From Priestia megaterium NBRC 15308 = ATCC 14581 (lineage in GTDB: Bacteria > Bacillota > Bacilli > Bacillales > Bacillaceae_H), in assembly GCF_000832985.1 (NCBI RefSeq), contig NZ_CP009920.1, positions 1,612,001 to 1,676,000 of the forward strand: a stretch of DNA of 64,000 bases, in the 5' to 3' direction. Shown here piece after piece: positions 1 to 64,000 of this stretch. The position numbers were made by a program, and so were the translations under genes. The stretch's first letter is position 1, and every line of letters starts with the position of its first letter. The notes beneath the pieces were generated by a model. The model was not told the origin of the DNA and searched no databases. It saw nothing but the letters and a program-made list of their open reading frames with translations.

Positions 1-626
1 TCGAACTCTTTTAATAACTTTAAGGCTGTTTTTTCGCCGACTCCGGGCACGCCTGGGATATTATCTGAGCTGTCCCCCATAAGGCCTTTCATATCAATAA
101 TTTGTGCAGCCGTAATACCATACTTCTCATCAATGGCTGCAGGCGTATAGGAATCGACATCCGTAATTCCTTTTCTCGTAATATCTACGGTTACATGTTC
201 TGACACAAGCTGAAGTAAATCTTTATCACCAGAAATGACTTTTACGGCCATTCCTTTTTGTTCAGCTTGTTTTGAAAGCGTACCAATAATATCATCTGCT
301 TCATAATCAGGCAGTTCATAGCGCTTAATCCCATATGCATCTAATAACTCACGAATAAAGGGAAACTGCTCTGAAAGTTCAGGAGGCGTCTTTTGTCTTC
401 CTCCTTTGTATTCTGTAAATGTTTTGTGGCGAAACGTTGTTTTCCCTGCATCAAATGCCACAAGTAAATGTGTCGGCTTCTCTTCCTCTAAGATACGTGT
501 CAGCATTGTAGTAAAGCCATATATGGCATTTGTATGTATTCCTTTATCATTGTTTAAAAGCGGCAAAGCAAAAAATGCACGGTAGGCAATACTATTCCCG
601 TCAATTAATACTAGTTTTTGTGTCAT
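1..626 (-). CDS. polA: DNA polymerase I, N-terminal part (cut by window edge)
   Basis: Only the first 208 codons of DNA polymerase I are here; the rest lies beyond the left edge. The translated part is the 5'-3' exonuclease (FEN-like) domain: it opens MTQKLVLIDGNSIAYRAF and contains FDAGKTTFRHK, the acidic metal-binding stretch YEADDIIGT, SGDKDLLQL and the helix-hairpin-helix region GVPGVGEKTA. This domain removes RNA primers from Okazaki fragments and flaps during repair. The ATG at 624-626 follows a GGAGGAAC-type ribosome site by about 7 bases. Two hairpins separate it from phoR upstream, so it probably has its own promoter. The family identification is firm; whether the polymerase domain is intact cannot be seen. 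Confidence 0.95.
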   Translation of the reverse strand, partial: MTQKLVLIDGNSIAYRAFFALPLLNNDKGIHTNAIYGFTTMLTRILEEEKPTHLLVAFDAGKTTFRHKTFTEYKGGRQKTPPELSEQFPFIRELLDAYGIKRYELPDYEADDIIGTLSKQAEQKGMAVKVISGDKDLLQLVSEHVTVDITRKGITDVDSYTPAAIDEKYGITAAQIIDMKGLMGDSSDNIPGVPGVGEKTALKLLKEF

Positions 627-750
627 TCATGTTCCTCCATTTCGCTCTCTTCTTATCTTACCTTTATTTTAGCAAACAATAAGCTTTAAGGACAAAAAGT
701 AATCTTGAGTTCAACGTTTTATTTTCATGTGGTGATAAGATCTGTACATC

Positions 751-788
751 ATAAAATAAAAACACCGCCTAGTTATTTTAGGCGGTGT
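751..788 (-). terminator. Intrinsic terminator downstream of phoR
   Basis: A perfect 10-bp stem (762-771 with 779-788, ACACCGCCTA) encloses a 7-base loop. On the minus strand it is followed by TTTTTATTTTAT. It is the distal of two hairpins between phoR and polA. Confidence 0.85.
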
Positions 789-810
789 AACATGTGAATG
801 GATAGAAATT

Positions 811-856
811 GTCAAAAAGAATCGGCGAAAATAGCACGGTTAAAGCTATTTTCGCC
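811..856 (-). terminator. Second hairpin (tandem terminator) after phoR
   Basis: A perfect 12-bp stem pairs GGCGAAAATAGC (824-835) with 845-856 around a 9-base loop. On the minus strand a T-rich stretch (811-822) follows. It comes first after phoR and is backed up by the hairpin at 762-788. Confidence 0.7.
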
Positions 857-954
857 TTACACATTGGCTCCTTGGATGAAGGGGTTTCCATGAAAAATTG
901 TATCAATTAATTATTAAGCTACATTAAATAAATTGTAAAAGGAACGTAAACATT

Positions 955-2727
955 TTACATCTGCGGCAAATACTTGTGCAGCTTCACCGAAAAAGTTGTC
1001 CCTTTATTGACTTCACTTTTCACTTCAATTTCCCCTTTATGAGCTTCAACAAGATGTTTAACAATTGCTAATCCAAGACCTGTTCCTCCGGAATTACGGC
1101 TTCTTGCCTTATCTACTCGGTAAAAGCGCTCAAAAATACGTGAAATTTCATCAGAATCAATACCGATACCTGTATCTTGAACATGAACCGTAATCGTTTC
1201 TTCTTCCTCTTCAAGCGAAACGTGAACAGTTCCTCCAGGCATTGTATACATGAGCGCATTGCCGATTAAGTTAACAAACACTTGCATAAGGCGCTGACTG
1301 TCACCATCAATCCACGCTTCTTCTGGAAGCGTATCTAACGTTAGCGTGATTTCTTTTTCAGTTGCTCGGTTTGATAGCACGGTCGTCACTTCGTAAAGAA
1401 GCGTATTCAAATCTACTGAATGAATGCTTAGTTTAAAGCCTTGCTGTTCAACTTTAGACAAATCTAAAAGATCTTGAATCAAGCTCTCCATGCGCTGACT
1501 TTCCGTTAAAATGATCGATAGAAACTGCTGACGCAGCTGTGGATCTTCCATGGCACCGTCTAACAATGTCTCACTAAACCCTTTTATAGACGTAATAGGA
1601 GTTTTTAGTTCATGAGACACATTCGCTACAAAGTCACGGCGAACTTGTTCTAGTTTTTTTAGCTCGGTAATATCATGAAAAACAAGCACAATCCCTTTCC
1701 ATTCATCGTTTAAGCCAATAATCGGCGCTCCGTAAACATCAAAATATCTTCGTTCAATATTTAAAGGCAGGACCACTTGTTTTCGAACCTTTACTTCCGT
1801 CATAAATATTTTTTCCACAAGCTTAATGATTTCTCTATGCTCAAATACCTCGTAATACAAATGATAAAGGAAGTCATCCGGATGTATATGAAACTGCTCT
1901 TTATAAGCTCGATTCACTAAGTTTATATAGCCTCGACTATCAATAAGAAGCATGCCGCTTCCCATATTTTCAATTAGCGTGCGCAGCCTGTCCTGCTGCA
2001 TTTCTTGATTAGTGATAGACTCTTGCAGATTACGAGCAAGTGCGTTAATAGACTGACTCAGCATCCCTGTTTCATCTACATAATCTTCATATGTACGAGC
2101 TTTATAATTCCCTTTTGCAAGTTCCATAGCCACTTTGGTTGCCGATTCAATAGGACGGGTATAGCGTCCCATAATCTTTACACCTAAAAGTAAAATCACA
2201 ATCAAAGCTAGACCTAAGCTTCCAATAAGAAGGCCCCAAATTTGCTGATTTACCTGTTTTAATGAATCAAACGATGTACTCAGCACAACAAATCCCTCTT
2301 GCTTACCTTCTATAATCAGCGGGATACCATAGTAATATAAGTCATAATCTTCTTTAATTTGATCAAAGCTTTTTTTACTGTTTAACTGCTTTTTTAATAC
2401 TTGTTGGATTACGATACTTTTTTCGATTCTTTGCTGCTTGCTGCCTGGATTTGAGTCAACTAATATTTTTCCGTCTTTTTGAACGATAGTCGTTCGTACA
2501 CTTAACGAATGGCTGATTTGATCAACTTTAGATTTTAAAGCAGGACTTGTGATACCTTCTTCGCTAATGTACATTTCTACAAGCTTTGCCTCTTTTTCCA
2601 TTCGCTCTTGAAACGTCTGAAAATAAAAGTTTTTAAACAACTGTCCCAGCAGCAGGCCAAGACCTACTAATACAATAATAATAAGTACTAATAGAGCCAA
2701 AAGTAGCCTTGAACGAAATTTATTCAT
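955..2727 (-). CDS. phoR: Phosphate-sensing histidine kinase PhoR
   Basis: This 590-residue membrane histidine kinase is the partner of PhoP and controls the phosphate-starvation response. Visible in order: a transmembrane helix (about 8-30), an extracytoplasmic sensing region (31-162), a second helix (164-186), a HAMP linker (188-240), a PAS domain (about 248-355), the phosphoacceptor motif SHELKTP with His372, and a HATPase domain with NALMYT, DTGIGI and GTGLGLAIV boxes. Length and architecture match B. subtilis PhoR. Its start overlaps the end of phoP by 8 bases, which implies translational coupling in a phoPR operon. Two hairpins follow the stop codon. The identification rests on architecture plus the phoP neighbour. 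Confidence 0.95.
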   Translation of the reverse strand: MNKFRSRLLLALLVLIIIVLVGLGLLLGQLFKNFYFQTFQERMEKEAKLVEMYISEEGITSPALKSKVDQISHSLSVRTTIVQKDGKILVDSNPGSKQQRIEKSIVIQQVLKKQLNSKKSFDQIKEDYDLYYYGIPLIIEGKQEGFVVLSTSFDSLKQVNQQIWGLLIGSLGLALIVILLLGVKIMGRYTRPIESATKVAMELAKGNYKARTYEDYVDETGMLSQSINALARNLQESITNQEMQQDRLRTLIENMGSGMLLIDSRGYINLVNRAYKEQFHIHPDDFLYHLYYEVFEHREIIKLVEKIFMTEVKVRKQVVLPLNIERRYFDVYGAPIIGLNDEWKGIVLVFHDITELKKLEQVRRDFVANVSHELKTPITSIKGFSETLLDGAMEDPQLRQQFLSIILTESQRMESLIQDLLDLSKVEQQGFKLSIHSVDLNTLLYEVTTVLSNRATEKEITLTLDTLPEEAWIDGDSQRLMQVFVNLIGNALMYTMPGGTVHVSLEEEEETITVHVQDTGIGIDSDEISRIFERFYRVDKARSRNSGGTGLGLAIVKHLVEAHKGEIEVKSEVNKGTTFSVKLHKYLPQM

Positions 2728-3436
2728 CTACCTTTGGTTCCTCCAGCTTATATCCTAATCCTCTAATCGTTTTTATATAAACAGGTTTTCGCGTATTGTG
2801 CTCAATTTTCTCACGCAAATGGCTGATGTGAACATCTACAATTCGCGTATCTCCGGCAAAATCATAATTCCACACTGCACTTAGCAGCTGATCACGAGTT
2901 AATACCCGTCCTTTGTATTTTGCCAAATATAATAATAACTCAAATTCTTTCGGAGTAAGCTCAAGCTGCTCTTGATTAAAGTAGGCCTCATAATGATCTG
3001 GAAGAATTTTTAAATCACCGATCATGATGCGCTCGCCATCTTCCTCTTGTTCATTTTCCTGAGCAATGATTTGTGTTCTGCGTAAAATGGCTTTTACACG
3101 CGCTACTACTTCTCGAGGGCTAAATGGTTTTGTCATGTAGTCATCTGCGCCAAGCTCTAGCCCTAATACTTTGTCGAACTCATCGTCTTTTGCAGTTAAC
3201 ATTAAAATAGGCGTCATCACTTTTTGCTGACGAAGCTTTTTACAAACTTCAATTCCATCCATCTTAGGAAGCATCAAGTCTAACACAATTAAATCCGGTT
3301 TTCCTTCTAGTGCCTTGTTGTATCCTTCTTCCCCGTCTTCAGCTGTTTCTACTGTAAAGCCAGCTTGCTGTAAATTATATTGTAATAATGTTGAAATTGA
3401 TTGTTCATCATCTACGACTAATAATTTCTTACTCAT
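2720..3436 (-). CDS. phoP: Response regulator PhoP
   Basis: This is a 238-residue OmpR-type response regulator. The receiver domain has the acidic pair VVDDE, the phosphorylated Asp53 in LIVLDLMLP and the conserved Lys in YMTKPF. The C-terminal winged helix (about 135-235) carries RIVDVHISHLR and ends TIRGLGYKLE, as in B. subtilis PhoP. Phosphorylated PhoP activates phosphate-uptake and alkaline phosphatase genes and tunes wall teichoic acid synthesis. An in-frame ATG 21 bases upstream is part of the GGAGG ribosome site itself, so the ATG at 3436, giving MSKKLLVVDDE, was chosen; the spacing of about 14 bases is rather long. It overlaps phoR by 8 bases. Confidence 0.95.
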   Translation of the reverse strand: MSKKLLVVDDEQSISTLLQYNLQQAGFTVETAEDGEEGYNKALEGKPDLIVLDLMLPKMDGIEVCKKLRQQKVMTPILMLTAKDDEFDKVLGLELGADDYMTKPFSPREVVARVKAILRRTQIIAQENEQEEDGERIMIGDLKILPDHYEAYFNQEQLELTPKEFELLLYLAKYKGRVLTRDQLLSAVWNYDFAGDTRIVDVHISHLREKIEHNTRKPVYIKTIRGLGYKLEEPKVDE

Positions 3437-3614
3437 ATTAACGATATAAGCCTCCATCTAGTTAAATTAAACCGCAGCTTCATCCAAATGATATTATTTT
3501 CTATTTATCTTCTCTTATCATACAATGTTTTAGCCTCGTTCTCCAATACATTTCAACATTTTCAGAAAATATGACCAAACAGTTTCTTCTATATTTATAA
3601 ATATTTAAGGTGTT

Positions 3615-4091
3615 TTAAAAATTTTCAAAGTCGTGTGTCTCTACTGATGGAAGTCTAAACGGCGGATAAACAAGAAACCGCGCCGTTACTACTTTCTCTT
3701 TTTGCTCATTGACCGCTTCCACCTCAATCGTAACAGTTCTAGAAGAAACATCTACCTCTGTCACTTCAAATAAAAATTCAATCGTGCTATAATGATGAAT
3801 CTTTTTGGGGAAGGCTACCGTATGTTCTGCAACGTGGCTTCCAGGTCCAGGCAAATACTTTGAAATGGCTGCTGTCATAATACCGGTAATCATAATACTT
3901 GGCACAATAGGTTTTTTAAAAGGGGTCTGAGATGCGTAATCATGCTGAATGTATAAAGGGTTAGAATCATTTGTCAGCCCTAAGTACAATAAGATGTCTT
4001 TATCTTCAATTCGTTCCGTTAGCGTTAATTTTTCTCCAACTTTTATATCTTCAATACTTCGGCCTATTTTTTGTTTTTTACCTAATACCAT
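3615..4091 (-). CDS. MaoC-like hotdog-fold protein with altered active site
   Basis: The 158-residue product belongs to the MaoC/(R)-specific enoyl-CoA hydratase family. The hydratase-2 signature is recognisable in YLGLTNDSNPLYIQHDYAS. In active hydratases this segment reads G-D-x-N-P-L-H, with Asp and His catalytic; here the Gly is Asn and the His position is Tyr, with a His three residues later. Residues PIVPSIMITGI and PGPGSHVAEHTVAFPKKI are typical of the fold. Three ATG codons are in a row; the third (4091) has the best spacing from AAGGTGG. It lies between mdh and phoP on the same strand. The substrate is unknown, and true hydratase activity is doubtful on sequence grounds. Confidence 0.75.
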   Translation of the reverse strand: MVLGKKQKIGRSIEDIKVGEKLTLTERIEDKDILLYLGLTNDSNPLYIQHDYASQTPFKKPIVPSIMITGIMTAAISKYLPGPGSHVAEHTVAFPKKIHHYSTIEFLFEVTEVDVSSRTVTIEVEAVNEQKEKVVTARFLVYPPFRLPSVETHDFENF

Positions 4092-4135
4092 CATCATTCC
4101 ACCTTTTGTATAAAGTAATAGCTTTTCTTTATATA

Positions 4136-4172
4136 CAAGAAAAATTCGAGGTTTCCCTCGAATTTTCCTTGT
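4136..4172 (-). terminator. Hairpin between mdh and the MaoC-like gene
   Basis: A stem of about 16 bp with one mismatch pairs CAAGAAAAATTCGAGG with its complement around a TTTC loop. On the minus strand it ends in ATTTTTCTTG, a modest U-tract. It probably ends or attenuates the citZ-icd-mdh transcript. Confidence 0.55.
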
Positions 4173-4224
4173 GACTATTGTTTGAATATTGATAAAAACC
4201 TATACTCAAACCTATTTTATTGTA

Positions 4225-5163
4225 TTAAGCTAATACACCCATGACAGTTTTAACTGATTTTGCTGATTGATCTAAAGAAGCTTTTTCAGACTCAGTCAGT
4301 TCTAATTCAATTACCTGCTCAATTCCTGCAGCTCCTAATACGGTTGGAACACCTAAGTAGATCCCGTTATAACCATATTCACCCTCTAGGTAAGCAATCG
4401 CTGGTAAAATACGACGCTGATCTTTTAAGATCGCTTCTGTCATTTCCACTAAGGAAGCAGCAGGCGCGTAGTATGCACTTCCGTTACCTAATAAGTTAAC
4501 GATCTCGCCGCCGCCTTTGCGTGTTCTTTCAACAATTGCTTCAAGACGCGCTTTTGGAATAAGCGTTTCAAGAGGAATACCGCCAGCATATGAGTAGCGT
4601 ACAAGAGGCACCATATCGTCGCCATGTCCACCAAGTACAAAACCTGTGATATCTTTTACTGAAATGTTTAACTCCTGCGCTACGAACGTACGGAAACGTG
4701 CAGAATCTAATACGCCTGATTGACCGATTACGCGGTTTTTAGGAAAACCAGATTCTTTAAATACTGTATACGTCATAGCATCTACCGGGTTTGTTAACAC
4801 TATGATGTGACAGTTTGGCGAGTATTTAACAACTTCTTGAGTAACAGACTTCATGATTTTTTGGTTCGTTGTTACTAAATCATCGCGACTCATACCTGGC
4901 TTGCGCGCGATACCAGCTGTAATAATGACAATGTCAGAATCAGCTGTGTCTTCGTAGTTGGCTGTTCCTGTAATGTTAGCGTCAAATCCTTGTACAGGAC
5001 TTGCTTCTAACATATCCAGCGCTTTACCTTTAGCTGGATTTTCTAATTGCGGAATATCAACTAATACAACATCAGCTAACTCTTTTTGACCAATTAAAAA
5101 AGCAGTTGTAGCTCCCGTAAAGCCTGCTCCGATAACAGATACTTTTTTACGCATATTTGCCAT
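4225..5163 (-). CDS. mdh: Malate dehydrogenase
   Basis: This NAD-dependent malate dehydrogenase interconverts malate and oxaloacetate in the citrate cycle. Its 312 residues equal the B. subtilis enzyme. The N-terminal Rossmann motif [10 protein letters not shown] binds NAD, the substrate loop reads [11 protein letters not shown], and the catalytic His lies in [10 protein letters not shown]. This is the LDH-like malate dehydrogenase type of Firmicutes. It is third in citZ-icd-mdh on the minus strand, 28 bases after icd, with a good AGGGGAGGAA ribosome site. A hairpin at 4136-4172 follows. The acid just after the nucleotide-binding strand is Asp (LVDIPQ), which fits NAD rather than NADP. Confidence 0.97.
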
Positions 5164-5191
5164 TATAATTCCTCCCCTAAATGAATAGCTA

Positions 5192-6478
5192 TTAAACTGT
5201 TACTTGTTTTCCTAGATTGCTAATTAATTCATCAGCGAACTCTGAACACTTCACTTCTGTTGCACCATCCATTAAACGTGCGAAATCATATGTTACTACT
5301 TTTGAAGCAATTGTTTTTTCCATTGATTTCATAATTAAATCCGCTGCTTCGTTCCAGCCAAGGTGTTCAAGCATTAACACACCTGATAATAATACAGAAG
5401 ATGGGTTTACTTTATCTAAACCAGCATATTTAGGTGCTGTACCGTGAGTTGCTTCAAAGATAGCATGTCCAGTTTCATAGTTGATGTTTGCTCCTGGAGC
5501 AATTCCGATACCACCAACTTGTGCTGCTAATGCATCTGAAATGTAATCTCCATTTAAATTCATTGTTGCTACTACATCGAATTCACGTGGACGAGTTAAA
5601 ATTTGTTGTAAGAAGATATCTGCAATTGAATCTTTTACAATAATTTTTCCTGCTGCTTCCGCTTCTGCTTGAGCTTTGTTTGCAGCCTGTGCACCTTCTT
5701 TTTCAACGATACGGTCATATTGAGCCCAAGTAAATACTTTATCGCCGAATTCTTTTTCAGCTAGCTCATAGCCCCAATTTTTAAATGCGCCTTCTGTATA
5801 TTTCATAATGTTACCTTTGTGTACAAGCGTAACAGACTTGCGGCCTTGTTCAATTGCATAGTTGATTGCTGCACGCACAAGACGCTCTGTTCCTTCAGAA
5901 GAAATAGGCTTAATACCTAATCCAGAAGTTTCAGGGAAACGGATTTTATTTACGCCTAATTCCGTTTGTAGGAATGAAACAAGCTTTTGTACTTCTTCAG
6001 AACCCTTCGCATATTCAATACCAGCATAAATATCTTCGGTATTTTCACGGAAGATAACCATATCTGTATCTTCAGGGCGCTTAATTGGAGAAGGTACGCC
6101 GTCAAAGTAGCGAACAGGACGTAAGCATGTGAATAAGTCTAATTCTTGACGCAATGCCACGTTTAGAGAACGAATTCCACCGCCTACTGGTGTTGTTAAT
6201 GGTCCTTTGATTGCAATTATGTATTCGCGAATTGCATCTAACGTTTCTTCCGGTAACCATTCGCCAGTTTGATTAAATGCTTTTTCACCTGCTAATACTT
6301 CTTTCCAAACGATTTCTTTTTCACCATTGTATGCTTTTGCAACCGCTGCTTCTAATACGCGAGAAGCTGCTGCCCAGATATCCGGGCCAATTCCGTCACC
6401 TTCGATAAATGGAATAATTGGGTTATTTGGTACGTTTAACACGCCGTTTGCTACAGAAATTTGTTCACCTTTTGTCAT
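5192..6478 (-). CDS. icd: Isocitrate dehydrogenase (NADP)
   Basis: This enzyme oxidatively decarboxylates isocitrate to 2-oxoglutarate. The 428-residue product shows the family motifs [10 protein letters not shown] near the N-terminus, [13 protein letters not shown] with the substrate-binding Ser and Arg residues, [13 protein letters not shown], and the metal-binding [11 protein letters not shown] region. An upstream in-frame start would add 12 residues, but AAGGAGGT sits ideally before the ATG at 6478, giving MTKGEQISV. It follows citZ by about 80 bases containing a short hairpin (6525-6545) and precedes mdh by 28 bases. NADP specificity is assumed from the bacterial family. Confidence 0.96.
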
Positions 6479-6517
6479 GAGAATGACCTCCTTAAAAAAT
6501 TTGTCTACTTTCACTTA

Positions 6518-6545
6518 TGGAAAAGTGCTCAACGAACGTGAGCAC
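6518..6545 (-). terminator. Short intercistronic hairpin between citZ and icd
   Basis: GTGCTCA (6525-6531) pairs with TGAGCAC (6539-6545). On the minus strand the stem is followed by TTTTCC. It is more likely a partial terminator or RNA-stability element that sets the citZ:icd ratio than a full stop. Confidence 0.45.
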
Positions 6546-6559
6546 CTTCGTCACATTGT

Positions 6560-7678
6560 TTAGCTGCGCTCTTCAAGCGGAATGTACGTTTGTTTTCCAG
6601 GACCGATATAATCAGCTCTTGGACGAATCAAACGATTGTTTGAATACTGCTCTAAAATGTGAGCAATCCATCCTGATACGCGGCTTACGGCAAAGATCGG
6701 AGTAAATAGATCGTGATCAATCCCTAAGCTGTGGTATACAGAAGCTGAATAGAAATCAACGTTTGGCGGAAGTTTTTTCTCGCCTGTTACGATCTCTTCA
6801 ATTTTCACTGACATATCGTATAGCGTTGTATCTCCTGCTTGTTTGGTAAGTTTTTCAGACATTTCTTTCAAGTGCTTGGCACGAGGATCACCCTGCTGAT
6901 ACACACGATGTCCAAATCCCATAATCTTTTCTTTTTTCGCGAGCTTTTCGCGGATATAAGGTTCCGCGTTTTCAACTGTTTGAATGTCAGACAACATTTT
7001 CATAACAGCTTCATTCGCTCCCCCGTGAAGAGGACCCTTTAACGCTCCAATAGCGGCTGTAATTCCTGAATAAATATCGGATAACGTTGCCACACAGACA
7101 CGAGCTGTAAAAGTTGAAGCATTTAGCTCATGATCAGCATGTAAGACAAGTGCTTTATCAAATGCCTCTACTTGGATATCAGTTGGCTCTTCGCCGGTTA
7201 ACATATATAAAAAGTTAGCGGCAATGCTATAGTTTTCGTTTGGTTCAATTGGCTCTAATCCGTTACGGACTCTTGAAAAAGCCGTTACCACCGTTGGTAA
7301 TTGTGCTTGCAAACGAACAGCTTTGCGATAATTTGCTTCTTCATCCATTAAATCAGCTTCAGGATCGTACAACCCCAATAGTGATACGACTGTTCTTAAA
7401 GCTGCCATTGGATGAACATCTTTAATTGGATAAGTTTTGAAATGCTCTAAGACTTCTTGGGGTAATTTAGCGTTTTCTGCTAGTAATCTAGAAAACACAG
7501 ATAATTCTTCTTTGTTAGGTAATTTTCCGTGCCATAGTAAATACACCACTTCTTCAAATGTTGCATAATTCGCTAAATCATCAATATTGTAGCCTTGATA
7601 TGTTAAAGTGTCATCAATAATTGAACTTACTGCTGACGTTGTAGCGACTACCCCTTCTAGACCTCGAGTTGCTGTCAT
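6560..7678 (-). CDS. citZ: Citrate synthase (main, citrate-cycle form)
   Basis: Citrate synthase condenses oxaloacetate with acetyl-CoA. The 372-residue product has the family's catalytic segments: GPLHGGANEAV and GFGHRVYQQGDPR with the two active-site His residues, and the Asp in VDFYSASVYHSLG. It heads the citZ-icd-mdh cluster, as in B. subtilis. A GGAGTGGAG ribosome site precedes the ATG. The 360-base upstream gap holds a cre-like site (7833-7847), a terminator-like hairpin in the presumed leader (7743-7758) and a 16-bp palindrome (7923-7938). Catabolite repression by CcpA is therefore likely; the other regulators are not established. Confidence 0.97.
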   Translation of the reverse strand: MTATRGLEGVVATTSAVSSIIDDTLTYQGYNIDDLANYATFEEVVYLLWHGKLPNKEELSVFSRLLAENAKLPQEVLEHFKTYPIKDVHPMAALRTVVSLLGLYDPEADLMDEEANYRKAVRLQAQLPTVVTAFSRVRNGLEPIEPNENYSIAANFLYMLTGEEPTDIQVEAFDKALVLHADHELNASTFTARVCVATLSDIYSGITAAIGALKGPLHGGANEAVMKMLSDIQTVENAEPYIREKLAKKEKIMGFGHRVYQQGDPRAKHLKEMSEKLTKQAGDTTLYDMSVKIEEIVTGEKKLPPNVDFYSASVYHSLGIDHDLFTPIFAVSRVSGWIAHILEQYSNNRLIRPRADYIGPGKQTYIPLEERS

Positions 7679-7733
7679 AAATCTCCACTCCTTTACAGAA
7701 AAAATTCCCCATACCTTTCTGTGTAAAACGTGA

Positions 7734-7758
7734 AAAACAAAATTGAGCCTCTGCTCAA
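7734..7758 (-). promoter_or_regulatory. Terminator-like hairpin in citZ leader
   Basis: On the minus strand TTGAGC-AGAG-GCTCAA is followed at once by TTTTGTTTTTC, about 65-80 bases before the citZ ATG. The 6-bp stem is short, so it may be a weak attenuator or a protein-binding stem-loop. In B. subtilis aconitase is reported to bind the citZ leader (recalled). Confidence 0.45.
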
Positions 7759-7832
7759 CTAGACATTAAATGATATACGAAGCGCCTCTTTTGAATATAT
7801 ATCTTGGAAGAACATTCCTTCACCCCACGTAA

Positions 7833-7847
7833 AGAAAATGCTTACAT
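7833..7847 (-). promoter_or_regulatory. cre-like CcpA site upstream of citZ
   Basis: On the minus strand ATGTAAGCATTTTCT fits the cre consensus WTGNAANCGNWWNCA except at two positions (the central G and the last A). It lies about 155-170 bases before the citZ start. B. subtilis citZ is CcpA-repressed. Confidence 0.5.
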
Positions 7848-7922
7848 TTCCATTTGTTTCAATAACACACAAAATCAAAACATCTGCATGTGTCATTGCT
7901 TTGTTACAGCCCTATAGGTAAA

Positions 7923-7938
7923 ACATACAATTGTATGT
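7923..7938. promoter_or_regulatory. Perfect 16-bp palindrome upstream of citZ
   Basis: ACATACAATTGTATGT is perfectly symmetric and lies about 250 bases before citZ and 100 bases after ytwI. Minus-strand promoter-like pieces TTACAT and TATAGG (18 apart) would place it in the spacer of a citZ promoter. The cognate protein is unknown. Confidence 0.4.
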
Positions 7939-8038
7939 AAAAAGATGCGGCCTCAAAATATATTATAAACAATTATCTGACTTTTGTGAATCAAAAGAGA
8001 GAAGAAATTTTAAAAAAATTATTATTATACAAAAATTT

Positions 8039-8500
8039 CTACGAAAAAAGTTCGGTTAATTTCATAAATAAATAAGCGATTCCAGCACCGATTAACGGAC
8101 CTACTGCTACCCCTTGAAACAGCGCCACAGCAAGAATTGTGCCAAAAACTAAAGCGGTCGTAATATGCGGATCATCTTCCAAGAGTGTAAGTCCATATTT
8201 AGCAATAATTGCTACAGCAATTCCGGCTCCTAGAGCAATCCAGGCATACGAAGATTTCACAGCTTCTCCTAATTGTTTGAACCCTATGTCTCCTGTTGCA
8301 ATTGGCACAAGAACGGCAATTGTAATAACCGTTACTCCAATATTAATTCCTTTTGATTGTAGAAACGGAAAAACCTTACCGTCTAACCCGATTAATTTTA
8401 AAATAAGTAAAAATGCAACTGCAATGATTAATGATTGATTTTTAGCCACTAATCCAATTACGAGTAAAACAGCTAAAAAAAGCATGGGTTGTGAGAACAT
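8039..8500 (-). CDS. ytwI: DUF441 membrane protein YtwI
   Basis: This 153-residue, very hydrophobic protein has about five membrane helices and matches the DUF441 family (B. subtilis YtwI), with conserved GLDGKVFPFLQSKGI, VLVPIATGDIGF and GVAVGPLIGAGIAYL stretches. No function is established for the family. Two in-frame ATGs exist; the second (8500, MFSQPML) has proper spacing from AAAGG, while the first abuts it. The gene is divergent from ytvI across about 110 bases and lies upstream of citZ on the same strand, with a 360-base gap between them. Confidence 0.88.
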   Translation of the reverse strand: MFSQPMLFLAVLLVIGLVAKNQSLIIAVAFLLILKLIGLDGKVFPFLQSKGINIGVTVITIAVLVPIATGDIGFKQLGEAVKSSYAWIALGAGIAVAIIAKYGLTLLEDDPHITTALVFGTILAVALFQGVAVGPLIGAGIAYLFMKLTELFS

Positions 8501-8613
8501 TTTACTCATCCTTTCTTTTTTTATTGTGATAAATCTAAAGCGTATTACGTAAATATTTTATGAGTAGCTTTTTCTTTTGTTGACTATCGTTTACAAGGAG
8601 GCCTCTATTTATT

Positions 8614-9723
8614 GTGTACAAGCTTCATTTACATCGACTATTTCGCTTAGCTTGTGTGTTGGTAATTATTGCAGCATCTATATTTCTTAGTTATTATGTC
8701 TCTTCTCTCATATATCCATTTATTATCGCCTGCTGCATCGCTTTTTTTATAAATCCTATGGTTAATCTATTTGAATTGAAGCTGCGTTTACCTCGCTACT
8801 TAGCTGTTTTACTGTCAATGGTTCTTATCTTCTCTCTTTTGGCCGGACTTATTACGTTACTTATCACAGAAATCATTGCAGGAAGTACGTATTTAGCGAA
8901 AGTTGTTCCCACAAATTTCAAAGAAGTGGTCATATTTATTGAAAATATTGCTACAGAACAAATACTTCCGTTTTATGAACGTATTACTTCTATGTTTAAT
9001 AACTTAAATACTGGTCAGCAAGCAACTATTTTATCGAACATTAAAGGGGTAGGCAACCATATCGCTCAAACGGTGGGCGATTTTCTGCAAAATGTATTGC
9101 AAAGCATCCCAGTACTTTTATCCGTATTGCCTAATGCAGCTACTGTGATTATTTTTTCATTGCTGGCTACTTTTTTTATTAGTAAAGATTGGTACAAGCT
9201 GATGGCTAAAAGCAGCATGTTTATTCCTAAAAAAGTAAGAGAAAATGGACAGACAGTTGTTCTGGAGCTTAAAAATGCACTGTTTGGATTTATTAAAGCT
9301 CAGCTTACGCTTATTTCGATTACCACAATCATCGTTCTTTTTGGTTTACTTGTTCTTAGGGTTGATTATGCTATTACAGTCGCTTTATTGATTGGCCTAG
9401 TAGATATTCTTCCTTACCTCGGAACAGGACTGGTTTTTGTTCCTTGGATGATTTATGCCTTTGCCACAGATAACGTCTCATTTGCTGTAGGGCTTTCGGT
9501 ACTATATGCTGTAGTACTTGTGCAGCGACAAATTATGGAACCAAAAATTTTGTCATCAAGTATTGGTCTTGATCCTCTCGCTACATTAATTTCTTTATTT
9601 GTAGGATATCAATTGATTGGATTTTTCGGATTAATAGCTGGCCCTGTGATTCTTGTTATTCTAAAAACACTTCATACAACGGGGGTTTTTAAAGAAACGT
9701 GGGAATTTATTATAGGAAAATGA
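8614..9723 (+). CDS. ytvI: AI-2E-family membrane transporter YtvI
   Basis: The 369-residue protein is a polytopic membrane protein of the AI-2E/PerM family (B. subtilis YtvI). Hydrophobic segments lie near 10-60 and 65-95 and in a C-terminal block from about 225 to 360, with a cytoplasmic or extracytoplasmic central region rich in TSMFNNLNTGQ-like polar sequence. The family signature VDILPYLGTGLVFVPW and the PKILSSSIGLDPLATLISLFVG stretch are present. The substrate is not known; members include exporters and Na+/H+ antiporters. The start is GTG, about 12 bases after AAGGAGG. It converges on fxsA with a shared strong terminator. Confidence 0.88.
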   Translation: MYKLHLHRLFRLACVLVIIAASIFLSYYVSSLIYPFIIACCIAFFINPMVNLFELKLRLPRYLAVLLSMVLIFSLLAGLITLLITEIIAGSTYLAKVVPTNFKEVVIFIENIATEQILPFYERITSMFNNLNTGQQATILSNIKGVGNHIAQTVGDFLQNVLQSIPVLLSVLPNAATVIIFSLLATFFISKDWYKLMAKSSMFIPKKVRENGQTVVLELKNALFGFIKAQLTLISITTIIVLFGLLVLRVDYAITVALLIGLVDILPYLGTGLVFVPWMIYAFATDNVSFAVGLSVLYAVVLVQRQIMEPKILSSSIGLDPLATLISLFVGYQLIGFFGLIAGPVILVILKTLHTTGVFKETWEFIIGK

Positions 9724-9724
9724 A

Positions 9725-9758
9725 AAAGTGTGTGAAAGAAGCTTCTTTCACACACTTT
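9725..9758. terminator. Bidirectional terminator between ytvI and fxsA
   Basis: A perfect 34-base palindrome, AAAGTGTGTGAAAGAAG and its complement with no spare loop bases, lies between the convergent stop codons. Confidence 0.85.
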
Positions 9759-9762
9759 CTAG

Positions 9763-10152
9763 TTAACGAATAATCGTCATTCGATTACGTCCTTGAAAAA
9801 ATCTTCTTAGCCACGTTAAAAGAAAAGGCTTAACGATTCTGCGTGTAAACGGCAGTAAAAAGATAAAGCCCACAACATCTGTCAAGAAGCCTGGAAACAG
9901 CAGAAACAGTCCGCCAAATAGTACACACATACCATCAAGGATTTCACCGCTTGGAACATGTCCCTGGCTCATCTGACGCTGTGCCTTTTGAAAAAGAGAT
10001 GTTCCTTGTTTTTTCGCTAGAAACGCACCAATAAAACTGGTAGCAATAATCAGTAAAAATGTTGACATTACACCAATGAGATGACTTGAATAAATCAAAA
10101 TCATTACCTCAACAGCAGGTACAATAAGAAGGAGCGGAAGGAGCTTCCTCAC
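9763..10152 (-). CDS. fxsA: FxsA-family membrane protein
   Basis: This small membrane protein (129 residues from the chosen start) has the FxsA hallmarks: an N-terminal helix with PAVEVMILI, a second helix after HLIG, the QGTSLFQKAQRQMSQGHVPSGEILDGM loop region, LLFPGFLTDVVGFIFLLP, and a basic C-terminus. E. coli FxsA overexpression relieves F-plasmid exclusion of phage T7; the normal role is unknown. The open frame extends 24 codons upstream, but AGAGGTGATG spaces best to the GTG at 10152 (MRKLLPLLL); ATG at 10155 is the alternative. It follows pyk on the same strand by about 80 bases. Confidence 0.88.
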   Translation of the reverse strand: MRKLLPLLLIVPAVEVMILIYSSHLIGVMSTFLLIIATSFIGAFLAKKQGTSLFQKAQRQMSQGHVPSGEILDGMCVLFGGLFLLFPGFLTDVVGFIFLLPFTRRIVKPFLLTWLRRFFQGRNRMTIIR

Positions 10153-10234
10153 CATCATCACCTCTTCGCTTATTGAATTGGCTAAACAAAAAGAGAAGGA
10201 TTCCCCTTCTCTTTTTTCTATCATCTACGTGTTC

Positions 10235-11995
10235 TTACAGTACGCTTGCGTGTCCGTTGTATACGACACCACGTGAAGCATCAACTGTAATATCTTGATC
10301 TTCTGAGAATACGCTTGTTGCATTTTCTACGCCTACAATGACAGGAATGCTTAAGTTTAACCCTACTACAGCTGCATGGCTTGTTAGACCGCCTTCTTCT
10401 GTAATAAGAGCTCCTGCTTTTTCGATTGCACTGATCATATCGCGATCTGTGCTGTTTGTAACAAGGATAGCACCTTCAGTCATTTTTGCATTTGCTTCTT
10501 CAGCAGTTTTAGCAATAACTACTTTACCAACTGCTGCTTTACGACCAATTCCTTGTCCTTTAGCAAGAACGTCACCTACAACTTGAACTTTCATTAAGTT
10601 CGTTGCACCTGATTCTCCAACTGGAACACCAGCTGTAATAACCACTAAGTCGCCGTGTGCTACAACGCCTGTTTTTACTGCGTCATTTACAGCGTGATCT
10701 AACATATCGTCAATTGTATTTACGCGCTCACCAACAACTGGTGTAACACCCCATACTAGAGACAGACGACGTGCAACAGAATCGTTTGCTGCAACAGCTA
10801 CGATTGGAGATTGCGGACGATATTTAGAAACGATTTTCGCTGTATAACCACTTTCTGTTGGCGCTACAATTGCACTAGCGTTTAAGTTAAGCGCTGTGTG
10901 TACCACAGATTGTCCAATTGCATCTGTAATAGATGGGCCAACTTGCTTGCTGCGCTGTTGTAAAATCTCAGAGTAGTTTAGAGCTTGCTCAGCACGAGAA
11001 GCAATTGAATGCATTGTTTGTACAGCTTCAACTGGGTAAGAACCTGCAGCTGTTTCACCAGATAACATAATTGCATCTGTACCATCAAAGATAGCATTGG
11101 CAACGTCACTTGCTTCCGCACGAGTCGGGCGCGGGTTGCGTTGCATTGAATCAAGCATTTGTGTAGCTGTAATAACTGGTTTGCCAAGCGCATTACATTG
11201 TTTGATTAGATCTTTTTGTACTAATGGTACTTCTTCAGCAGGAATTTCTACTCCTAAGTCACCACGAGCAACCATTAAACCGTCTGAAACTTCAAGAATT
11301 TCCTTGATGTTATCTACGCCTTCTTGGTTTTCGATTTTTGAGATGATTTGAATGTGAGCTGCATTGTGTTTTTCTAGTAGTTCACGAATTTCTAATACAT
11401 CAGATGCGCGACGCACAAAAGAAGCAGCGATAAAATCAATGCCTTGTTCGATACCGAATACAATATCGCTTGCATCTTTTTCAGTGATACCAGGAAGGTT
11501 TACACTTACGTTTGGCACGTTTACACCTTTTTTATTTTTTAATGTACCAGGGTTAAGTACTTTTGTTTTGATTTCACCATCAGTTTTATTGATGTCGAGT
11601 ACTTCAAGACCGATTAAACCGTCATCTAAAAGGATTTTTGATCCTACGTGTACGTCATCGATTAGACCTGGATATGTAATTGAGAATTTTTCAGTTGTTC
11701 CCACTACTTCTGTCATAGAAACAATGATTTCAGAGCCTTCTTCTAACTCAATTGCACCATTTTCCATTGTGTTTGTACGAATTTCAGGTCCTTTTGTATC
11801 AAGTAAGATACCTACTGTTTTACCTGTTTGTTTCGCAGCTTCACGAATGTTAACAATACGTGCACCGTGCTCTTCAAAGTCACCGTGAGAGAAGTTTAGA
11901 CGACAAACGTTTAAGCCTGAGTTAATTAGTTCAACTAATTTTTCTACACTTTCACTCGCTGGTCCAATAGTACATACAATTTTAGTTTTACGCAT
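10235..11995 (-). CDS. pyk: Pyruvate kinase with C-terminal PEP-utilising domain
   Basis: Pyruvate kinase makes pyruvate and ATP from phosphoenolpyruvate in glycolysis. The 586-residue form has the catalytic barrel ([10 protein letters not shown] at the start, [41 protein letters not shown]), then the allosteric C-domain, then the extra PEP-utilising swivel domain of Bacillus enzymes with [13 protein letters not shown] near residue 545. In B. subtilis and Geobacillus pyk is the second gene of pfkA-pyk. Here no pfkA precedes it: 480 bases without a gene separate it from accA, so pyk must have its own promoter. Ribosome site TAGGAGGAAA. Confidence 0.97.
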
Positions 11996-12079
11996 TCAAA
12001 TTTCCTCCTATATATTTACTATTTACTCTTTAGATAGGGCAAATAGCTATTTCTTTTACTAACCTTGTACTAGCAGGCT

Positions 12080-12113
12080 GTGAACAAATATTTTGTTGCC
12101 CTGACTTGTTCAC
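12080..12113 (-). promoter_or_regulatory. Gapped inverted repeat upstream of pyk
   Basis: GTGAACAA (12080-12087) and TTGTTCAC (12106-12113) are perfect inverted 8-mers around an AT-rich centre that is itself nearly symmetric (ACAAATATTTTGT). It lies 85-118 bases before the pyk start and could be an operator or a leader stem. Confidence 0.4.
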
Positions 12114-12433
12114 CTTGCTTTACGTGTAACTTATGAAATACCTATGTAGCGCTGAATCAAATAGCAAACAAATACACAGCACTTTAACGATGAATTTCTT
12201 CATCGTTTGCTTCTTGTTTTACTATTCCCTGCAATTCATACAGCAATACTTGCTGCCTGATTTGTCTTATATATCTCACGTTTTAGAGAAAAGACAAACG
12301 CTAGCACAGCTGCTAATAACCATAGGAAATTTTTTAAAAACACTCTTTTTCTACTTTTACTTAAAGGTTTTTGCTGTCTATAAAATACCACGAAGAACTT
12401 GTAAACACAATAGAGAAGGGCTATACAAACCGC

Positions 12434-12468
12434 ACAAAAACGCGCACCCTTATTTTTCAAGAGTGCAC
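12434..12468 (-). terminator. Terminator of accDA
   Basis: On the minus strand GTGCACTCTT pairs with AAGGGTGCGC (two G-U pairs) around GAAAAAT, followed by GTTTTTG. The wobble pairs form only in minus-strand RNA, which supports the direction. Confidence 0.7.
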
Positions 12469-12474
12469 GTTTCT

Positions 12475-13452
12475 TTATTTTATAGTAATGGCATCGTTTT
12501 CAGCTACAAATTGTCCGATTTTTTTGTATTTTAAATAACGCTCTTCCACTAGCTCTTCTTTTGATAAATTCATCAGCTCTTTTAATGATTTCTTGATAAT
12601 GCCCTCCATGTATCCAGCTTGCGCATCGATATCTCGGTGAGCTCCGCCTTTTACCTCTGAAACCATTTCATCTACAATACCCAGTTCTTTCAAATCTGGT
12701 GCTGTAATCTTCATCGTTTCAGCAGCTTTTTTCGCAAGAGAAGAATCTTTCCAAAGAATGGCTGCCGCTCCTTCTGGAGAAATAACTGAATACGTCGAGT
12801 TCTCAAGCATATGAAGGTGATTTCCTAAACCTAATGCCAAGGCTCCCCCGCTTCCTCCTTCTCCAATTACAATGCAAATAACAGGTACAGTTAAGCCAGC
12901 CATTTCGAAAAGGTTTTTCGCAATAGCTTCGCTTTGTCCGCGCTCTTCTGCCGCTTTCCCTGGATAAGCTCCTTTTGTATCAATAAAGCAAATAATTGGG
13001 CGGTTAAATTTCTCCGCTTGCTTCATTAGACGCAGTGCTTTACGGTAGCCTTCAGGATGAGGCATACCAAAATTACGGCGAATATTTTCTTTCGTATCTT
13101 TACCTCTCTGATGTCCAATCACGGTAACAGGCACGCCATTAAACTTAGCAATTCCTCCTACGATTGCTTCATCATCTCCATAAAAGCGATCTCCATGACA
13201 CTCTAAAAAGTTTGTAAACAAGCGAGAAATATAATCGAGTGTTGTAGGACGCTCAGGATGACGAGCAATTTGAACACGGTTCCATGGGCTTAGATGATTG
13301 TAAATATCGTTTTCTACTTTTTCTAAGCGATTTTCTAACTTATCAATTTCGCTAGATAAATCCACTTCTGTATTTTTAGCAAACTCTTTAAGCTCTGCAA
13401 TCTTGTTTCGCAACTCAACAATTGGACGTTCAAATTCTAATTCGCTTACCAC
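12475..13452 (-). CDS. accA: Acetyl-CoA carboxylase carboxyltransferase, alpha subunit
   Basis: AccA forms the carboxyltransferase with AccD, moving the carboxyl group from biotin to acetyl-CoA to make malonyl-CoA for fatty acid synthesis. The 325-residue protein has a helical N-terminus (about 1-60) and a crotonase-fold core with GHQRGRDTKENI-like [30 protein letters not shown] and [12 protein letters not shown]. It overlaps accD by 7 bases, ensuring coupled synthesis of a 1:1 complex. Ribosome-site GGAGGTGACAT lies inside the accD end. Length and motifs are normal. Confidence 0.97.
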
Positions 13453-14327
13453 TCGATGTCACCTCCTGCTACGTGTATATCTAAAATAGTTGTTAACGTT
13501 TCTTTTAAATCATGACGGTCAATAACTCCGTCTAGCTGACCATGCTTCAACAGAAATTCCGACGTCTGAAAATCTTCTGGAAGCTCTTCTCTAATTGTTT
13601 GTTCAATAATACGTCTTCCAGCAAAGCCAATTAACGCGCCCGGCTCGGCTAAATTATAATCACCTAACGAAGCAAAGCTTGCTGACACGCCTCCTGTAGT
13701 AGGATGTGTCATAATCGAAATGATTAAGCCGCCTTCATCACTGAACATTTTAAGAGCTGCGCTAGTTTTAGCCATTTGCATCAAGCTCAGAACACCTTCT
13801 TGCATACGTGCACCGCCTGAAGCTGTGAAAATAAGGAATGGAACATGCATTTCCTTCGCTTTTTCAATGGCGCGAGTAATTTTCTCGCCGACTACAGAAC
13901 CCATGCTTCCCATACGGAAGTGTGAATCCATAACAGCAACTACTACTTTAATGCCTTCAATATCTCCTTCACCCGTAACAATCGCTTCACTTAAATTAGT
14001 TTTCTCACGATCTTTTTCGAGCTTTTCAAGATAATCAGGGAACCCAAGAGGATTTTCTGACGTCATATCTTTGTCGTATTCAACAAACGTTCCGCTGTCG
14101 ATTAAGCTTTCGATACGCTCTGGTGCTGTCATTTGGTGATGATATCCACAGTTTAAGCATACTTTTAAGTTTTTATTTAACTCTTTCGTATACATTATTT
14201 TTTTACACTTTTTACACTTGGTCATAATTCCTTCAGGTACATCTTGTCTCATATGCTCAGAAGGAATCGTAGCATATTTTCGTTTTTTTGGAGTTTTTGT
14301 GTTTTTTGTAAATAAATCTCGTAACAA
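13446..14327 (-). CDS. accD: Acetyl-CoA carboxylase carboxyltransferase, beta subunit
   Basis: This 293-residue subunit pairs with AccA in acetyl-CoA carboxylase. The N-terminal zinc ribbon is visible as CKKCKKIMY followed 15 residues later by CLNCGYH; the crotonase-like core contains [22 protein letters not shown] and [15 protein letters not shown]. The start codon is TTG at 14327, seven bases after AAAGGAGG, giving MLRDLFTK; there is no better ATG. It is first in accDA, 227 bases downstream of a FadR-type GntR gene. No obvious FapR-like operator was noticed upstream. Confidence 0.96.
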
Positions 14328-14554
14328 GGTGTAACCTCCTTTTGGTTCTTTTCTTTATCATAAGAACCTTTATTCTTCCTCTTCTTCTACTATTTACAAG
14401 TTGTGAAAATCCGCCTCAAATACAAATCAAGTGACGGATAGACAAAAATTGGACGAATTGTTCGCTTCACTTTATTAGTTGCTATTTACTTTACTAGATG
14501 ACTGTTTGATTTTGTGTAGAAAGATGGCATGTCTCTTTCGACAAATTCCTTCTT

Positions 14555-15169
14555 TCACACTTGTTTGTAGCACTGATGGTGAAGATTTAATACAGCTGCT
14601 TCATCTTTTTTAGCTAACGCCTCTACTAATTCACTTATCAGAATGTCGCTTGGCGCTGAGTTTTGTTGAAAAGTTTGAGAAAAACGGCAAATAATCAGCC
14701 AGATTCGGTGTAATAGCCGATTAGGCTGCAAAGAAAACAAATAGTCAAACAAGTTCTTCAAACAATCGTCATTCTGCTTTTGAATTGCTTTCGAAACATT
14801 GATTTCGTCCTGTTCCGCTAAAACAAAATACAAACAGCTCTTTTCAAGAATATATCTAGTCTGAATTAAATCTGATTTTGTTTTACCGTCTTGTACTAAA
14901 AAAGTAGCTAATAAATCAATAAATTGATGATCCCCTACTTCTTTAATAAACGTACCTTCACCTCTTCTAGTTTCAATCAACCCAATTAGCTCTAACGCTC
15001 TGAGCGCTTCTCGAACGGAAGAACGTCCTGCGCCTAACCGTTCAGAAAGCTCTCGTTCTGACGGGATTTTATCCCCCGTAGTTAAACGATCGTCTTCCAT
15101 TAGCTGGCGAATTTGTTTTAGAATTTCTACATATACTTTTGAACGTTCATTCTTCAAGTTTACTACCAC
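14555..15169 (-). CDS. FadR-subfamily GntR transcription regulator
   Basis: The 204-residue protein has an N-terminal GntR winged helix (about 8-75: KIPSERELSERLGAGRSSVREALRALELIGLIETRRGEGTFI, read in pieces) and a short helical FCD-type ligand domain (about 85-204) ending in ALAKKDEAAVLNLHHQCYK, the usual last helix of that domain. FCD regulators respond to small organic acids or acyl-CoA. It sits between malic enzyme and accDA, on their strand, which suggests control of pyruvate/malate or fatty acid supply. A FadR-like palindrome TGGTCAGACCA lies upstream of the malic enzyme gene. The start is uncertain: GTG at 15169, or TTG 12 bases later. Confidence 0.82.
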   Translation of the reverse strand: MVVNLKNERSKVYVEILKQIRQLMEDDRLTTGDKIPSERELSERLGAGRSSVREALRALELIGLIETRRGEGTFIKEVGDHQFIDLLATFLVQDGKTKSDLIQTRYILEKSCLYFVLAEQDEINVSKAIQKQNDDCLKNLFDYLFSLQPNRLLHRIWLIICRFSQTFQQNSAPSDILISELVEALAKKDEAAVLNLHHQCYKQV

Positions 15170-15187
15170 TCACTTTACATTACTTTA

Positions 15188-15215
15188 ACAGGCATGCTTG
15201 AAGCATCATGCCTGT
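15188..15215 (-). terminator. Hairpin between malic enzyme and GntR gene
   Basis: ACAGGCATG pairs perfectly with CATGCCTGT around a 10-base segment that can itself pair (ATGCTT/GAAGCAT). There is no U-tract, so it may be an RNA-stability element or weak terminator. Confidence 0.45.
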
Positions 15216-15236
15216 CAAAGAACAGTTGATGTAACC

Positions 15237-16466
15237 TTATTCAATAATCGCTAAGCGACGTGTGTTTTCAGCTACGGCTTCTGGCTTTACCTTTATCCGG
15301 GCAACGCCTGTTTCCATAGCTGCTTTTGCAACAGCGGCGGCTACTGCCGGAGCCACTCGTGCATCAAATGGACCTGGAATCACATAGTCTGTATTCAAGT
15401 CCTCTTCCGTAATTAAATTAGCAATGGCCTCAACTGCAGCCATTTTCATTTTTTCATTAATATGAGTAGCACGTACATCTAGTGCACCTCGGAATATCCC
15501 CGGAAACGCTAAGACATTGTTCACTTGATTAGGAAAATCAGAACGTCCGGTGCCGATTACTTTCGCGCCAGCTTTTTTAGCTTCTTCTGGCATAATTTCA
15601 GGCACCGGATTTGCCATTGCAAAAATGATTGGGTCTGGATTCATCTTTCCAATCATCTCCGGTGTGAGTGCTCCTTCAACCGAAACTCCAATAAATACGT
15701 CAGCTTCTTCTAAGGCATCAGCTAACGTACCTTCTACTTTGCTTCGATTTGTATAGGCTGCAACTTCATCTTTTATACGGTTCATGCCGTGAGGACGCTT
15801 GTCATAAATCGTTCCTTTGGAATCACACATAATGATATCGCGCACTCCATAGCTGTATAATAATTTAATAATAGCAATGCCAGCAGCTCCTGCTCCATTC
15901 GCTACCACTTTGATTTGTGACATTTTTCTTCCTGTCAGCTTCAGGGCATTAAGAAGGCCCGCTACCGTAACAATAGCCGTCCCATGCTGATCATCATGAA
16001 AAACCGGGATATTTGTTTCCTTTTTCAACCGCTCTTCAATTTCAAAACAGTTAGGAGCCGCAATATCTTCTAAATTAACGCCTCCAAAAGTAGGTTCTAG
16101 CAATTTAACAGTTTCTATAATTTTGTCCACATCTGTCGTGTTTAAACAAATTGGGAATGCATCTACGCCGGCAAAACTTTTAAAAAGGACAGCTTTCCCT
16201 TCCATTACTGGCAGAGCAGCTTCAGGACCTATATTGCCCAAGCCCAATACGGCAGTGCCATCAGATACAACAGCTACCATATTTCCTTTCATCGTATATT
16301 CATATACATTGTTTACATCATCATATATTTCTTTGCAAGGTTCTGCTACACCAGGGGAATAAGCAAGGCTTAAATCCTCTGCGTTTCGAACAGGAATTTT
16401 GGACTTTGATTCTAGTTTACCTTTGTTAATGCGGTGCATATGCAATGCTTCTTCACGTAAAGACAA
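15237..16466 (-). CDS. ytsJ: NADP-dependent malic enzyme (YtsJ type)
   Basis: This enzyme decarboxylates malate to pyruvate and reduces NADP. The 409-residue single-domain form opens with SLREEALHMHRINKGK and shows SLAYSPGVAEPCKEI, LGLGNIGPEAALPVMEGKA, HDDQHGTAIV and the dinucleotide site VANGAGAAGIAI. It lacks a phosphotransacetylase-like C-domain, matching B. subtilis YtsJ, the main NADPH-producing malic enzyme there. The start is TTG at 16466, about 9 bases after GGGAG. Order dnaE-ytsJ-accDA is as in B. subtilis, except for the GntR gene placed next to it. Confidence 0.93.
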   Translation of the reverse strand: MSLREEALHMHRINKGKLESKSKIPVRNAEDLSLAYSPGVAEPCKEIYDDVNNVYEYTMKGNMVAVVSDGTAVLGLGNIGPEAALPVMEGKAVLFKSFAGVDAFPICLNTTDVDKIIETVKLLEPTFGGVNLEDIAAPNCFEIEERLKKETNIPVFHDDQHGTAIVTVAGLLNALKLTGRKMSQIKVVANGAGAAGIAIIKLLYSYGVRDIIMCDSKGTIYDKRPHGMNRIKDEVAAYTNRSKVEGTLADALEEADVFIGVSVEGALTPEMIGKMNPDPIIFAMANPVPEIMPEEAKKAGAKVIGTGRSDFPNQVNNVLAFPGIFRGALDVRATHINEKMKMAAVEAIANLITEEDLNTDYVIPGPFDARVAPAVAAAVAKAAMETGVARIKVKPEAVAENTRRLAIIE

Positions 16467-16599
16467 TGAATTTCACTCCCAATAAACAAAATGATAACAA
16501 ATACTGCGCCTGAACCATGTTCTTTCCCACACTCATATGATGTTATAAATCCAATTGCATTTCATTTCAAGAAAAACGCATCTAATTCGTATATTTCAT

Positions 16600-16626
16600 A
16601 AAAAACGGTGGTCAGACCACTTTTTT
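16600..16626 (-). promoter_or_regulatory. FadR-like palindrome or dnaE terminator upstream of malic enzyme
   Basis: GTGGTCAGACCAC (16608-16620) is a perfect odd palindrome containing TGGTCNGACCA, which resembles the FadR-subfamily operator core TNGTNNNACNA. It is flanked by A and T runs, so the minus-strand RNA could also form a 5-bp GTGGT-CTG-ACCAC stem plus A/U pairs ending the dnaE transcript. Either or both roles are possible. Confidence 0.5.
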
Positions 16627-16666
16627 AACTATTTTACCATATAACATCACATGAAATCTGTAAAGA

Positions 16667-19600
16667 CTATATCTTCTTGAACACAACGTGCTTCTCTCCT
16701 AGCATTGCTTTTAAAGTTTTTATTAACTCGTCGCTTCGTTCAATAGAATAGTGAACGGGAAGCTTGACCAATTGACTTTCTGCCTCATAATAAATTTTCA
16801 CGGGAATTTTCCCTCTATGAGACTGAAAGTGCTGGTAAATAGTATGAAGCAGCTTTTCTGTACCTTGCTTTGTTTCTATACGTAAGTATAATTCTTCTGA
16901 CGGTAGTTTTTGAACCGCCTCGCTAGCAGCTTCAGCACGTTGACAAACAATTTGCTGCTGCCCATTTCTTTCATCTATCTTTCCCTGTATCAGTAAAACC
17001 GTACCTTGTTCAAACAGCAGACGATTCTGCTCAAATACGCGGGGAAACGCAACAACTTCTCCTTCTCCACTTTCATCCGTGATGCGTAAAAAGGCCATTT
17101 GCTCTCCTTTTTTCGTTCGAATGACGCGAATTTCCAACACAAATGCTAAAAGAGAGACCGCTTTTCCTGAAGCGTATTCTTTCATATCGTGAAGAGAAAC
17201 AACAGAATAAAAGGAATTCAGTGCTTCATACTGAGAAGCAGGGTGGCTTGATAAATAAAAACCTAGCATATCTTTTTCATACTGAAGCCGATCTTCTATT
17301 TTCAGTTCCTCTTTTTCCATATATTTAGGTTTTAACGAAAATTCATCTCCAAATCCAAAGTCATCATCTGGGAGTACCAAGCTTGCATGTTCAAACGCTA
17401 CATCAATCGTTGCTAATAAAGTAGCTCGATTTTCTCCGAACTCATCAAAGCCTCCAGATAGAATCAAAGCTTCAAGCCCCTTTTTATTCACGGCTTTTTG
17501 TGAAACACGGGCACAAAAATCAAATAAGTCTTCAAATCTTTTTTTCTTTCGCTCTTCTGTTATTTCCTGCATAGCTGCTGCACCAATATGTTTAATCGCT
17601 GCAAGGCTATACCTTATACTTTCACCTTCTACGTTAAACGAATACATGCTCTTGTTAATAGAAGGTGGGAGAACTTGTATTTTTTTTCTTTTTAGTTCAT
17701 TAATATATTGAGCAATTTTCCCTTCATTTCCAATAACGCTCGTTAGTAAAGCTGAAAAGAACTGCAGCGGGTAATGTGCTTTCAAATAAGCTAACTGATA
17801 GGCTACCATACTGTAAGCAACAGCATGACTTCGGTTGAAGCCATAATCAGCAAAACGCACAATAAGGTCATACACTCGATTAGCAACGGATAGGTCATAC
17901 CCTTTCTTCTTGCTTCCTTGGATAAAATGAGCTCGTTCACGATCCAGCACTGCCCGTTCTTTTTTACTAACTGCTCTTCTCAACAAATCTGCTTCTCCAA
18001 GAGAAAAACCGGCCATTTTTGAAGCAATCTGCATAATTTGCTCTTGGTACACGATAACGCCGTGCGTGGATTGTAAAATGTCTTTGAGCGTAGGATGATC
18101 ATATATTACCTTCTCCACTCCATGCTTGCGCTTAATATAGGTTGGAATATTTTCCATCGGACCAGGTCTATACAGCGCGTTAACTGCTACAATATCTTCT
18201 AGCTCTGTAGGTTTTAATTGCTGAAGCACTCTTCTCATTCCATCTGACTCTAGCTGAAAAATACCGGTCGTATCCCCTTTGCTCAGCAGTTCAAAAGTTT
18301 TCTGATCGTTAAATGGTATATGAGACAGTGACAGCTTTCGATTCATATCCCGCTCAATTTTCTTTAAAATATGATCTAAAATGGTTAAGTTGCGCAAACC
18401 TAAAAAGTCCATTTTCAAAAGCCCAACGTCTTGCAGAGCTTCCATTGGATATTGAGTCAGATATACATCGTCATGTCCTTCCTGTACAGCTACAGATTGC
18501 GTCAGCGGCTTCTCACTAATCACAACGCCTGCTGCATGCGTAGAAGTATGCCTTGGCAGTCCTTCTATCTTCATGGCAATGTTGTACCATTGTTTTCTGG
18601 CTTCATTTTCAGATAAATAGTCTTGAAGAACTCTTGAATCACGAAGAGCGCTTTTCAACGTTGTACCTGGTTTAGTTGGAATGGCTTTGGACATTTTGTT
18701 TAGCGCTTCTTGATCAAATCCCATCACTCTCCCTACATCACGTACGGCTGCTTTAGCTGCTAGTGTTCCAAATGTAATGATTTGAGCTACATGCAGCCCT
18801 CCATATTTTTGCGCCACATACTGAATGACTTGATCTCGTTTGTTATCAGGAAAATCAATATCAATATCAGGCATCGAAATACGTTCAGGATTTAAAAAGC
18901 GCTCAAATAAAAGCTGATGCTGAATTGGATCAACATTTGTAATTCGCAAGGCGTATGAGACCAGTGAGCCTGCCGCTGAACCTCGGCCTGGACCCGTTAA
19001 AATACCGTGTTCATGAGCATAATTCATAAAATCCCATACGATAAGAAAGTAATCACTAAAGCGCATATTTTCAATAATGTTTAGCTCATAATCCAAGCGT
19101 TCCTCATATTGTTCCGTGATCACTTGAACTCTTTCTTGCAATCCTTTTTCGCAGAGAGTGCGCAAGTAGGTTGATGATGTAACAGACGGGGGAACAGGAT
19201 ATTTTGGAATGGACATTACGCCTAGAGAAATTTCGAGCTCGCATCGTCTTGCGATTTTTATACTTTCTTCTATTAAAAAATGCTGGTCATGAAAGAGATC
19301 TTCCATTTCATCAGGTGATTTGAAATAGTACTCGCTGCTCTTACTTTTTACCTCTTCATCGCTATGTAATTTCTCTCCGTCTCGAATAGCTGCTAAACAC
19401 TCATACGCATCCCGATCTTCTTTTTTTAAATATTTCACTTGATTCGTCGCAACAAGCGGAATATTTTCTTCAGCGGCAAGTTCCGTTAACTGCTGATTTA
19501 TAAAAGCTTCATCCTGTCCGTGGCGCTGTATAGATATATACAAAGACTGCGAATATACTTTTTTAAAGAATTGAAGCACTCGCTTAGCATCTTGAAGTTT

Positions 19601-20017
19601 GTTTTCTGCTAGCAGGGTTTCAACTTCTCCAGTTACACCGGGTGTAATAGCAATCACCCCTCCGCTGTAATGATGGAGCCATTTTTTATTTACACCGTGT
19701 TTTTCCTTGGTTTGAACTAAACTGCTTAGTTTTAATAGATTTTCATATCCCTTATCATTTTCCGCTAACAAAACTAAAGGGTACGCTCGCTCGCTTTCTT
19801 CATGTTCTAGGATTGATAATGTGAGCCCAATAATTGGCTTGATCCCCGCTTTCACGCAGGCTTTATAAAAAGGAATGACTCCGTACATCACGTTTTCATC
19901 AGTCAAAGCAATCGCTTCATAGTTCATTTTCTTAGCTGTTTCTACAAGTTCATTAATACGAACGGAACTGCTTAATAAGCTATAAGAACTTTGAAGCTGC
20001 AAGTGAACAAAAGGCAC
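16667..20017 (-). CDS. dnaE: DNA polymerase III alpha subunit DnaE
   Basis: DnaE is the second replicative polymerase of Firmicutes, which extends RNA primers before PolC takes over. The 1116-residue product has the PHP domain (about 1-210, FVHLQLQSSYSLL start), GPGRGSAAGSLVSYAL, the catalytic triad region MPDIDIDFPDNKRDQVI, GTLAAKAAVRDVGR, PGPMENIPTYIKRK and a C-terminal OB domain (about 960-1050, LAFVLEIRVIRTKKGEQMAF in pieces). A GTG 12 bases upstream is possible, but AAAGGTGG spaces best to the GTG at 20017, matching B. subtilis DnaE. It is divergent from ytrHI. There is no sign of truncation. Confidence 0.96.
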   Translation of the reverse strand: MPFVHLQLQSSYSLLSSSVRINELVETAKKMNYEAIALTDENVMYGVIPFYKACVKAGIKPIIGLTLSILEHEESERAYPLVLLAENDKGYENLLKLSSLVQTKEKHGVNKKWLHHYSGGVIAITPGVTGEVETLLAENKLQDAKRVLQFFKKVYSQSLYISIQRHGQDEAFINQQLTELAAEENIPLVATNQVKYLKKEDRDAYECLAAIRDGEKLHSDEEVKSKSSEYYFKSPDEMEDLFHDQHFLIEESIKIARRCELEISLGVMSIPKYPVPPSVTSSTYLRTLCEKGLQERVQVITEQYEERLDYELNIIENMRFSDYFLIVWDFMNYAHEHGILTGPGRGSAAGSLVSYALRITNVDPIQHQLLFERFLNPERISMPDIDIDFPDNKRDQVIQYVAQKYGGLHVAQIITFGTLAAKAAVRDVGRVMGFDQEALNKMSKAIPTKPGTTLKSALRDSRVLQDYLSENEARKQWYNIAMKIEGLPRHTSTHAAGVVISEKPLTQSVAVQEGHDDVYLTQYPMEALQDVGLLKMDFLGLRNLTILDHILKKIERDMNRKLSLSHIPFNDQKTFELLSKGDTTGIFQLESDGMRRVLQQLKPTELEDIVAVNALYRPGPMENIPTYIKRKHGVEKVIYDHPTLKDILQSTHGVIVYQEQIMQIASKMAGFSLGEADLLRRAVSKKERAVLDRERAHFIQGSKKKGYDLSVANRVYDLIVRFADYGFNRSHAVAYSMVAYQLAYLKAHYPLQFFSALLTSVIGNEGKIAQYINELKRKKIQVLPPSINKSMYSFNVEGESIRYSLAAIKHIGAAAMQEITEERKKKRFEDLFDFCARVSQKAVNKKGLEALILSGGFDEFGENRATLLATIDVAFEHASLVLPDDDFGFGDEFSLKPKYMEKEELKIEDRLQYEKDMLGFYLSSHPASQYEALNSFYSVVSLHDMKEYASGKAVSLLAFVLEIRVIRTKKGEQMAFLRITDESGEGEVVAFPRVFEQNRLLFEQGTVLLIQGKIDERNGQQQIVCQRAEAASEAVQKLPSEELYLRIETKQGTEKLLHTIYQHFQSHRGKIPVKIYYEAESQLVKLPVHYSIERSDELIKTLKAMLGEKHVVFKKI

Positions 20018-20158
20018 AGGACTTCCCACCTTTCTTTAATTCTTTATTCTTATTATAAATTTTGTTGCCGGCGTAGACAAATTACATAACTCTGAGCGTT
20101 TGTCCATATATATGTAGGAAGCGTGATTCATTGATAAAATAGTAAAGGAGGACACGTC

Positions 20159-20494
20159 ATGACAAAAGAGCCTTTTATGTCTCTTTTCATTTGGAGTTAC
20201 TTCACTTCATTAGGTATTATTTTAGGCGGTTCATTAATTGGAGCATTTGCGGGGTTTTTAATTGGCAAATCTCCTTTATACGTCATGCATACCCTCAGCA
20301 ATAGTTTGAAAATCTGGGCAATTGTCGGAGCAATTGGAGGAACATTTGATACGTTTTACAGCTTTGAGCGAGGACTCTTTGAAGGGGCCACAAAAGATGT
20401 ATTCAAACAAATCCTTTTAATTCTATCCGCTATGGGAGGAGCTCAGACCGGGGCTCTTATCATCAAGTGGTTAACTCAGGAGCATTTTGTATGA
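20159..20494 (+). CDS. ytrH: Sporulation membrane protein YtrH
   Basis: This 111-residue membrane protein has about three hydrophobic helices (11-36, 48-66, 84-105) and the conserved AIGGTFDTFYSFERGLFEG segment seen in B. subtilis YtrH. In B. subtilis ytrHI are mother-cell sporulation genes needed for full spore resistance (recalled). AAAGGAGG precedes the ATG. Its stop codon overlaps the ytrI start as ATGA, so the two are translated together. It is divergent from dnaE, as in B. subtilis. Confidence 0.9.
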   Translation: MTKEPFMSLFIWSYFTSLGIILGGSLIGAFAGFLIGKSPLYVMHTLSNSLKIWAIVGAIGGTFDTFYSFERGLFEGATKDVFKQILLILSAMGGAQTGALIIKWLTQEHFV

Positions 20495-21009
20495 GGGTAC
20501 CCAGCGAGCGAATGTTCAAGCGCTCCGACTGGCAGCGTTTTTTTGCCGGCATAGTCATTGGAGCAATTGTTAGCTGGGGGGTGTTTTTAACGATTTATGG
20601 CGTTTCAAGAGATAGAGAGCTAGAAGAAATTCGAATTGCTAATGATAAGCTAGAAAAAGCAAATTTGCAAATTAGCGCATGGCAAGAAGATGTAAAAGCA
20701 TTAAACAAGGAAATGAAGCAGCATTTAATTATTCAGAATGTGAAAGTAAAATTAGTAAACGGCAATCGTTATAAAGTAAACTCTGTGGTTGAATACAATA
20801 TTCAAAAAAGCGTGGACAAAGAAGCACAGCACTTAATTGCCCAAGATATTGAAAGTGCATATCGAAGCAGGGATATCTTAAAAAAAGCAATTGAAAATAA
20901 AAAATACGAATTCGATAAAACGATTTATGAAGTTGAAGTTCATCAAATTTATTTTTATACAACGCTTTCGATTGAAGTTCGAATTAAAAAGATGGAAAAA
21001 GTACTATAA
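20491..21009 (+). CDS. ytrI: Sporulation protein YtrI
   Basis: The 172-residue product has one N-terminal membrane helix (about 18-36, FFAGIVIGAIVSWGVFLTI in part) followed by a charged helical region (45-80) and an alpha/beta extracytoplasmic or cytoplasmic domain. It matches YtrI, the partner of YtrH. The open frame begins 24 bases upstream, but the ATG at 20491 overlapping the ytrH stop (ATGA) with AGGAG before it is the natural start and gives MRVPSERMFKRSDWQRF, like B. subtilis MRIP...DWQRF. A hairpin at 21011-21038 ends the pair. Confidence 0.9.
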   Translation: MRVPSERMFKRSDWQRFFAGIVIGAIVSWGVFLTIYGVSRDRELEEIRIANDKLEKANLQISAWQEDVKALNKEMKQHLIIQNVKVKLVNGNRYKVNSVVEYNIQKSVDKEAQHLIAQDIESAYRSRDILKKAIENKKYEFDKTIYEVEVHQIYFYTTLSIEVRIKKMEKVL

Positions 21010-21010
21010 T

Positions 21011-21038
21011 AAGCCGCTGATTTAAAATCAACGGCTTA
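21011..21038. terminator. Terminator between convergent ytrI and nrnA
   Basis: AAGCCGCTGATTT pairs with AAATCAACGGCTT with one mismatch, and T-rich bases lie on both sides. It can serve both genes. Confidence 0.7.
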
Positions 21039-21047
21039 TTTTACAGA

Positions 21048-21986
21048 TTACTCCTGACTGCAGAGCTCTTCTAAATCAAGTAGTAAAGGCTCTACTTCTT
21101 CCCATGAATAAATGGAAGCGCCGGACGCAAGAGGATGGCCTCCTCCGTTGTATTTTCTAGCAATTGTATTAATGACAAGCTCTTTTGAACGAAGGCGAAC
21201 ACGAATTTGATTTTCTTCTTCCACAAAAAACACCCACGTTTTTACTCCATCAATTTGCCCTAACGAACCGACTAGCTGAGAGGCATCAGCTGGTGTCACA
21301 TCATATTTTCGAAGAATTTCATTCGGAATTTTCATATGAGCCACTCCTGCTGGAGACATCGTAAAGTTTTGCAGCACATATCCGTGTAAGTGAGCGACGT
21401 TTTCTTTTGTTTTGTATAACTGATCATATACATCTTTAAAATCGAAACCATATTGAATCAATTCACTTGCATAGCAAAACGTTTTCGGCTTTGTATTTGG
21501 AAATAAAAATCGACCCGTATCTCCAACGATACCGCTGAAGATCAGCTTTGCTCCTTCATCATTCAGAGATAATCCCTTTTCCTTTCCTTCCAAGTAAAAT
21601 TCATAAATCATTTCGCTTGTTGAAGAAGCAGACGTCTCAACCCAAAGCAAATCACCGTAAGGAGTTTGGTTTGGATGGTGATCAATTTTAATGACCATTT
21701 TCCCATTTACGTAGCGCTGATCTGATACTCGTGCTTCATTAGCCGTATCACAAACGATGACAAGCGCATCCTCGTAGGTGTCATCAGCGATGTCATCCAT
21801 CCGGTATAAAAATTTTAATGACTCCGCTTCTTCTCCCGTTACGTATACCTTCTTCTCTGGAAAAGATGTTTTTAACAATTCCGCTAATCCGCACTGAGAT
21901 CCGTATGCATCTGGATCTGGACGAATGTGCCGGTGAATAATGATGGTGTCAAACTGCTTAATAGCTTCTAATATTTTTGCTTTCAT
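21048..21986 (-). CDS. nrnA: Bifunctional oligoribonuclease/PAP phosphatase NrnA
   Basis: NrnA degrades 2-5-nucleotide RNAs and dephosphorylates 3'-phosphoadenosine 5'-phosphate. The 312-residue protein has the DHH phosphoesterase motifs HRHIRPDPDAYGSQ, IVCDTANEAR and KIDHHPNQ, then the DHHA1 domain with RVRLRSKELVINTIA and the GGGHPLASGA glycine motif. It corresponds to B. subtilis YtqI. It stands alone on the minus strand, converging on ytrI, with an AGGAGAGAG ribosome site. Confidence 0.95.
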   Translation of the reverse strand: MKAKILEAIKQFDTIIIHRHIRPDPDAYGSQCGLAELLKTSFPEKKVYVTGEEAESLKFLYRMDDIADDTYEDALVIVCDTANEARVSDQRYVNGKMVIKIDHHPNQTPYGDLLWVETSASSTSEMIYEFYLEGKEKGLSLNDEGAKLIFSGIVGDTGRFLFPNTKPKTFCYASELIQYGFDFKDVYDQLYKTKENVAHLHGYVLQNFTMSPAGVAHMKIPNEILRKYDVTPADASQLVGSLGQIDGVKTWVFFVEEENQIRVRLRSKELVINTIARKYNGGGHPLASGASIYSWEEVEPLLLDLEELCSQE

Positions 21987-22237
21987 TTTCTCTCTCCTGT
22001 CAATACTGTTCTTGTTTTATGTACGTACCGCATGCACTTACATTTCCGCAGCGCTGTATCCATATTATTTATTAAATCATATCTCTTCTCTTTTTTGAAA
22101 GAAGAATCAATCAATAGTAGAATTTTCTGTCATCTGCCTGTAAAATAATAGATACTACTGTAAACACTTTCAACACTACGCATTACTAACATCTAGAAAC
22201 ATTATGGATAGAAATACACCGGACTGGAGGGGCGTCT
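21987..22237. other. Gap between divergent nrnA and ytpI
   Basis: No gene, clear operator or hairpin was recognised in these 251 AT-rich bases. They must hold the promoters of both flanking genes. Confidence 0.5.
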
Positions 22238-22534
22238 GTGCCATTTTTTATGATTTTAATCGTTGTGTCCTTTGTTTTCTACATGTATTTAAAAGTAAAA
22301 TACGTACGTTCGAAACGCCCAATGGAACGAAAGTGGATTTCCGCTAAGTCGAGTATTTGTCTTGGCTCTTTTGTATTATTTTTTGGAATCAATCAATGGT
22401 TTATTTACGAAACAAGCCTTTCGCTTATCATCGGCATACTATTTGTATTATTCGGTTCAGGCAGCATATTAGCAGGTATCAAAGCTTACAAGTACTATCA
22501 GCCTTATGCAATAAAAGAAGCTGGTCAAATGTAA
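22238..22534 (+). CDS. ytpI: YtpI-family membrane protein
   Basis: This is a 98-residue protein with three hydrophobic segments (about 2-17, 37-55, 60-82) and a basic cytoplasmic loop KVKYVRSKRPMERKWISAKSS. It matches B. subtilis YtpI by size, sequence pattern and place between nrnA and ytoI. No function is known. The start codon is GTG, 8 bases after GGAGGGG. A strong terminator overlaps its stop codon. Confidence 0.87.
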   Translation: MPFFMILIVVSFVFYMYLKVKYVRSKRPMERKWISAKSSICLGSFVLFFGINQWFIYETSLSLIIGILFVLFGSGSILAGIKAYKYYQPYAIKEAGQM

Positions 22535-22561
22535 AAGAAGCTGCAAAGCAGCTTCTTTTTT
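22533..22561. terminator. Terminator between ytpI and ytoI
   Basis: The stem AAAAGAAGCTGC pairs perfectly with GCAGCTTCTTTT around AAA, then T-rich on the plus strand. It is shared with the converging ytoI. Confidence 0.85.
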
Positions 22562-23877
22562 TATACTCTTTCCAATAACTGAGCCATCATCATCGCTTTC
22601 CCTACTACAACCCCGGCATTGTAGACTTCTACATCTAATTTAGCAAACTTCCGACCAAGTTCTAATAGCTTAGGGCGAATTTCAATTACGCTTTCAATTT
22701 GAACTGGCTTAATAAAATAAACGGTGATGTTTTCAATAACCAAATCACCTTTTTTATATAAGCGAAGAACACGATTGGCGGCTTCCGTTACAATAGTAGT
22801 GAAAACTCCGTATGAAATAGTCCCCATATAATTCGTCATTTGCGGCGTTACTTCACAGCGATACACCGGTGCTTCTTTTGTCTCTTGCACGTCCATAAAT
22901 TGATTGGTTACAATGTCGTCAATAGTTTCTCCTACCTGCGGTTGACGCTGAATCATTTGCAGCGCCTTTAAAACATCTTGACGGCTGATAATGCCCTCTA
23001 GCCGGTGGTAATCATCCACTACAGGCAGCACTTCAATCCCTTCCCATACCATCATATGCGCAGAAGAAGCGACCGATGTTTTCCCGTGAACCGTCATCGG
23101 ATTTTTCGTCATTACTTTTTCAATTGAAGTAGAAAGGTCATATCCAATAACATCTTTTGAGGTGACCATACCGTGAACTTTCATATGCTGATCCACTACA
23201 GGAAAACGACTGTGGTGAGTCTTATCGTTACATTCATGCCATTTTTCAATCGTATCGGTTAACTGCAAGCTAACCGCTTCAGAGATAGGTGTTAAAATAT
23301 CCTCTACAAGCACAATTTCTTTTTTTATCAGCTGATCATAAATAGCACGATTAATCATCGTTGCAACTGTAAACGTATCATAGCTCGTTGAAATAATAGG
23401 AAGCTTAAGATCATCCGCAAGCTTCTTAACCCATTCTTCCGTATCAAAGCCGCCCGTAATTAACACGGCTGCTCCTGCTTCAAGAGCTAATTCATGAGCG
23501 TTTACTCGATTCCCTACGATAAGAAGGTTTCCGGCCTCGGTATATCTCATCATAGCATCAAGCTTCATCGCTCCAATAACAAACTTGTTTAACGTTTTAT
23601 GCAAACCTTCACGTCCGCCCAGCACTTGTCCATCCACGATGTTTACTACTTCAGCAAACGTGAGCTTTTCAATGTTTTCTTTCTTCTTTCGTTCAATTCG
23701 AATGGTCCCAACTCGTTCAATCGTTGAAACATATCCTTTATTTTCCGCGTCTTTTATTGCTCGGTACGCCGTGCCTTCACTGACATTCAGTTCTTTGGCA
23801 ATTTGGCGCACTGAAATTTTTTCACCAATTGGAAGCGAATCGATATACTGTAAAATTTGCTCATGTTTTGTCGCCAC
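22561..23877 (-). CDS. ytoI: Regulator-like protein YtoI (HTH, DRTGG, CBS pair, hotdog)
   Basis: The 438-residue protein combines an N-terminal DeoR/GntR-like winged helix (1-60: ISVRQIAKELNVSEGTAYRAI), a DRTGG-like domain (about 70-185), two CBS repeats (about 195-310, with HHSRFPVVDQ and GIEVLPVVDD), and a C-terminal hotdog thioesterase-like domain (about 325-435). The same order occurs in B. subtilis YtoI. CBS pairs bind adenosyl nucleotides, so a ligand-responsive regulator of lipid or CoA metabolism is plausible but unproven. The start is GTG after AAGGGTGA. Confidence 0.87.
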   Translation of the reverse strand: MATKHEQILQYIDSLPIGEKISVRQIAKELNVSEGTAYRAIKDAENKGYVSTIERVGTIRIERKKKENIEKLTFAEVVNIVDGQVLGGREGLHKTLNKFVIGAMKLDAMMRYTEAGNLLIVGNRVNAHELALEAGAAVLITGGFDTEEWVKKLADDLKLPIISTSYDTFTVATMINRAIYDQLIKKEIVLVEDILTPISEAVSLQLTDTIEKWHECNDKTHHSRFPVVDQHMKVHGMVTSKDVIGYDLSTSIEKVMTKNPMTVHGKTSVASSAHMMVWEGIEVLPVVDDYHRLEGIISRQDVLKALQMIQRQPQVGETIDDIVTNQFMDVQETKEAPVYRCEVTPQMTNYMGTISYGVFTTIVTEAANRVLRLYKKGDLVIENITVYFIKPVQIESVIEIRPKLLELGRKFAKLDVEVYNAGVVVGKAMMMAQLLERV

Positions 23878-23958
23878 GTGTACTTCACCCTTCTAAAACG
23901 TTTTTACGTTTCATATGTCTTTTCTTTTATTATACGGGGGAAGTGAAATGGATTCAAT

Positions 23959-24195
23959 CTAACCTCTTTGACGCAAAGGCTTTCTCGCACTATTTTTTTG
24001 AATACCTGCCTTCTTGCGGCGCGGTGCATAAAGCAGTGATGACAAATTGCCTCCGGCTACAAAAAGAGCAAAGGTAAGCCAGCTTATGCTAAAAACCCCT
24101 TGCAAACTCGAAGTTGTTAACACTAAGTGCGGCATTGCATAGTAAAGCATCACTCCGCATAATAAAAGCGATAAAATAACTCGATTTTTTTCCAT
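23959..24195 (-). CDS. Small two-helix membrane protein, unknown function
   Basis: I do not recognise a named family. The 78-residue product has two hydrophobic helices (about 6-24 and 34-58) and a strongly basic C-terminus (PRRKKAGIQKNSARKPLRQRG in two pieces), a pattern of small membrane proteins with a cytoplasmic tail. Support for a real gene is the strong ribosome site TAAGGAGGGAGAGCT directly before the ATG at 24195. It lies upstream of ytoI on the same strand with an 80-base gap and downstream of repeat copy 1. Translation looks likely; the role is unknown. Confidence 0.7.
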   Translation of the reverse strand: MEKNRVILSLLLCGVMLYYAMPHLVLTTSSLQGVFSISWLTFALFVAGGNLSSLLYAPRRKKAGIQKNSARKPLRQRG

Positions 24196-24257
24196 AGCTC
24201 TCCCTCCTTATTATTACTATCGTATGCAGGGAAGTAAAAAAAGCAGAACGTTTCTTT

Positions 24258-24505
24258 ACAAATAAAAAGAGATTAAGACATAACTGCATCGATTCAATCT
24301 AAAGACGAACAAATGTGAGGCATGAGCTGAACCGCTTGTGACACCGCAGTTGATTTGCGTGCAAGAACTTCGCTTTCCGCGGGAGTCTTCGTCTTGCCCT
24401 CCAATCAACAGCTAGAAGCCGCTACATATATGAAACTTACGTTCACCTTAACAATAAAAAAAGAACGAGTAATCGATATTATCGATTACTCGTTCTTTTT
24501 TAACT
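24258..24505. repeat. Dispersed intergenic repeat, copy 1 (core deleted)
   Basis: About 250 bases aligning with copies at 35701 and 58768. It has the left end AAAAAGAGATTAAGACATA, then CAATCTAAAGACGAACAAATG, then TGAGCTGAACCGCTTGTGACA, then GCTTTCCGCGG joined directly to GAGTCTTCG, and the right end CTTACGTTCACC plus a terminator hairpin. Compared with copy 2 it lacks the 66-base GC-rich core exactly. It starts right after the ytkL stop codon when read on the minus strand. Confidence 0.85.
24457..24501. terminator. Terminator after ytkL, inside repeat copy 1
   Basis: A perfect stem of 15 bp (GAACGAGTAATCGAT) plus six A-T pairs closes a 3-base loop ATT, with A and T runs on both sides. It can act in both directions. 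Confidence 0.9.
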
Positions 24506-24542
24506 TTATCTGAAATCGTTTTGTCCCCGCCTTTATTTATGA

Positions 24543-25223
24543 TTAAAGATCCAATCCTTCTCCAACTTTTAATACTTTTCCTTCAATACCAGATAAAGAC
24601 TCAACAAATTGATGAGGATCTTGCTTAATTACAGGAAATGTATTGTAGTGAATTGGCACAACAAGCTTTGCCTGCACCCATTCCGCTGCGATAGCCGCAT
24701 CTTCAGGTCCCATTGTAAAGTTATCTCCAATTGGAAGAAATGCTACGTCAGGCTCATGGCGACCAATTAACTTTAAATCAGAAAATAAAGCCGTATCTCC
24801 AGCATGATAAATTGTCTTTCCTTCAATAGTTAAAAGCAAACCAGCCGGCATTCCTGTATAAATAATTTTCTCATTATTTTCTGTATAACTTGAACCGTGG
24901 AAAGCTTGTGTCAATTTTACCGTACCAAAATCAAATGTATAGGCTCCTCCTATGCTCATTGGATGTACGTTTAAGCCTTGCCAGCTAAGATATGTAGCTA
25001 ATTCTGCTACTGCCACAACAAGTGCACCGCTGCGCTTAGCAATTTCCACCGTGTCGCCTACATGATCATTATGGCCATGAGTCAGTAAAATCACATCTAC
25101 TTTTACATCTTCAGCATTTAAATCTGTTAATTCATTTCCAGTGATAAACGGGTCAATTAAAATTGTTTTTCCTTTTGTTTCAATTTTAACAACAGAATGT
25201 CCATGATAAGAAACGTGCATCAT
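24543..25223 (-). CDS. ytkL: Metal-dependent hydrolase YtkL (UPF0173, beta-lactamase fold)
   Basis: The 226-residue protein is a metallo-beta-lactamase-fold hydrolase of the UPF0173 group. It has the zinc motif [12 protein letters not shown], a further His in FHGSSYT, the Asp of YHAGDTALF and the His in PIHYNTFP. It is close in length to B. subtilis YtkL (227). The substrate is unknown. AAGGAGAGAATAT precedes the first of two ATGs. Repeat copy 1 with its terminator begins right behind the stop codon. It is upstream-adjacent to ald but about 110 bases from it. Confidence 0.92.
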
Positions 25224-25333
25224 ATATTCTCTCCTTTTACACTAACCTTTTCTATATTCTACCCGTCTGTTTTGGTTACAAAACAAGTGAATACGCGGCT
25301 ATCATATCACAAACTGCGCAAAAACATGCCTTA

Positions 25334-26455
25334 TTATGCTTGCTCTAATAAAGTTGTTGCATCAGCGTAAGTGAGACCGTGTGCATCTGCAACAGCCGCG
25401 TAAGTGACAAACCCATTTAAGGTGTTGATGCCTTGAAGAAGGGAAGGGTTTTTTAAGCACGCTTTTTTATATCCCTGATTTGCTATTTGCAGAGCATAAG
25501 GAACCGTTACGTTGGTCAGCGCTAAGGTCGACGTACGTGGAACAGCTCCAGGCATATTAGCAACAGCATAATGCAAGACCTCATGCTTCGAATAAGTCGG
25601 GTTATCGTGAGTGGTAATGCGATCAGTTGTTTCAAAAATCCCCCCTTGATCAATAGCAATATCAACTACAACGGACCCTTTTGACATCGTTTGAACCATT
25701 TCCTCGGTGACAAGCTTGGGCGCTTTAGCTCCTGGTATGAGAACCGCTCCTATCACTAAATCTGACTCTTTTACAGATTGTGCAATATTGTAGTGATTTG
25801 ACATTAATGTCGTCACTTCTTTACCAAATAAATCATCAAGCTGGCGAAGGCGATCAGCGTTTAAATCAATTATTGTAACATCAGCCCCTAATCCGACCGC
25901 AATTTTAGCAGCGTTGGTTCCTGCTACTCCTCCTCCAATAATTGTTACTTTTCCTCTTTGCACGCCTGGAACTCCACTTAATAAAATCCCTTTGCCACCT
26001 TTGGTTTTCTCCAAAAATTGAGCTCCAATCTGAGAAGACATTCTTCCTGCAACTTCGCTCATCGGAGTTAACAGAGGCAAGCTTTTGTTTGGAAGCTGTA
26101 CAGTTTCATAAGCGATGCCTATCACCTTTTTATCAATCAATGCTTTCGTTAATGCTTCTTCAGCTGCCAAATGTAAATAGGTAAACAAAATAAGTCCTTC
26201 ACGAAAATATCCGTATTCTTCTGAAATCGGTTCTTTTACTTTCATAACCATTTCAGCATCCCATGCTTCTTTTGCAGTATTTACGATAGAAGCTCCTGCA
26301 TTTGTGTAATCTTCATCATGGAATCCAGAGCCTTCTCCTGCCTGTGTTTCAATATATACATCATGCCCACCGTTAACTAAAGCTGTAACACCAGCTGGAG
26401 TAATAGCCACGCGATTTTCATTGTTTTTTACTTCTTTCGGCACTCCAATTTTCAC
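25334..26455 (-). CDS. ald: Alanine dehydrogenase
   Basis: This NAD-dependent enzyme deaminates L-alanine to pyruvate, used for alanine catabolism and during sporulation and germination. The 373-residue protein has [17 protein letters not shown] at the start, the catalytic Lys in MVMKVKEP and His in [10 protein letters not shown], and the Rossmann motif [15 protein letters not shown]. Length is a few residues shorter than B. subtilis Ald because of a shorter C-terminus (ending TTLLEQA). It is monocistronic in appearance, with 150 bases before the next small gene. Confidence 0.96.
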
Positions 26456-26605
26456 CTTTATCCCTCTTTTCTTATATCAGTGATTAACTAAAAAAAGAAC
26501 GCCACACCAAATCCTTTAGAAAACCGGATTTACTATGACGTTACCTTTCGATAGAGCTCAGCATAATCCTGCTTTTCTTAGTCTATATACAGTATATGCA
26601 TCTAG

Positions 26606-26773
26606 TTATTCATATAGTTCGTTATCACTCTTTGCTTCTGGATTTTCCACTACAGAAGCCATAGCATCGCCAATGACGCCGCTTGAATAAGAATCCATTA
26701 GCTGTCTTGATGTCTCTTTTTCTCCTTCAAAATCATATTCATATACATGCTGCGGATGTTTTTTGTCTTTCAT
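26606..26773 (-). CDS. Small acidic protein (55 residues), unknown function
   Basis: A short open frame encodes a 55-residue hydrophilic, acidic protein: MKDKKHPQHVYEYDFEG at the start, then TSRQLMDSYSSGVIGDAM and a tail rich in E, N and D ending NELYE. I do not recognise the family with certainty. Support comes from AAAGGAG nine to ten bases before the ATG at 26773, normal codon use, and its own place between ald and the argH terminator. Such small acidic proteins are common in Bacillus sporulation or stress regulons, but nothing here proves that. Confidence 0.6.
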   Translation of the reverse strand: MKDKKHPQHVYEYDFEGEKETSRQLMDSYSSGVIGDAMASVVENPEAKSDNELYE

Positions 26774-26890
26774 ATGTCACTTCTCCTTTTTCACTTTATT
26801 TTCTTTACGAATGTAAACTTTACTTCATAATCCCTTACTTGATCTTTTCTATTTTCTTCTTAAATGCTCTAGTTATACCATTTATCTCAC

Positions 26891-26930
26891 ATCAAAAAAC
26901 GCCCGCAGATTTTTCTGCGGACGTTTTGAT
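26891..26930 (-). terminator. Terminator of argGH
   Basis: A long stem ATCAAAA..CG.CCGCAGA with TCTGCGGACGTTTTGAT around TTTT; on the minus strand it ends GTTTTTTG. It lies 8 bases past the argH stop. Confidence 0.85.
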
Positions 26931-26937
26931 AACTTTT

Positions 26938-28326
26938 TTATATCGATGTTTTTTCATGCAATTCATCTTTAGCTAGCTGAATTGCTTTTTTTACTTGTTC
27001 AAATCCTGTTCCTCCCGCGCTATTGCGGCGATTAACAGCTGTTTTTGGACTTAATACATGATAGATGTCTTCCTCGAATAAATCTGACGCTTCCTTATAT
27101 TGTTCAAGCGGCAAATCCATTAGGTAGATATTTTTCTGAATACAAACGAGAACCAGTTTCCCAACCACTTCATGTGCTTCACGAAACGGCATACCTTTTG
27201 AAGCAAGATAGTCAGCTAACTCCGTTGCATTTGAAAAATCTTGTTTCGTAGCTTTTTCCATAACATTTGTTTTTACTGTCATTGTTTCGATCATGCCAGC
27301 AAAAATGGTCAAACATCCTTCAATCGTTGTAACCGTATCGAACATGCCTTCTTTATCTTCTTGCAAGTCTTTGTTGTATGTTAAAGGCGTGCCTTTTAAC
27401 ACAGTCAATAGGCTAAATAAATGACCATATACTCGTCCTGTTTTACCACGAATTAACTCCGCCATATCAGGATTTTTCTTTTGAGGCATAATACTGCTGC
27501 CCGTTGCGTACGTATCATCCATTTCAATAAATTGAAATTCTTGACTAGACCATAAAATTAACTCTTCACAAAAACGAGATAAATGCATCATTAAAATAGA
27601 ACTGTTGCTTAAAAACTCTAAAATAAAGTCACGATCGCTGACAGCATCCATACTGTTTTGATAAATCCCATTAAAGCCTAGAAGCTCAGCGCTATAGTGA
27701 CGATCAATTGGGAATGTTGTACCAGCTAAAGCTCCTGCTCCCAAAGGAGATAAATCAATACGCTTCAGCGATTCTGCATAACGTTCAGCATCGCGCTTGA
27801 ACATTGAAACATAAGCCATTAAATGATGAGCAAAAGAAACCGGCTGCGCGCGCTGCAAATGTGTGTAGCCTGGAAAAATGGTTTCAACATGCTGATCTGC
27901 TTTTGTAAGCAATACATCTTCTAGATTTTCAATCAGACCTACAATTTGCTGAACATGCTTTTTTAAATATAAGTGCATATCTGTAGCAACTTGATCATTA
28001 CGGCTTCGACCCGTATGAAGCTTCCCTCCAACCGGACCAATTTCATCAATTAATAACTTTTCTAAATTCAAATGAATATCTTCATATTGAGCAGAAAATG
28101 TTAATTCTTTCTTCTTAGCTTTTTCAAGCAGTGTTTGAAGGCCTTTTTTAATTTGTGACGCTTCATCTCCAGAAAGAATACTGCATTTCTCAAGCATTGT
28201 TACATGTGCTAAACTGCCTTCAATATCTTCTTCTACAAGATGCTGATCAAATGAAATCGACGCACCGAACTCGTCAATCCATTGTTCAGGGCGTTTCGTA
28301 AAACGCCCTCCCCAAAGTTTGGTCAT
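26938..28326 (-). CDS. argH: Argininosuccinate lyase
   Basis: ArgH splits argininosuccinate into arginine and fumarate, the last step of arginine synthesis. The 462-residue protein carries the fumarase/aspartase superfamily signature [12 protein letters not shown], the H in [12 protein letters not shown] and [13 protein letters not shown]. The open frame runs 57 bases further upstream into argG, but the argG stop overlaps an ATG as ATGA at 28323-28326 with AAGGTGA before it, so MTKLWGGRF is the start. It is translationally coupled to argG; the terminator is at 26891-26930. Confidence 0.96.
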
Positions 28327-29531
28327 ACCGTTGTCACCTTCTTTTGATTTACCATGCTGCTCACTTGTGTTGGAAGTCCCCATAATGAGATGAAACCAAC
28401 TGCTGCATTGTGATCAAATTCATCTTCTTTTGTATATGTTGCAAGTTTTTCATTGTATAAAGAATTAGGAGATTTACGTCCCTCTACGATAGCATGCCCT
28501 TTAAATAGTTTTACTCTCACTGTTCCGTTCACATATTGCTGTGTATCTTTTAAGAATGCAAGCAGTGAATTTGTTAATGGAGAGAACCATAAACCTTCAT
28601 AGATAACTTCTGTTAATTTTTTTTCAATCACTGGTTTAAAGTGCGCTACTTCTTTCACTAATGTTAAATCTTCAAGCTCTTTGTGTGCTTTAATTAATGT
28701 CATAGCAGCTGGACACTCATACACTTCACGTGATTTAATTCCCACAAGACGGTTTTCTACATGATCAATACGTCCGACTCCGTGCTTACCTGCAATTTCA
28801 TTCAATTCTAGAATTAACTGAGCTAGCGTGTAAGATTGACCATTTAATGATACTGGAACACCTTCAACGAATTCAATTTCTACTACATCCGCTGTGTCCG
28901 GAGTGTTTTCAAGAGAAGCCGTTAGGTCATATGCTTCTTCAGGTGGAGCTGCCCAAGGATCTTCAAGAACGCCACACTCGTTACTTCTTCCCCACAAGTT
29001 TTGGTCAATTGAAAATGGGCTGTCTAAGTTAATTGGAATTGGAATATTCTTTTCTTTTGCATACTCGATTTCTTCTTCACGAGACCATTTCCAATCACGA
29101 ACAGGAGCTAAAACTTCTAAGTGTGGATTTAATGCTTTAATTGATACTTCGAAACGCACTTGGTCATTTCCTTTTCCCGTACATCCATGTGCGACAGCTA
29201 CTGCATTTTCTTGCTCTGCTACTTCTACAAGCTTTTTAGCGATTAGCGGTCTAGATAGTGCAGATACTAATGGATATTTTCCTTCATATAATGTGTGTGC
29301 TTGAAGTGCTGCTAACGCAAATGTATTGGCATATTCTTCTTTTGCATCAATCACATATGATGATACTGCTCCAACTGTTAATGCTTTTTCTTTAACGAAT
29401 TTTAAATCTTTTCCTTCGCCTACATCTAAACAGCAAGCTACCACATCGTACCCTTTTTCCTGTAACCATTTAATTGCAACTGATGTATCTAAACCTCCGG
29501 AATATGCTAAAACAACTTTTGGATTACTCAT
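28323..29531 (-). CDS. argG: Argininosuccinate synthase
   Basis: ArgG joins citrulline and aspartate using ATP to form argininosuccinate. The 402-residue product has the PP-loop [15 protein letters not shown] at its N-terminus, [13 protein letters not shown] and [13 protein letters not shown], all normal for the family. It leads argGH, with a ribosome site TAGGAGGAATAG before the ATG. The upstream region contains three matches to the ARG box (29574-29591, 29627-29644, 29647-29664), so repression by an ArgR/AhrC-type regulator is expected. Confidence 0.97.
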
Positions 29532-29573
29532 TATCTATTCCTCCTACAAATTATATATATATTAATACAACCG

Positions 29574-29591
29574 TTTTAATTTTTATTCATT
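29574..29591 (-). promoter_or_regulatory. ARG box 1 (promoter-proximal to argG)
   Basis: The minus strand reads AATGAATAAAAATTAAAA, matching 10 of 12 fixed positions of TNTGNATWWWWATNCANA. It lies in the leader, about 45 bases before argG. Confidence 0.6.
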
Positions 29592-29626
29592 TAATCTACT
29601 ATTACTTTAACAACTTTTTAATCTAT

Positions 29627-29664
29627 TTTCAATAGTTATTCAAAAAAAAGTATATAAATTCACA
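29627..29664 (-). promoter_or_regulatory. Pair of ARG boxes upstream of argG
   Basis: Two adjacent boxes, TTTGAATAACTATTGAAA (29627-29644) and TGTGAATTTATATACTTT (29647-29664) on the minus strand, each match 10 of 12 fixed ARG-box positions. They are 2 bases apart, the geometry typical of ArgR hexamer sites. A possible promoter TTGAAA-N17-TAAAGT overlaps the first of them. Confidence 0.65.
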
Positions 29665-29845
29665 TTTATTTTAATTTAATAGGGTAAAATCTCTTAAAAT
29701 ACTGTAAAAATAGACATGAATGAATATGCCTTTCTTACATACTGTGTATATTTATATGCATAAATCAAGTATAAATGATTCATTTTTCACTTACAGTAGC
29801 TTTGGCTTTTGTCATTGTATAAAATGGAAGGGAAGAGGTGAAAAA

Positions 29846-30160
29846 ATGGAGCACTTTTTTACTTATGACAACAGACTCGGTATAAAAATTCCTGCTCTCG
29901 AAAGAGAATGGACATTCTATTCTGAAAAAGTTCAGCAGGATATCCTCCTAACATGGGAATCCATTCGGGGGCAGATTCCAGACAAAATTCAATCTTTAGA
30001 AAAGAGTATTAATCAAAAACAAGCGGCGTTAGAAGATGAGACTAATTTTATCCGCTCCTGTGAATTAAATAGCGAGATAGGAGAACTTGCTTCTATTATT
30101 AATGATTTGTGGATTTGGTATCGAACAAATGAGGAAATATCAAAAGAAGTTCACGGATAG
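29846..30160 (+). CDS. Conserved hypothetical coiled-coil protein (104 residues)
   Basis: The 104-residue protein starts MEHFFTYDNRLGIKIPALERE and has a helical, charged middle (about 45-80, IQSLEKSINQKQAALEDE) likely to form a short coiled coil, then SEIGELASIINDLWIWYR. I do not recognise a functional family, though the pattern seems conserved in Bacillus. The frame is open 126 bases further upstream, but AGAGGTG sits properly before the ATG at 29846. It is divergent from argG and converges on an EcsC-type gene with a shared terminator. Confidence 0.65.
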   Translation: MEHFFTYDNRLGIKIPALEREWTFYSEKVQQDILLTWESIRGQIPDKIQSLEKSINQKQAALEDETNFIRSCELNSEIGELASIINDLWIWYRTNEEISKEVHG

Positions 30161-30164
30161 ACAA

Positions 30165-30203
30165 AAAAACGAGTCTCATGAAAAATTAATGAGACTCGTT
30201 TTT
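30165..30203. terminator. Bidirectional terminator between convergent genes
   Basis: AAAAACGAGTCTCAT pairs perfectly with ATGAGACTCGTTTTT around a 9-base loop, directly between the two stop codons. Confidence 0.88.
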
Positions 30204-31031
30204 CTTATCCAGCAAATAGCGGTATTGGTAAAAGCGCTTCGCATAATCTGTCACTTGTTTGGCCATTCGATAATTCATCCCTCCGCCAACCATCATACTC
30301 ACAATTGGCAAACGATTATAAACTTTTCGCTTCGCAGCAAATATAGCTAGCGTTTTCCCAATTTGTACAACGATTTTTTGCAGCCACGTTTTATCTACAA
30401 TTTGATCAACACCTTCATAAAAATACGGGTCAAATTCTTGGCTTAACTCACCCTTTAATTGATGCCACCCCTCAGCCTGAAGGTGTCTAGGTAACGTTGC
30501 TGCATGGAACACTTTTAGCGTTAGCATAAGCTCTGAAGGAGTCTGGATATGATAGCCGTAGCTCATTGCTGCCTGTTGCACCGCTTGAATATTCATGCAT
30601 AAAACAGCAGGTATATCAATACCGACTAGCAGCGATTGTCCCGTTCCTGAAAGTGCTCCTTGACTCAGCGCATACAACCGAAGCTTGGCCATTTGCTGTT
30701 CGCATATATAAGAAAGCTGATCTACTTGAAGGGAATTCATTTCTGACAGCTCTGTGATATCCTCTTTGAATACACGAGCGGTTTCAATAATTCGTTTTGT
30801 CGCTTGAGTTTGCATTTCCGTACCTTGAATTAATGCGGTTAACTGAAAGAGTCCTTCATCAATTTTATGTAAATAGGTCTCACGAACAGAAGCTGGAATT
30901 AAGTTAAGCCCTTTTTCTAACCACTCTTCGTACAATAACTCCATCTCAGTTGCTTCTACACTCTGTAAGCTCTCTTCCCATTTATAGATTTCTTCTAAAA
31001 GCTGTTCTTCGCGATTCGTTAGTATCATCAT
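30186..31031 (-). CDS. EcsC-family protein
   Basis: This 281-residue protein fits the EcsC family: a helical N-terminus, then GALSGTGQSLLVGIDIPAVLCMNIQAVQQAAMSYGY (read in pieces), the DIP motif, and a C-terminal glycine-rich segment LPIVSMMVGGGMNYRMAKQV followed by YAKRFYQYRYL. EcsC is associated with the EcsAB ABC transporter in B. subtilis, but EcsC paralogues such as this are scattered and of unknown role. Two consecutive ATGs are possible; the second spaces better from AAAGGGTGA. It stands alone between convergent neighbours. Confidence 0.8.
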   Translation of the reverse strand: MMILTNREEQLLEEIYKWEESLQSVEATEMELLYEEWLEKGLNLIPASVRETYLHKIDEGLFQLTALIQGTEMQTQATKRIIETARVFKEDITELSEMNSLQVDQLSYICEQQMAKLRLYALSQGALSGTGQSLLVGIDIPAVLCMNIQAVQQAAMSYGYHIQTPSELMLTLKVFHAATLPRHLQAEGWHQLKGELSQEFDPYFYEGVDQIVDKTWLQKIVVQIGKTLAIFAAKRKVYNRLPIVSMMVGGGMNYRMAKQVTDYAKRFYQYRYLLDKKNESH

Positions 31032-31161
31032 GTCACCCTTTCAAGAAATAAGTAGTTTTATTTTTATTATAACAAATAATGCATCCGTTACATTTTGCTT
31101 CCTATATTATTTCTTTCTTCTATACGTTGTAAACCTTCTTTCAATCGTCAGCTACTTACGC

Positions 31162-31204
31162 TATATAAAAAAGCTGATTTCCTAACAAGGAAATCAGCTT
31201 TTCG
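31162..31204 (-). terminator. Terminator of ackA
   Basis: AAAAGCTGATTTCC pairs perfectly with GGAAATCAGCTTTT around a 6-base loop; the minus strand continues TTTTTTATATAG. Confidence 0.85.
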
Positions 31205-31259
31205 TTAGTTCGCCTGACAATTTATGAGAATTCATGCATTGAAGAGGCACTTTATGAAC

Positions 31260-32450
31260 TTAAATATTCGCTAAACGAGTAACGTCACGTGCAATCATAA
31301 CTTCTTCGTCTGTAGGAATAACCATAACTTTAACTGGAGAATGAGGGTAGCTAATAAATGCTTCTTCTCCTTGTACACTATTTAAAGCTGGATCCCAATA
31401 AACGCCCATGAACTCTAAACCGCGAAGAACGCGAGCACGTACAACATCACTGTTTTCTCCAATACCTGCTGTGAAGATGATTGCATCTACACCAGACATA
31501 CGAGCAGCATAAGAACCGATATATTTATGAATACGGCTAGCAAATACTTCAAGTGCTGTTTCAGCGCGTTCATTGCCTTCAGCGCTTGCTTTGATTAGAT
31601 CGCGTAGGTCACTAGAAATACCAGATACACCTAAAAGACCACTTTCTTTATTTAATACATTTAATACTTCGTCAGCAGTTTTTCCTGTTTTCTCCATAAT
31701 AAATGGAATTAATGCAGGGTCAATGTTACCTGAACGAGTTCCCATTGCTACACCAGCTAATGGCGTGAAGCCCATTGATGTATCAATTGACTTGCCGCCT
31801 TCAATTGCAGCGATACTTGCACCGTTACCTAAGTGACAAGAAATTAAGCGCAATTGTTCGATCGGACGGCCAAGAAGCTCAGCTGCACGCTCAGAAACAT
31901 ATTTATGAGATGTGCCGTGGAAACCGTATTTACGAACGCCATACTTTTCATAGTACTCGTACGGTAAGCTGTACAAGAATGATTTTTCTGGCATTGTTTG
32001 ATGGAATGCTGTATCGAAAACTGCTACAGCTGGAACATTTGGAAGAATATCTTGGAACGCTTTAATTCCCACAATGTTTGCTGGGTTGTGAAGCGGTGCT
32101 AAATCAGATAAAGCTTCAATTTCCGCTAGTGTTTCATCTGTGATTAAAACAGAATCAGCAAATTTCTCTCCGCCGTGTACTACACGGTGACCTACACCAG
32201 TGATTTCATCGTATGATTGAATGATGTTTTGAGAAAGTAACTTTTCAACTAAAATTTTAACTGCAACAGCATGGTCAGGGATTTCTGTAATATCCGTTTG
32301 TTTTTCACCATTTACCGAGATCGTGAAAACAGCGTTATCTAAACCAATTCGTTCTACTAAACCTTTTGTTAATACCGTCTCACTTGGCATTTCAAATAAT
32401 TGAAACTTAAGTGAAGAACTGCCGGCGTTGATTGCCATGATTTTTGACAT
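31260..32450 (-). CDS. ackA: Acetate kinase
   Basis: Acetate kinase makes ATP and acetate from acetyl phosphate in overflow metabolism. The 396-residue protein has [14 protein letters not shown] at the N-terminus, VVHGGEKF, the catalytic Asp in VFDTAFH, and the two family signatures [10 protein letters not shown] and [13 protein letters not shown]. It lies downstream of ytxK on the same strand, as in B. subtilis. The upstream gap holds a cre with one mismatch at 32604-32618; in B. subtilis CcpA activates ackA from an upstream cre. A strong terminator follows. Confidence 0.97.
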
Positions 32451-32603
32451 AAAAAAACAGCTCCTTCTTTATTATACGTGCATCATAAACATAACGAACA
32501 GAACATAAAAGTGTAATCTCTACAATATTCTATGCATTTCGACACGATTTCTATCCTTATTCATTTAATCATTCACGACAATAGATTTCAAGAGCTATAC
32601 ACC

Positions 32604-32618
32604 ATGAAAACGCTACCG
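32604..32618 (+). promoter_or_regulatory. cre site upstream of ackA
   Basis: ATGAAAACGCTACCG matches the cre consensus WTGNAANCGNWWNCA at all fixed positions but the last. It lies about 155 bases before ackA, consistent with CcpA activation from upstream of the promoter. Confidence 0.6.
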
Positions 32619-32646
32619 GAAAATATTCATTATTTTCGAAAAAGAC

Positions 32647-33639
32647 TTACTTTTTATTCACTCGGAACCATTGGTCCATTTGAGCCATAATATCACTCAT
32701 TGCTTCCCGATTACTGAACTTCGGCAAATTCACAAGCAGCGCGTTCTCAGGTGCTGTTACTCCTTCTCCCTGCTTTTGAAGAACCATAATACTTTTAGCA
32801 GCCTGCTCTTGTTTGAACATTGAAAGTGGCAGCTGAATAATCCCTTGCACGATTGCTTCCTCTTTTAGCAACGGCTGTAATAAATGAGACTGTTCAGATT
32901 CAAACAAGTTATTTGGAATAAGGGCTACTACGTATCCTCCATCTTTTACATGACGCAAGCTTTGTTCAATAAATAAGTGATGAGCATAGGTGTGACCTTC
33001 TTCAGCTCTTACCTTATACTCTTTTACCCCTTCGTCGTTTGGATAATAACCAACCGGAAGGTCACAGACAACTAAATCAACAGGATCAATAAAAAGCGGC
33101 TGTAAGCTGTCTTGATTGAATAATTGAACGCCGTGCTTCTGTAAATTTGCATTTACATATGTTAATTGAAGTAATAAATCATCCACGTCTACACCGTATA
33201 CGTGTTCAATTGACGCAGCGTGTGTGTTTAAAATGGTTGTTAATAAGTTCCCTGCTCCTACTGCGGGATCTAAAAGCGTATATTTATCTTTTCCTGCCAT
33301 GAACTTTCCAACTAGATAGCTGACAAATAGTCCTACAGCATCAGGCGTCATTTGGTGGTTAGGCTGAACTGCTTCTTTCATGCCTTTTAAAATAGCTAGC
33401 TGATACGCTTTTCGAATCGTTTCTTTTTCAAAATGATCAAGCGTGATTGAATCGTATTCTTTTTTTAAACGTTTTTTAGTTACCTCATCTAGCTCTTCTT
33501 GTAAAATAGTTCCTTGAAACAAATTTTCTCCCGTTTCAGCTACTGCTTCTAAATATACGCAGTTTAGTTCTTTTCTTAAAATAATAGCTGTTTGATCAAT
33601 TACACCAAATAGCTTTTCCATACTAGCTAACTGACTCAT
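32647..33639 (-). CDS. ytxK: YtxK, methyltransferase-like protein
   Basis: The 330-residue protein has an N-6 adenine methyltransferase-like core: the SAM-binding motif LLDPAVGAGNLLTT (about 115-128), VYGVDVDDLLLQL and the motif IV position in VDLVVCDLPVGYYP. True N6-methylases have [DNS]PP[YF] there, so here the catalytic motif is altered (DLPV), as I recall for B. subtilis YtxK. A DNA-methylase function is therefore doubtful. The start was moved 66 bases inside the open frame to the ATG at 33639 behind AGGAGGCAGAAT. It is upstream of ackA. Confidence 0.85.
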   Translation of the reverse strand: MSQLASMEKLFGVIDQTAIILRKELNCVYLEAVAETGENLFQGTILQEELDEVTKKRLKKEYDSITLDHFEKETIRKAYQLAILKGMKEAVQPNHQMTPDAVGLFVSYLVGKFMAGKDKYTLLDPAVGAGNLLTTILNTHAASIEHVYGVDVDDLLLQLTYVNANLQKHGVQLFNQDSLQPLFIDPVDLVVCDLPVGYYPNDEGVKEYKVRAEEGHTYAHHLFIEQSLRHVKDGGYVVALIPNNLFESEQSHLLQPLLKEEAIVQGIIQLPLSMFKQEQAAKSIMVLQKQGEGVTAPENALLVNLPKFSNREAMSDIMAQMDQWFRVNKK

Positions 33640-33734
33640 ATTCTGCCTCCTGTGTAATGAAATAATATCTATATAAATGAGTAAACGTCCTATTTGGAAC
33701 ATCATATTTTATCATAAAAACTTCTTAAAACACA

Positions 33735-33767
33735 AAGAAGGCGAAAAACATTGTTTTCCGCCTTCTG
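33735..33767 (-). terminator. Terminator of tpx
   Basis: AGAAGGCGGAAAACA pairs with TGTTTTTCGCCTTCT (one bulge) on the minus strand, followed by TTGTGTTTTAAG. Confidence 0.7.
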
Positions 33768-33786
33768 CCGAACGCCACTGACAATC

Positions 33787-34281
33787 TTACTTAGCTGTTT
33801 TAGCTGCTTCGATTGCCGCTTCGTAGTTCGGATGCTCAGTTACTTCTGGTAAGTACTCAACATACGTTACGTTGTCATTTGAGTCTACTACAAAGATTGA
33901 ACGAGCTAATAAGCGTAATTCTTGAATAGCTACACCATATGCTTCTCCGAAAGATAAGTCGCGGTGGTCAGATAAAGTTTGAACATTATCAATGCCATTA
34001 GCACCGCACCAGCGCTTTTGAGCAAAAGGTAAATCTACGCTTACTGTTAATACTTTTACGTTATCTAATTTAGCTGCTTCTTCGTTGAAGCGGCGAGTTT
34101 GCGCATCACAAACTCCAGTATCAATAGAAGGAACTACACTGATTAGGCGAACAGAACCCTTTGTGCTGTCAAGCGTTACTTCTGATAAATCATTTGCTAA
34201 AACCGTAAAGTTTGGCGCCTTGTCTCCAACCTTCACTTGATTTCCTAATAATGTTACATCGTTACCTTTAAATTTAGTCAC
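33787..34281 (-). CDS. tpx: Thiol peroxidase (atypical 2-Cys peroxiredoxin)
   Basis: Tpx reduces hydrogen peroxide and organic peroxides using thioredoxin. The 164-residue protein has the Tpx signature [16 protein letters not shown] with the peroxidatic Cys and RWCGANGID with the resolving Cys, and the C-terminal [10 protein letters not shown] and LARSIFVVD stretches. The open frame extends 22 codons further, but AAAGGAGG followed by the GTG at 34281 matches the normal N-terminus ([13 protein letters not shown]). It is separated from gerW by a strong terminator, so it is likely monocistronic. Confidence 0.95.
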
Positions 34282-34393
34282 GAATAATTCCTCCTTTAAA
34301 TAAGTATGTACACTGTTCATATTAGCTTGTCTGTCTCTATATTGCAATTAAATGACATACAAAACATGGAGCTGTATCCTAAAAAATAAGCGC

Positions 34394-34445
34394 AATAAAA
34401 AAAGACTTTGCCTGCTTCTTTTACGATTTAAAGAAGCAGGCAAAG
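34394..34445 (-). terminator. Terminator of ytfI-gerW
   Basis: CTTTGCCTGCTTCTTT pairs perfectly with its complement around an 8-base loop; the minus strand then reads TCTTTTTTTATTG. Confidence 0.88.
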
Positions 34446-34458
34446 CTTTATATTATTT

Positions 34459-34926
34459 CTACAAATTAAAATCATTTGAACTGTCATGATGCTGATTTTG
34501 TTGATTGTGCTGATCCTGCTGATGATTGTTCCGCTTGAACATTTGCTGCACGCGTTCAATTGCTTGAGGTGCTGTATCTAGAATCTTTTCATATAAATGT
34601 GTACTTTCGTTAAGGTGAAGCATTTTAATTCCGCTTCCACTCACAATTAAAAAGGCGATGGGCGTAATTGATACACCGCCACCGCTTCCTCCGCCAAACG
34701 GATGACTTGATTCTTGCTGATGCTGTCCTGGAGAAGATGGTGCATGTCCTTCTACTCCAAACTCGCTTCCGCCCGCTGCAAAACCAAACCCTACTTTTGA
34801 GACAGTTAAAATAACACTGCCATCAGGTGTTTCTACAGGATCACCAATGATTGTATTAACATCAATCATTTCCTTTAAATTTTCCATAGCTGTCGACATT
34901 AAACTTTTAATTGGATGTTCTGCCAT
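34459..34926 (-). CDS. gerW: Spore protein GerW (YtfJ)
   Basis: The 155-residue protein opens MAEHPIKSLMSTAMENLKEMIDVN (in pieces) and contains VGDPVETPDGSVIL and the Gly/Ser-rich FGGGSGGGVSITP stretch, as in B. subtilis YtfJ/GerW, a forespore-made protein needed for normal germination with alanine. The C-terminus is a His/Gln/Asn-rich tail (HQQDQHNQQNQHH), a low-complexity feature. It follows ytfI by 13 bases in an apparent two-gene operon and is ended by a strong terminator. Confidence 0.9.
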   Translation of the reverse strand: MAEHPIKSLMSTAMENLKEMIDVNTIIGDPVETPDGSVILTVSKVGFGFAAGGSEFGVEGHAPSSPGQHQQESSHPFGGGSGGGVSITPIAFLIVSGSGIKMLHLNESTHLYEKILDTAPQAIERVQQMFKRNNHQQDQHNQQNQHHDSSNDFNL

Positions 34927-34939
34927 TAAGATAACCTCC

Positions 34940-35647
34940 TTATGTTTTCACAGAGTGTGTCTTGTTCTTATTTGACGACTTCCATCTTTTGCGACGCTTT
35001 TTGGACGTATGCCGCCAGTATCTCAAGGTCCGTAAACCTACTAGAATAGCTTGACCAACTCGAAAAGAAATTATGCACTCAAATACCGTTTCTGACCAAA
35101 GATGTTGAAATACAGGAGTAACGCTCATGACAGGCATATCTTTTAATTTCATATAACGGCTGATTATAACAACTATGCCCCCCTTTGCAGACCACACAGC
35201 CCCGGTAAGGATGCCTGTTAACGCAGCGTCACCTAAGCCGAAACGGCTGTGCCATCTAATATCACTTACCGTCACTTTCTGTAAGAAACGACGAAAAATT
35301 TTATGAAAACCGACTACCTGTTCAAGGAATTGCTTCGCATTTTCTAACATGCTTAGCCCGTCTTCTACAGAATAATCACTCCATGAATTCTCGTCTTCTT
35401 TTCCTTGATCACCCATTCCTTTCTTCTTTTCCACAAGCAAACGAGGAGAATCTTTTTTCACTTTCACTACCGGAATTTCATATGTATAGCGAATAAGACC
35501 AAACCAAGCCCTGAGTCTCACTCTATAATAATCGTTATCTCGGACATGGTGAAGATCTACAAACAGCGTGATTTTTGTCCATATAATAAGTATAATAACA
35601 ATTAAAAGTGCTAGCAATATCCATAAAAGCCATAGCACATCCTTCAC
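34940..35647 (-). CDS. ytfI: DUF2953 membrane protein YtfI
   Basis: This is a 235-residue protein with one N-terminal membrane helix (about 4-25), a region containing RYTYEIPVVKV, a charged stretch EKKKGMGDQGKEDEN, and a C-terminal half with RWHSRFGLGDAALTGILTGAVW, the DUF2953 signature. The tail is very basic (SKKRRKRWKSSNKNK). B. subtilis YtfI precedes ytfJ in the same order and is part of a sporulation operon. Its promoter must lie in or near repeat copy 2, which begins about 50 bases upstream. Confidence 0.85.
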   Translation of the reverse strand: MKDVLWLLWILLALLIVIILIIWTKITLFVDLHHVRDNDYYRVRLRAWFGLIRYTYEIPVVKVKKDSPRLLVEKKKGMGDQGKEDENSWSDYSVEDGLSMLENAKQFLEQVVGFHKIFRRFLQKVTVSDIRWHSRFGLGDAALTGILTGAVWSAKGGIVVIISRYMKLKDMPVMSVTPVFQHLWSETVFECIISFRVGQAILVGLRTLRYWRHTSKKRRKRWKSSNKNKTHSVKT

Positions 35648-35700
35648 TCCTTCTTAGCTTCACATTATCTCCAAAACACAGAATATTAAACCTTATGGAA

Positions 35701-36007
35701 ACAATAAAAAGAAGTTGAGATATAACGAAATGAATCCAATCTCAGGACGAACAAATGGGATACATGAGCTGAACCGCTTGTGACACAGCAGTTGATTTCC
35801 GTGCAAAACTTCGCTTTCCGCGGACGGGCGCTGAGCCTCCTCGTCGCATACACTCCTGTGGGGCCTCACCTGCTCCGCTTTTCCTGCAGGAGTCTTCGCC
35901 TTGCCCTCCACTCAGCAGCTAGAAGAATCTAAACTAATAAAACCTGCGTTTACCATAAAAAAAACGAACCACTAATCAAAAGTCTTGATCAATGGTTCGT
36001 TTTTCAC
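35701..36007. repeat. Dispersed intergenic repeat, copy 2 (full length)
   Basis: About 307 bases, the longest of three copies. Left end AAAAAGAAGTTGAGATATAA, then CAATCTCAGGACGAACAAATG and TGAGCTGAACCGCTTGTGACA, then a GC-rich core (about 35818-35905) with GCTTTCCGCGGACGGGCG ... CCTGCAGGAGTCTTCG that can fold, then CCTGCGTTTACC and a terminator hairpin. Faint similarity to copy 1 continues past the hairpin to the yteJ stop codon. Its 72-codon open frame is a repeat product, not a gene. Confidence 0.85.
35961..36004 (-). terminator. Terminator after yteJ, inside repeat copy 2
   Basis: AAAACGAACCACTAATCAA faces TTGATCAATGGTTCGTTTT. The two imperfect positions are G-U pairs in minus-strand RNA but C-A mismatches in plus-strand RNA, so it is built for the minus strand. 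Confidence 0.85.
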
Positions 36008-36042
36008 TTCGTCTAAAATCCTTTTATTCTAGCCTCTTTTGA

Positions 36043-36546
36043 TTATCTGCTGATTGTACCTTCATGTATGACAGTTGTATCTGCGTAGTAATCGTGTGCT
36101 CCTTGCTTCTTAGGTAAAAACGCAACTAATAAATAGCCAAGTAAAAAAACTGTTTTAGAAATATAGCGTCCAACTCCTTCACGAAACAGCACAACAGGCC
36201 AAGTTAAAGTGGAGTCTTTCAGCGATACTACTTTAAGCCCAAACACCATCTTTCCAAGCGTTTGTCCAAAATACTTGGTCATTAAAACAAAATAACCATA
36301 AAAGATAATAACCGTTACAATCGTATAGGGAGAAAAAAATCCATCTCCTCGAGAAATACCTGCTAAATGGAAAATAGGCTTGATCAGCAGAGAGTTCAAG
36401 CTAGCTACCACAGCTAGATCTAAAAGATATGCCCAAAAGCGCATCCAAAAGCCTGCATAATGGAAGTCACTACCTATTGGCGTACTTACCGCTGGCTCAT
36501 GTTTTATATTGTCGTTTGATTCGGTTGAATGAGACTGATTTTCCAT
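36043..36546 (-). CDS. yteJ: RDD-family membrane protein YteJ
   Basis: The 167-residue protein is an RDD-family membrane protein with about three helices. Its first helix begins GFWMRFWAYLLDLAVV, where the Arg and Asp are the family's namesakes, and it has QTLGKMVFGLKVVSLKDS before the last helix region. It matches B. subtilis YteJ, encoded after sppA. The longer open frame starts 21 bases upstream inside the sppA end; AGAGGTGG before the ATG at 36546 supports the shorter form. A role with SppA in envelope stress is inferred from position only. Confidence 0.88.
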   Translation of the reverse strand: MENQSHSTESNDNIKHEPAVSTPIGSDFHYAGFWMRFWAYLLDLAVVASLNSLLIKPIFHLAGISRGDGFFSPYTIVTVIIFYGYFVLMTKYFGQTLGKMVFGLKVVSLKDSTLTWPVVLFREGVGRYISKTVFLLGYLLVAFLPKKQGAHDYYADTTVIHEGTISR

Positions 36547-36556
36547 GTTCCCACCT

Positions 36557-37567
36557 CTATTCTGCATATAAATACATCAGACGCGGAGAGCTTGGCTGCG
36601 CAAATGTTTTTAACATTGCAGTAACTTGTTCATCTCCACCTATTACTTTTTGCATGCTCATTGAAAGCCAAGAAGGCAGTCCGAATCCTTGATTGTATTG
36701 AATTACTTGTGCACCTTTTAACTTATAATCTTTCTCCATTCCTGTTACCGCATCTTCAAAATAGCCTAGTTGATCGACCAGCTTCAGCTCTTTAGCCTGA
36801 CGTCCATCGTACACTCGTCCATCTGCGAGAGAACGCACTTTTTCTTTAGACAAGTGACGTCCCTCAGAGATAACATTGACAAAACCATCGTACGAGTTGT
36901 CTACAAGTGTTTGCATAATTTCTTTTTCTTCTCCGGTCATTTCTCTTGTTGGAGACATAATATCTTTATGAGCTCCGCTTTTAATCACGACAGATTCTAC
37001 TCCTAGTTTATCAGCCAGCTTGCCGTAGTTAACGCTTTGCATAATTACACCTAGTGAACCTGTTAAAGTGTCCGGGATTGCATAGATTTTGTTAGCCGCT
37101 GTTGAAATGTAATAGCCTCCTGAAGCAGCCATTGATCCCATTGAAATATACACTGGCTTTTTCGTTTCTTTCTTCAGCTCTTCAATTTTTTTATGTATTT
37201 CAGCACTTTCAACGACGCCGCCGCCCGGTGAATTCACCTTAATAATGACTCCTTTAACTGTCTTATCATTTTTTGCAGCCTCTAGCTGCTTTAAAAATGC
37301 TTGGTGGTTATAACCATTTTGGGACATAAGCGGAGAGGAACCGCTTCCTGTATCTTGAATCGTTCCATTGACCTCTAGCACTGCAATTTTCTTAGCTGCA
37401 TTCCCTTTTTCAATAACTGTTTCTGATAGTTCGCTGTCGTCTCCTCCAAAGATGCCTGCCAGACCGTCATCTTTTTCTTCTTTGACTGAAAAACCAATAT
37501 TAACAATCGCAGAAAAAATGAATAAGCAGGCCGCAATTAAAAGAGCAATCCACCTTTTTTTACTCAT
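36557..37567 (-). CDS. sppA: Signal peptide peptidase SppA
   Basis: SppA is a membrane-anchored serine peptidase of the ClpP/crotonase fold that degrades leftover signal peptides. The 336-residue protein has one N-terminal helix (about 7-24), VEVNGTIQ-type strand [25 protein letters not shown], the nucleophile Ser in [12 protein letters not shown] and the general-base Lys in [13 protein letters not shown]. Length equals B. subtilis SppA. It is first in sppA-yteJ with an AAGGAGG site. It is divergent from the NAD kinase gene. Confidence 0.94.
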
Positions 37568-37716
37568 GAAAATCCTCCTTTTTAGGTGTCAGAATTAAAA
37601 GATTATTCTTTTAATTCTTAAAGCAATAATGCTATAATTATTGTAACAAACTTTTTTTAAAAAGTTTACTTTATCGCTAATATTTTACATATCAGACAAA
37701 CAAGGGGGAACTATCT

Positions 37717-38517
37717 ATGCCAAATCGTCGCAACGTTTATTTCTTTCATCCAAAAAACCAGGAAACAAAGGCGCTCGTAAGTCCACTTATTGAACTTGCA
37801 AAACAATATGACTTTCAAGTAGTAGATCATTTCGACAGCGCTAACATCATTGTAAGTATTGGCGGTGACGGAGCTTTCTTACAGGCTGTCCGTCAATCTG
37901 GCTTTCGAGATGACTGCTTATATGCTGGTGTCACAACTTCAGATCAACTAAGCTTTTACTGCGATTTTCATATCGATGAAACGGATAAAATGATTGAAGC
38001 TATTACGACAGAAAATATAGAAGTACGTCGATTTCCCGTTTTACAAACTCAAATTGATCAAGGAACTTCTTTTTATTGCTTAAATGAATGTTCGATTCGA
38101 TCAGGAGTTATAAAAACACTCAGTCTAGATGTTTTTATTAATGAAAATCACTTTGAAACATTCCGTGGGGATGGGATGATTATTTCAACACCAACAGGCA
38201 GTACGGCTTATAATAAATCGGTAAGTGGAGCCGTAGTTGATCCGTTAATTCCTTGTATGCAAGTCAGCGAATTGGCATCGTTAAATAATAATAACTATCG
38301 TACATTAGGATCTTCATTCATTCTAAGCGCTGAGCATACGCTCACTTTAAAACTATCCAATGACAACAATCACAGTCCAATTATTGGAATAGATAACGAA
38401 GCATTAAATGCACGTCAAGTTGATCAAGTTCAAATTCGTTTAAGCGACCGTCAAATTAAAACGGTTAAGCTGAAAGATAACTCTTTCTGGCAAAGAGTTA
38501 AGCGTACGTTTCTATAA
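37717..38517 (+). CDS. nadF2: NAD kinase 2
   Basis: The 266-residue enzyme phosphorylates NAD to NADP. The diagnostic motifs are SIGGDGAFLQAV (phosphate donor/NAD site) and ISTPTGSTAYNKS. It matches the second B. subtilis NAD kinase, YtdI/PpnKB, by its place beside sppA, its length and its N-terminus MPNRRNVYFFH; the main NAD kinase would be encoded elsewhere. A ribosome site AAGGGGGAA precedes the ATG. A strong hairpin shared with the converging ytcJ follows. Confidence 0.93.
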   Translation: MPNRRNVYFFHPKNQETKALVSPLIELAKQYDFQVVDHFDSANIIVSIGGDGAFLQAVRQSGFRDDCLYAGVTTSDQLSFYCDFHIDETDKMIEAITTENIEVRRFPVLQTQIDQGTSFYCLNECSIRSGVIKTLSLDVFINENHFETFRGDGMIISTPTGSTAYNKSVSGAVVDPLIPCMQVSELASLNNNNYRTLGSSFILSAEHTLTLKLSNDNNHSPIIGIDNEALNARQVDQVQIRLSDRQIKTVKLKDNSFWQRVKRTFL

Positions 38518-38519
38518 TA

Positions 38520-38543
38520 AAAAGCGCCCTTGGGCGCTTTTTA
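38520..38543. terminator. Bidirectional terminator between nadF2 and ytcJ
   Basis: AAAAAGCGCCC and GGGCGCTTTTT form a perfect stem around a TTG-like loop, directly after the nadF2 stop codon. Confidence 0.88.
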
Positions 38544-40133
38544 TTTTTGATATACAATTTCTCCATTAATAGCAGTCATCTGCACCTGTACCCCTGGAAT
38601 ATCATCTGCAGGTATCTCAAACAGATCTCTTTCTAATACGGTAAAATCAGCTACATAGTCTTTTTGAATATATCCTTTTTTATGCTCTTGATGAATGGCC
38701 TGCGCGCTTCCTAATGTAAACAGCTGAACAGCTTCAAATACAGTGAGTCGCTCAGAAGGTATGTAAACGACCGAGCTGTTCGGAGAAGTTTTTCTAGAAA
38801 CTGCTGCATGAATCGTTAACATGGGATTGATAGGTTCAATAGGCGCATCCGATCCGCCTGCACACATAACGCCCTCGTCCAATAACGTTTTCCACGCATA
38901 GCAATAGTCCAAATGCTCTTCTCCAATTTTTTCAATAACCCATGGAAAATCACTGGCTAAAAACCGAGGCTGGATATCCAGCACAACCGGGAGCTTTTTT
39001 ACACGATCAACTAAATCTTTTCGTAGGATTTGCGCATGAATAATACGATCTCTTTGCCCTGTTTGAGGAGGATATTGTTCGATGCTTTCTACTACATATT
39101 GAAACGCTAAATCACCAATCGCATGAATTGCAACGGTCATATTCAATTCCCTCGCTTTTCTCACTAGCTGTTTTAATTCATCGAGTGATTGAATAGCTAC
39201 ACCTCTTGTAGAAGGGTCGCTTTTGTATGGAAAGCTTAAAAGAGCAGATTGACTGCCGAGCGAACCATCAGCAAAAATCTTCATTGGCCCTATTTCAATA
39301 AAAGCGGATGTGTCTTTCTTTTCTTCAACGTATGTATACATATCATCTACAGCTTCATGATGAACAAGTAAATGAGCACGAAACAGCTGCTTTTCTTTAT
39401 GAATAACGTCTTGAAATGCTTGATATGTACGCAAAAAGCCTCCATAATAATTTAAATCTTCCGTATGTCCACCCGTCAATCCGTACTGAACACAATCTTT
39501 AATAGCTACTGAAAGAGCTTGTCGAATGTATGCTTCCGTTACTTGAGGAATATGAGCCGTTACTAATTCTTGCGCTTGATCAGCCAAAAAACCAGTAGGA
39601 TTTCCCGCTTCATCCCTCTGGATAATACCTCCTTCCGGGTCGCGTGTTTCAGCTGTAATCCCGGCTTTTTTAAGAGCAGTCCCGTTTACTACTAATCCGT
39701 GACGACAGACTCGCTTCAACATAATAGGATGTTCTGTTGAAAGTTGATCAAGATCTTGATAGTGAATCAAAGAGGAATCTTCCCACTGATTTTCATCCCA
39801 ACCTTCTCCAATTACCCATTCTCCTTTTGGTGTACTCTCTACTTTTTGCCGAACGCGCATCAGCACGTCTTCCTTAGAAGTAGCTTGAGACAAATCAAGC
39901 CTAATGAGCTTTTCACCATGACCAATTAAGTGAAGATGGCTATCTACAAAGCCCGGATACATTGGATATCCCTTGAGGTGTACTTCATTGTCAATCTCAG
40001 CACCCCATTTGATTCTTAGATCTTCTTCTGCGCCTATATCTTCAATGAATCCTTTTTCAATATATACGCTTTCTACATGCTCATCTTCTTTTAGCATCGT
40101 ATATATTTTGCCTCCGTAAAATAAAGTCCCCAT
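38541..40133 (-). CDS. ytcJ: Amidohydrolase YtcJ
   Basis: The 530-residue protein is a metal-dependent amidohydrolase of the YtcJ type. It has the metal motif GFVDSHLHLIGHG (about 63-75), HAIGDLAFQY with another ligand His, and the Asp of GGSDAPIEPINP. The substrate is unknown; family members act on N-acyl or formamide-type bonds. The frame is open 90 bases further upstream, but AAAGGAG with 9-base spacing to the ATG at 40133 gives MGTLFYGGKIYT, the normal N-terminus. It ends in a terminator shared with nadF2 and lies after sspA. Confidence 0.9.
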   Translation of the reverse strand: MGTLFYGGKIYTMLKEDEHVESVYIEKGFIEDIGAEEDLRIKWGAEIDNEVHLKGYPMYPGFVDSHLHLIGHGEKLIRLDLSQATSKEDVLMRVRQKVESTPKGEWVIGEGWDENQWEDSSLIHYQDLDQLSTEHPIMLKRVCRHGLVVNGTALKKAGITAETRDPEGGIIQRDEAGNPTGFLADQAQELVTAHIPQVTEAYIRQALSVAIKDCVQYGLTGGHTEDLNYYGGFLRTYQAFQDVIHKEKQLFRAHLLVHHEAVDDMYTYVEEKKDTSAFIEIGPMKIFADGSLGSQSALLSFPYKSDPSTRGVAIQSLDELKQLVRKARELNMTVAIHAIGDLAFQYVVESIEQYPPQTGQRDRIIHAQILRKDLVDRVKKLPVVLDIQPRFLASDFPWVIEKIGEEHLDYCYAWKTLLDEGVMCAGGSDAPIEPINPMLTIHAAVSRKTSPNSSVVYIPSERLTVFEAVQLFTLGSAQAIHQEHKKGYIQKDYVADFTVLERDLFEIPADDIPGVQVQMTAINGEIVYQK

Positions 40134-40201
40134 CGCCAACATCTCCTTTACTTTATAAAGCTTGATCTTGTCTCTATTATACGTGACAAAACAAACAAGA
40201 C

Positions 40202-40231
40202 AAAAGAGTGAGGTTTCCCCCACTCTTTTTA
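40202..40231 (-). terminator. Terminator of sspA
   Basis: AAAAGAGTGAGG and CCCCACTCTTTT form a stem around TTTC; U-rich sequence follows on the minus strand (TTTTGTCTTGTTTG). Confidence 0.75.
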
Positions 40232-40256
40232 GCCATCATTATTTAGTTAATATGAC

Positions 40257-40445
40257 TTATTTACCACCAAGTTGTTGCTCAGCCATTTGAACTAAGCGTT
40301 TAGTGATTTCTCCACCAACAGATCCGTTAGCGCGAGCTGTTGCTTCTGGTCCAAGATTTACACCGAATTCAGAAGCGATTTCGTATTTCATTTGGTCGAT
40401 AGCAGCTGCTGAACCAGGAGCTACTAATTTGTTTGTGTTTGCCAT
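40257..40445 (-). CDS. sspA: Alpha/beta-type small acid-soluble spore protein (SASP-A)
   Basis: This 62-codon gene encodes a DNA-binding spore protein that coats and protects forespore DNA. It has the two SASP signatures: [19 protein letters not shown] with the GPR protease cleavage site between Glu and Ile, and [20 protein letters not shown]. The sequence agrees with my memory of B. megaterium SASP-A, one of the best arguments for the host. An AAGGAGGTG ribosome site precedes the ATG. It is monocistronic with its own terminator. Forespore sigma-G control is expected, but I could not fix a convincing promoter. Confidence 0.96.
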
Positions 40446-40533
40446 GTGTTTTCACCTCCTTGTTGAATATAGATTGTGTCAAAACACATGGCATCATACA
40501 TTATTTTTTTGGTAATTTTATGAAATTTAACTT

Positions 40534-41745
40534 TTAAAATAAATCTTCTACGCTGTCTGCGGTATTTGTAGCCGAAGAAGCTGTCATCTCAAGCGTTTCT
40601 ACATTATTTACCGCTTCTTGAATTAATGTTTCAAAATCATAAAATTGTTCGTATCGATTTATTTTTTCACGCTTTGGCTTCGTTTTTGGTGAGCTTGGCG
40701 TAAAAATTGTACAGCAGTCTTCATACGGTCGATTCGAAATTTCATGTGTATCAATTTTGCGGGCAATTTCAACAATCTCCGTTTTATCCATTGTTACAAG
40801 CGGACGCAAAATTGGCGTATTAGTCACTTCATTAATCGCATACATGCTCTCAACCGTTTGACTAGCTACTTGCCCTAAGCTGTCGCCAGTTACGATAGCT
40901 AACGATTCATTTTTTTCACGAATAAGGTCCGTGATTCGAAGCATCATACGGCGTGTAGAGGTCATGGTATAATTCTCTGGAATTTGCTTTTGAATCGCTT
41001 GCTGTACAGCTGTAAACGGTACAATGTGAAGCTTTACTTTTTCGTGATAAGCCGTTAATTTTTGCGTTAAATCGATGACCTTTTGCTTAGAACGTTCACT
41101 TGTAAAAGGCGGACTGTAAAAATGAACCGCTTCTATTTCTAAACCACGCTTCATGGCTAAGTATCCTGCAACCGGGCTGTCAATTCCTCCAGAAAGCATC
41201 AGCATCGCTTTTCCACTCGTACCAACTGGAAGACCTCCTGCTCCGCGATAATCAAAACATGTAATATACGTTGCTTCACTTCTCACTTCTACTCGTACAT
41301 TTACGCTTGGTTCTTTTACGTTTACCTTTAGATGCTCTGTATTTCGTAGAATATGACTTCCTACTGCATAATTTAATTCGTTTGTATCAAGAGGAAATTG
41401 TTTATACGCTCTCCGAGTAGATACTTTGAATGTTTTTCCTTCTATATCAAATTCTTTCATTGCTTCTAACGCTGCTTCTTGAATCGCTTCAAGCTCATTT
41501 TCAACTTTTAATGCTAAACTAAAGCTTTGAATACCAAAGATTTGCTGAAGACGTTCGATGATAGGCTCGTGATTTTCACCGTTTAAGTGAATATACATGC
41601 GGTCTCTTGTGTATTTTACGTGAATATTTTGGAATGCACTAAGAGCCGTTACGATATTTTTTCTTAGCTGGGCAACAAATTTTTTTCTATTTTGTCCTTT
41701 GGTTGAGATTTCTCCGTACCGAATTAAAATATGGTTATATATCAT
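40534..41745 (-). CDS. thiI: tRNA 4-thiouridine synthase / thiamine sulfur carrier ThiI
   Basis: ThiI adenylates and thiolates U8 of tRNA and feeds sulfur to thiamine synthesis. The 403-residue protein has an N-terminal ferredoxin-like plus THUMP region (about 1-165) and the PP-loop domain with MLSGGIDSPVAGYL, TGDSLGQVASQT and the Cys pair in EDCCTIFTP. It lacks the rhodanese domain of E. coli ThiI, as in B. subtilis, so the adjacent cysteine desulfurase must supply sulfur directly. ATG at 41745 is preferred over 41751 because of spacing from GAGG at the end of the neighbouring gene. Confidence 0.94.
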   Translation of the reverse strand: MIYNHILIRYGEISTKGQNRKKFVAQLRKNIVTALSAFQNIHVKYTRDRMYIHLNGENHEPIIERLQQIFGIQSFSLALKVENELEAIQEAALEAMKEFDIEGKTFKVSTRRAYKQFPLDTNELNYAVGSHILRNTEHLKVNVKEPSVNVRVEVRSEATYITCFDYRGAGGLPVGTSGKAMLMLSGGIDSPVAGYLAMKRGLEIEAVHFYSPPFTSERSKQKVIDLTQKLTAYHEKVKLHIVPFTAVQQAIQKQIPENYTMTSTRRMMLRITDLIREKNESLAIVTGDSLGQVASQTVESMYAINEVTNTPILRPLVTMDKTEIVEIARKIDTHEISNRPYEDCCTIFTPSSPKTKPKREKINRYEQFYDFETLIQEAVNNVETLEMTASSATNTADSVEDLF

Positions 41746-41751
41746 AATCAT

Positions 41752-42894
41752 TTACCTCATTACTTTCTTTAGATCTTCAATTACTGTGAAAATAGCATTT
41801 ACAATGGGCGTTACTTCATTATAATCATTTAAGCCTGACAAGCTTAATCGAATGGATTGATCGGCTTCTTCGTAATTTTTACCGATAGCTAAAAGCGTTT
41901 TGCTTGGCTTTTTTCGCTTTGATGAGCAAGCAGATGTAGTGGATACAAACACTCCTTTTTCTTCAAGAGCGTGAACAAAAACCTCACCTTTAATACCTTG
42001 TGCTGTAAAATTTATAATATGAGGTGCCGAATGCTCATTCGGCGTATTAACCGTGATTCTTTCGTGAGCAGAAAGTTTGTCCATCAGTTCTGCTTTTATT
42101 TCCCGCATTTTTTGCTGATTTTGAGCAGCATGTTCAAGTGTTAAACGAAGTGCTTTAGCAAATGCTACGATTCCCGGCACATTTTCCGTGCCTGATCGAT
42201 TCTGCATTTCCTGAGAGCCTCCGCTAAGCAGCGGATGAAGCTGAACTCCATTTCGTTTATATAAAATTCCCGTCCCTTTTAAGCCGTGAATTTTGTGCCC
42301 TGATAATGTGCATAAATCAATTTTATGATCCGCTAAAGAAAGCGGAACTTTTCCAATCCCCTGCACATGATCGACGTGAAAAAGCACCTTGGAATAGTTC
42401 GTCAGCATCTGTCCAATTTCTTCAATTGGCTGAATGGTGCCAATCTCATTATTTACATGCATAACAGATACTAAAATGGTTTCATCCGTAATAGCTGATT
42501 CAATAGCCGCAGGTGATACAAAACCACTGGAATCTACCGGAACATACGTAACGTTAAATCCTAGGACTTCTAACTGCTTGAATGGTTCATGAACAGAATC
42601 ATGTTCAATATTTGTCGTAATAATATGCTGACCTCGGCTTTTATATTGCATCGCTACGCCTTTAATAGCCAAATTATTTCCTTCCGTTCCTCCAGATGTA
42701 AAGATAATTTCATTTGACGATACGTGCAGCAATTCTGCTACTTGCTCACGCGAACGGCTCAACAAATTCTCCGCCTGTACGCCAAACTGATGGAGGGAGG
42801 ATGGATTGCCATAATAAGTTGTAGCTACTTTGATAAAAGATTGTATGACTTCGTTATAGGGTTTTGTTGTAGCGCTATTATCTAAATAAATCAA
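41752..42894 (-). CDS. nifZ: Cysteine desulfurase partner of ThiI (NifZ/IscS-like)
   Basis: This 380-residue PLP enzyme takes sulfur from cysteine. It has the PLP Lys in TLSGHKIHGLKG, the His of VDHVQGIG, and the catalytic Cys loop TTSACSSKRKKP. In B. subtilis the equivalent NifZ (YtbJ) works only with ThiI for tRNA 4-thiouridine. The stop codon is followed after a few bases by thiI, and the ribosome site for thiI lies inside this gene, so they form an operon. Start ATG 42894 gives MIYLDNSATTKPY; its upstream GGGGGCGCG is an acceptable site. Confidence 0.92.
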   Translation of the reverse strand: MIYLDNSATTKPYNEVIQSFIKVATTYYGNPSSLHQFGVQAENLLSRSREQVAELLHVSSNEIIFTSGGTEGNNLAIKGVAMQYKSRGQHIITTNIEHDSVHEPFKQLEVLGFNVTYVPVDSSGFVSPAAIESAITDETILVSVMHVNNEIGTIQPIEEIGQMLTNYSKVLFHVDHVQGIGKVPLSLADHKIDLCTLSGHKIHGLKGTGILYKRNGVQLHPLLSGGSQEMQNRSGTENVPGIVAFAKALRLTLEHAAQNQQKMREIKAELMDKLSAHERITVNTPNEHSAPHIINFTAQGIKGEVFVHALEEKGVFVSTTSACSSKRKKPSKTLLAIGKNYEEADQSIRLSLSGLNDYNEVTPIVNAIFTVIEDLKKVMR

Positions 42895-43027
42895 GGATGC
42901 GCGCCCCCTTCTTCATTTTTTCGGAACAACGTATTATCATAACATACCTTAATACTTTTTTAAATTAGGTTTTGCCTTAGTAATCATAACAAGGATAGAC
43001 GATCTTTTCAAAGCTATTTGCCACTTT

Positions 43028-43052
43028 ATAAGCAAGGTCTCCCCTTGCTTAT
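43028..43052. other. Perfect 10-bp hairpin without U-tract upstream of nifZ
   Basis: ATAAGCAAGG and CCTTGCTTAT flank a 5-base loop. It lies in the 271-base gap between ezrA and nifZ, between the ezrA terminator and the nifZ start. No function is evident. Confidence 0.4.
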
Positions 43053-43134
43053 CCTAACAGTTGCTGCCGTATTTATAGACTATACCATTAGCATTGAAAG
43101 AGATACGAGATAGTATGCAAAGAAAAGCATCATA

Positions 43135-43167
43135 AAAAAGCTCGTGTCCAAAGGACACGAGCTTTTT
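43135..43167 (-). terminator. Terminator of ezrA
   Basis: AAAAAGCTCGTGTCC pairs perfectly with GGACACGAGCTTTTT around AAA; a TTTTTTATG tail follows on the minus strand. Confidence 0.9.
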
Positions 43168-44857
43168 AACTCTGTGAAGATACAATACGCTGTATACGAT
43201 CCAGCGCACCGGGATCTACTTGCTCAATAGCTGCAGATGCCTGTTTTAATGCTTCTTTGTATTCATAATGACGAAATGCTTCTTCTGCTTCTTCTAAAGA
43301 CTGTGCAATTGAGTGATGAGTACTTCTATAGCGGTTACCGTATTGAATCACTCTTTCAACGAGTCGCGCTTCTTCTAACATTGCCTCTGTTTCATCAAAT
43401 GTATCCTGAACAAAACCAACAGCATCTTCAAGTAAAGATTGAACAGCTTGAATATTAAGCGGTTTTTCTTTCAGCTTAGCGGTTACTTCATTTAAGATAT
43501 GAACCGTTTTTTCAAGCTGCACTTTATATTCTTCAGGAACACCAGGAAGGTTGCTTTTTTGAATAAGGCGTCGTGCTTCAATCAACTGAGATTTCAGTTC
43601 TTCTATTTTGTCCTTAGCTGAGAGCTCATCTTTGCGAAGAGCTTGTAGCATATCGCTATAGGATTCCTGAGATTCTTTTAATTGGTTAAGCTGTTTGGAA
43701 ACGTCTTCGAGTTCTTCTTGGATCACACTGTAGGCTAAATTGTGCTCCGCCACCTTGTCCGAAATATTATAGTACAAGTTAGTCAATCGTTTTAGTTCGC
43801 GGTCCATTTTATAATATACGTCTAAATCGCGCTCTTTAAAATGATAGCTTTGCTGTACAAATAGCGTTTCTTCACGAAGTTCACGGTTTCGTTCTTGAAG
43901 CATACGAAGGAAGTTAGATACCGTATGAGATTCACGGTTCATTTTATGATAGGAGAAAACCTCATGCTCAAGTGAGTCATATAACTGCTCTAAGCGTTCG
44001 TTCACATCATCTAGTTTTGTAATCGCTTCTTCCACATATAATTCTTCAATATCTGCAATAATTTCAGCAGTTTCTTGTTTTAAAAGCTCTACCGTTTCTT
44101 CTACTTGCAGATGATCTAACACATATCCCTGCTCACTCATTTCGTGGAACCCGTCAAGCAGTTCATTGAACTGAACAGGAAGAGTGGTCTGACACTCAAC
44201 TAACACTTTTGGAATTTGTTCTAAATACGAATCAATAGCTGTTAAATCAGTTTTTAATTGAAGAACAATCTCACGTGCTTGAAGATAGTTTCCGTTAATC
44301 GTCTCTTCCTCGTATTTTTTAAACTGCTCTTTAGACGTATTAATTGCGTATTCTAACGTTTTTTCAGCATTTCCATAGGAATACCGATGTGCGAGCAATT
44401 TTTTCTTCACATGGCGGTGAAGCTGATTTAATTCCTCAATATCATATCGATTATCTTGTTCGCTACCAATTAAATTTTGAAGTTCAGTAAGTATGTTTTC
44501 AATATCTATCTTGGTTTGTTCTAAGGCTTGATCAATATGTATAGATAACTGCTTCGCTTTTTTAAATCGGTATTTATCCGCTGCTTCTTCCGTTTCAAAC
44601 AGTTCTTTATCAATTTTAGGGAGATTAGTTGATATAATTTCATCCCACTGCTCACGCCAACGTTCAAATAGCTCTTCAGTTTGACCTGTCATGTTCAATT
44701 CTTTTACTTTTGAAATTTCCTCTGCAACTGGCGTATTTGCTAATTCGACTTTGATCGTTTCCAGGCGATCAATTTCTTGATAAATCTTTTTACGTGAAAA
44801 CATTCCGTACACAACTAATCCGATAATAAGTATGATTAGTGCTATAATGAATTCCAT
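43166..44857 (-). CDS. ezrA: Septation ring regulator EzrA
   Basis: EzrA is a membrane-anchored inhibitor of FtsZ ring formation away from midcell and a divisome part. The 563-residue protein has one N-terminal helix (about 3-20) with its C-terminus in the cytoplasm and a long series of coiled coils with spectrin-like repeats. The C-terminal QNR patch region, GNRYRSTHHSIAQSLEEAEEAF, is clear. Length is normal. It is followed by a strong terminator and is divergent from hisJ, as in B. subtilis. Confidence 0.95.
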   Translation of the reverse strand: MEFIIALIILIIGLVVYGMFSRKKIYQEIDRLETIKVELANTPVAEEISKVKELNMTGQTEELFERWREQWDEIISTNLPKIDKELFETEEAADKYRFKKAKQLSIHIDQALEQTKIDIENILTELQNLIGSEQDNRYDIEELNQLHRHVKKKLLAHRYSYGNAEKTLEYAINTSKEQFKKYEEETINGNYLQAREIVLQLKTDLTAIDSYLEQIPKVLVECQTTLPVQFNELLDGFHEMSEQGYVLDHLQVEETVELLKQETAEIIADIEELYVEEAITKLDDVNERLEQLYDSLEHEVFSYHKMNRESHTVSNFLRMLQERNRELREETLFVQQSYHFKERDLDVYYKMDRELKRLTNLYYNISDKVAEHNLAYSVIQEELEDVSKQLNQLKESQESYSDMLQALRKDELSAKDKIEELKSQLIEARRLIQKSNLPGVPEEYKVQLEKTVHILNEVTAKLKEKPLNIQAVQSLLEDAVGFVQDTFDETEAMLEEARLVERVIQYGNRYRSTHHSIAQSLEEAEEAFRHYEYKEALKQASAAIEQVDPGALDRIQRIVSSQS

Positions 44858-45070
44858 ACTAAGCCCCCTTACAGTGCGTTCTACATGACAAGTTTCTTAT
44901 TTATAAAAAGGGTCAATTTAATCCTTTAAATTTTTTTGCGTCAATGTTTTTATGATACCATGTAAAGTCCAACTTTTGAGCAAAAAATTAAATTTTTTTA
45001 TACAAAATATTGGCATGGAGTCACTTTGTGTCGTTACAATGGAAAAAGAAGAAAAAAGGAGGCATTTTTT

Positions 45071-45865
45071 ATGAAAGTTGACAAACATATTCATACTCCA
45101 TTTTGCCCACACGGCTCACCTGATTCATTGCAACAATATGTTGAACAGGCGATTTCCCTGAACTTTTGCGAGATTTCGTTTACAGAGCATGCTCCATTAC
45201 CAAAAAGCTTCAGTGATCCGACGCCTGATCGCGACAGCGGAATGGATCCTGACAAACTTGATCGCTACATTCAAAACGTACAGCAAGTTAAAAAAGAATT
45301 TGAGCCCGATATTCGTATTAATATCGGATTGGAAGTTGACTTTATTGAAGGATTTGAACACGAAACAACAGATTTCTTAAACGAATATGGTCCTTATCTC
45401 GATGACAGCATACTTTCTGTCCACTTCTTAAAACATGAAGAAGGATATGATTGCCTAGATTTTAGCGCTGACGTATTTGCACATATTGTACAGAAGTTTG
45501 GCAGCGTAAGCAAAGTATATGATAAGTATTACAACACCGTATTACGCTCTGTACAGGCCAATTTAGGCGTTTATAAGCCTAAGCGCATTGGTCATATGAC
45601 GCTCGTACATAAATTTCAAACTCGCTTTCCATATGAAGACACACTTTCACCTATTATTTTAGCAATACTCGATGAAATAAAAATGAAAGATCTGGCTTTG
45701 GATTATAATGGTGCAGGGTTGTTTAAGCCTTTGTGCAAGGAAGCGTATCCAGCTCCCTTTGTCGTAAAAGCAGCCCAACAGAAAAAAATCCCTCTCGTAT
45801 ATGGGTCAGATGCCCACTGTGCGAAGGATTTAGGCCAAGGCTATGGAGAGCTCCATTTAGGATAA
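45071..45865 (+). CDS. hisJ: Histidinol-phosphatase, PHP type
   Basis: The 264-residue enzyme removes phosphate from histidinol phosphate in histidine synthesis. It is of the PHP family: VDKHIHTPFCPHGS at the start, SFTEHAPLP, LEVDFIEGFE, SVHFLKHEEGYD, GHMTLVHKF, and YGSDAH near the end supply metal ligands. AAAGGAGG precedes the ATG at 45071; the open frame runs 45 bases further up without a ribosome site. Its end overlaps refZ on the other strand by 9 bases, without room for a shared hairpin. Confidence 0.93.
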   Translation: MKVDKHIHTPFCPHGSPDSLQQYVEQAISLNFCEISFTEHAPLPKSFSDPTPDRDSGMDPDKLDRYIQNVQQVKKEFEPDIRINIGLEVDFIEGFEHETTDFLNEYGPYLDDSILSVHFLKHEEGYDCLDFSADVFAHIVQKFGSVSKVYDKYYNTVLRSVQANLGVYKPKRIGHMTLVHKFQTRFPYEDTLSPIILAILDEIKMKDLALDYNGAGLFKPLCKEAYPAPFVVKAAQQKKIPLVYGSDAHCAKDLGQGYGELHLG

Positions 45866-46504
45866 TTGAACGCGCAGTTTGTTTGTCCGTTCATATGGCA
45901 AACATACCGTAGTGTGGACCCATTGCTCAAGCTCAATCGCATATTGCTGAACAAAATACGGTTCGTGAGGCAATATATGAAGAACTTCACTTAGGTACTG
46001 AGGATGAAGATAAGGCATAGACAGCATGCCCTTAAGCTCAATGATTGTAAAGGAAACGTGCAGCTTTCGAAATTCCTTTTCTTTCATCCCTCTTTCAAGG
46101 ATTGTTTTTAAGTAGTACTTTTCCTTGGTTAAATACGTAGTCATAACTTCTCGAATTAAAATCGTGTCAAGAGAGATTTCTCTATATACGAGCCGGGCAA
46201 TATGCCTATTTTCGTGCTGGTAATGTAAGATAGCTCGAATCATCACGATCATACTTTCTGTTGAAGACAGCTTTTTCATTTCTTGGAATGCTTGCTCCAG
46301 TACCGCAATATAACCTTCAAAATAAGAAATCACTAAACTTTCAAGCAATCCTTCTTTGCTATGAAAATAATATGAAATATTCGCTACGTTCACTTTCGCT
46401 TTTCCTGCAATCTCGCGCACCGACGTACCATCAAAACCTTTTACGTTAAAAAGAGAAACAGCCGCATCAATAATTTTCTCTTTCGTTTTTGACTGTACAG
46501 CCAT
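45857..46504 (-). CDS. refZ: TetR-family regulator RefZ
   Basis: The 215-residue protein has a TetR-type HTH at residues about 10-55 (KEKIIDAAVSLFNVKGFDGTSVREIAGKAKV in pieces) and a helical C-terminal domain. Position beside hisJ and ezrA matches B. subtilis YttP/RefZ, which binds motifs near the origin and affects FtsZ ring placement at the start of sporulation. Here too it lies near a division gene (ezrA). No RefZ target motif was searched for. It converges on hisJ with a 9-base overlap. Confidence 0.88.
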   Translation of the reverse strand: MAVQSKTKEKIIDAAVSLFNVKGFDGTSVREIAGKAKVNVANISYYFHSKEGLLESLVISYFEGYIAVLEQAFQEMKKLSSTESMIVMIRAILHYQHENRHIARLVYREISLDTILIREVMTTYLTKEKYYLKTILERGMKEKEFRKLHVSFTIIELKGMLSMPYLHPQYLSEVLHILPHEPYFVQQYAIELEQWVHTTVCLPYERTNKLRVQLS

Positions 46505-46721
46505 CTATCTACACCTCATTTCGATTTATTTTTACAAAACACATATGATTGCAAAATTGTGTAGAAATCGTTACAGTATTTAAAAAGGATTTTAGTAGCC
46601 TCTCTACATAATTCGTGATAGGCTTTTTAGTTCCTGTAATCTTTTATCGACAAAGTAGCGTTAAAACTGACGTTTCCTGATAAAAACTCATTAAATCTTA
46701 TGTTGAATGGAGGAGAATACA

Positions 46722-47201
46722 TTGTTTAATGTCGAAAACTACAGCGGCTCAAAACAAAAGGATTATGAATTAGTAATTAAGCAATTACGCGCCTTATTAG
46801 AAGGAGAAAGTAATACAATTGCTAATCTAGCAAATGCTTCAGCGTTACTAAATCAATTTTTAAATGAAGTAAACTGGGTAGGCTTTTATTTAATGGAAGA
46901 CGGCGAGTTAGTACTCGGCCCTTTCCAGGGGCTGCCGGCTTGTGTTCGCATTCCACTTGGAAAAGGCGTATGCGGTACAGCAGCTCAAAATCAAAGAACA
47001 GAGCGAATTGAAGATGTTCATGCATTCCCTGGCCACATTGCATGTGATGCCGCTTCTCAATCTGAAATTGTTGTACCAATGGTAAAAGACGGTAAACTTT
47101 TAGGTGTTCTTGATATTGACAGTCCAATCAAAAATCGCTTTGATGAAATCGATCAACAGTATCTTGAAGAATTCGTCAAAGAACTCACTTCTTTTCTTTG
47201 A
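46722..47201 (+). CDS. ytsP: Free methionine-R-sulfoxide reductase (GAF domain)
   Basis: This 159-residue single GAF-domain enzyme reduces free methionine-R-sulfoxide. The three Cys positions of the fRMsr family are present: LPACVRIPLGKGVCGTAAQ (two) and HIACDAASQSEIVVP. An ATG 15 bases upstream is part of the ribosome site ATGGAGGAG; the TTG at 46722, 8 bases after GGAGG, gives an N-terminus (LFNVENYSG) aligned with B. subtilis YtsP, so TTG was chosen. The reductase name rests on family knowledge. It is followed by a strong hairpin. Confidence 0.9.
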   Translation: MFNVENYSGSKQKDYELVIKQLRALLEGESNTIANLANASALLNQFLNEVNWVGFYLMEDGELVLGPFQGLPACVRIPLGKGVCGTAAQNQRTERIEDVHAFPGHIACDAASQSEIVVPMVKDGKLLGVLDIDSPIKNRFDEIDQQYLEEFVKELTSFL

Positions 47202-47206
47202 ATATG

Positions 47207-47249
47207 AATAAGCAAAAAAACCGCTGTAAATCAGCGGTTTTTGCTTATT
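47207..47249 (+). terminator. Terminator of ytsP
   Basis: AATAAGCAAAAA..CCGCTG pairs with CAGCGGTTTTTGCTTATT around a 5-base loop; the A-rich and T-rich flanks allow either direction. Confidence 0.8.
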
Positions 47250-47361
47250 AAACAAACGTTTGATTAGCCCATCACCACCGTTTTCTTATGTTCTTTCTTC
47301 TCCTTTCATACTTCAAAAGAATATATCCTTTCTTTTACATTCTTTTAATCTTCAATCTTCC

Positions 47362-47617
47362 TTGACTTTATACGAGGAAACACCTATAATACTCGTTGTG
47401 TGAAATATTGCAGCTTATACAATCTTCTTTATGTTTTTTCATTTTGTTCCTCATTAAAAGGTTGTTTTACAGAAGTAGCAATTCTTTTAACAAGATGGTG
47501 TATCGTGTAACTCTCTGCTGCTAGAGCGATGGTACATGAAAACAAAATGAGCATATCGCTAGAATGTGTCTGTTTTTGTTTTGCATAAAATAAAAACACA
47601 AACAAGGAGGAGTCATC
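47362..47617 (+). promoter_or_regulatory. rpsD promoter and long leader
   Basis: TTGACT (47362-47367) and TATAAT (47385-47390) are 17 bases apart, a near-consensus sigma-A promoter. The start would be near 47396, leaving a leader of about 220 bases before rpsD, with paired stretches such as TGTTTTT/AAAAACA near 47570-47605. In B. subtilis S4 represses its own mRNA through the rpsD leader; the same is likely here, though I did not fold it. Confidence 0.75.
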
Positions 47618-48220
47618 ATGGCTCGTTATACAGGTCCAAGTTGGAAAATCTCTCGTCGCTTAGGTCTTTCTCTAAGTGGTACAGGTAAAGAATTAGAAAA
47701 ACGCCCTTACGCTCCAGGTCCACACGGCCCAGGTCAACGTAAGAAAATTTCTGAGTACGGTTTACAATTACAAGAAAAGCAAAAATTACGCCACATGTAT
47801 GGTGTAACTGAGCGTCAATTCCGTAACTTATTCGTTGCTGCTGGTAAATTAACTGGTAAGCACGGTGAGAACTTCATGATTCTTTTAGAAGCTCGTCTTG
47901 ATAACTTAGTATACCGTATGGGTCTTGCACGCACTCGTCGTCAAGCTCGTCAATTAGTTAACCACGGTCACGTTTTAGTTGACGGTAAACGCGTTGACAT
48001 CCCATCTTACCGTGTACAACCTGGTCAAGTGATCGGTGTTCGCGAAAAATCTCGCAACCTTTCAATCGTGAAAGAAGCGCTTGAAGTTAACAACTTCGTA
48101 CCAGACTACTTAACAGTAGACGCTGAGAAATTAGAAGGTACATTCACTCGTTTACCAGAGCGTTCTGAATTATCTGCTGAAATCAACGAAGCACTAATCG
48201 TAGAGTTCTACTCTCGTTAA
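47618..48220 (+). CDS. rpsD: Ribosomal protein S4 (zinc-free form)
   Basis: S4 binds 16S rRNA early in 30S assembly. The 200-residue protein has the N-terminal domain starting [15 protein letters not shown] and the S4 RNA-binding domain [32 protein letters not shown] (in pieces, about 88-150). The four zinc Cys of the alternative form are absent, so it is the C-minus type. Codon use is strongly biased, as for highly expressed genes. AAGGAGG precedes the ATG. It is monocistronic, away from other ribosomal protein genes, as in B. subtilis. Confidence 0.98.
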
Positions 48221-48224
48221 TAGT

Positions 48225-48257
48225 AAAAAGCCGTTCCTTATGGAGCGGCTTTTTTGC
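48225..48257 (+). terminator. Terminator of rpsD
   Basis: AAAAAGCCG.TCC pairs with GGA.GCGGCTTTTTT around TTAT (one mismatch), followed by a T run. Confidence 0.85.
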
Positions 48258-48266
48258 TATCTATAT

Positions 48267-49572
<1,306 letters not shown>

Positions 49573-49599
49573 CTAATTGCTCGTTACAATTTGTTGAAC

Positions 49600-49864
49600 A
49601 ACATAAAAAACGCCCCTTCTTAAAAAAGAAGGGACGAAAATATCGCGGTACCACCCTATTTGGAAATAAATTATTTCCCACTTAAATGATGTAACGGTCT
49701 ACCCGTCTTTTGCTACTGTAAGTTCACAAAAGATGCTCAAGGACGTATTTCATATTTGTCTATGTACTGATTTTCAGCAACCATCAGCTCTCTTAAACAG
49801 GGAGACAAGTATTACTTCTTCCTATCACTGCAGTTTATTTTATTTAAAAGTTTACACCCCACAA
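49600..49864 (-). promoter_or_regulatory. Tyr T-box riboswitch and promoter of tyrS
   Basis: The minus strand carries the T-box sequence AGGGTGGTACCGCG (RC of 49643-49656), followed by a terminator stem (49604-49638: CGTCCCTTCTT/AAGAAGGGGCG, then TTTTTT). Further up, GAGAGCTGATGGTTGCTGAA and AATCAGTACATAG form the specifier region; the codon there is UAC, tyrosine. A promoter TTGTGG-N16-TAAAAT (49859-49864 and 49837-49842) places the RNA start near 49830. Uncharged tRNA-Tyr would favour read-through into tyrS. Confidence 0.93.
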
Positions 49865-49894
49865 TTATGAATGATTTTATTTTAAAATTCAAGT

Positions 49895-49931
49895 CCAAAA
49901 AAAAGTTCAAACAGCTGGCTGTTTGAACTTT
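49895..49931 (-). terminator. Terminator of acsA
   Basis: AAAGTTCAAACAGC is nearly a perfect palindrome arm with GCTGTTTGAACTTT, followed on the minus strand by TTTTTTTTGG. Confidence 0.9.
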
Positions 49932-49976
49932 ATAAAAATCACTTATTTTCCCTACAAAGATTGAAACATTTACTCC

Positions 49977-51692
49977 TTAGTCTTCCATCGTTGACAAATC
50001 GCCCGTTGGCAAATCTAATTCCCACGCTTTTAAAACGCGACGCATAATTTTACCACTTCGTGTTTTAGGTAGCTTATCTTTAAACTCGATTTCACGCGGG
50101 GCTGCATGAGCAGCTAACCCTTTTTTCACAAATTGACGAATATCTTCAATCAGTTCATCTGAAGATTCATACCCATCTCTAAGTGCGATAAATGCTTTAA
50201 TAATTTCCCCGCGCACAGGGTCAGGCTTACCAATAACACCCGCTTCTGCTACAGCAGGATGTTCAACAAGCTTACTTTCTACTTCAAATGGACCCACGCG
50301 TTCTCCTGCCGTCATAATAACATCATCGATTCGGCCTTGGAACCAAAAATAACCTTCTTCATCCATATACGCCGAATCACCTGATACGTACCAATCACCT
50401 GGCATAAAATATGACTCATACTTTTCTTTGTTGTTCCAAATCGTATGCATCATAGATGGCCAGCCTTTTTTAATTGCTAAGTTCCCCATTCGATAAGGTG
50501 GAAGCTCTTGCCCTTGATCGTCAACGATTGCTGCTTGTACGCCTGGAATTGGTTTCCCCATAGATCCTGGCTTAATTTTCATGGACGGATAATTACAAAT
50601 CGTCTGACCGCCAGTTTCAGTCATCCACCACGTATCATGAATACGTTTTTGGAACACCTTCATTCCCCAGCGTACCACTTCAGGATTTAACGGTTCTCCC
50701 ACACTTAATACATGTCTGAGATTGCTTAAATCATAGCGTTTAACTAAGTCATCACCAGCACCCATTAGCATACGAAAAGCTGTAGGTGCACTGTACCAAA
50801 CCGTTACGCCAAAATCTTCAAGTGCTTGATACCATGCATCTGGACTAAAGCGTCCTCCTACAATCACATTGGTTGCTCCAGCAAGCCAAGGACCAAAAAT
50901 TCCATAGGAAGTCCCCGTTACCCAACCGGGATCTGCTGTACACCAATACACATCGTCATCTTTTAAGTCGAGTACCCACTTTGCAGTTTGATAGTGCTGA
51001 AGCATTGCGTTGTGAACATGAAGTACGCCTTTTGGTTTGCCAGTTGAACCTGATGTATAATGAAGCAGCATACCATCTGTTCTATCTACCCACTCAATTT
51101 CCACCTCTTTATTCGCCGCTTCTAATCGCTTTAGAAAATCTAGTTGAATGCCTTCTTCTTCTACATTTCCCCCTACAAGGAGAATGTGTTTTAAAGCTGG
51201 CAAATCTTTCACCGGAACGCGGCTCAGCAGTTCAGGCGTTGTAATTAACACTTTTGCATCACTGTCTTGCAAACGATCTTTTACTGCACCTTCCATGAAC
51301 GCTTCAAATAAAGGCCCAACAATAGCGCCAAGCTTCACCGCTCCTAACAATGCAAAATAAAGTTCCGGAGAGCGAGGCATAAAAATAAACACGCGATCTC
51401 CCTTCTCTACGTCTGCTTGTTTTAGCACGTTTGCGGCCTTGTTTGACCATTCTTTCATTTCTTTGAATGTATATTTTTCATTGCGCTGCGCATCTCGATA
51501 ATAAAGCGCAACTTTATTTTTACGCGTAGAGTTTGCGTGCTTATCAATTGCTTCATAAGCTGCATTTAATTTACCTGTTTCATGCCATGAAAATTCCTTC
51601 TCCACTTGTGACCAGTCAAAGGTTTGATACGTTTTATCGTAGTCCTGTAAGTTGTATACCCCTTCAATTACAGGAAGCGCTTCCACCTTCAT
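49977..51692 (-). CDS. acsA: Acetyl-CoA synthetase
   Basis: AcsA activates acetate to acetyl-CoA for growth on acetate. The 571-residue adenylate-forming enzyme has LHYTSGSTGKPKGVLH (phosphate loop), WWMTETGGQ, YVSGDSAYMDEEGYFWF and PKTRSGKIMRRV, whose Lys before I-M is the one acetylated by AcuA in B. subtilis. The frame is open 150 bases further, but AAGGGGGAG and the ATG at 51692 fit MKVEALPVIEG, like B. subtilis. It is divergent from acuABC, which encodes its acetylation control. A promoter TTGTGA-N17-TATAAT lies just upstream. Confidence 0.97.
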   Translation of the reverse strand: MKVEALPVIEGVYNLQDYDKTYQTFDWSQVEKEFSWHETGKLNAAYEAIDKHANSTRKNKVALYYRDAQRNEKYTFKEMKEWSNKAANVLKQADVEKGDRVFIFMPRSPELYFALLGAVKLGAIVGPLFEAFMEGAVKDRLQDSDAKVLITTPELLSRVPVKDLPALKHILLVGGNVEEEGIQLDFLKRLEAANKEVEIEWVDRTDGMLLHYTSGSTGKPKGVLHVHNAMLQHYQTAKWVLDLKDDDVYWCTADPGWVTGTSYGIFGPWLAGATNVIVGGRFSPDAWYQALEDFGVTVWYSAPTAFRMLMGAGDDLVKRYDLSNLRHVLSVGEPLNPEVVRWGMKVFQKRIHDTWWMTETGGQTICNYPSMKIKPGSMGKPIPGVQAAIVDDQGQELPPYRMGNLAIKKGWPSMMHTIWNNKEKYESYFMPGDWYVSGDSAYMDEEGYFWFQGRIDDVIMTAGERVGPFEVESKLVEHPAVAEAGVIGKPDPVRGEIIKAFIALRDGYESSDELIEDIRQFVKKGLAAHAAPREIEFKDKLPKTRSGKIMRRVLKAWELDLPTGDLSTMED

Positions 51693-51728
51693 CACAAACT
51701 CCCCCTTATGTATAAAATTTACAAACCT

Positions 51729-51757
51729 ATTATATAACAAAAATAGACTTTTCACAA
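51729..51757 (-). promoter_or_regulatory. acsA promoter
   Basis: On the minus strand TTGTGA (51752-51757) and TATAAT (51729-51734) are 17 bases apart, about 37 bases before the acsA start codon. Confidence 0.75.
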
Positions 51758-51904
51758 TTTTATAAAAATTATTTGTCGGAATTGGGATAATAGTCTCCCT
51801 TGTTATATGACAACCTTGTTTATATAAGTGTCGAATTAACAAGAATCTCTTTTAATTTTCTATTCTATGTTTTTAAAAAAACTCCTTTTCTTTTATTTAA
51901 TTTT

Positions 51905-51944
51905 TTGAAAACGCTTTAATACAGAGTTTTTTTTATATTATAAT
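51905..51944 (+). promoter_or_regulatory. cre site and promoter of acuABC
   Basis: TTGAAAACGCTTTAA (51905-51919) matches the cre consensus WTGNAANCGNWWNCA at all fixed positions but one. A -10 TATAAT lies at 51939-51944, so the cre overlaps the -35 region, an arrangement expected to repress acuABC by CcpA. It lies about 150 bases upstream of the acsA promoter. Confidence 0.65.
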
Positions 51945-51976
51945 ACAGATAAGACTGCTTGAAGGTGGTGATTCAT

Positions 51977-52609
51977 GTGAAACATTCCCAAACATACAAT
52001 ATGAAAGAACTAAAAACAGCTGTTGGAGCAATTGTTATTGAAGGACCTGTCTCCTCACAGACCTTGCAACAACTTGATTTTCATGAGCAACTAACGGCCT
52101 TTCGTCCACCTGAACAGCAAAAAGAAGCATTGATCGAGATTGCCAACTTGCCTGAAGGTAGAATCATTATTGCTCGCCATCATCATACAATCATTGGTTA
52201 CGTAACCTTTTTATATCCCGATCCTCTAGAACGATGGTCGGAAGGAAATATGGAGAATTTAATCGAATTAGGAGCTATAGAGGTAGCTGCTCCATTTCGC
52301 AGCTACGCTGTTGGTAAAAACTTGCTTATCGTATCTATGATGGATGATGCAATGGAAGATTATATTGTCATTACGACAGAATATTACTGGCATTGGGATT
52401 TAAAAGGAACAGGGCTAAATGTGTGGGATTACCGCAAAATTATGGAGAAAATGATGAATAAAGGCGGACTTACGTGGTTTGCCACAGATGATCCGGAAAT
52501 CAGCTCCCACCCTGCTAATTGTTTGATGGTAAGAATTGGGAGAAGAGTACCTCAAGAAAGCATGCAAGAATTTGATAGCCTGCGCTTTCGAAATCGCTTT
52601 ATGTATTAA
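51977..52609 (+). CDS. acuA: Protein acetyltransferase AcuA
   Basis: AcuA acetylates and thereby inactivates AcsA. The 210-residue protein has a GNAT-type fold with EGRIIIARHHHTIIGYVTF (partly), the conserved YPDPLERWSEGNMENLIELGAIEV and a C-terminal WFATDDPEISSHPANCL stretch, all as in B. subtilis AcuA. A TTG 18 bases upstream opens the frame, but AAGGTGGTGA is placed for the GTG at 51977, giving MKHSQTYNMKEL, the B. subtilis-like N-terminus. It is first in acuABC. Confidence 0.94.
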   Translation: MKHSQTYNMKELKTAVGAIVIEGPVSSQTLQQLDFHEQLTAFRPPEQQKEALIEIANLPEGRIIIARHHHTIIGYVTFLYPDPLERWSEGNMENLIELGAIEVAAPFRSYAVGKNLLIVSMMDDAMEDYIVITTEYYWHWDLKGTGLNVWDYRKIMEKMMNKGGLTWFATDDPEISSHPANCLMVRIGRRVPQESMQEFDSLRFRNRFMY

Positions 52610-52639
52610 GCTGACCTTTAAGAAAAGGAGCCGTGTCTG

Positions 52640-53281
52640 ATGATTGTTGAAGAAATGATGAAAACCGATCTCGTTACCTTAACCCCCGACCATACGATTG
52701 CTGAAGCTATGAAACTTTTAGATACACATAAGATTAGACATATTCCTATCGTTAATGACCTTCATCACGTAGTTGGCATCATTTCTGATCGAGACGTAAG
52801 AGATGCAAGTCCATCTATTTTAGATAATACTTATACGTCTGCTCTTCTATCCGAGCCTGTGCGGATGATTATGCAAACAGAAGTCATTACAGCTCACCCT
52901 CTTGATTTTGTTGAAGAAATTGCAAGTATTTTTTATGAACATCAAATCGGTTGTATTCCCGTCACAAAAAACAAGCGGTTAGTAGGAGTTGTTACCGAGA
53001 GAGATCTATTACATACGTTTATTCAGCTTACCGGTACCAATAAACCAGGTTCACAAATTGAAATAAAAGTAGAAAACAAGGCTGGCGTGCTCGCTGAAGT
53101 TACATCCCTTTTTGGTTCAACGAGAACAAACATCTTAAGCGTACTTGTCTACCCTGATGTAGATGAACGATATAAAATCCTTGTGCTTCGCATTCAAGCT
53201 ATTAATCCATTAATTAGTATAAATACATTAAAAGAAAACGGCTATGAGGTGTTGTGGCCTAAATTACCGGAGATGACGTAA
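52640..53281 (+). CDS. acuB: AcuB, CBS-pair and ACT-domain protein
   Basis: The 213-residue protein has two CBS motifs (about 1-60 and 75-130: HKIRHIPIVNDLHHVVGIISDRD and HQIGCIPVTKNKRLVGVVTERD, in pieces) and an ACT-like domain (about 140-210, IEIKVENKAGVLAEV). It is a nucleotide-sensing component of the acetoin/acetate utilisation operon; its precise action on AcuA or AcuC is not settled. AAAGGAGCC precedes the ATG. Its TAA overlaps the acuC ATG by one base (TAATG). Confidence 0.93.
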   Translation: MIVEEMMKTDLVTLTPDHTIAEAMKLLDTHKIRHIPIVNDLHHVVGIISDRDVRDASPSILDNTYTSALLSEPVRMIMQTEVITAHPLDFVEEIASIFYEHQIGCIPVTKNKRLVGVVTERDLLHTFIQLTGTNKPGSQIEIKVENKAGVLAEVTSLFGSTRTNILSVLVYPDVDERYKILVLRIQAINPLISINTLKENGYEVLWPKLPEMT

Positions 53282-54444
53282 TGACTAGTAATGCTGTATT
53301 TATTTATTCAGATGATATTCTTTCGTACAAATTCAGCAATAATCATCCGTTTAACCAGCTTCGTGTTCAACTAACATATGAACTGTTACGGGAATTTGGC
53401 GCTTTAGGCAATCAAGATATTGTATTACCGCGGATGGCATCTGATGAAGAACTTCAGCTTGTCCATGATACTAGCTATATTCAAGCGGTAAAATTAGCAG
53501 GAAGCGGCGAGCTTTCTGTTGAAAAAGCAGCAGATTTTGGTCTTGGAACAGAAGATACACCTATGTTTCCCAACATGCATGAAGCCAGTGCATTTTTAGT
53601 TGGAGGTACACTTACTGCTGTAGATTATGTGATGACTGGAAAAGCTAAGCATGCTCTAAATTTAGGAGGAGGATTGCACCACGGCTTTCGAGGAAAAGCT
53701 TCCGGCTTCTGTATTTATAACGATAGCGCGGTAGCCATCAAATATATGCAGCAAAAGTACAACGCGCGCGTTCTCTATGTCGATACAGATGCTCACCATG
53801 GTGACGGCGTTCAATGGACATTTTATGACGACCCTTCCGTTTGTACTCTTTCCATTCATGAAACGGGACGCTACTTGTTTCCAGGTACGGGAAACGTTAA
53901 CGAACGCGGGCACAGTGAAGGCTATGGTTATTCATTTAATGTGCCTGTTGATGCTTATACCGAAGATGAGTCTTGGCTCGACGTTTATAAGACCTCTTTA
54001 AAAGAAGTAGCTGCTTTTTTTAAACCAGATGTTATCTTGACACAAAATGGAGCCGATTCTCATTATTACGATCCGCTCACTCATTTATGCGGCACCACGA
54101 AAATATACCGTGAGATTCCTAAAATTGCTCATGAAATTGCCCATGAATACTGTCAGGGAAGATGGATTGCGGTTGGCGGAGGAGGTTATGATATTTGGCG
54201 GGTTGTTCCTCGGGCTTGGTCATTCATTTGGCTTGAAATGATTGAACGAAAGGCAGAAGGCATGCTTCCTCTGTCATGGCTTGAAAAATGGACAAAAGTA
54301 TCGCCCCACCCCGTTTGCACGCAGTGGGATGATGAACCTAATATCTATCAGCCAATTCCAAGAAAACCAGAAATAACAGAAAAAAACGCTCAAACTCTTG
54401 AGCGCGCTCTTTATCCTATTCGTTCTCATACATCTCATTCTTAA
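53281..54444 (+). CDS. acuC: Protein deacetylase AcuC
   Basis: AcuC is a class I-type histone-deacetylase homologue that removes the acetyl group from AcsA, reversing AcuA. The 387-residue protein shows LNLGGGLHHGF, the metal and charge relay region YVDTDAHHGDGVQWTFY, TLSIHETGRYLFPGTG and QNGADSHYYDPLTHL, the usual zinc-deacetylase motifs. It overlaps acuB by one base and ends in a terminator shared with motS. Length equals B. subtilis AcuC (387). Confidence 0.95.
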   Translation: MTSNAVFIYSDDILSYKFSNNHPFNQLRVQLTYELLREFGALGNQDIVLPRMASDEELQLVHDTSYIQAVKLAGSGELSVEKAADFGLGTEDTPMFPNMHEASAFLVGGTLTAVDYVMTGKAKHALNLGGGLHHGFRGKASGFCIYNDSAVAIKYMQQKYNARVLYVDTDAHHGDGVQWTFYDDPSVCTLSIHETGRYLFPGTGNVNERGHSEGYGYSFNVPVDAYTEDESWLDVYKTSLKEVAAFFKPDVILTQNGADSHYYDPLTHLCGTTKIYREIPKIAHEIAHEYCQGRWIAVGGGGYDIWRVVPRAWSFIWLEMIERKAEGMLPLSWLEKWTKVSPHPVCTQWDDEPNIYQPIPRKPEITEKNAQTLERALYPIRSHTSHS

Positions 54445-54475
54445 AAAAAGGCTATACAAGCGTATGGCCTTTTTC
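54443..54475. terminator. Bidirectional terminator between acuC and motS
   Basis: AAAAAAAGGC.ATAC pairs with GTATGGCCTTTTT (one mismatch) around a 3-4-base loop; it overlaps both stop codons. Confidence 0.82.
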
Positions 54476-55130
54476 ACTGTGCTTCGGGATCTGAAATAAT
54501 AATTTCGACGCGTCTATTTTTTTGTAGATTGTCATTAGACGTGTTCGGAACAAGCGGCTTTGTATCTCCATATCCAAGTGCTTCAAAGCGGTTAGCAGAA
54601 AGAGAAAAATGGTTCGTTAAATAACGTATGACGCCGCTAGCACGCGCTGCCGATAGTTCCCAATTAGATGGATAACGATAGGTGTGAATGGGTCGATTGT
54701 CGGTATGACCTTCTACTTTAATATCATTTGGAATAGTACTGAATAACCTTCCTAATTCATCTAGAAAAGGAGTACCTTTTTTCAAAATGTCCGCTTGTCC
54801 TGTTTCAAACAGCACCTGTTCTTGTAAAATAAGCACAACTCCGCGTTTATCTCGCTTAGCAGTAATGACATTCTGAAGCTTATTTTCCTTCAGGTAGCCC
54901 TGCACTTTCGCTAAAATGTTATCCAGCTTTTGAGACTGCTGGCTCTTTTCTACAGAAGCTAATGAGCCACCGCTTGTAAGCGAATTGACAACGGTCTGAA
55001 ACTTTTGATTATCAACGCTAGACATTGAAAATAGTAAAATAAAAAAAACTAATATTAACGTCACCAAATCAGCAAATGTTACCATCCATTTTGGCGACTG
55101 TGCCGAATACCTTTTTCTTCTACGCTTCAC
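54474..55130 (-). CDS. motS: Sodium-type flagellar stator protein MotS
   Basis: MotS is the MotB-like stator that anchors to peptidoglycan and, with MotP, drives the flagellum by Na+ flow. The 218-residue protein has a basic N-terminus, one helix (about 18-37) with the channel Asp in [13 protein letters not shown], and an OmpA-type peptidoglycan domain with [26 protein letters not shown] (in pieces). The open frame starts 48 bases upstream with TTG and no ribosome site; GTG at 55130 is preferred because it has AAGAGAG. It overlaps motP by about 11 bases. Confidence 0.88.
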
Positions 55131-55923
55131 GAACGTGTTCTCTCTTTTCTTCCAGCTTTCGTTTTTCAACAGGGGCAAATACTTTTAGCTTTGCTTGCAC
55201 AAAGCGAGAATTTTGACCCGCCAGCAAGCCGATGACACCTTCAATAATCACTTCTTTAACAAAAAGCTCATGCTCCGTTTTACCAGCTAATTTAGCTGCG
55301 ATTGGCTGAAAAAACAAGTTTGAAAGCAGCGCCCCGTAGAAAGTCGTTAAAAGAGCAATTGCCATGTTAGGCCCAAGCGACGAAGGAGTATTAAGGCTTT
55401 TAAGCATTAGCACTAGCCCAACGAGCGTCCCAATCATTCCCCAAGCGGGGGCATAATCGCCTGCTTTTTCAAACATACTTCGACCTCTCGCATGTCTTTC
55501 TTCCACTGCAGCTATTTCAGCTTCAAGAAGCTCTCGAATCATTTCTGGTTCTACTCCATCAATGGCTAGCAAAATACCTTTTTTCACAAATGAATCATCG
55601 ATTTGTTCAAGTTCTGCTTCTAACGATAGAAGCCCTTCTCGACGCGCTTTCTCCGATAAATGTACAAATGTTCCTACAATTTCTTCTACGTTTATTTCTT
55701 TCGATTGAAACGCTTGTTTCCCTACTCTTCCCATATTTTTTAATTGTTTTAAAGGAAAGCTCACGCACAGCGTACCAAAAACGCCTCCCAGTACAATTAA
55801 AATCGATGGTACATCAATAAAAGCTAAAAAACCGCTCATTCCCCCACTTGAAATAACCCCAAACACAACCATAGAGATACCAATTAGTATCCCTATAGGT
55901 GTGAGCATATCAATTTTTTTCAT
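55120..55923 (-). CDS. motP: Sodium-type flagellar stator protein MotP
   Basis: MotP is the MotA-like stator. The 267-residue protein has four helices (about 7-25, 32-50, 155-175, 185-205), the long cytoplasmic loop (55-150) that contacts the rotor, and [19 protein letters not shown] with [14 protein letters not shown] in the last pair of helices. In B. subtilis motPS are co-transcribed with ccpA, as here, 52 bases downstream of it. Sodium use is taken from the MotP/MotS family, not proven by this sequence. Confidence 0.92.
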
Positions 55924-55975
55924 ATTCTATCTCCCCGTGTCTGAACTTGGATTCGTTCTTATTCATTCACAGGTA

Positions 55976-56974
55976 TTATTTTGTTGATTGTCTGAACTCG
56001 ATGCGGTGAGGAAGCTGTACAATGCTGCTGTCTACCGTTTCTTTGTTCATGTATTTTGTTAAGAGACGCATCGCTACTGCACCAATATCATACATTGGCT
56101 GTACAACAGATGTTAACTGAGGACGAACCATTGTTGAAAGTCTTGTGTTATCAAAACCGATAACTTCTAGATCGTTTGGTACATTCAACCCGCGGTCTTG
56201 TGCCCCGTGAATAACGCCTAATGCCATTTCATCCGTTCCAACGAAAATAGCAGTTGGTTTTTCATCTTCTTCTAATAGTTTTTCAACCGCTTCAATACCT
56301 GAATCGTACGTGTAGTCTCCTTCTACAATATAAGAATCACGTACAGGCAATCCGCTTTCCGTAAGAGCACGCTTGTACCCTTTTACTTTTTTCGCATGAT
56401 TGATCGGTTCTTCTAACGTACCTGAAACGAATGCAATATTTTTATGACCGCTGTCAATTAGTGATTGCACTGCATCAAAAGCTGCTTGTTCATAATCAAT
56501 AGTTACAGATGGGATTTGGTTAGTTGATTCGATTGATGCTGCAAGGACAACTGGAACCGGTGATTTTTTTAGCTCTTCTACGTGTTCTTCCGTTACATTC
56601 CCACTCATGAAGATGATTCCATCTACTTGTTTACCAAGCATGTTATTTAAAAGGTGAAGTTCTTTATCTTGATTTTGATCGGAGTTACTTAAGATGATAT
56701 TATATTTGTACATTGTTGCAATATCTTCGATTCCACGCGCTAACTCTGCATAGAAAATATTTGAAATATCAGGAATGATAACTCCTACTGTCGTTGTTTT
56801 TTTACTTGCTAATCCACGCGCTACTGCGTTCGGACGATAGCCTAGTCTTTCAATTGTTTCTAATACTTTTTTTCTAGTTGATGGTTTTACATTTGGATTT
56901 CCGTTTACCACACGAGAAACCGTTGCCATCGACACGCTTGCTTCCCTTGCTACATCATAAATTGTTACGTTCAC
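55976..56974 (-). CDS. ccpA: Catabolite control protein A
   Basis: CcpA is the LacI-family regulator that with HPr(Ser-P) binds cre sites and controls carbon metabolism. The 332-residue protein has the [22 protein letters not shown], the hinge with LASKK, and the periplasmic-binding-like core with [12 protein letters not shown]. It matches my memory of the B. megaterium CcpA used for crystallography. The start is GTG at 56974 (MNVTIYDV) after AAGGAG; the ORF could begin nine bases earlier but the shorter form has the known length. It leads ccpA-motPS. Its 558-base upstream region is described separately. Confidence 0.97.
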
Positions 56975-57532
56975 AACAAACACTCCTTATCGAAAAACAT
57001 TTCGTTTATTTTATCCTTATTTCATTTCTTGTATTTACGTATATAAATCCATCTTCCTTTATAGAATGGCTATTTCTAGCTCCTTCACTCTTACATACAG
57101 CTTAGATACCCTGTATGCATCTAAATCATTCCTGTTATGCCCTTATTATTACGTGACAAAGACAATTTTACCAGTTTATATGTAACAATGTAAAAGACGG
57201 TGTATATTAAGTAAATAAAAAAAGTGAATCGCGAATTTATATCATATGCAATCACAGAATGATAGCGAATATCTGTAACTACTATACGATACTATGTGCT
57301 TCATCGCAACGTATTTACCGCCTTTTTCCGACAAGTTTCACGAGAATTTCATAAATTCTTGTTTTTTGGATTTGCACTTATTCTTTCCTATTTTGACAAA
57401 AGTTATCGACTGTTTTCAAAATACGTGATAATTTCGCTTATCTTTATTATAACGAAAGGCAAACAAGCTTGAAACCATTAAGTGCCTCAAACTTGTCATA
57501 AAAGTATACGAATTTTTCATTTTTACGTTTTT
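56975..57532 (-). promoter_or_regulatory. Gap between aroA and ccpA with candidate ccpA promoters
   Basis: No gene with a ribosome site was found in these 558 bases. Two minus-strand sigma-A-like promoters are seen: TTGCGA-N17-TATAGT (57304-57309, 57281-57286) and TTACAT-N17-TAAAAT (57188-57193, 57165-57170). They imply leaders of about 300 and 185 bases. No strong terminator for aroA was found, so some transcription from aroA may enter ccpA. Confidence 0.4.
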
Positions 57533-58609
57533 TTATAAATTTAAGTTACATATAGGTTTTAGCTGCTTCATAAATTCTGTAAATTGCGGGATATCCATTT
57601 GCTGAGCTGAATCAGAAAGTGCTACCGCAGGATCTGGATGAACTTCTGCCATAATTCCATCTGCACCGATGGCAAGAGCTGCTTTAGCCGTTGGAACAAG
57701 TAAATCTCGTCTTCCCGTTGAATGGGTGACGTCGACTAAAACAGGTAAATGAGTTTCTTGTTTTAAAATGGGAACAGCTGAAATATCCAGCGTATTTCGC
57801 GTTGCTCGCTCATACGTACGAATTCCTCGTTCACACAAAATCAGCTGATCATTTCCTTTTGACACAATGTATTCAGCAGCATTAATAAACTCATCAATCG
57901 TAGCGGCTAAGCCTCGCTTTAATAAGACAGGCTTCTTCATCGCACCCGCTTCTTTTAACAGCTCAAAGTTTTGCATATTACGAGCACCAATCTGAATCAC
58001 ATCTACGTATTCTACAGCTGTTTCAATATCAGCGGGGTCGACAATCTCACTAATAACGGCTAAATCGTATTCGTCAGCTACTCTTTTTAAAATTTGCAAT
58101 CCTTCTAAGCCAAGGCCTTGAAAATCATAAGGAGATGTTCTTGGCTTGTAGGCTCCGCCTCTAAGCATCCGCACACCCTGCTGCTTCACGACTTTTGCTA
58201 CGGCTGCTACTTGCTCATAGCTTTCAACGGAACAAGGTCCTGCTACAAAACGCTGAAGTCCGTCACCAATTGTTTCTCCTTTTACCGTAACAATTGTATT
58301 TTCCGGCTTCTTTTTACGGGATACAAGAAGTGCTTTACGATGATCATCTTCTTGAAGCTCTAAATGAGCTTTGAAAATCTCTTTGAAAATATGTTGAAGC
58401 GTAGACGTTTGAAACGGTCCTTCATTCTTGCTTAAAATCGCATCAAGCATTGCTCGTTCACGAACGGGATCAAACCGTTTGGTTGACTGCATGCCTTTTA
58501 ACTTTCCTATTTCTTGAACAAGCTCGCCTCGCTCATTAATAAGCATTAACAGTTTCATATTTACTTCGTCAATTTGAGATCGCAAATGCTGAAGATTTGA
58601 ATTCGTCAT
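57533..58609 (-). CDS. aroA: Bifunctional DAHP synthase/chorismate mutase
   Basis: This 358-residue enzyme makes DAHP, the first step of aromatic amino acid synthesis, and has chorismate mutase at its N-terminus (about 1-88, [23 protein letters not shown] in pieces), which acts as the feedback sensor. The synthase part has [41 protein letters not shown] and [12 protein letters not shown]. The frame is open 18 bases further; the ATG at 58609 after GGGTGG matches B. subtilis AroA. It is preceded by a leader with attenuator-like pairing (58644-58721). Confidence 0.96.
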
Positions 58610-58643
58610 GTACGTCCACCCTTTCACTGATTTTAAAAAATCC

Positions 58644-58752
58644 GTTTAGCAGGGTTACTACATAAGATGATAGATGATGGAGGATATATGTAAGGGGCTT
58701 CTCTGCTTTTATGTGCTAAACTACATCTATTGTACGAAAAAGCGGATGAAAC
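58644..58752 (-). promoter_or_regulatory. aroA promoter and attenuator-like leader
   Basis: On the minus strand a promoter TTGCGG-N17-TACAAT ends at 58729. The predicted RNA start near 58722 begins a leader whose first eight bases, GTTTAGCA, are perfectly complementary to TGCTAAAC at 58651-58644. That arm is followed by GGATTTTTT, a terminator-like U-tract, about 30 bases before the aroA start. Inner pairing TTACATA/TATGTAGTAA is also possible. Confidence 0.5.
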
Positions 58753-58767
58753 CGCAATCAGCTTATA

Positions 58768-58918
58768 AAAAAAAGAGGTTGAGGCATAGCTAAATCGCTC
58801 CAATCTAAAGGCGAAAAAATGGAATAAACAATCTATTATGGATTGCTTGTCATACAGTAAACCTACGTTCACCCTTTCAATGAAAAAATCCGAACGATTA
58901 ATGTTCGGATTTTTCTTT
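58768..58918. repeat. Dispersed intergenic repeat, copy 3 (reduced)
   Basis: About 150 bases. It has the left end AAAAAGAGGTTGAGGCATAG, then CAATCTAAAGGCGAAAAAATG, and the right end AAACCTACGTTCACC plus hairpin. The central part including the GC-rich core is replaced by about 35 unrelated bases. It lies just after ytxJ in the minus direction, the same setting as the other copies. Confidence 0.75.
58884..58914. terminator. Terminator after ytxJ, inside repeat copy 3
   Basis: AAAAATCCGAAC pairs perfectly with GTTCGGATTTTT around a 7-base loop. Confidence 0.85.
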
Positions 58919-58937
58919 TACTAAAATACTTTTTCGG

Positions 58938-59261
58938 TTAGTGAGCTACGTTTTTCGCTAATTCGTCTTCATTAATGTTCCAGTGAGAAGCATGCCACTT
59001 CACTTTTCCATCTTCAAACAGAAGCGCTTGAGGTGATTCATGCTTCACTTCATAGGTCTCAGCGATATAGTTAGATACATCACGTGAATCTTGAACATGA
59101 AGATAATAAGAAGGAATGTCTTCATGACTAGAAGCAAATGCTGAAAATGCCTCATGACCAGCTGCACTAATTGGACACGTTGTACTGTGTTTTAAAAATA
59201 AAAAGCGATTGTTTTCCTTTACAACTTGTTCGAACTCTTCAACTGTTGAAATTTTTTTCAT
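58938..59261 (-). CDS. ytxJ: Bacillithiol-system thioredoxin-fold protein YtxJ
   Basis: The 107-residue protein has a thioredoxin-like fold with one active-site Cys in HSTTCPISAAGHEAF, the cis-Pro region HESPQALLF and the ending WHASHWNINEDEL, all typical of YtxJ, thought to be a monothiol bacilliredoxin-like redox protein. ATG at 59261 follows AAAGGG by 8 bases; a GTG nine bases earlier overlaps that site. In B. subtilis it is third in the sigma-B operon ytxGHJ; here a terminator lies between ytxH and ytxJ. Repeat copy 3 follows it. Confidence 0.88.
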   Translation of the reverse strand: MKKISTVEEFEQVVKENNRFLFLKHSTTCPISAAGHEAFSAFASSHEDIPSYYLHVQDSRDVSNYIAETYEVKHESPQALLFEDGKVKWHASHWNINEDELAKNVAH

Positions 59262-59427
59262 TTTTTTCACCCTTTCTATACTTACTCTTAAGTTTACATG
59301 GTTTGAGCGTTTCCATACAAAAAGAGTGCTCAGCTTTATGTATGATGCTCATAAATTCATTTATAAGGTGGGGTTTTTTTCTGCAATGAAACGATTATTT
59401 ACTTGTTGTTATCCAACCTAAATTACA

Positions 59428-59467
59428 TACAAAAAAAGCGTTCACCCTATACGGTAAACGCTTTTGA
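59428..59467 (-). terminator. Terminator between ytxH and ytxJ
   Basis: AAAAGCGTTTACC pairs with GGTGAACGCTTTT (one G-U) on the minus strand around a 6-base loop, then TTTTTTGTATG. It follows ytxH by 8 bases. Confidence 0.8.
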
Positions 59468-59474
59468 TTCTTTA

Positions 59475-59930
59475 TTATGGCCGTGGCACTGTGCTTTCCA
59501 CTTCATCTAGTGCTTTTTGAGCTTCTGTTAGCTTTTGCTGAACGTCTTCGTTGCTTTGAGACTCAACTTCATCAGCAAGCACTTCTAAGCTTGTTGGCGG
59601 TAATGCTTCGTGTTCAGGATCTACTTTACGGAAGTTTTTCACCTTGTCCACTACTTGTGAAGATTGCTCAGACAGTGTTTGTGATAAACCAGCTGTTTTT
59701 TCTTTAGCCGTTTGAGCAAACCCTTGTCCTTTTTCAACAGCGCTGTTTTTCGCTTGCTCTGTTTTTAAACGAACGTAAGCTGCCTGCTCATTTAAATCAG
59801 AACGGAACTCTTTACCTGATTTTGGAGCAAGTAGTAATGCCGTTGCAGCTCCTACAACTCCTCCAATCACTGTTCCTACTAAAAAGCCTTTATTTGAAGT
59901 GTTGTTTGGTTTATTTGGTTTGTTTGACAT
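59475..59930 (-). CDS. ytxH: General stress protein YtxH
   Basis: The 151-residue protein has a polar N-terminus rich in Lys, Pro and Asn, one glycine-rich membrane helix (about 15-37, GFLVGTVIGGVVGAATALLLAP in part), the family signature LLAPKSGKEFR, and a long helical tail similar to LEA-like amphipathic repeats. It is the second gene of the B. subtilis ytxGHJ stress operon. It follows ytxG by 27 bases with an AAAGGAGGAGA site. A terminator follows it. Confidence 0.9.
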   Translation of the reverse strand: MSNKPNKPNNTSNKGFLVGTVIGGVVGAATALLLAPKSGKEFRSDLNEQAAYVRLKTEQAKNSAVEKGQGFAQTAKEKTAGLSQTLSEQSSQVVDKVKNFRKVDPEHEALPPTSLEVLADEVESQSNEDVQQKLTEAQKALDEVESTVPRP

Positions 59931-59957
59931 ATGCGTCTCCTCCTTTAAAGTTCATCC

Positions 59958-60443
59958 TTATGAAAATGAGCGTGAGCGTTGAACCGCTTTTTCTTTTACT
60001 TCAACAGGTACAGGCTCTGCTTCAACTTTTTTCTGTTTTCTTAATTTTATACGTTCCCATACGTCTAATGCAACATTGCTCCATTGAACAACTTGAGCAA
60101 CGGTTTCTTTATTTTCTTCTACTTTCTCTGAAACACTTGATGATACGCTTTTAATAGACTTATTTAGGTCTTGGATTGAGTCACCTACGCCTTTAACAGA
60201 ATCCACCACTGTGTTCAGCGCTTCGGATTTACGCTGAATATCTTCAGCTAACAGATTAGTCTTATGTAAAAGTGCAGTTGTTTCAGCTGTGATTCCTGTC
60301 ATTTGCTTTTCTACACCGTCTAAAGTACCTGCCACTGAATTTAATGTGTGCTGAACGGATTTCAATGTTTTGGACACGGAAACCACCAGGTAAAAAATCG
60401 CAATGGCAACAATAGCAGCGCTTAAATAAAGAATAATAACCAT
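59958..60443 (-). CDS. ytxG: General stress protein YtxG (DUF948)
   Basis: The 161-residue protein has one N-terminal membrane helix (about 2-24) and an extended amphipathic helical region of DUF948 (about 25-120: SVQHTLNSVAGTLDGVEKQM in part), with repeated Val/Leu spacing. The C-terminus is basic (RIKLRKQKKVEAEP). B. subtilis YtxG is induced by sigma-B and sigma-H. A sigma-B promoter with exact -35 GTTTAA and -10 GGGAAA lies 45-70 bases upstream. It leads ytxGH. Confidence 0.9.
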   Translation of the reverse strand: MVIILYLSAAIVAIAIFYLVVSVSKTLKSVQHTLNSVAGTLDGVEKQMTGITAETTALLHKTNLLAEDIQRKSEALNTVVDSVKGVGDSIQDLNKSIKSVSSSVSEKVEENKETVAQVVQWSNVALDVWERIKLRKQKKVEAEPVPVEVKEKAVQRSRSFS

Positions 60444-60487
60444 CTGTGCAAGGCACCTCCTATTTTCTTCTCTCTTGTTATAACTAC

Positions 60488-60513
60488 TTTCCCAATTTTA
60501 TAAACAATTAAAC
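60488..60513 (-). promoter_or_regulatory. Sigma-B promoter of ytxGH
   Basis: On the minus strand GTTTAA (60508-60513), 14 bases, then GGGAAA (60488-60493). This agrees with the sigma-B consensus GTTTAA-N12-14-GGGWAW and suits ytxG as a general stress gene. Confidence 0.75.
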
Positions 60514-60724
60514 CTTCTATTCCCTATAGACTCTTTAACTTTACCATATCCTCTCTGCTTTTATTCAGAAAAAGGGAAGATTGTACATTATTTCGCGATA
60601 TATGAGTTATTTCCCTTCCTAAAGAAAAAAAGGATTTTAAAGCATAAAAACAAACAAAATAAGCTCAGTGGGGTACAATAGAAAGTGAATCACCAATCAT
60701 TGCTATTTTAAGGAGGCACTATTT

Positions 60725-61840
60725 ATGAAAGACCCTAGAATTGCGACATTAGCTAAAAATTTAATTAATTATTCTGTTCGCCTTCAAAAAGGAGAAAAAG
60801 TATTAATCGAAAACTTTGGACTTCAGCGCGAACTTGTGACAGCACTTGTAGATGAAGCGTACAAGGCGGGTGGTTATCCATTTGTACTGCTAAAAGATCA
60901 TTCGGTAGACCGCGCTCTTTTAAACGGTGCACAAGAAGAGCAGTTCAATATGATGGCAGACTTCGAAGCAAATGTGATGAAAGAAATGAATGCTTATATT
61001 GGCTTGCGTTCTGGTTCAAACATTTTTGAACAATCAGATGTTCCGGCAGATAAAATGAAAATCCAAGGGAATACGATCGGTAAAAAAGTACATAGAGAAA
61101 TTCGCGTTCCAAAAACAAAATGGGTTGTTCTTCGCTATCCAAACGATTCAATGGCGCAGCTTGCTAAAATGAGTACAGAAGCATTTGAAGATTTTTATTT
61201 TGATGTATGTAACTTAGACTATGGCAAAATGAGCAAAGCGATGGATGCTTTGGTTGAGCTCATGAACCGTACGGACAAAGTGCGTTTAACAGGTGAGAAT
61301 ACAGACTTAACGTTCTCTATTAAAGATATTCCTGCAGTGAAGTGTGCCGGGGAAATGAATATTCCGGACGGTGAAGTATACACGGCTCCTGTACGTGATT
61401 CTGTAAACGGAACAATTTCTTACAACACTCCTTCTAACTATCAAGGCTTTACGTTTGAGAATGTATCCTTAACATTTAAAAACGGTAAGATTGTTGAAGC
61501 AACCGCTAATGATACAGAACGCATCAACGGCATTTTTGATACGGATGAAGGCGCACGTTTTGTTGGCGAATTTGCGATTGGCGTAAATCCATATATTCAA
61601 CATCCAATGCAAGACATCTTATTTGATGAAAAAATTGACGGAAGTTTCCACTTCACTCCTGGCGAGTGCTACGAAGATGCGTATAATGGAAACAAGTCAA
61701 ATATTCACTGGGATATGGTGATGATTCAGCGCCCAGAATACGGCGGCGGTGAGATTTATTTCGATGACGTGTTAATTCGTAAAGACGGGTTATTTGTCAT
61801 TGAAGAATTAAAAGCGTTAAATCCTGAAAATTTAAAATGA
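60725..61840 (+). CDS. ampS: Aminopeptidase, peptidase family M29 (AmpS type)
   Basis: The 371-residue protein is a metallo-aminopeptidase of family M29. The first metal Glu is in CAGEMNIPDGEVYTAP, followed by EFAIGVNPYI and IHWDMVMIQ, which supply the remaining Glu, His and Asp ligands, and GGEIYFDDVLI at the C-terminus. It cleaves N-terminal residues from peptides in the cytosol (no signal peptide). The N-terminal region with VRLQKGEKVLIE is typical. AAGGAGG precedes the ATG. It converges on murC with a shared terminator. Confidence 0.93.
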   Translation: MKDPRIATLAKNLINYSVRLQKGEKVLIENFGLQRELVTALVDEAYKAGGYPFVLLKDHSVDRALLNGAQEEQFNMMADFEANVMKEMNAYIGLRSGSNIFEQSDVPADKMKIQGNTIGKKVHREIRVPKTKWVVLRYPNDSMAQLAKMSTEAFEDFYFDVCNLDYGKMSKAMDALVELMNRTDKVRLTGENTDLTFSIKDIPAVKCAGEMNIPDGEVYTAPVRDSVNGTISYNTPSNYQGFTFENVSLTFKNGKIVEATANDTERINGIFDTDEGARFVGEFAIGVNPYIQHPMQDILFDEKIDGSFHFTPGECYEDAYNGNKSNIHWDMVMIQRPEYGGGEIYFDDVLIRKDGLFVIEELKALNPENLK

Positions 61841-61850
61841 GTTTTGAAAT

Positions 61851-61882
61851 AAAAAAGGCACTCTCCTGAGTGCCTTTTTTTT
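61851..61882. terminator. Bidirectional terminator between ampS and murC
   Basis: AAAAAAGGCACTC and GAGTGCCTTTTTT form a perfect stem around TCCT. Confidence 0.9.
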
Positions 61883-63182
61883 ATGATACGGTTTGCTGAT
61901 ATAGTTTTTCAAACTTTTGAATGTCTCCAGCACCCATAAATACTAATACAGCTTCATTATGGTCTTTTAACGATTCAATTGTTTCTTCATTAATTAATTC
62001 AGCTCCGCTGATTTTGCTTCGTAAATCTTCAATTGATAACTTACCTTGATGCTCACGAGCTGATCCAAAAATATCACATAGATATACTTTATCAGCGTGC
62101 TGTAAGCTTGCTGCAAAGTCCTCTAAGAACGTTTGTGTACGCGTAAAAGTATGCGGTTGGAAAACAGCCACAACTTCACGGTTTGGATACTTTTGACGAG
62201 CAGCTGAAATCGTTGCATTAATTTCCGTTGGATGGTGTGCATAATCATCAATTAGCACTTGTTTGCCAACGTTCTTTTCACTGAAACGACGTTTTACACC
62301 TTGATATGTTTTAAAACGCTCTTGCAGCACAGCAACGTCAATTTCTTCATAATGACAAAGTGCAATAACAGAAAGTGCATTTAAGATGTTATGGTCGCCA
62401 TACCCTGGAATTTCAAATGATGCGTGGAATGTATTACGAACGAACACATCAAATGTTGTGCCTGTTGTGCTTTTTACGATATTACGTGCTTGGAAATCAT
62501 TTTCTTCGCCTAATCCATAATAAAGAACAGGTACCTTCGCCTGAATTTGCTGCAGATGTTCATCATCACCACAGGCAATAATTCCTTTTTTGACTTGAAG
62601 TGCCATCTCTTGGAACGCGCTGAATACATCGTCGATATTGGCAAAATAATCAGGGTGATCAAAATCAATATTCGTCATAATTGCATAGTCTGGCGTATAA
62701 GATAAGAAGTGGCGGCGATACTCACATGCCTCAAACGCAAAATACTTGCTGTCTTTTACACCTTTACCCGTACCGTCTCCAATTAAATATGAAGTAGGTT
62801 CAGCTCCTTGAATCACATGCGCTAACATACCCGTTGTGGATGTTTTTCCGTGTGCTCCTGTTACGGCTACACTCGTATACTGTTTCATAAAGTCACCTAA
62901 GAAACGGTGATAGCGTACAAGCTTGACTCCTTCTTTTGAAGCTGCTTCTGCAATTTCCTCATGCGTATCAGGAAAAGCATTTCCTGCAATTACAGTCATG
63001 CCGTCTTTAATATTATTTTTATCAAATGGTAAAACAGGAATTCCCTGCTGTTCTAGTGCTTTTTGCGTAAAAATTTCTTTTTCAATATCCGATCCTTGAA
63101 CTTGAAAGCCCATATCGTTTAGGATTTGCGCAAGCGCACTCATTCCTGTTCCTTTAATACCTACAAAATGGTAAACTGTCAT
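61881..63182 (-). CDS. murC: UDP-N-acetylmuramate-L-alanine ligase
   Basis: MurC adds L-alanine to UDP-MurNAc, the first amino acid of the peptidoglycan stem peptide. The 433-residue protein has the glycine-rich UDP site [15 protein letters not shown], the ATP loop [21 protein letters not shown]-type [11 protein letters not shown] and [10 protein letters not shown]. The frame is open 18 bases further up; TTGGAGG and the ATG at 63182 (MTVYHFVGI) fit the normal N-terminus. It lies after an unrecognised gene on the same strand instead of sftA/ytpS, the neighbour I recall in B. subtilis. Confidence 0.96.
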
Positions 63183-63367
63183 ATAAAGAACCTCCAACAT
63201 TCGTCTATCTGTAAGACAGTATATGACGGTTATCTAGAATTGCTCTTACAAACGTATATAAATGTCGTTTGATTGCTGATTTCACGATAACATCCGTACA
63301 TTATATCACTTCTTATAACATAACTCCATGACTCCATTTCTACTCTCTTCCCTTGCGAAACGGCCTT

Positions 63368-64000
63368 TTATTTTGGCTTCATCACATAGTATATAGCCTG
63401 CTGTTTTAAAAATGAGCGCCATGTCATTGCATTTTTTTTGTCATTATATTGCGTTACTAACTGTTCAATGCGTTGTTTATGTCCTAAAAAGAAAGAGTCA
63501 ATTAACACGTCATATCCGATTGATTTTATTTTTCGAATCCAAATTACTTGTTGTTCCTCTAAATTTGCAAATCTTCCTCTTACATCTTTGATGATAACCT
63601 GCTCATTTGTCAATGGGGTATATCCTTTTAAGAAAAACGAATTAGGTACTTTAGACACAATAATTGGCTCTAGTACACTCGTCAAAAAAAAGGCTCCTTG
63701 AATCAAAAACGACTCTGTTTTCTGCTTCGCCTGATCAGCTAAAAAAAGCTGCAGCAGGGTTTTCCCCTGAATGGTTACATATTCAAATGCAAACCACTGA
63801 AAAAATAATTGTTCATAGGAATCAGACAGAGGCGCCTCATGAGGTAAGTTTACTAACTCTTTAAATAAATGTGAAGCCCGCACTTTTTCTCGTATATTCG
63901 TATAGCGGTTCACAAAAAAGAAATATTGATTGTAAAAGTCGCAAATAGCATTATCAGACTGAAGCTGCTTTTGTTCACGAATTTCATTAAAGTTAATCAG
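63368..64000 (-). CDS. Unrecognised protein, C-terminal part (cut by right edge)
   Basis: The frame is open to the edge: codons upstream of the first GTG (63911-63913) continue LINFNEIREQKQL without a stop, so at least 210 residues are here and the start is outside. The protein is hydrophilic, rich in Phe, Tyr, Gln and Lys, with no membrane helix. A stretch LFFQWFAFEYV followed by GKTLLQLFLADQ and later EQVIIKDVRGRF vaguely recalls SEC-C-type proteins, but I see no zinc Cys. No family can be named. The end KPK-stop is 185 bases before murC. Confidence 0.6.
   Translation of the reverse strand: MINFNEIREQKQLQSDNAICDFYNQYFFFVNRYTNIREKVRASHLFKELVNLPHEAPLSDSYEQLFFQWFAFEYVTIQGKTLLQLFLADQAKQKTESFLIQGAFFLTSVLEPIIVSKVPNSFFLKGYTPLTNEQVIIKDVRGRFANLEEQQVIWIRKIKSIGYDVLIDSFFLGHKQRIEQLVTQYNDKKNAMTWRSFLKQQAIYYVMKPK

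Follow-up and report, generated by a model that had tools for sequence, protein, structure and literature searches.

The 13-bp perfect palindrome GTGGTCAGACCAC at positions 16608-16620 of the window (the whole 64-kb stretch of DNA analysed here) is very probably the operator for a GntR/FadR-subfamily regulator whose gene is the second one downstream; this protein would act as a local repressor of the malic enzyme gene ytsJ and, by autoregulation, of itself. The assignment is drawn from sequence comparison: it builds on the core TGGTC-N-GACCA of the site, to which no strand is assigned, and on its co-occurrence with the regulator gene in relatives. On the minus strand, dnaE (16667-20029) ends with its stop codon 46 nt upstream of the palindrome, and 141 nt further down begins the first gene behind the operator, a malic enzyme gene of the ytsJ type (15237-16466, minus strand). 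As stated in the preliminary description, the regulator is encoded right after malic enzyme: the presumed cognate repressor (14555-15169, minus strand; 204 aa, GTG start) follows co-directionally after a spacer of 67 nt. Next on the same strand come accD (13446-14327) and accA (12475-13452), for the beta and alpha carboxyltransferase subunits of acetyl-CoA carboxylase. The three flanking genes were named from sequence knowledge, and we take them to be dnaE, accD and accA. A predicted sigma-A-type promoter (16636-16664, minus strand) consists of TTTACA at 16664-16659 and a -10 region, TATATG or TATGGT, within 16643-16636; the operator lies just downstream of this promoter-like pair.

Taken alone, the palindrome could be a product of chance. 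The perfect palindrome with its TGGTC-N-GACCA core was indeed present as first described, and it occurs once in the window. By dinucleotide shuffles, a mean of 0.50 matches with up to two mismatches is expected in 64 kb, and among the odd-centred perfect palindromes of the window, 23 have arms of 6 or more, of which four contain at least 6 G/C. In the 5.75 Mb genome, the full 13-bp form has a single copy and its reversed control none, while TGGTCNGACCA is found at two places, the second of which is within an ORF, and the reversed control pattern also at two. When up to one mismatch to GTGGTCNGACCAC was allowed, two further places were obtained, with two matches in all for the reversed control. 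Both places, situated inside ORFs (429 aa and at least 554 aa), were rejected as extra targets. It is the conservation across relatives that places the site far beyond chance.

To follow the site across the order, 299 genomes were sampled, of which 289 gave a malic enzyme match at 1e-120 and 240 a regulator match at 1e-25. We examined 107 loci, namely the 30 best malic enzyme hits, 29 from genomes with no regulator match, and 48 for family spread, which were picked before their upstream DNA was inspected. The 77 regulator loci are hence a non-random choice, by score or family spread, from the 240 genomes with a match, and 30 of the 59 genomes with no match were examined. The core TGGTCNGACCA was present with at most one mismatch within 400 bp upstream of ytsJ in 77/77 loci with the regulator (74 exact; L102, L123 and L130 one mismatch off) and in 0/29 loci lacking it. 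The best matches in these 29 loci had 2-4 mismatches, as in most shuffles, and shuffled upstream DNA reached one mismatch in 2 of 535 cases. One locus, L084, was set aside, as it has an exact site and no visible regulator on a contig that ends 7 bp after ytsJ; with it counted, the site occurs in 1/30 regulator-less loci. The association of site and regulator gave a Fisher p of about 1e-26, a value that ignores relatedness. A search of the 29 regulator-less loci for remnants of the regulator found none that was convincing (two hits, E 0.007 and 0.010). Six families (f1, f3, f23, f32, f42 and f44) each hold both states, with the pair present or absent; thus site and regulator have probably been gained or lost jointly several times. 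It should be pointed out that the letter table was built from sites fitting the pattern TGGTC.[GT]ACCA, so that conservation of the core cannot be read from it; scoring at every position was used instead.

In L047 (genome G005), which belongs to the window's own family, the boxes TTTACA-16-TGGTATATT are kept, and operator and regulator are both absent. No regulator remnant was detected by tblastn in the 606-bp ytsJ-accD spacer of this locus. A promoter-like pair scoring at least 11 was found in the dnaE-ytsJ spacer of 10/29 regulator-less loci, L047 among them, and of 44/77 loci with the regulator, compared with 0/106 shuffles.

The exact form GTGGTCWGACCAC was then sought in 65 whole genomes, 64 of them with the regulator. 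As a result, 55 sites were found in 49 genomes, one or two in each, with 49 of the sites before ytsJ and 6 between the regulator and accD. In each of the 65 genomes the locus count equals the genome total; therefore, the exact copies are confined to the locus, and none of these genomes has an exact 13-bp copy elsewhere. The reversed control of GTGGTCWGACCAC matched in 1/65. The 16 genomes without GTGGTCWGACCAC comprise the regulator-less G005 and 15 in which outer or core letters differ, which means that the full 13-bp form is missing in 15/64 regulator-bearing genomes. The co-occurrence search called for at the outset has thus been carried out, and its counts, together with the lack of exact off-locus sites in 65 genomes, argue strongly for the initial proposal of the palindrome as operator of the adjacent FadR-type regulator. 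As the operator is near-unique per genome, the prediction is cheaply testable.

The position of the site relative to the promoter was evaluated in 71 distinct loci, and the arrangement seen in the window recurs in relatives. A promoter-like pair scoring at least 11 is located within 70 nt before the operator in 43/71 distinct upstream regions and in 0/213 shuffles, and from the end of the -10 box to the operator there are 7-21 nt (median 15). The first promoter scan covered the upstream side only, and a second one added the downstream side: no score of at least 11 was found in the 81 nt downstream of the operator in the 71 loci, and the score was higher upstream than downstream in 68 of them, with three ties. 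With a score of 9 and a poor -10 box (TATATG or TATGGT), the promoter of the window ranks towards the weak end of the set. Since the promoter pair is upstream of the operator, the operator falls around or just after the likely transcription start, which is a repressor position. We infer that a dimer of this very protein would bind TGGTC-N-GACCA just past the -10 box, near the transcription start, and block the promoter of a transcript shared by ytsJ and the regulator, so that malic enzyme and the regulator's own gene would both be repressed. In this genome, readthrough would carry transcription on to the accDA genes; where a lineage has a second operator in front of accD, or the gene order dnaE-regulator-accDA, their control would be direct. 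Release of the repressor, that is, induction, would follow from a ligand or a metabolic state.

Three other functions of the palindrome, and another partner for it, have to be weighed against this reading. In view of the A or T runs around the site, a dnaE terminator role had been allowed for it, and a weak hairpin does exist: it is short and, in the window, flanked by A and T runs to either side, it was listed for both strands by the scan, and it folds with -6.7 kcal/mol. Such a fold is, however, ordinary (z -0.59; 44/200 shuffles equally good), and at least 5 T among the 8 nt after the site were seen in just 16/71 distinct relatives in the sense direction and 17/71 on the other strand. In addition, the site is preceded by the likely ytsJ promoter, and the palindrome is missing from 29/29 usable regulator-less loci. 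A pure terminator had been expected to change its letters with pairing kept; instead the letters themselves are kept and not pairing alone, with the core exact in 74/77 loci and one letter off in three, whereas arm lengths range from 5 to 15 among the relatives, two imperfect sites apart. Given a constant core but variable arm lengths and T-runs, we rejected plain termination of dnaE as the principal function of the site, and it is extremely unlikely that the palindrome is solely an intrinsic terminator of dnaE, possibly a bidirectional one. A combined function, in which the operator doubles as a weak terminator of dnaE readthrough in the closest Priestia relatives only, has a small but real chance: the hairpin is there, and T runs on both sides were found in L037, L038 and L039 only out of 71 distinct loci. 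Against it, the hairpin is weak and ordinary, and the ytsJ transcript itself would be attenuated as well. That the regulator activates ytsJ from this site instead of repressing it seems unlikely, and markedly more so than the combined function. The point in favour of activation is a general one, as some GntR proteins are activators; in 68/71 distinct loci, with three ties, the better-scoring promoter-like pair precedes the operator, which speaks against it.

The site might also be bound mainly by another FadR/LldR-type regulator, for example a lactate regulator, rather than by the product of the neighbouring gene. The E. coli LldR box, given as AAnTGGTCnGACCAnTT in the available part of PMC10272880, has the same core, and the genome of the window carries two further matches to the family profile, three in all. 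On the other hand, presence of the site tracks presence of the neighbour gene, and several genomes without that gene (for example G058, G125, G152 and G226) keep a family-profile match, yet their ytsJ loci (L079, L071, L073 and L069) are site-less. A different main binder is therefore very improbable, if slightly less so than a pure terminator, and the regulator encoded at the locus is retained as the probable binding protein.

Comparison with known systems places the operator near the LldR and PdhR boxes. It had been called FadR-like, and TGGTC-A-GACCA does fit the FadR-subfamily consensus NyGTM-N0-1-KACNy as it appears in the available part of PMC4494728; the closest boxes are, however, of the LldR/PdhR type. 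The core TGGTCnGACCA reported for LldR, the FadR-subfamily GntR regulator of E. coli lldPRD, is identical to that of the window operator (PMC10272880, available part), but the AAn/nTT flanks of the LldR box differ from those of the family operator. The window regulator reaches 72 bits against an NCBIfam equivalog cut-off of 311 for LldR, and its neighbours, malic enzyme and accDA, are different. For pyruvate-sensing PdhR of E. coli, the passages available of PMC7660256 give the box AATTGGTnnnACCAATT with the core GGTnnnACC, which is common to the window operator. PdhR resembles the window regulator in its helix-turn-helix (HTH), although the latter scores 65.7 against an equivalog cut-off of 330 bits, and box and neighbour genes differ from the window system. 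The E. coli FadR shares the FadR-subfamily fold class and the general box consensus, but the window regulator scores 31.3 against 189 bits and is linked to malic enzyme and accDA, not to fad genes.

The regulator itself has a clear N-terminal GntR winged helix-turn-helix (PF00392, E 4.4e-18, 65.1 bits against a cut-off of 27), and this domain was found in 49/49 aligned family members. It had been described as the sole GntR/FCD regulator of the window. It is indeed the only ORF matched by the family profile among 195 window frames of at least 60 aa, but Pfam FCD remained unmatched in the protein even at E=10. The same model matches 22/49 family members, and the family profile can be aligned over the greater part of FCD-type structures (6az6 and 2di3, for example). 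LldR and PdhR are the top NCBIfam models, both far under their cut-offs and LldR best by score, and the closest proteins of solved structure, judged by sequence, belong to the GntR family (e.g. 2di3, 8pqm, 6az6). A structure model from a four-row alignment is all-helical past the HTH with a mean pLDDT of only 69, and the structural matches of this modest model are NanR, 2di3, TM0439 and FadR structures at TM of 0.46 or below.

FCD sensors coordinate a metal through the ligands D...H, H and H. This motif, sought as an unaligned pattern by which near-misses such as L204 were scored absent, was not found in the window regulator. It is present in 22/109 distinct regulators, and the window's clade is without it. 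On the regulator tree, three changes are needed to explain its distribution compared with 20.3 for shuffled labels; the midpoint root serves for drawing only, and the tree does not give the direction of change. We infer a loss of the motif by analogy with FCD proteins in general. Ligand control is uncertain, given the strong divergence of the effector domain and the lack of a Pfam FCD match in the window protein. Within the order, the sensor part (14555-14944) diverges strongly, in contrast to the well-kept HTH. Some regulators that are very short with script-chosen start codons (L219, 150 aa; L221, 141 aa; L115, 164 aa) still go with the operator or a variant of it. Among named relatives, the nearest one found was Priestia aryabhattai B8W22 (L144), whose regulator is 95% identical. 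A scan of genome contigs with the single window protein returned five loci: L144, L145 and L146 have the same gene order and the operator, and L147 and L148 were discarded as weak partial matches.

A local circuit linking malate-to-pyruvate flux with acetyl-CoA carboxylase had been proposed as well. In the window itself, the link would be indirect only, as no operator was found before accD there, but such operators do exist in other lineages. A second exact operator 79-130 bp before accD was present in 6/77 loci (L053, L058, L061, L099, L113 and L136), all of them in family f47, which is represented by 10 loci in the sample; the placement suggests direct control of accDA in these six loci. At class level, 161/250 genomes match the family profile, a count that includes paralogues and the window's own order. 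From the listed matches, 32 loci were taken for spread; accD adjoins the regulator in 30 of them, and the remaining two, L220 and L222, were dropped as they have no accD. In each of these 30 orthologous loci, all from other orders, TGGTNNNACCA is found no more than 400 bp ahead of the operon, and in 26 of them it takes the form TGGTCNGACCA. In 10 of the 30 (L206, L207, L216, L217, L218, L219, L223, L224, L229 and L230, of families f49, f56 and f62), the stretch contains no malic enzyme gene between dnaE and the regulator, and the operator (nine exact, one variant) precedes regulator-accDA. So, the constant partners in the 30-locus set are the regulator, the operator and accDA.

It is conceivable, though we would not call it probable, that these loci reflect a multi-order regulator of the step from malate and pyruvate to malonyl-CoA, with ytsJ and accDA under one near-unique operator. 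Its metal-carboxylate type of sensor would be absent in a large clade, leaving perhaps a ligand-switched or a ligand-free autoregulatory set-point, with HTH and operator frozen. If the wider reading is true, bacilli would have here a control of acetyl-CoA carboxylase transcription that has so far been missing, distinct from FapR. The operator assignment in itself joins the enzyme that makes pyruvate and the opening step of fatty-acid synthesis in a single local circuit. It also provides a gene matched in 240/299 sampled genomes of the order with a regulator function, a single exact operator and few targets. A well-kept DNA-binding half joined to a strongly diverging sensor half is an unusual and testable evolutionary pattern.

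To our knowledge, B. subtilis is without this regulator. The same enzyme is encoded downstream of dnaE there, with a promoter immediately upstream, and the available part of PMC10433868 describes promoters P1, P2 and PdnaE and control by the RoxS sRNA, with no mention of a GntR regulator or operator in that part. Similarly, the term 'GntR' does not appear in the text available of a paper on S. aureus fatty acids (PMC7392221). Among the open-access papers searched, by title and abstract opening, no description of the regulator was found; the gene is apparently uncharacterised, and an earlier prediction in RegPrecise or in supplements is possible.

Two minor features deserve mention. The operator variants TGGTATGACCA, TGGTAGGACCA, TGGTCATACCA and TGGTCTGGCCA were observed in L208, L215, L218, L221, L102, L123 and L130, and are possibly co-evolving with the recognition helix. 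The spacer between malic enzyme and the regulator contains at 15188-15215 an inverted repeat, ACAGGCATG...CATGCCTGT, with no T run, which may serve in tuning of regulator expression or in mRNA processing.
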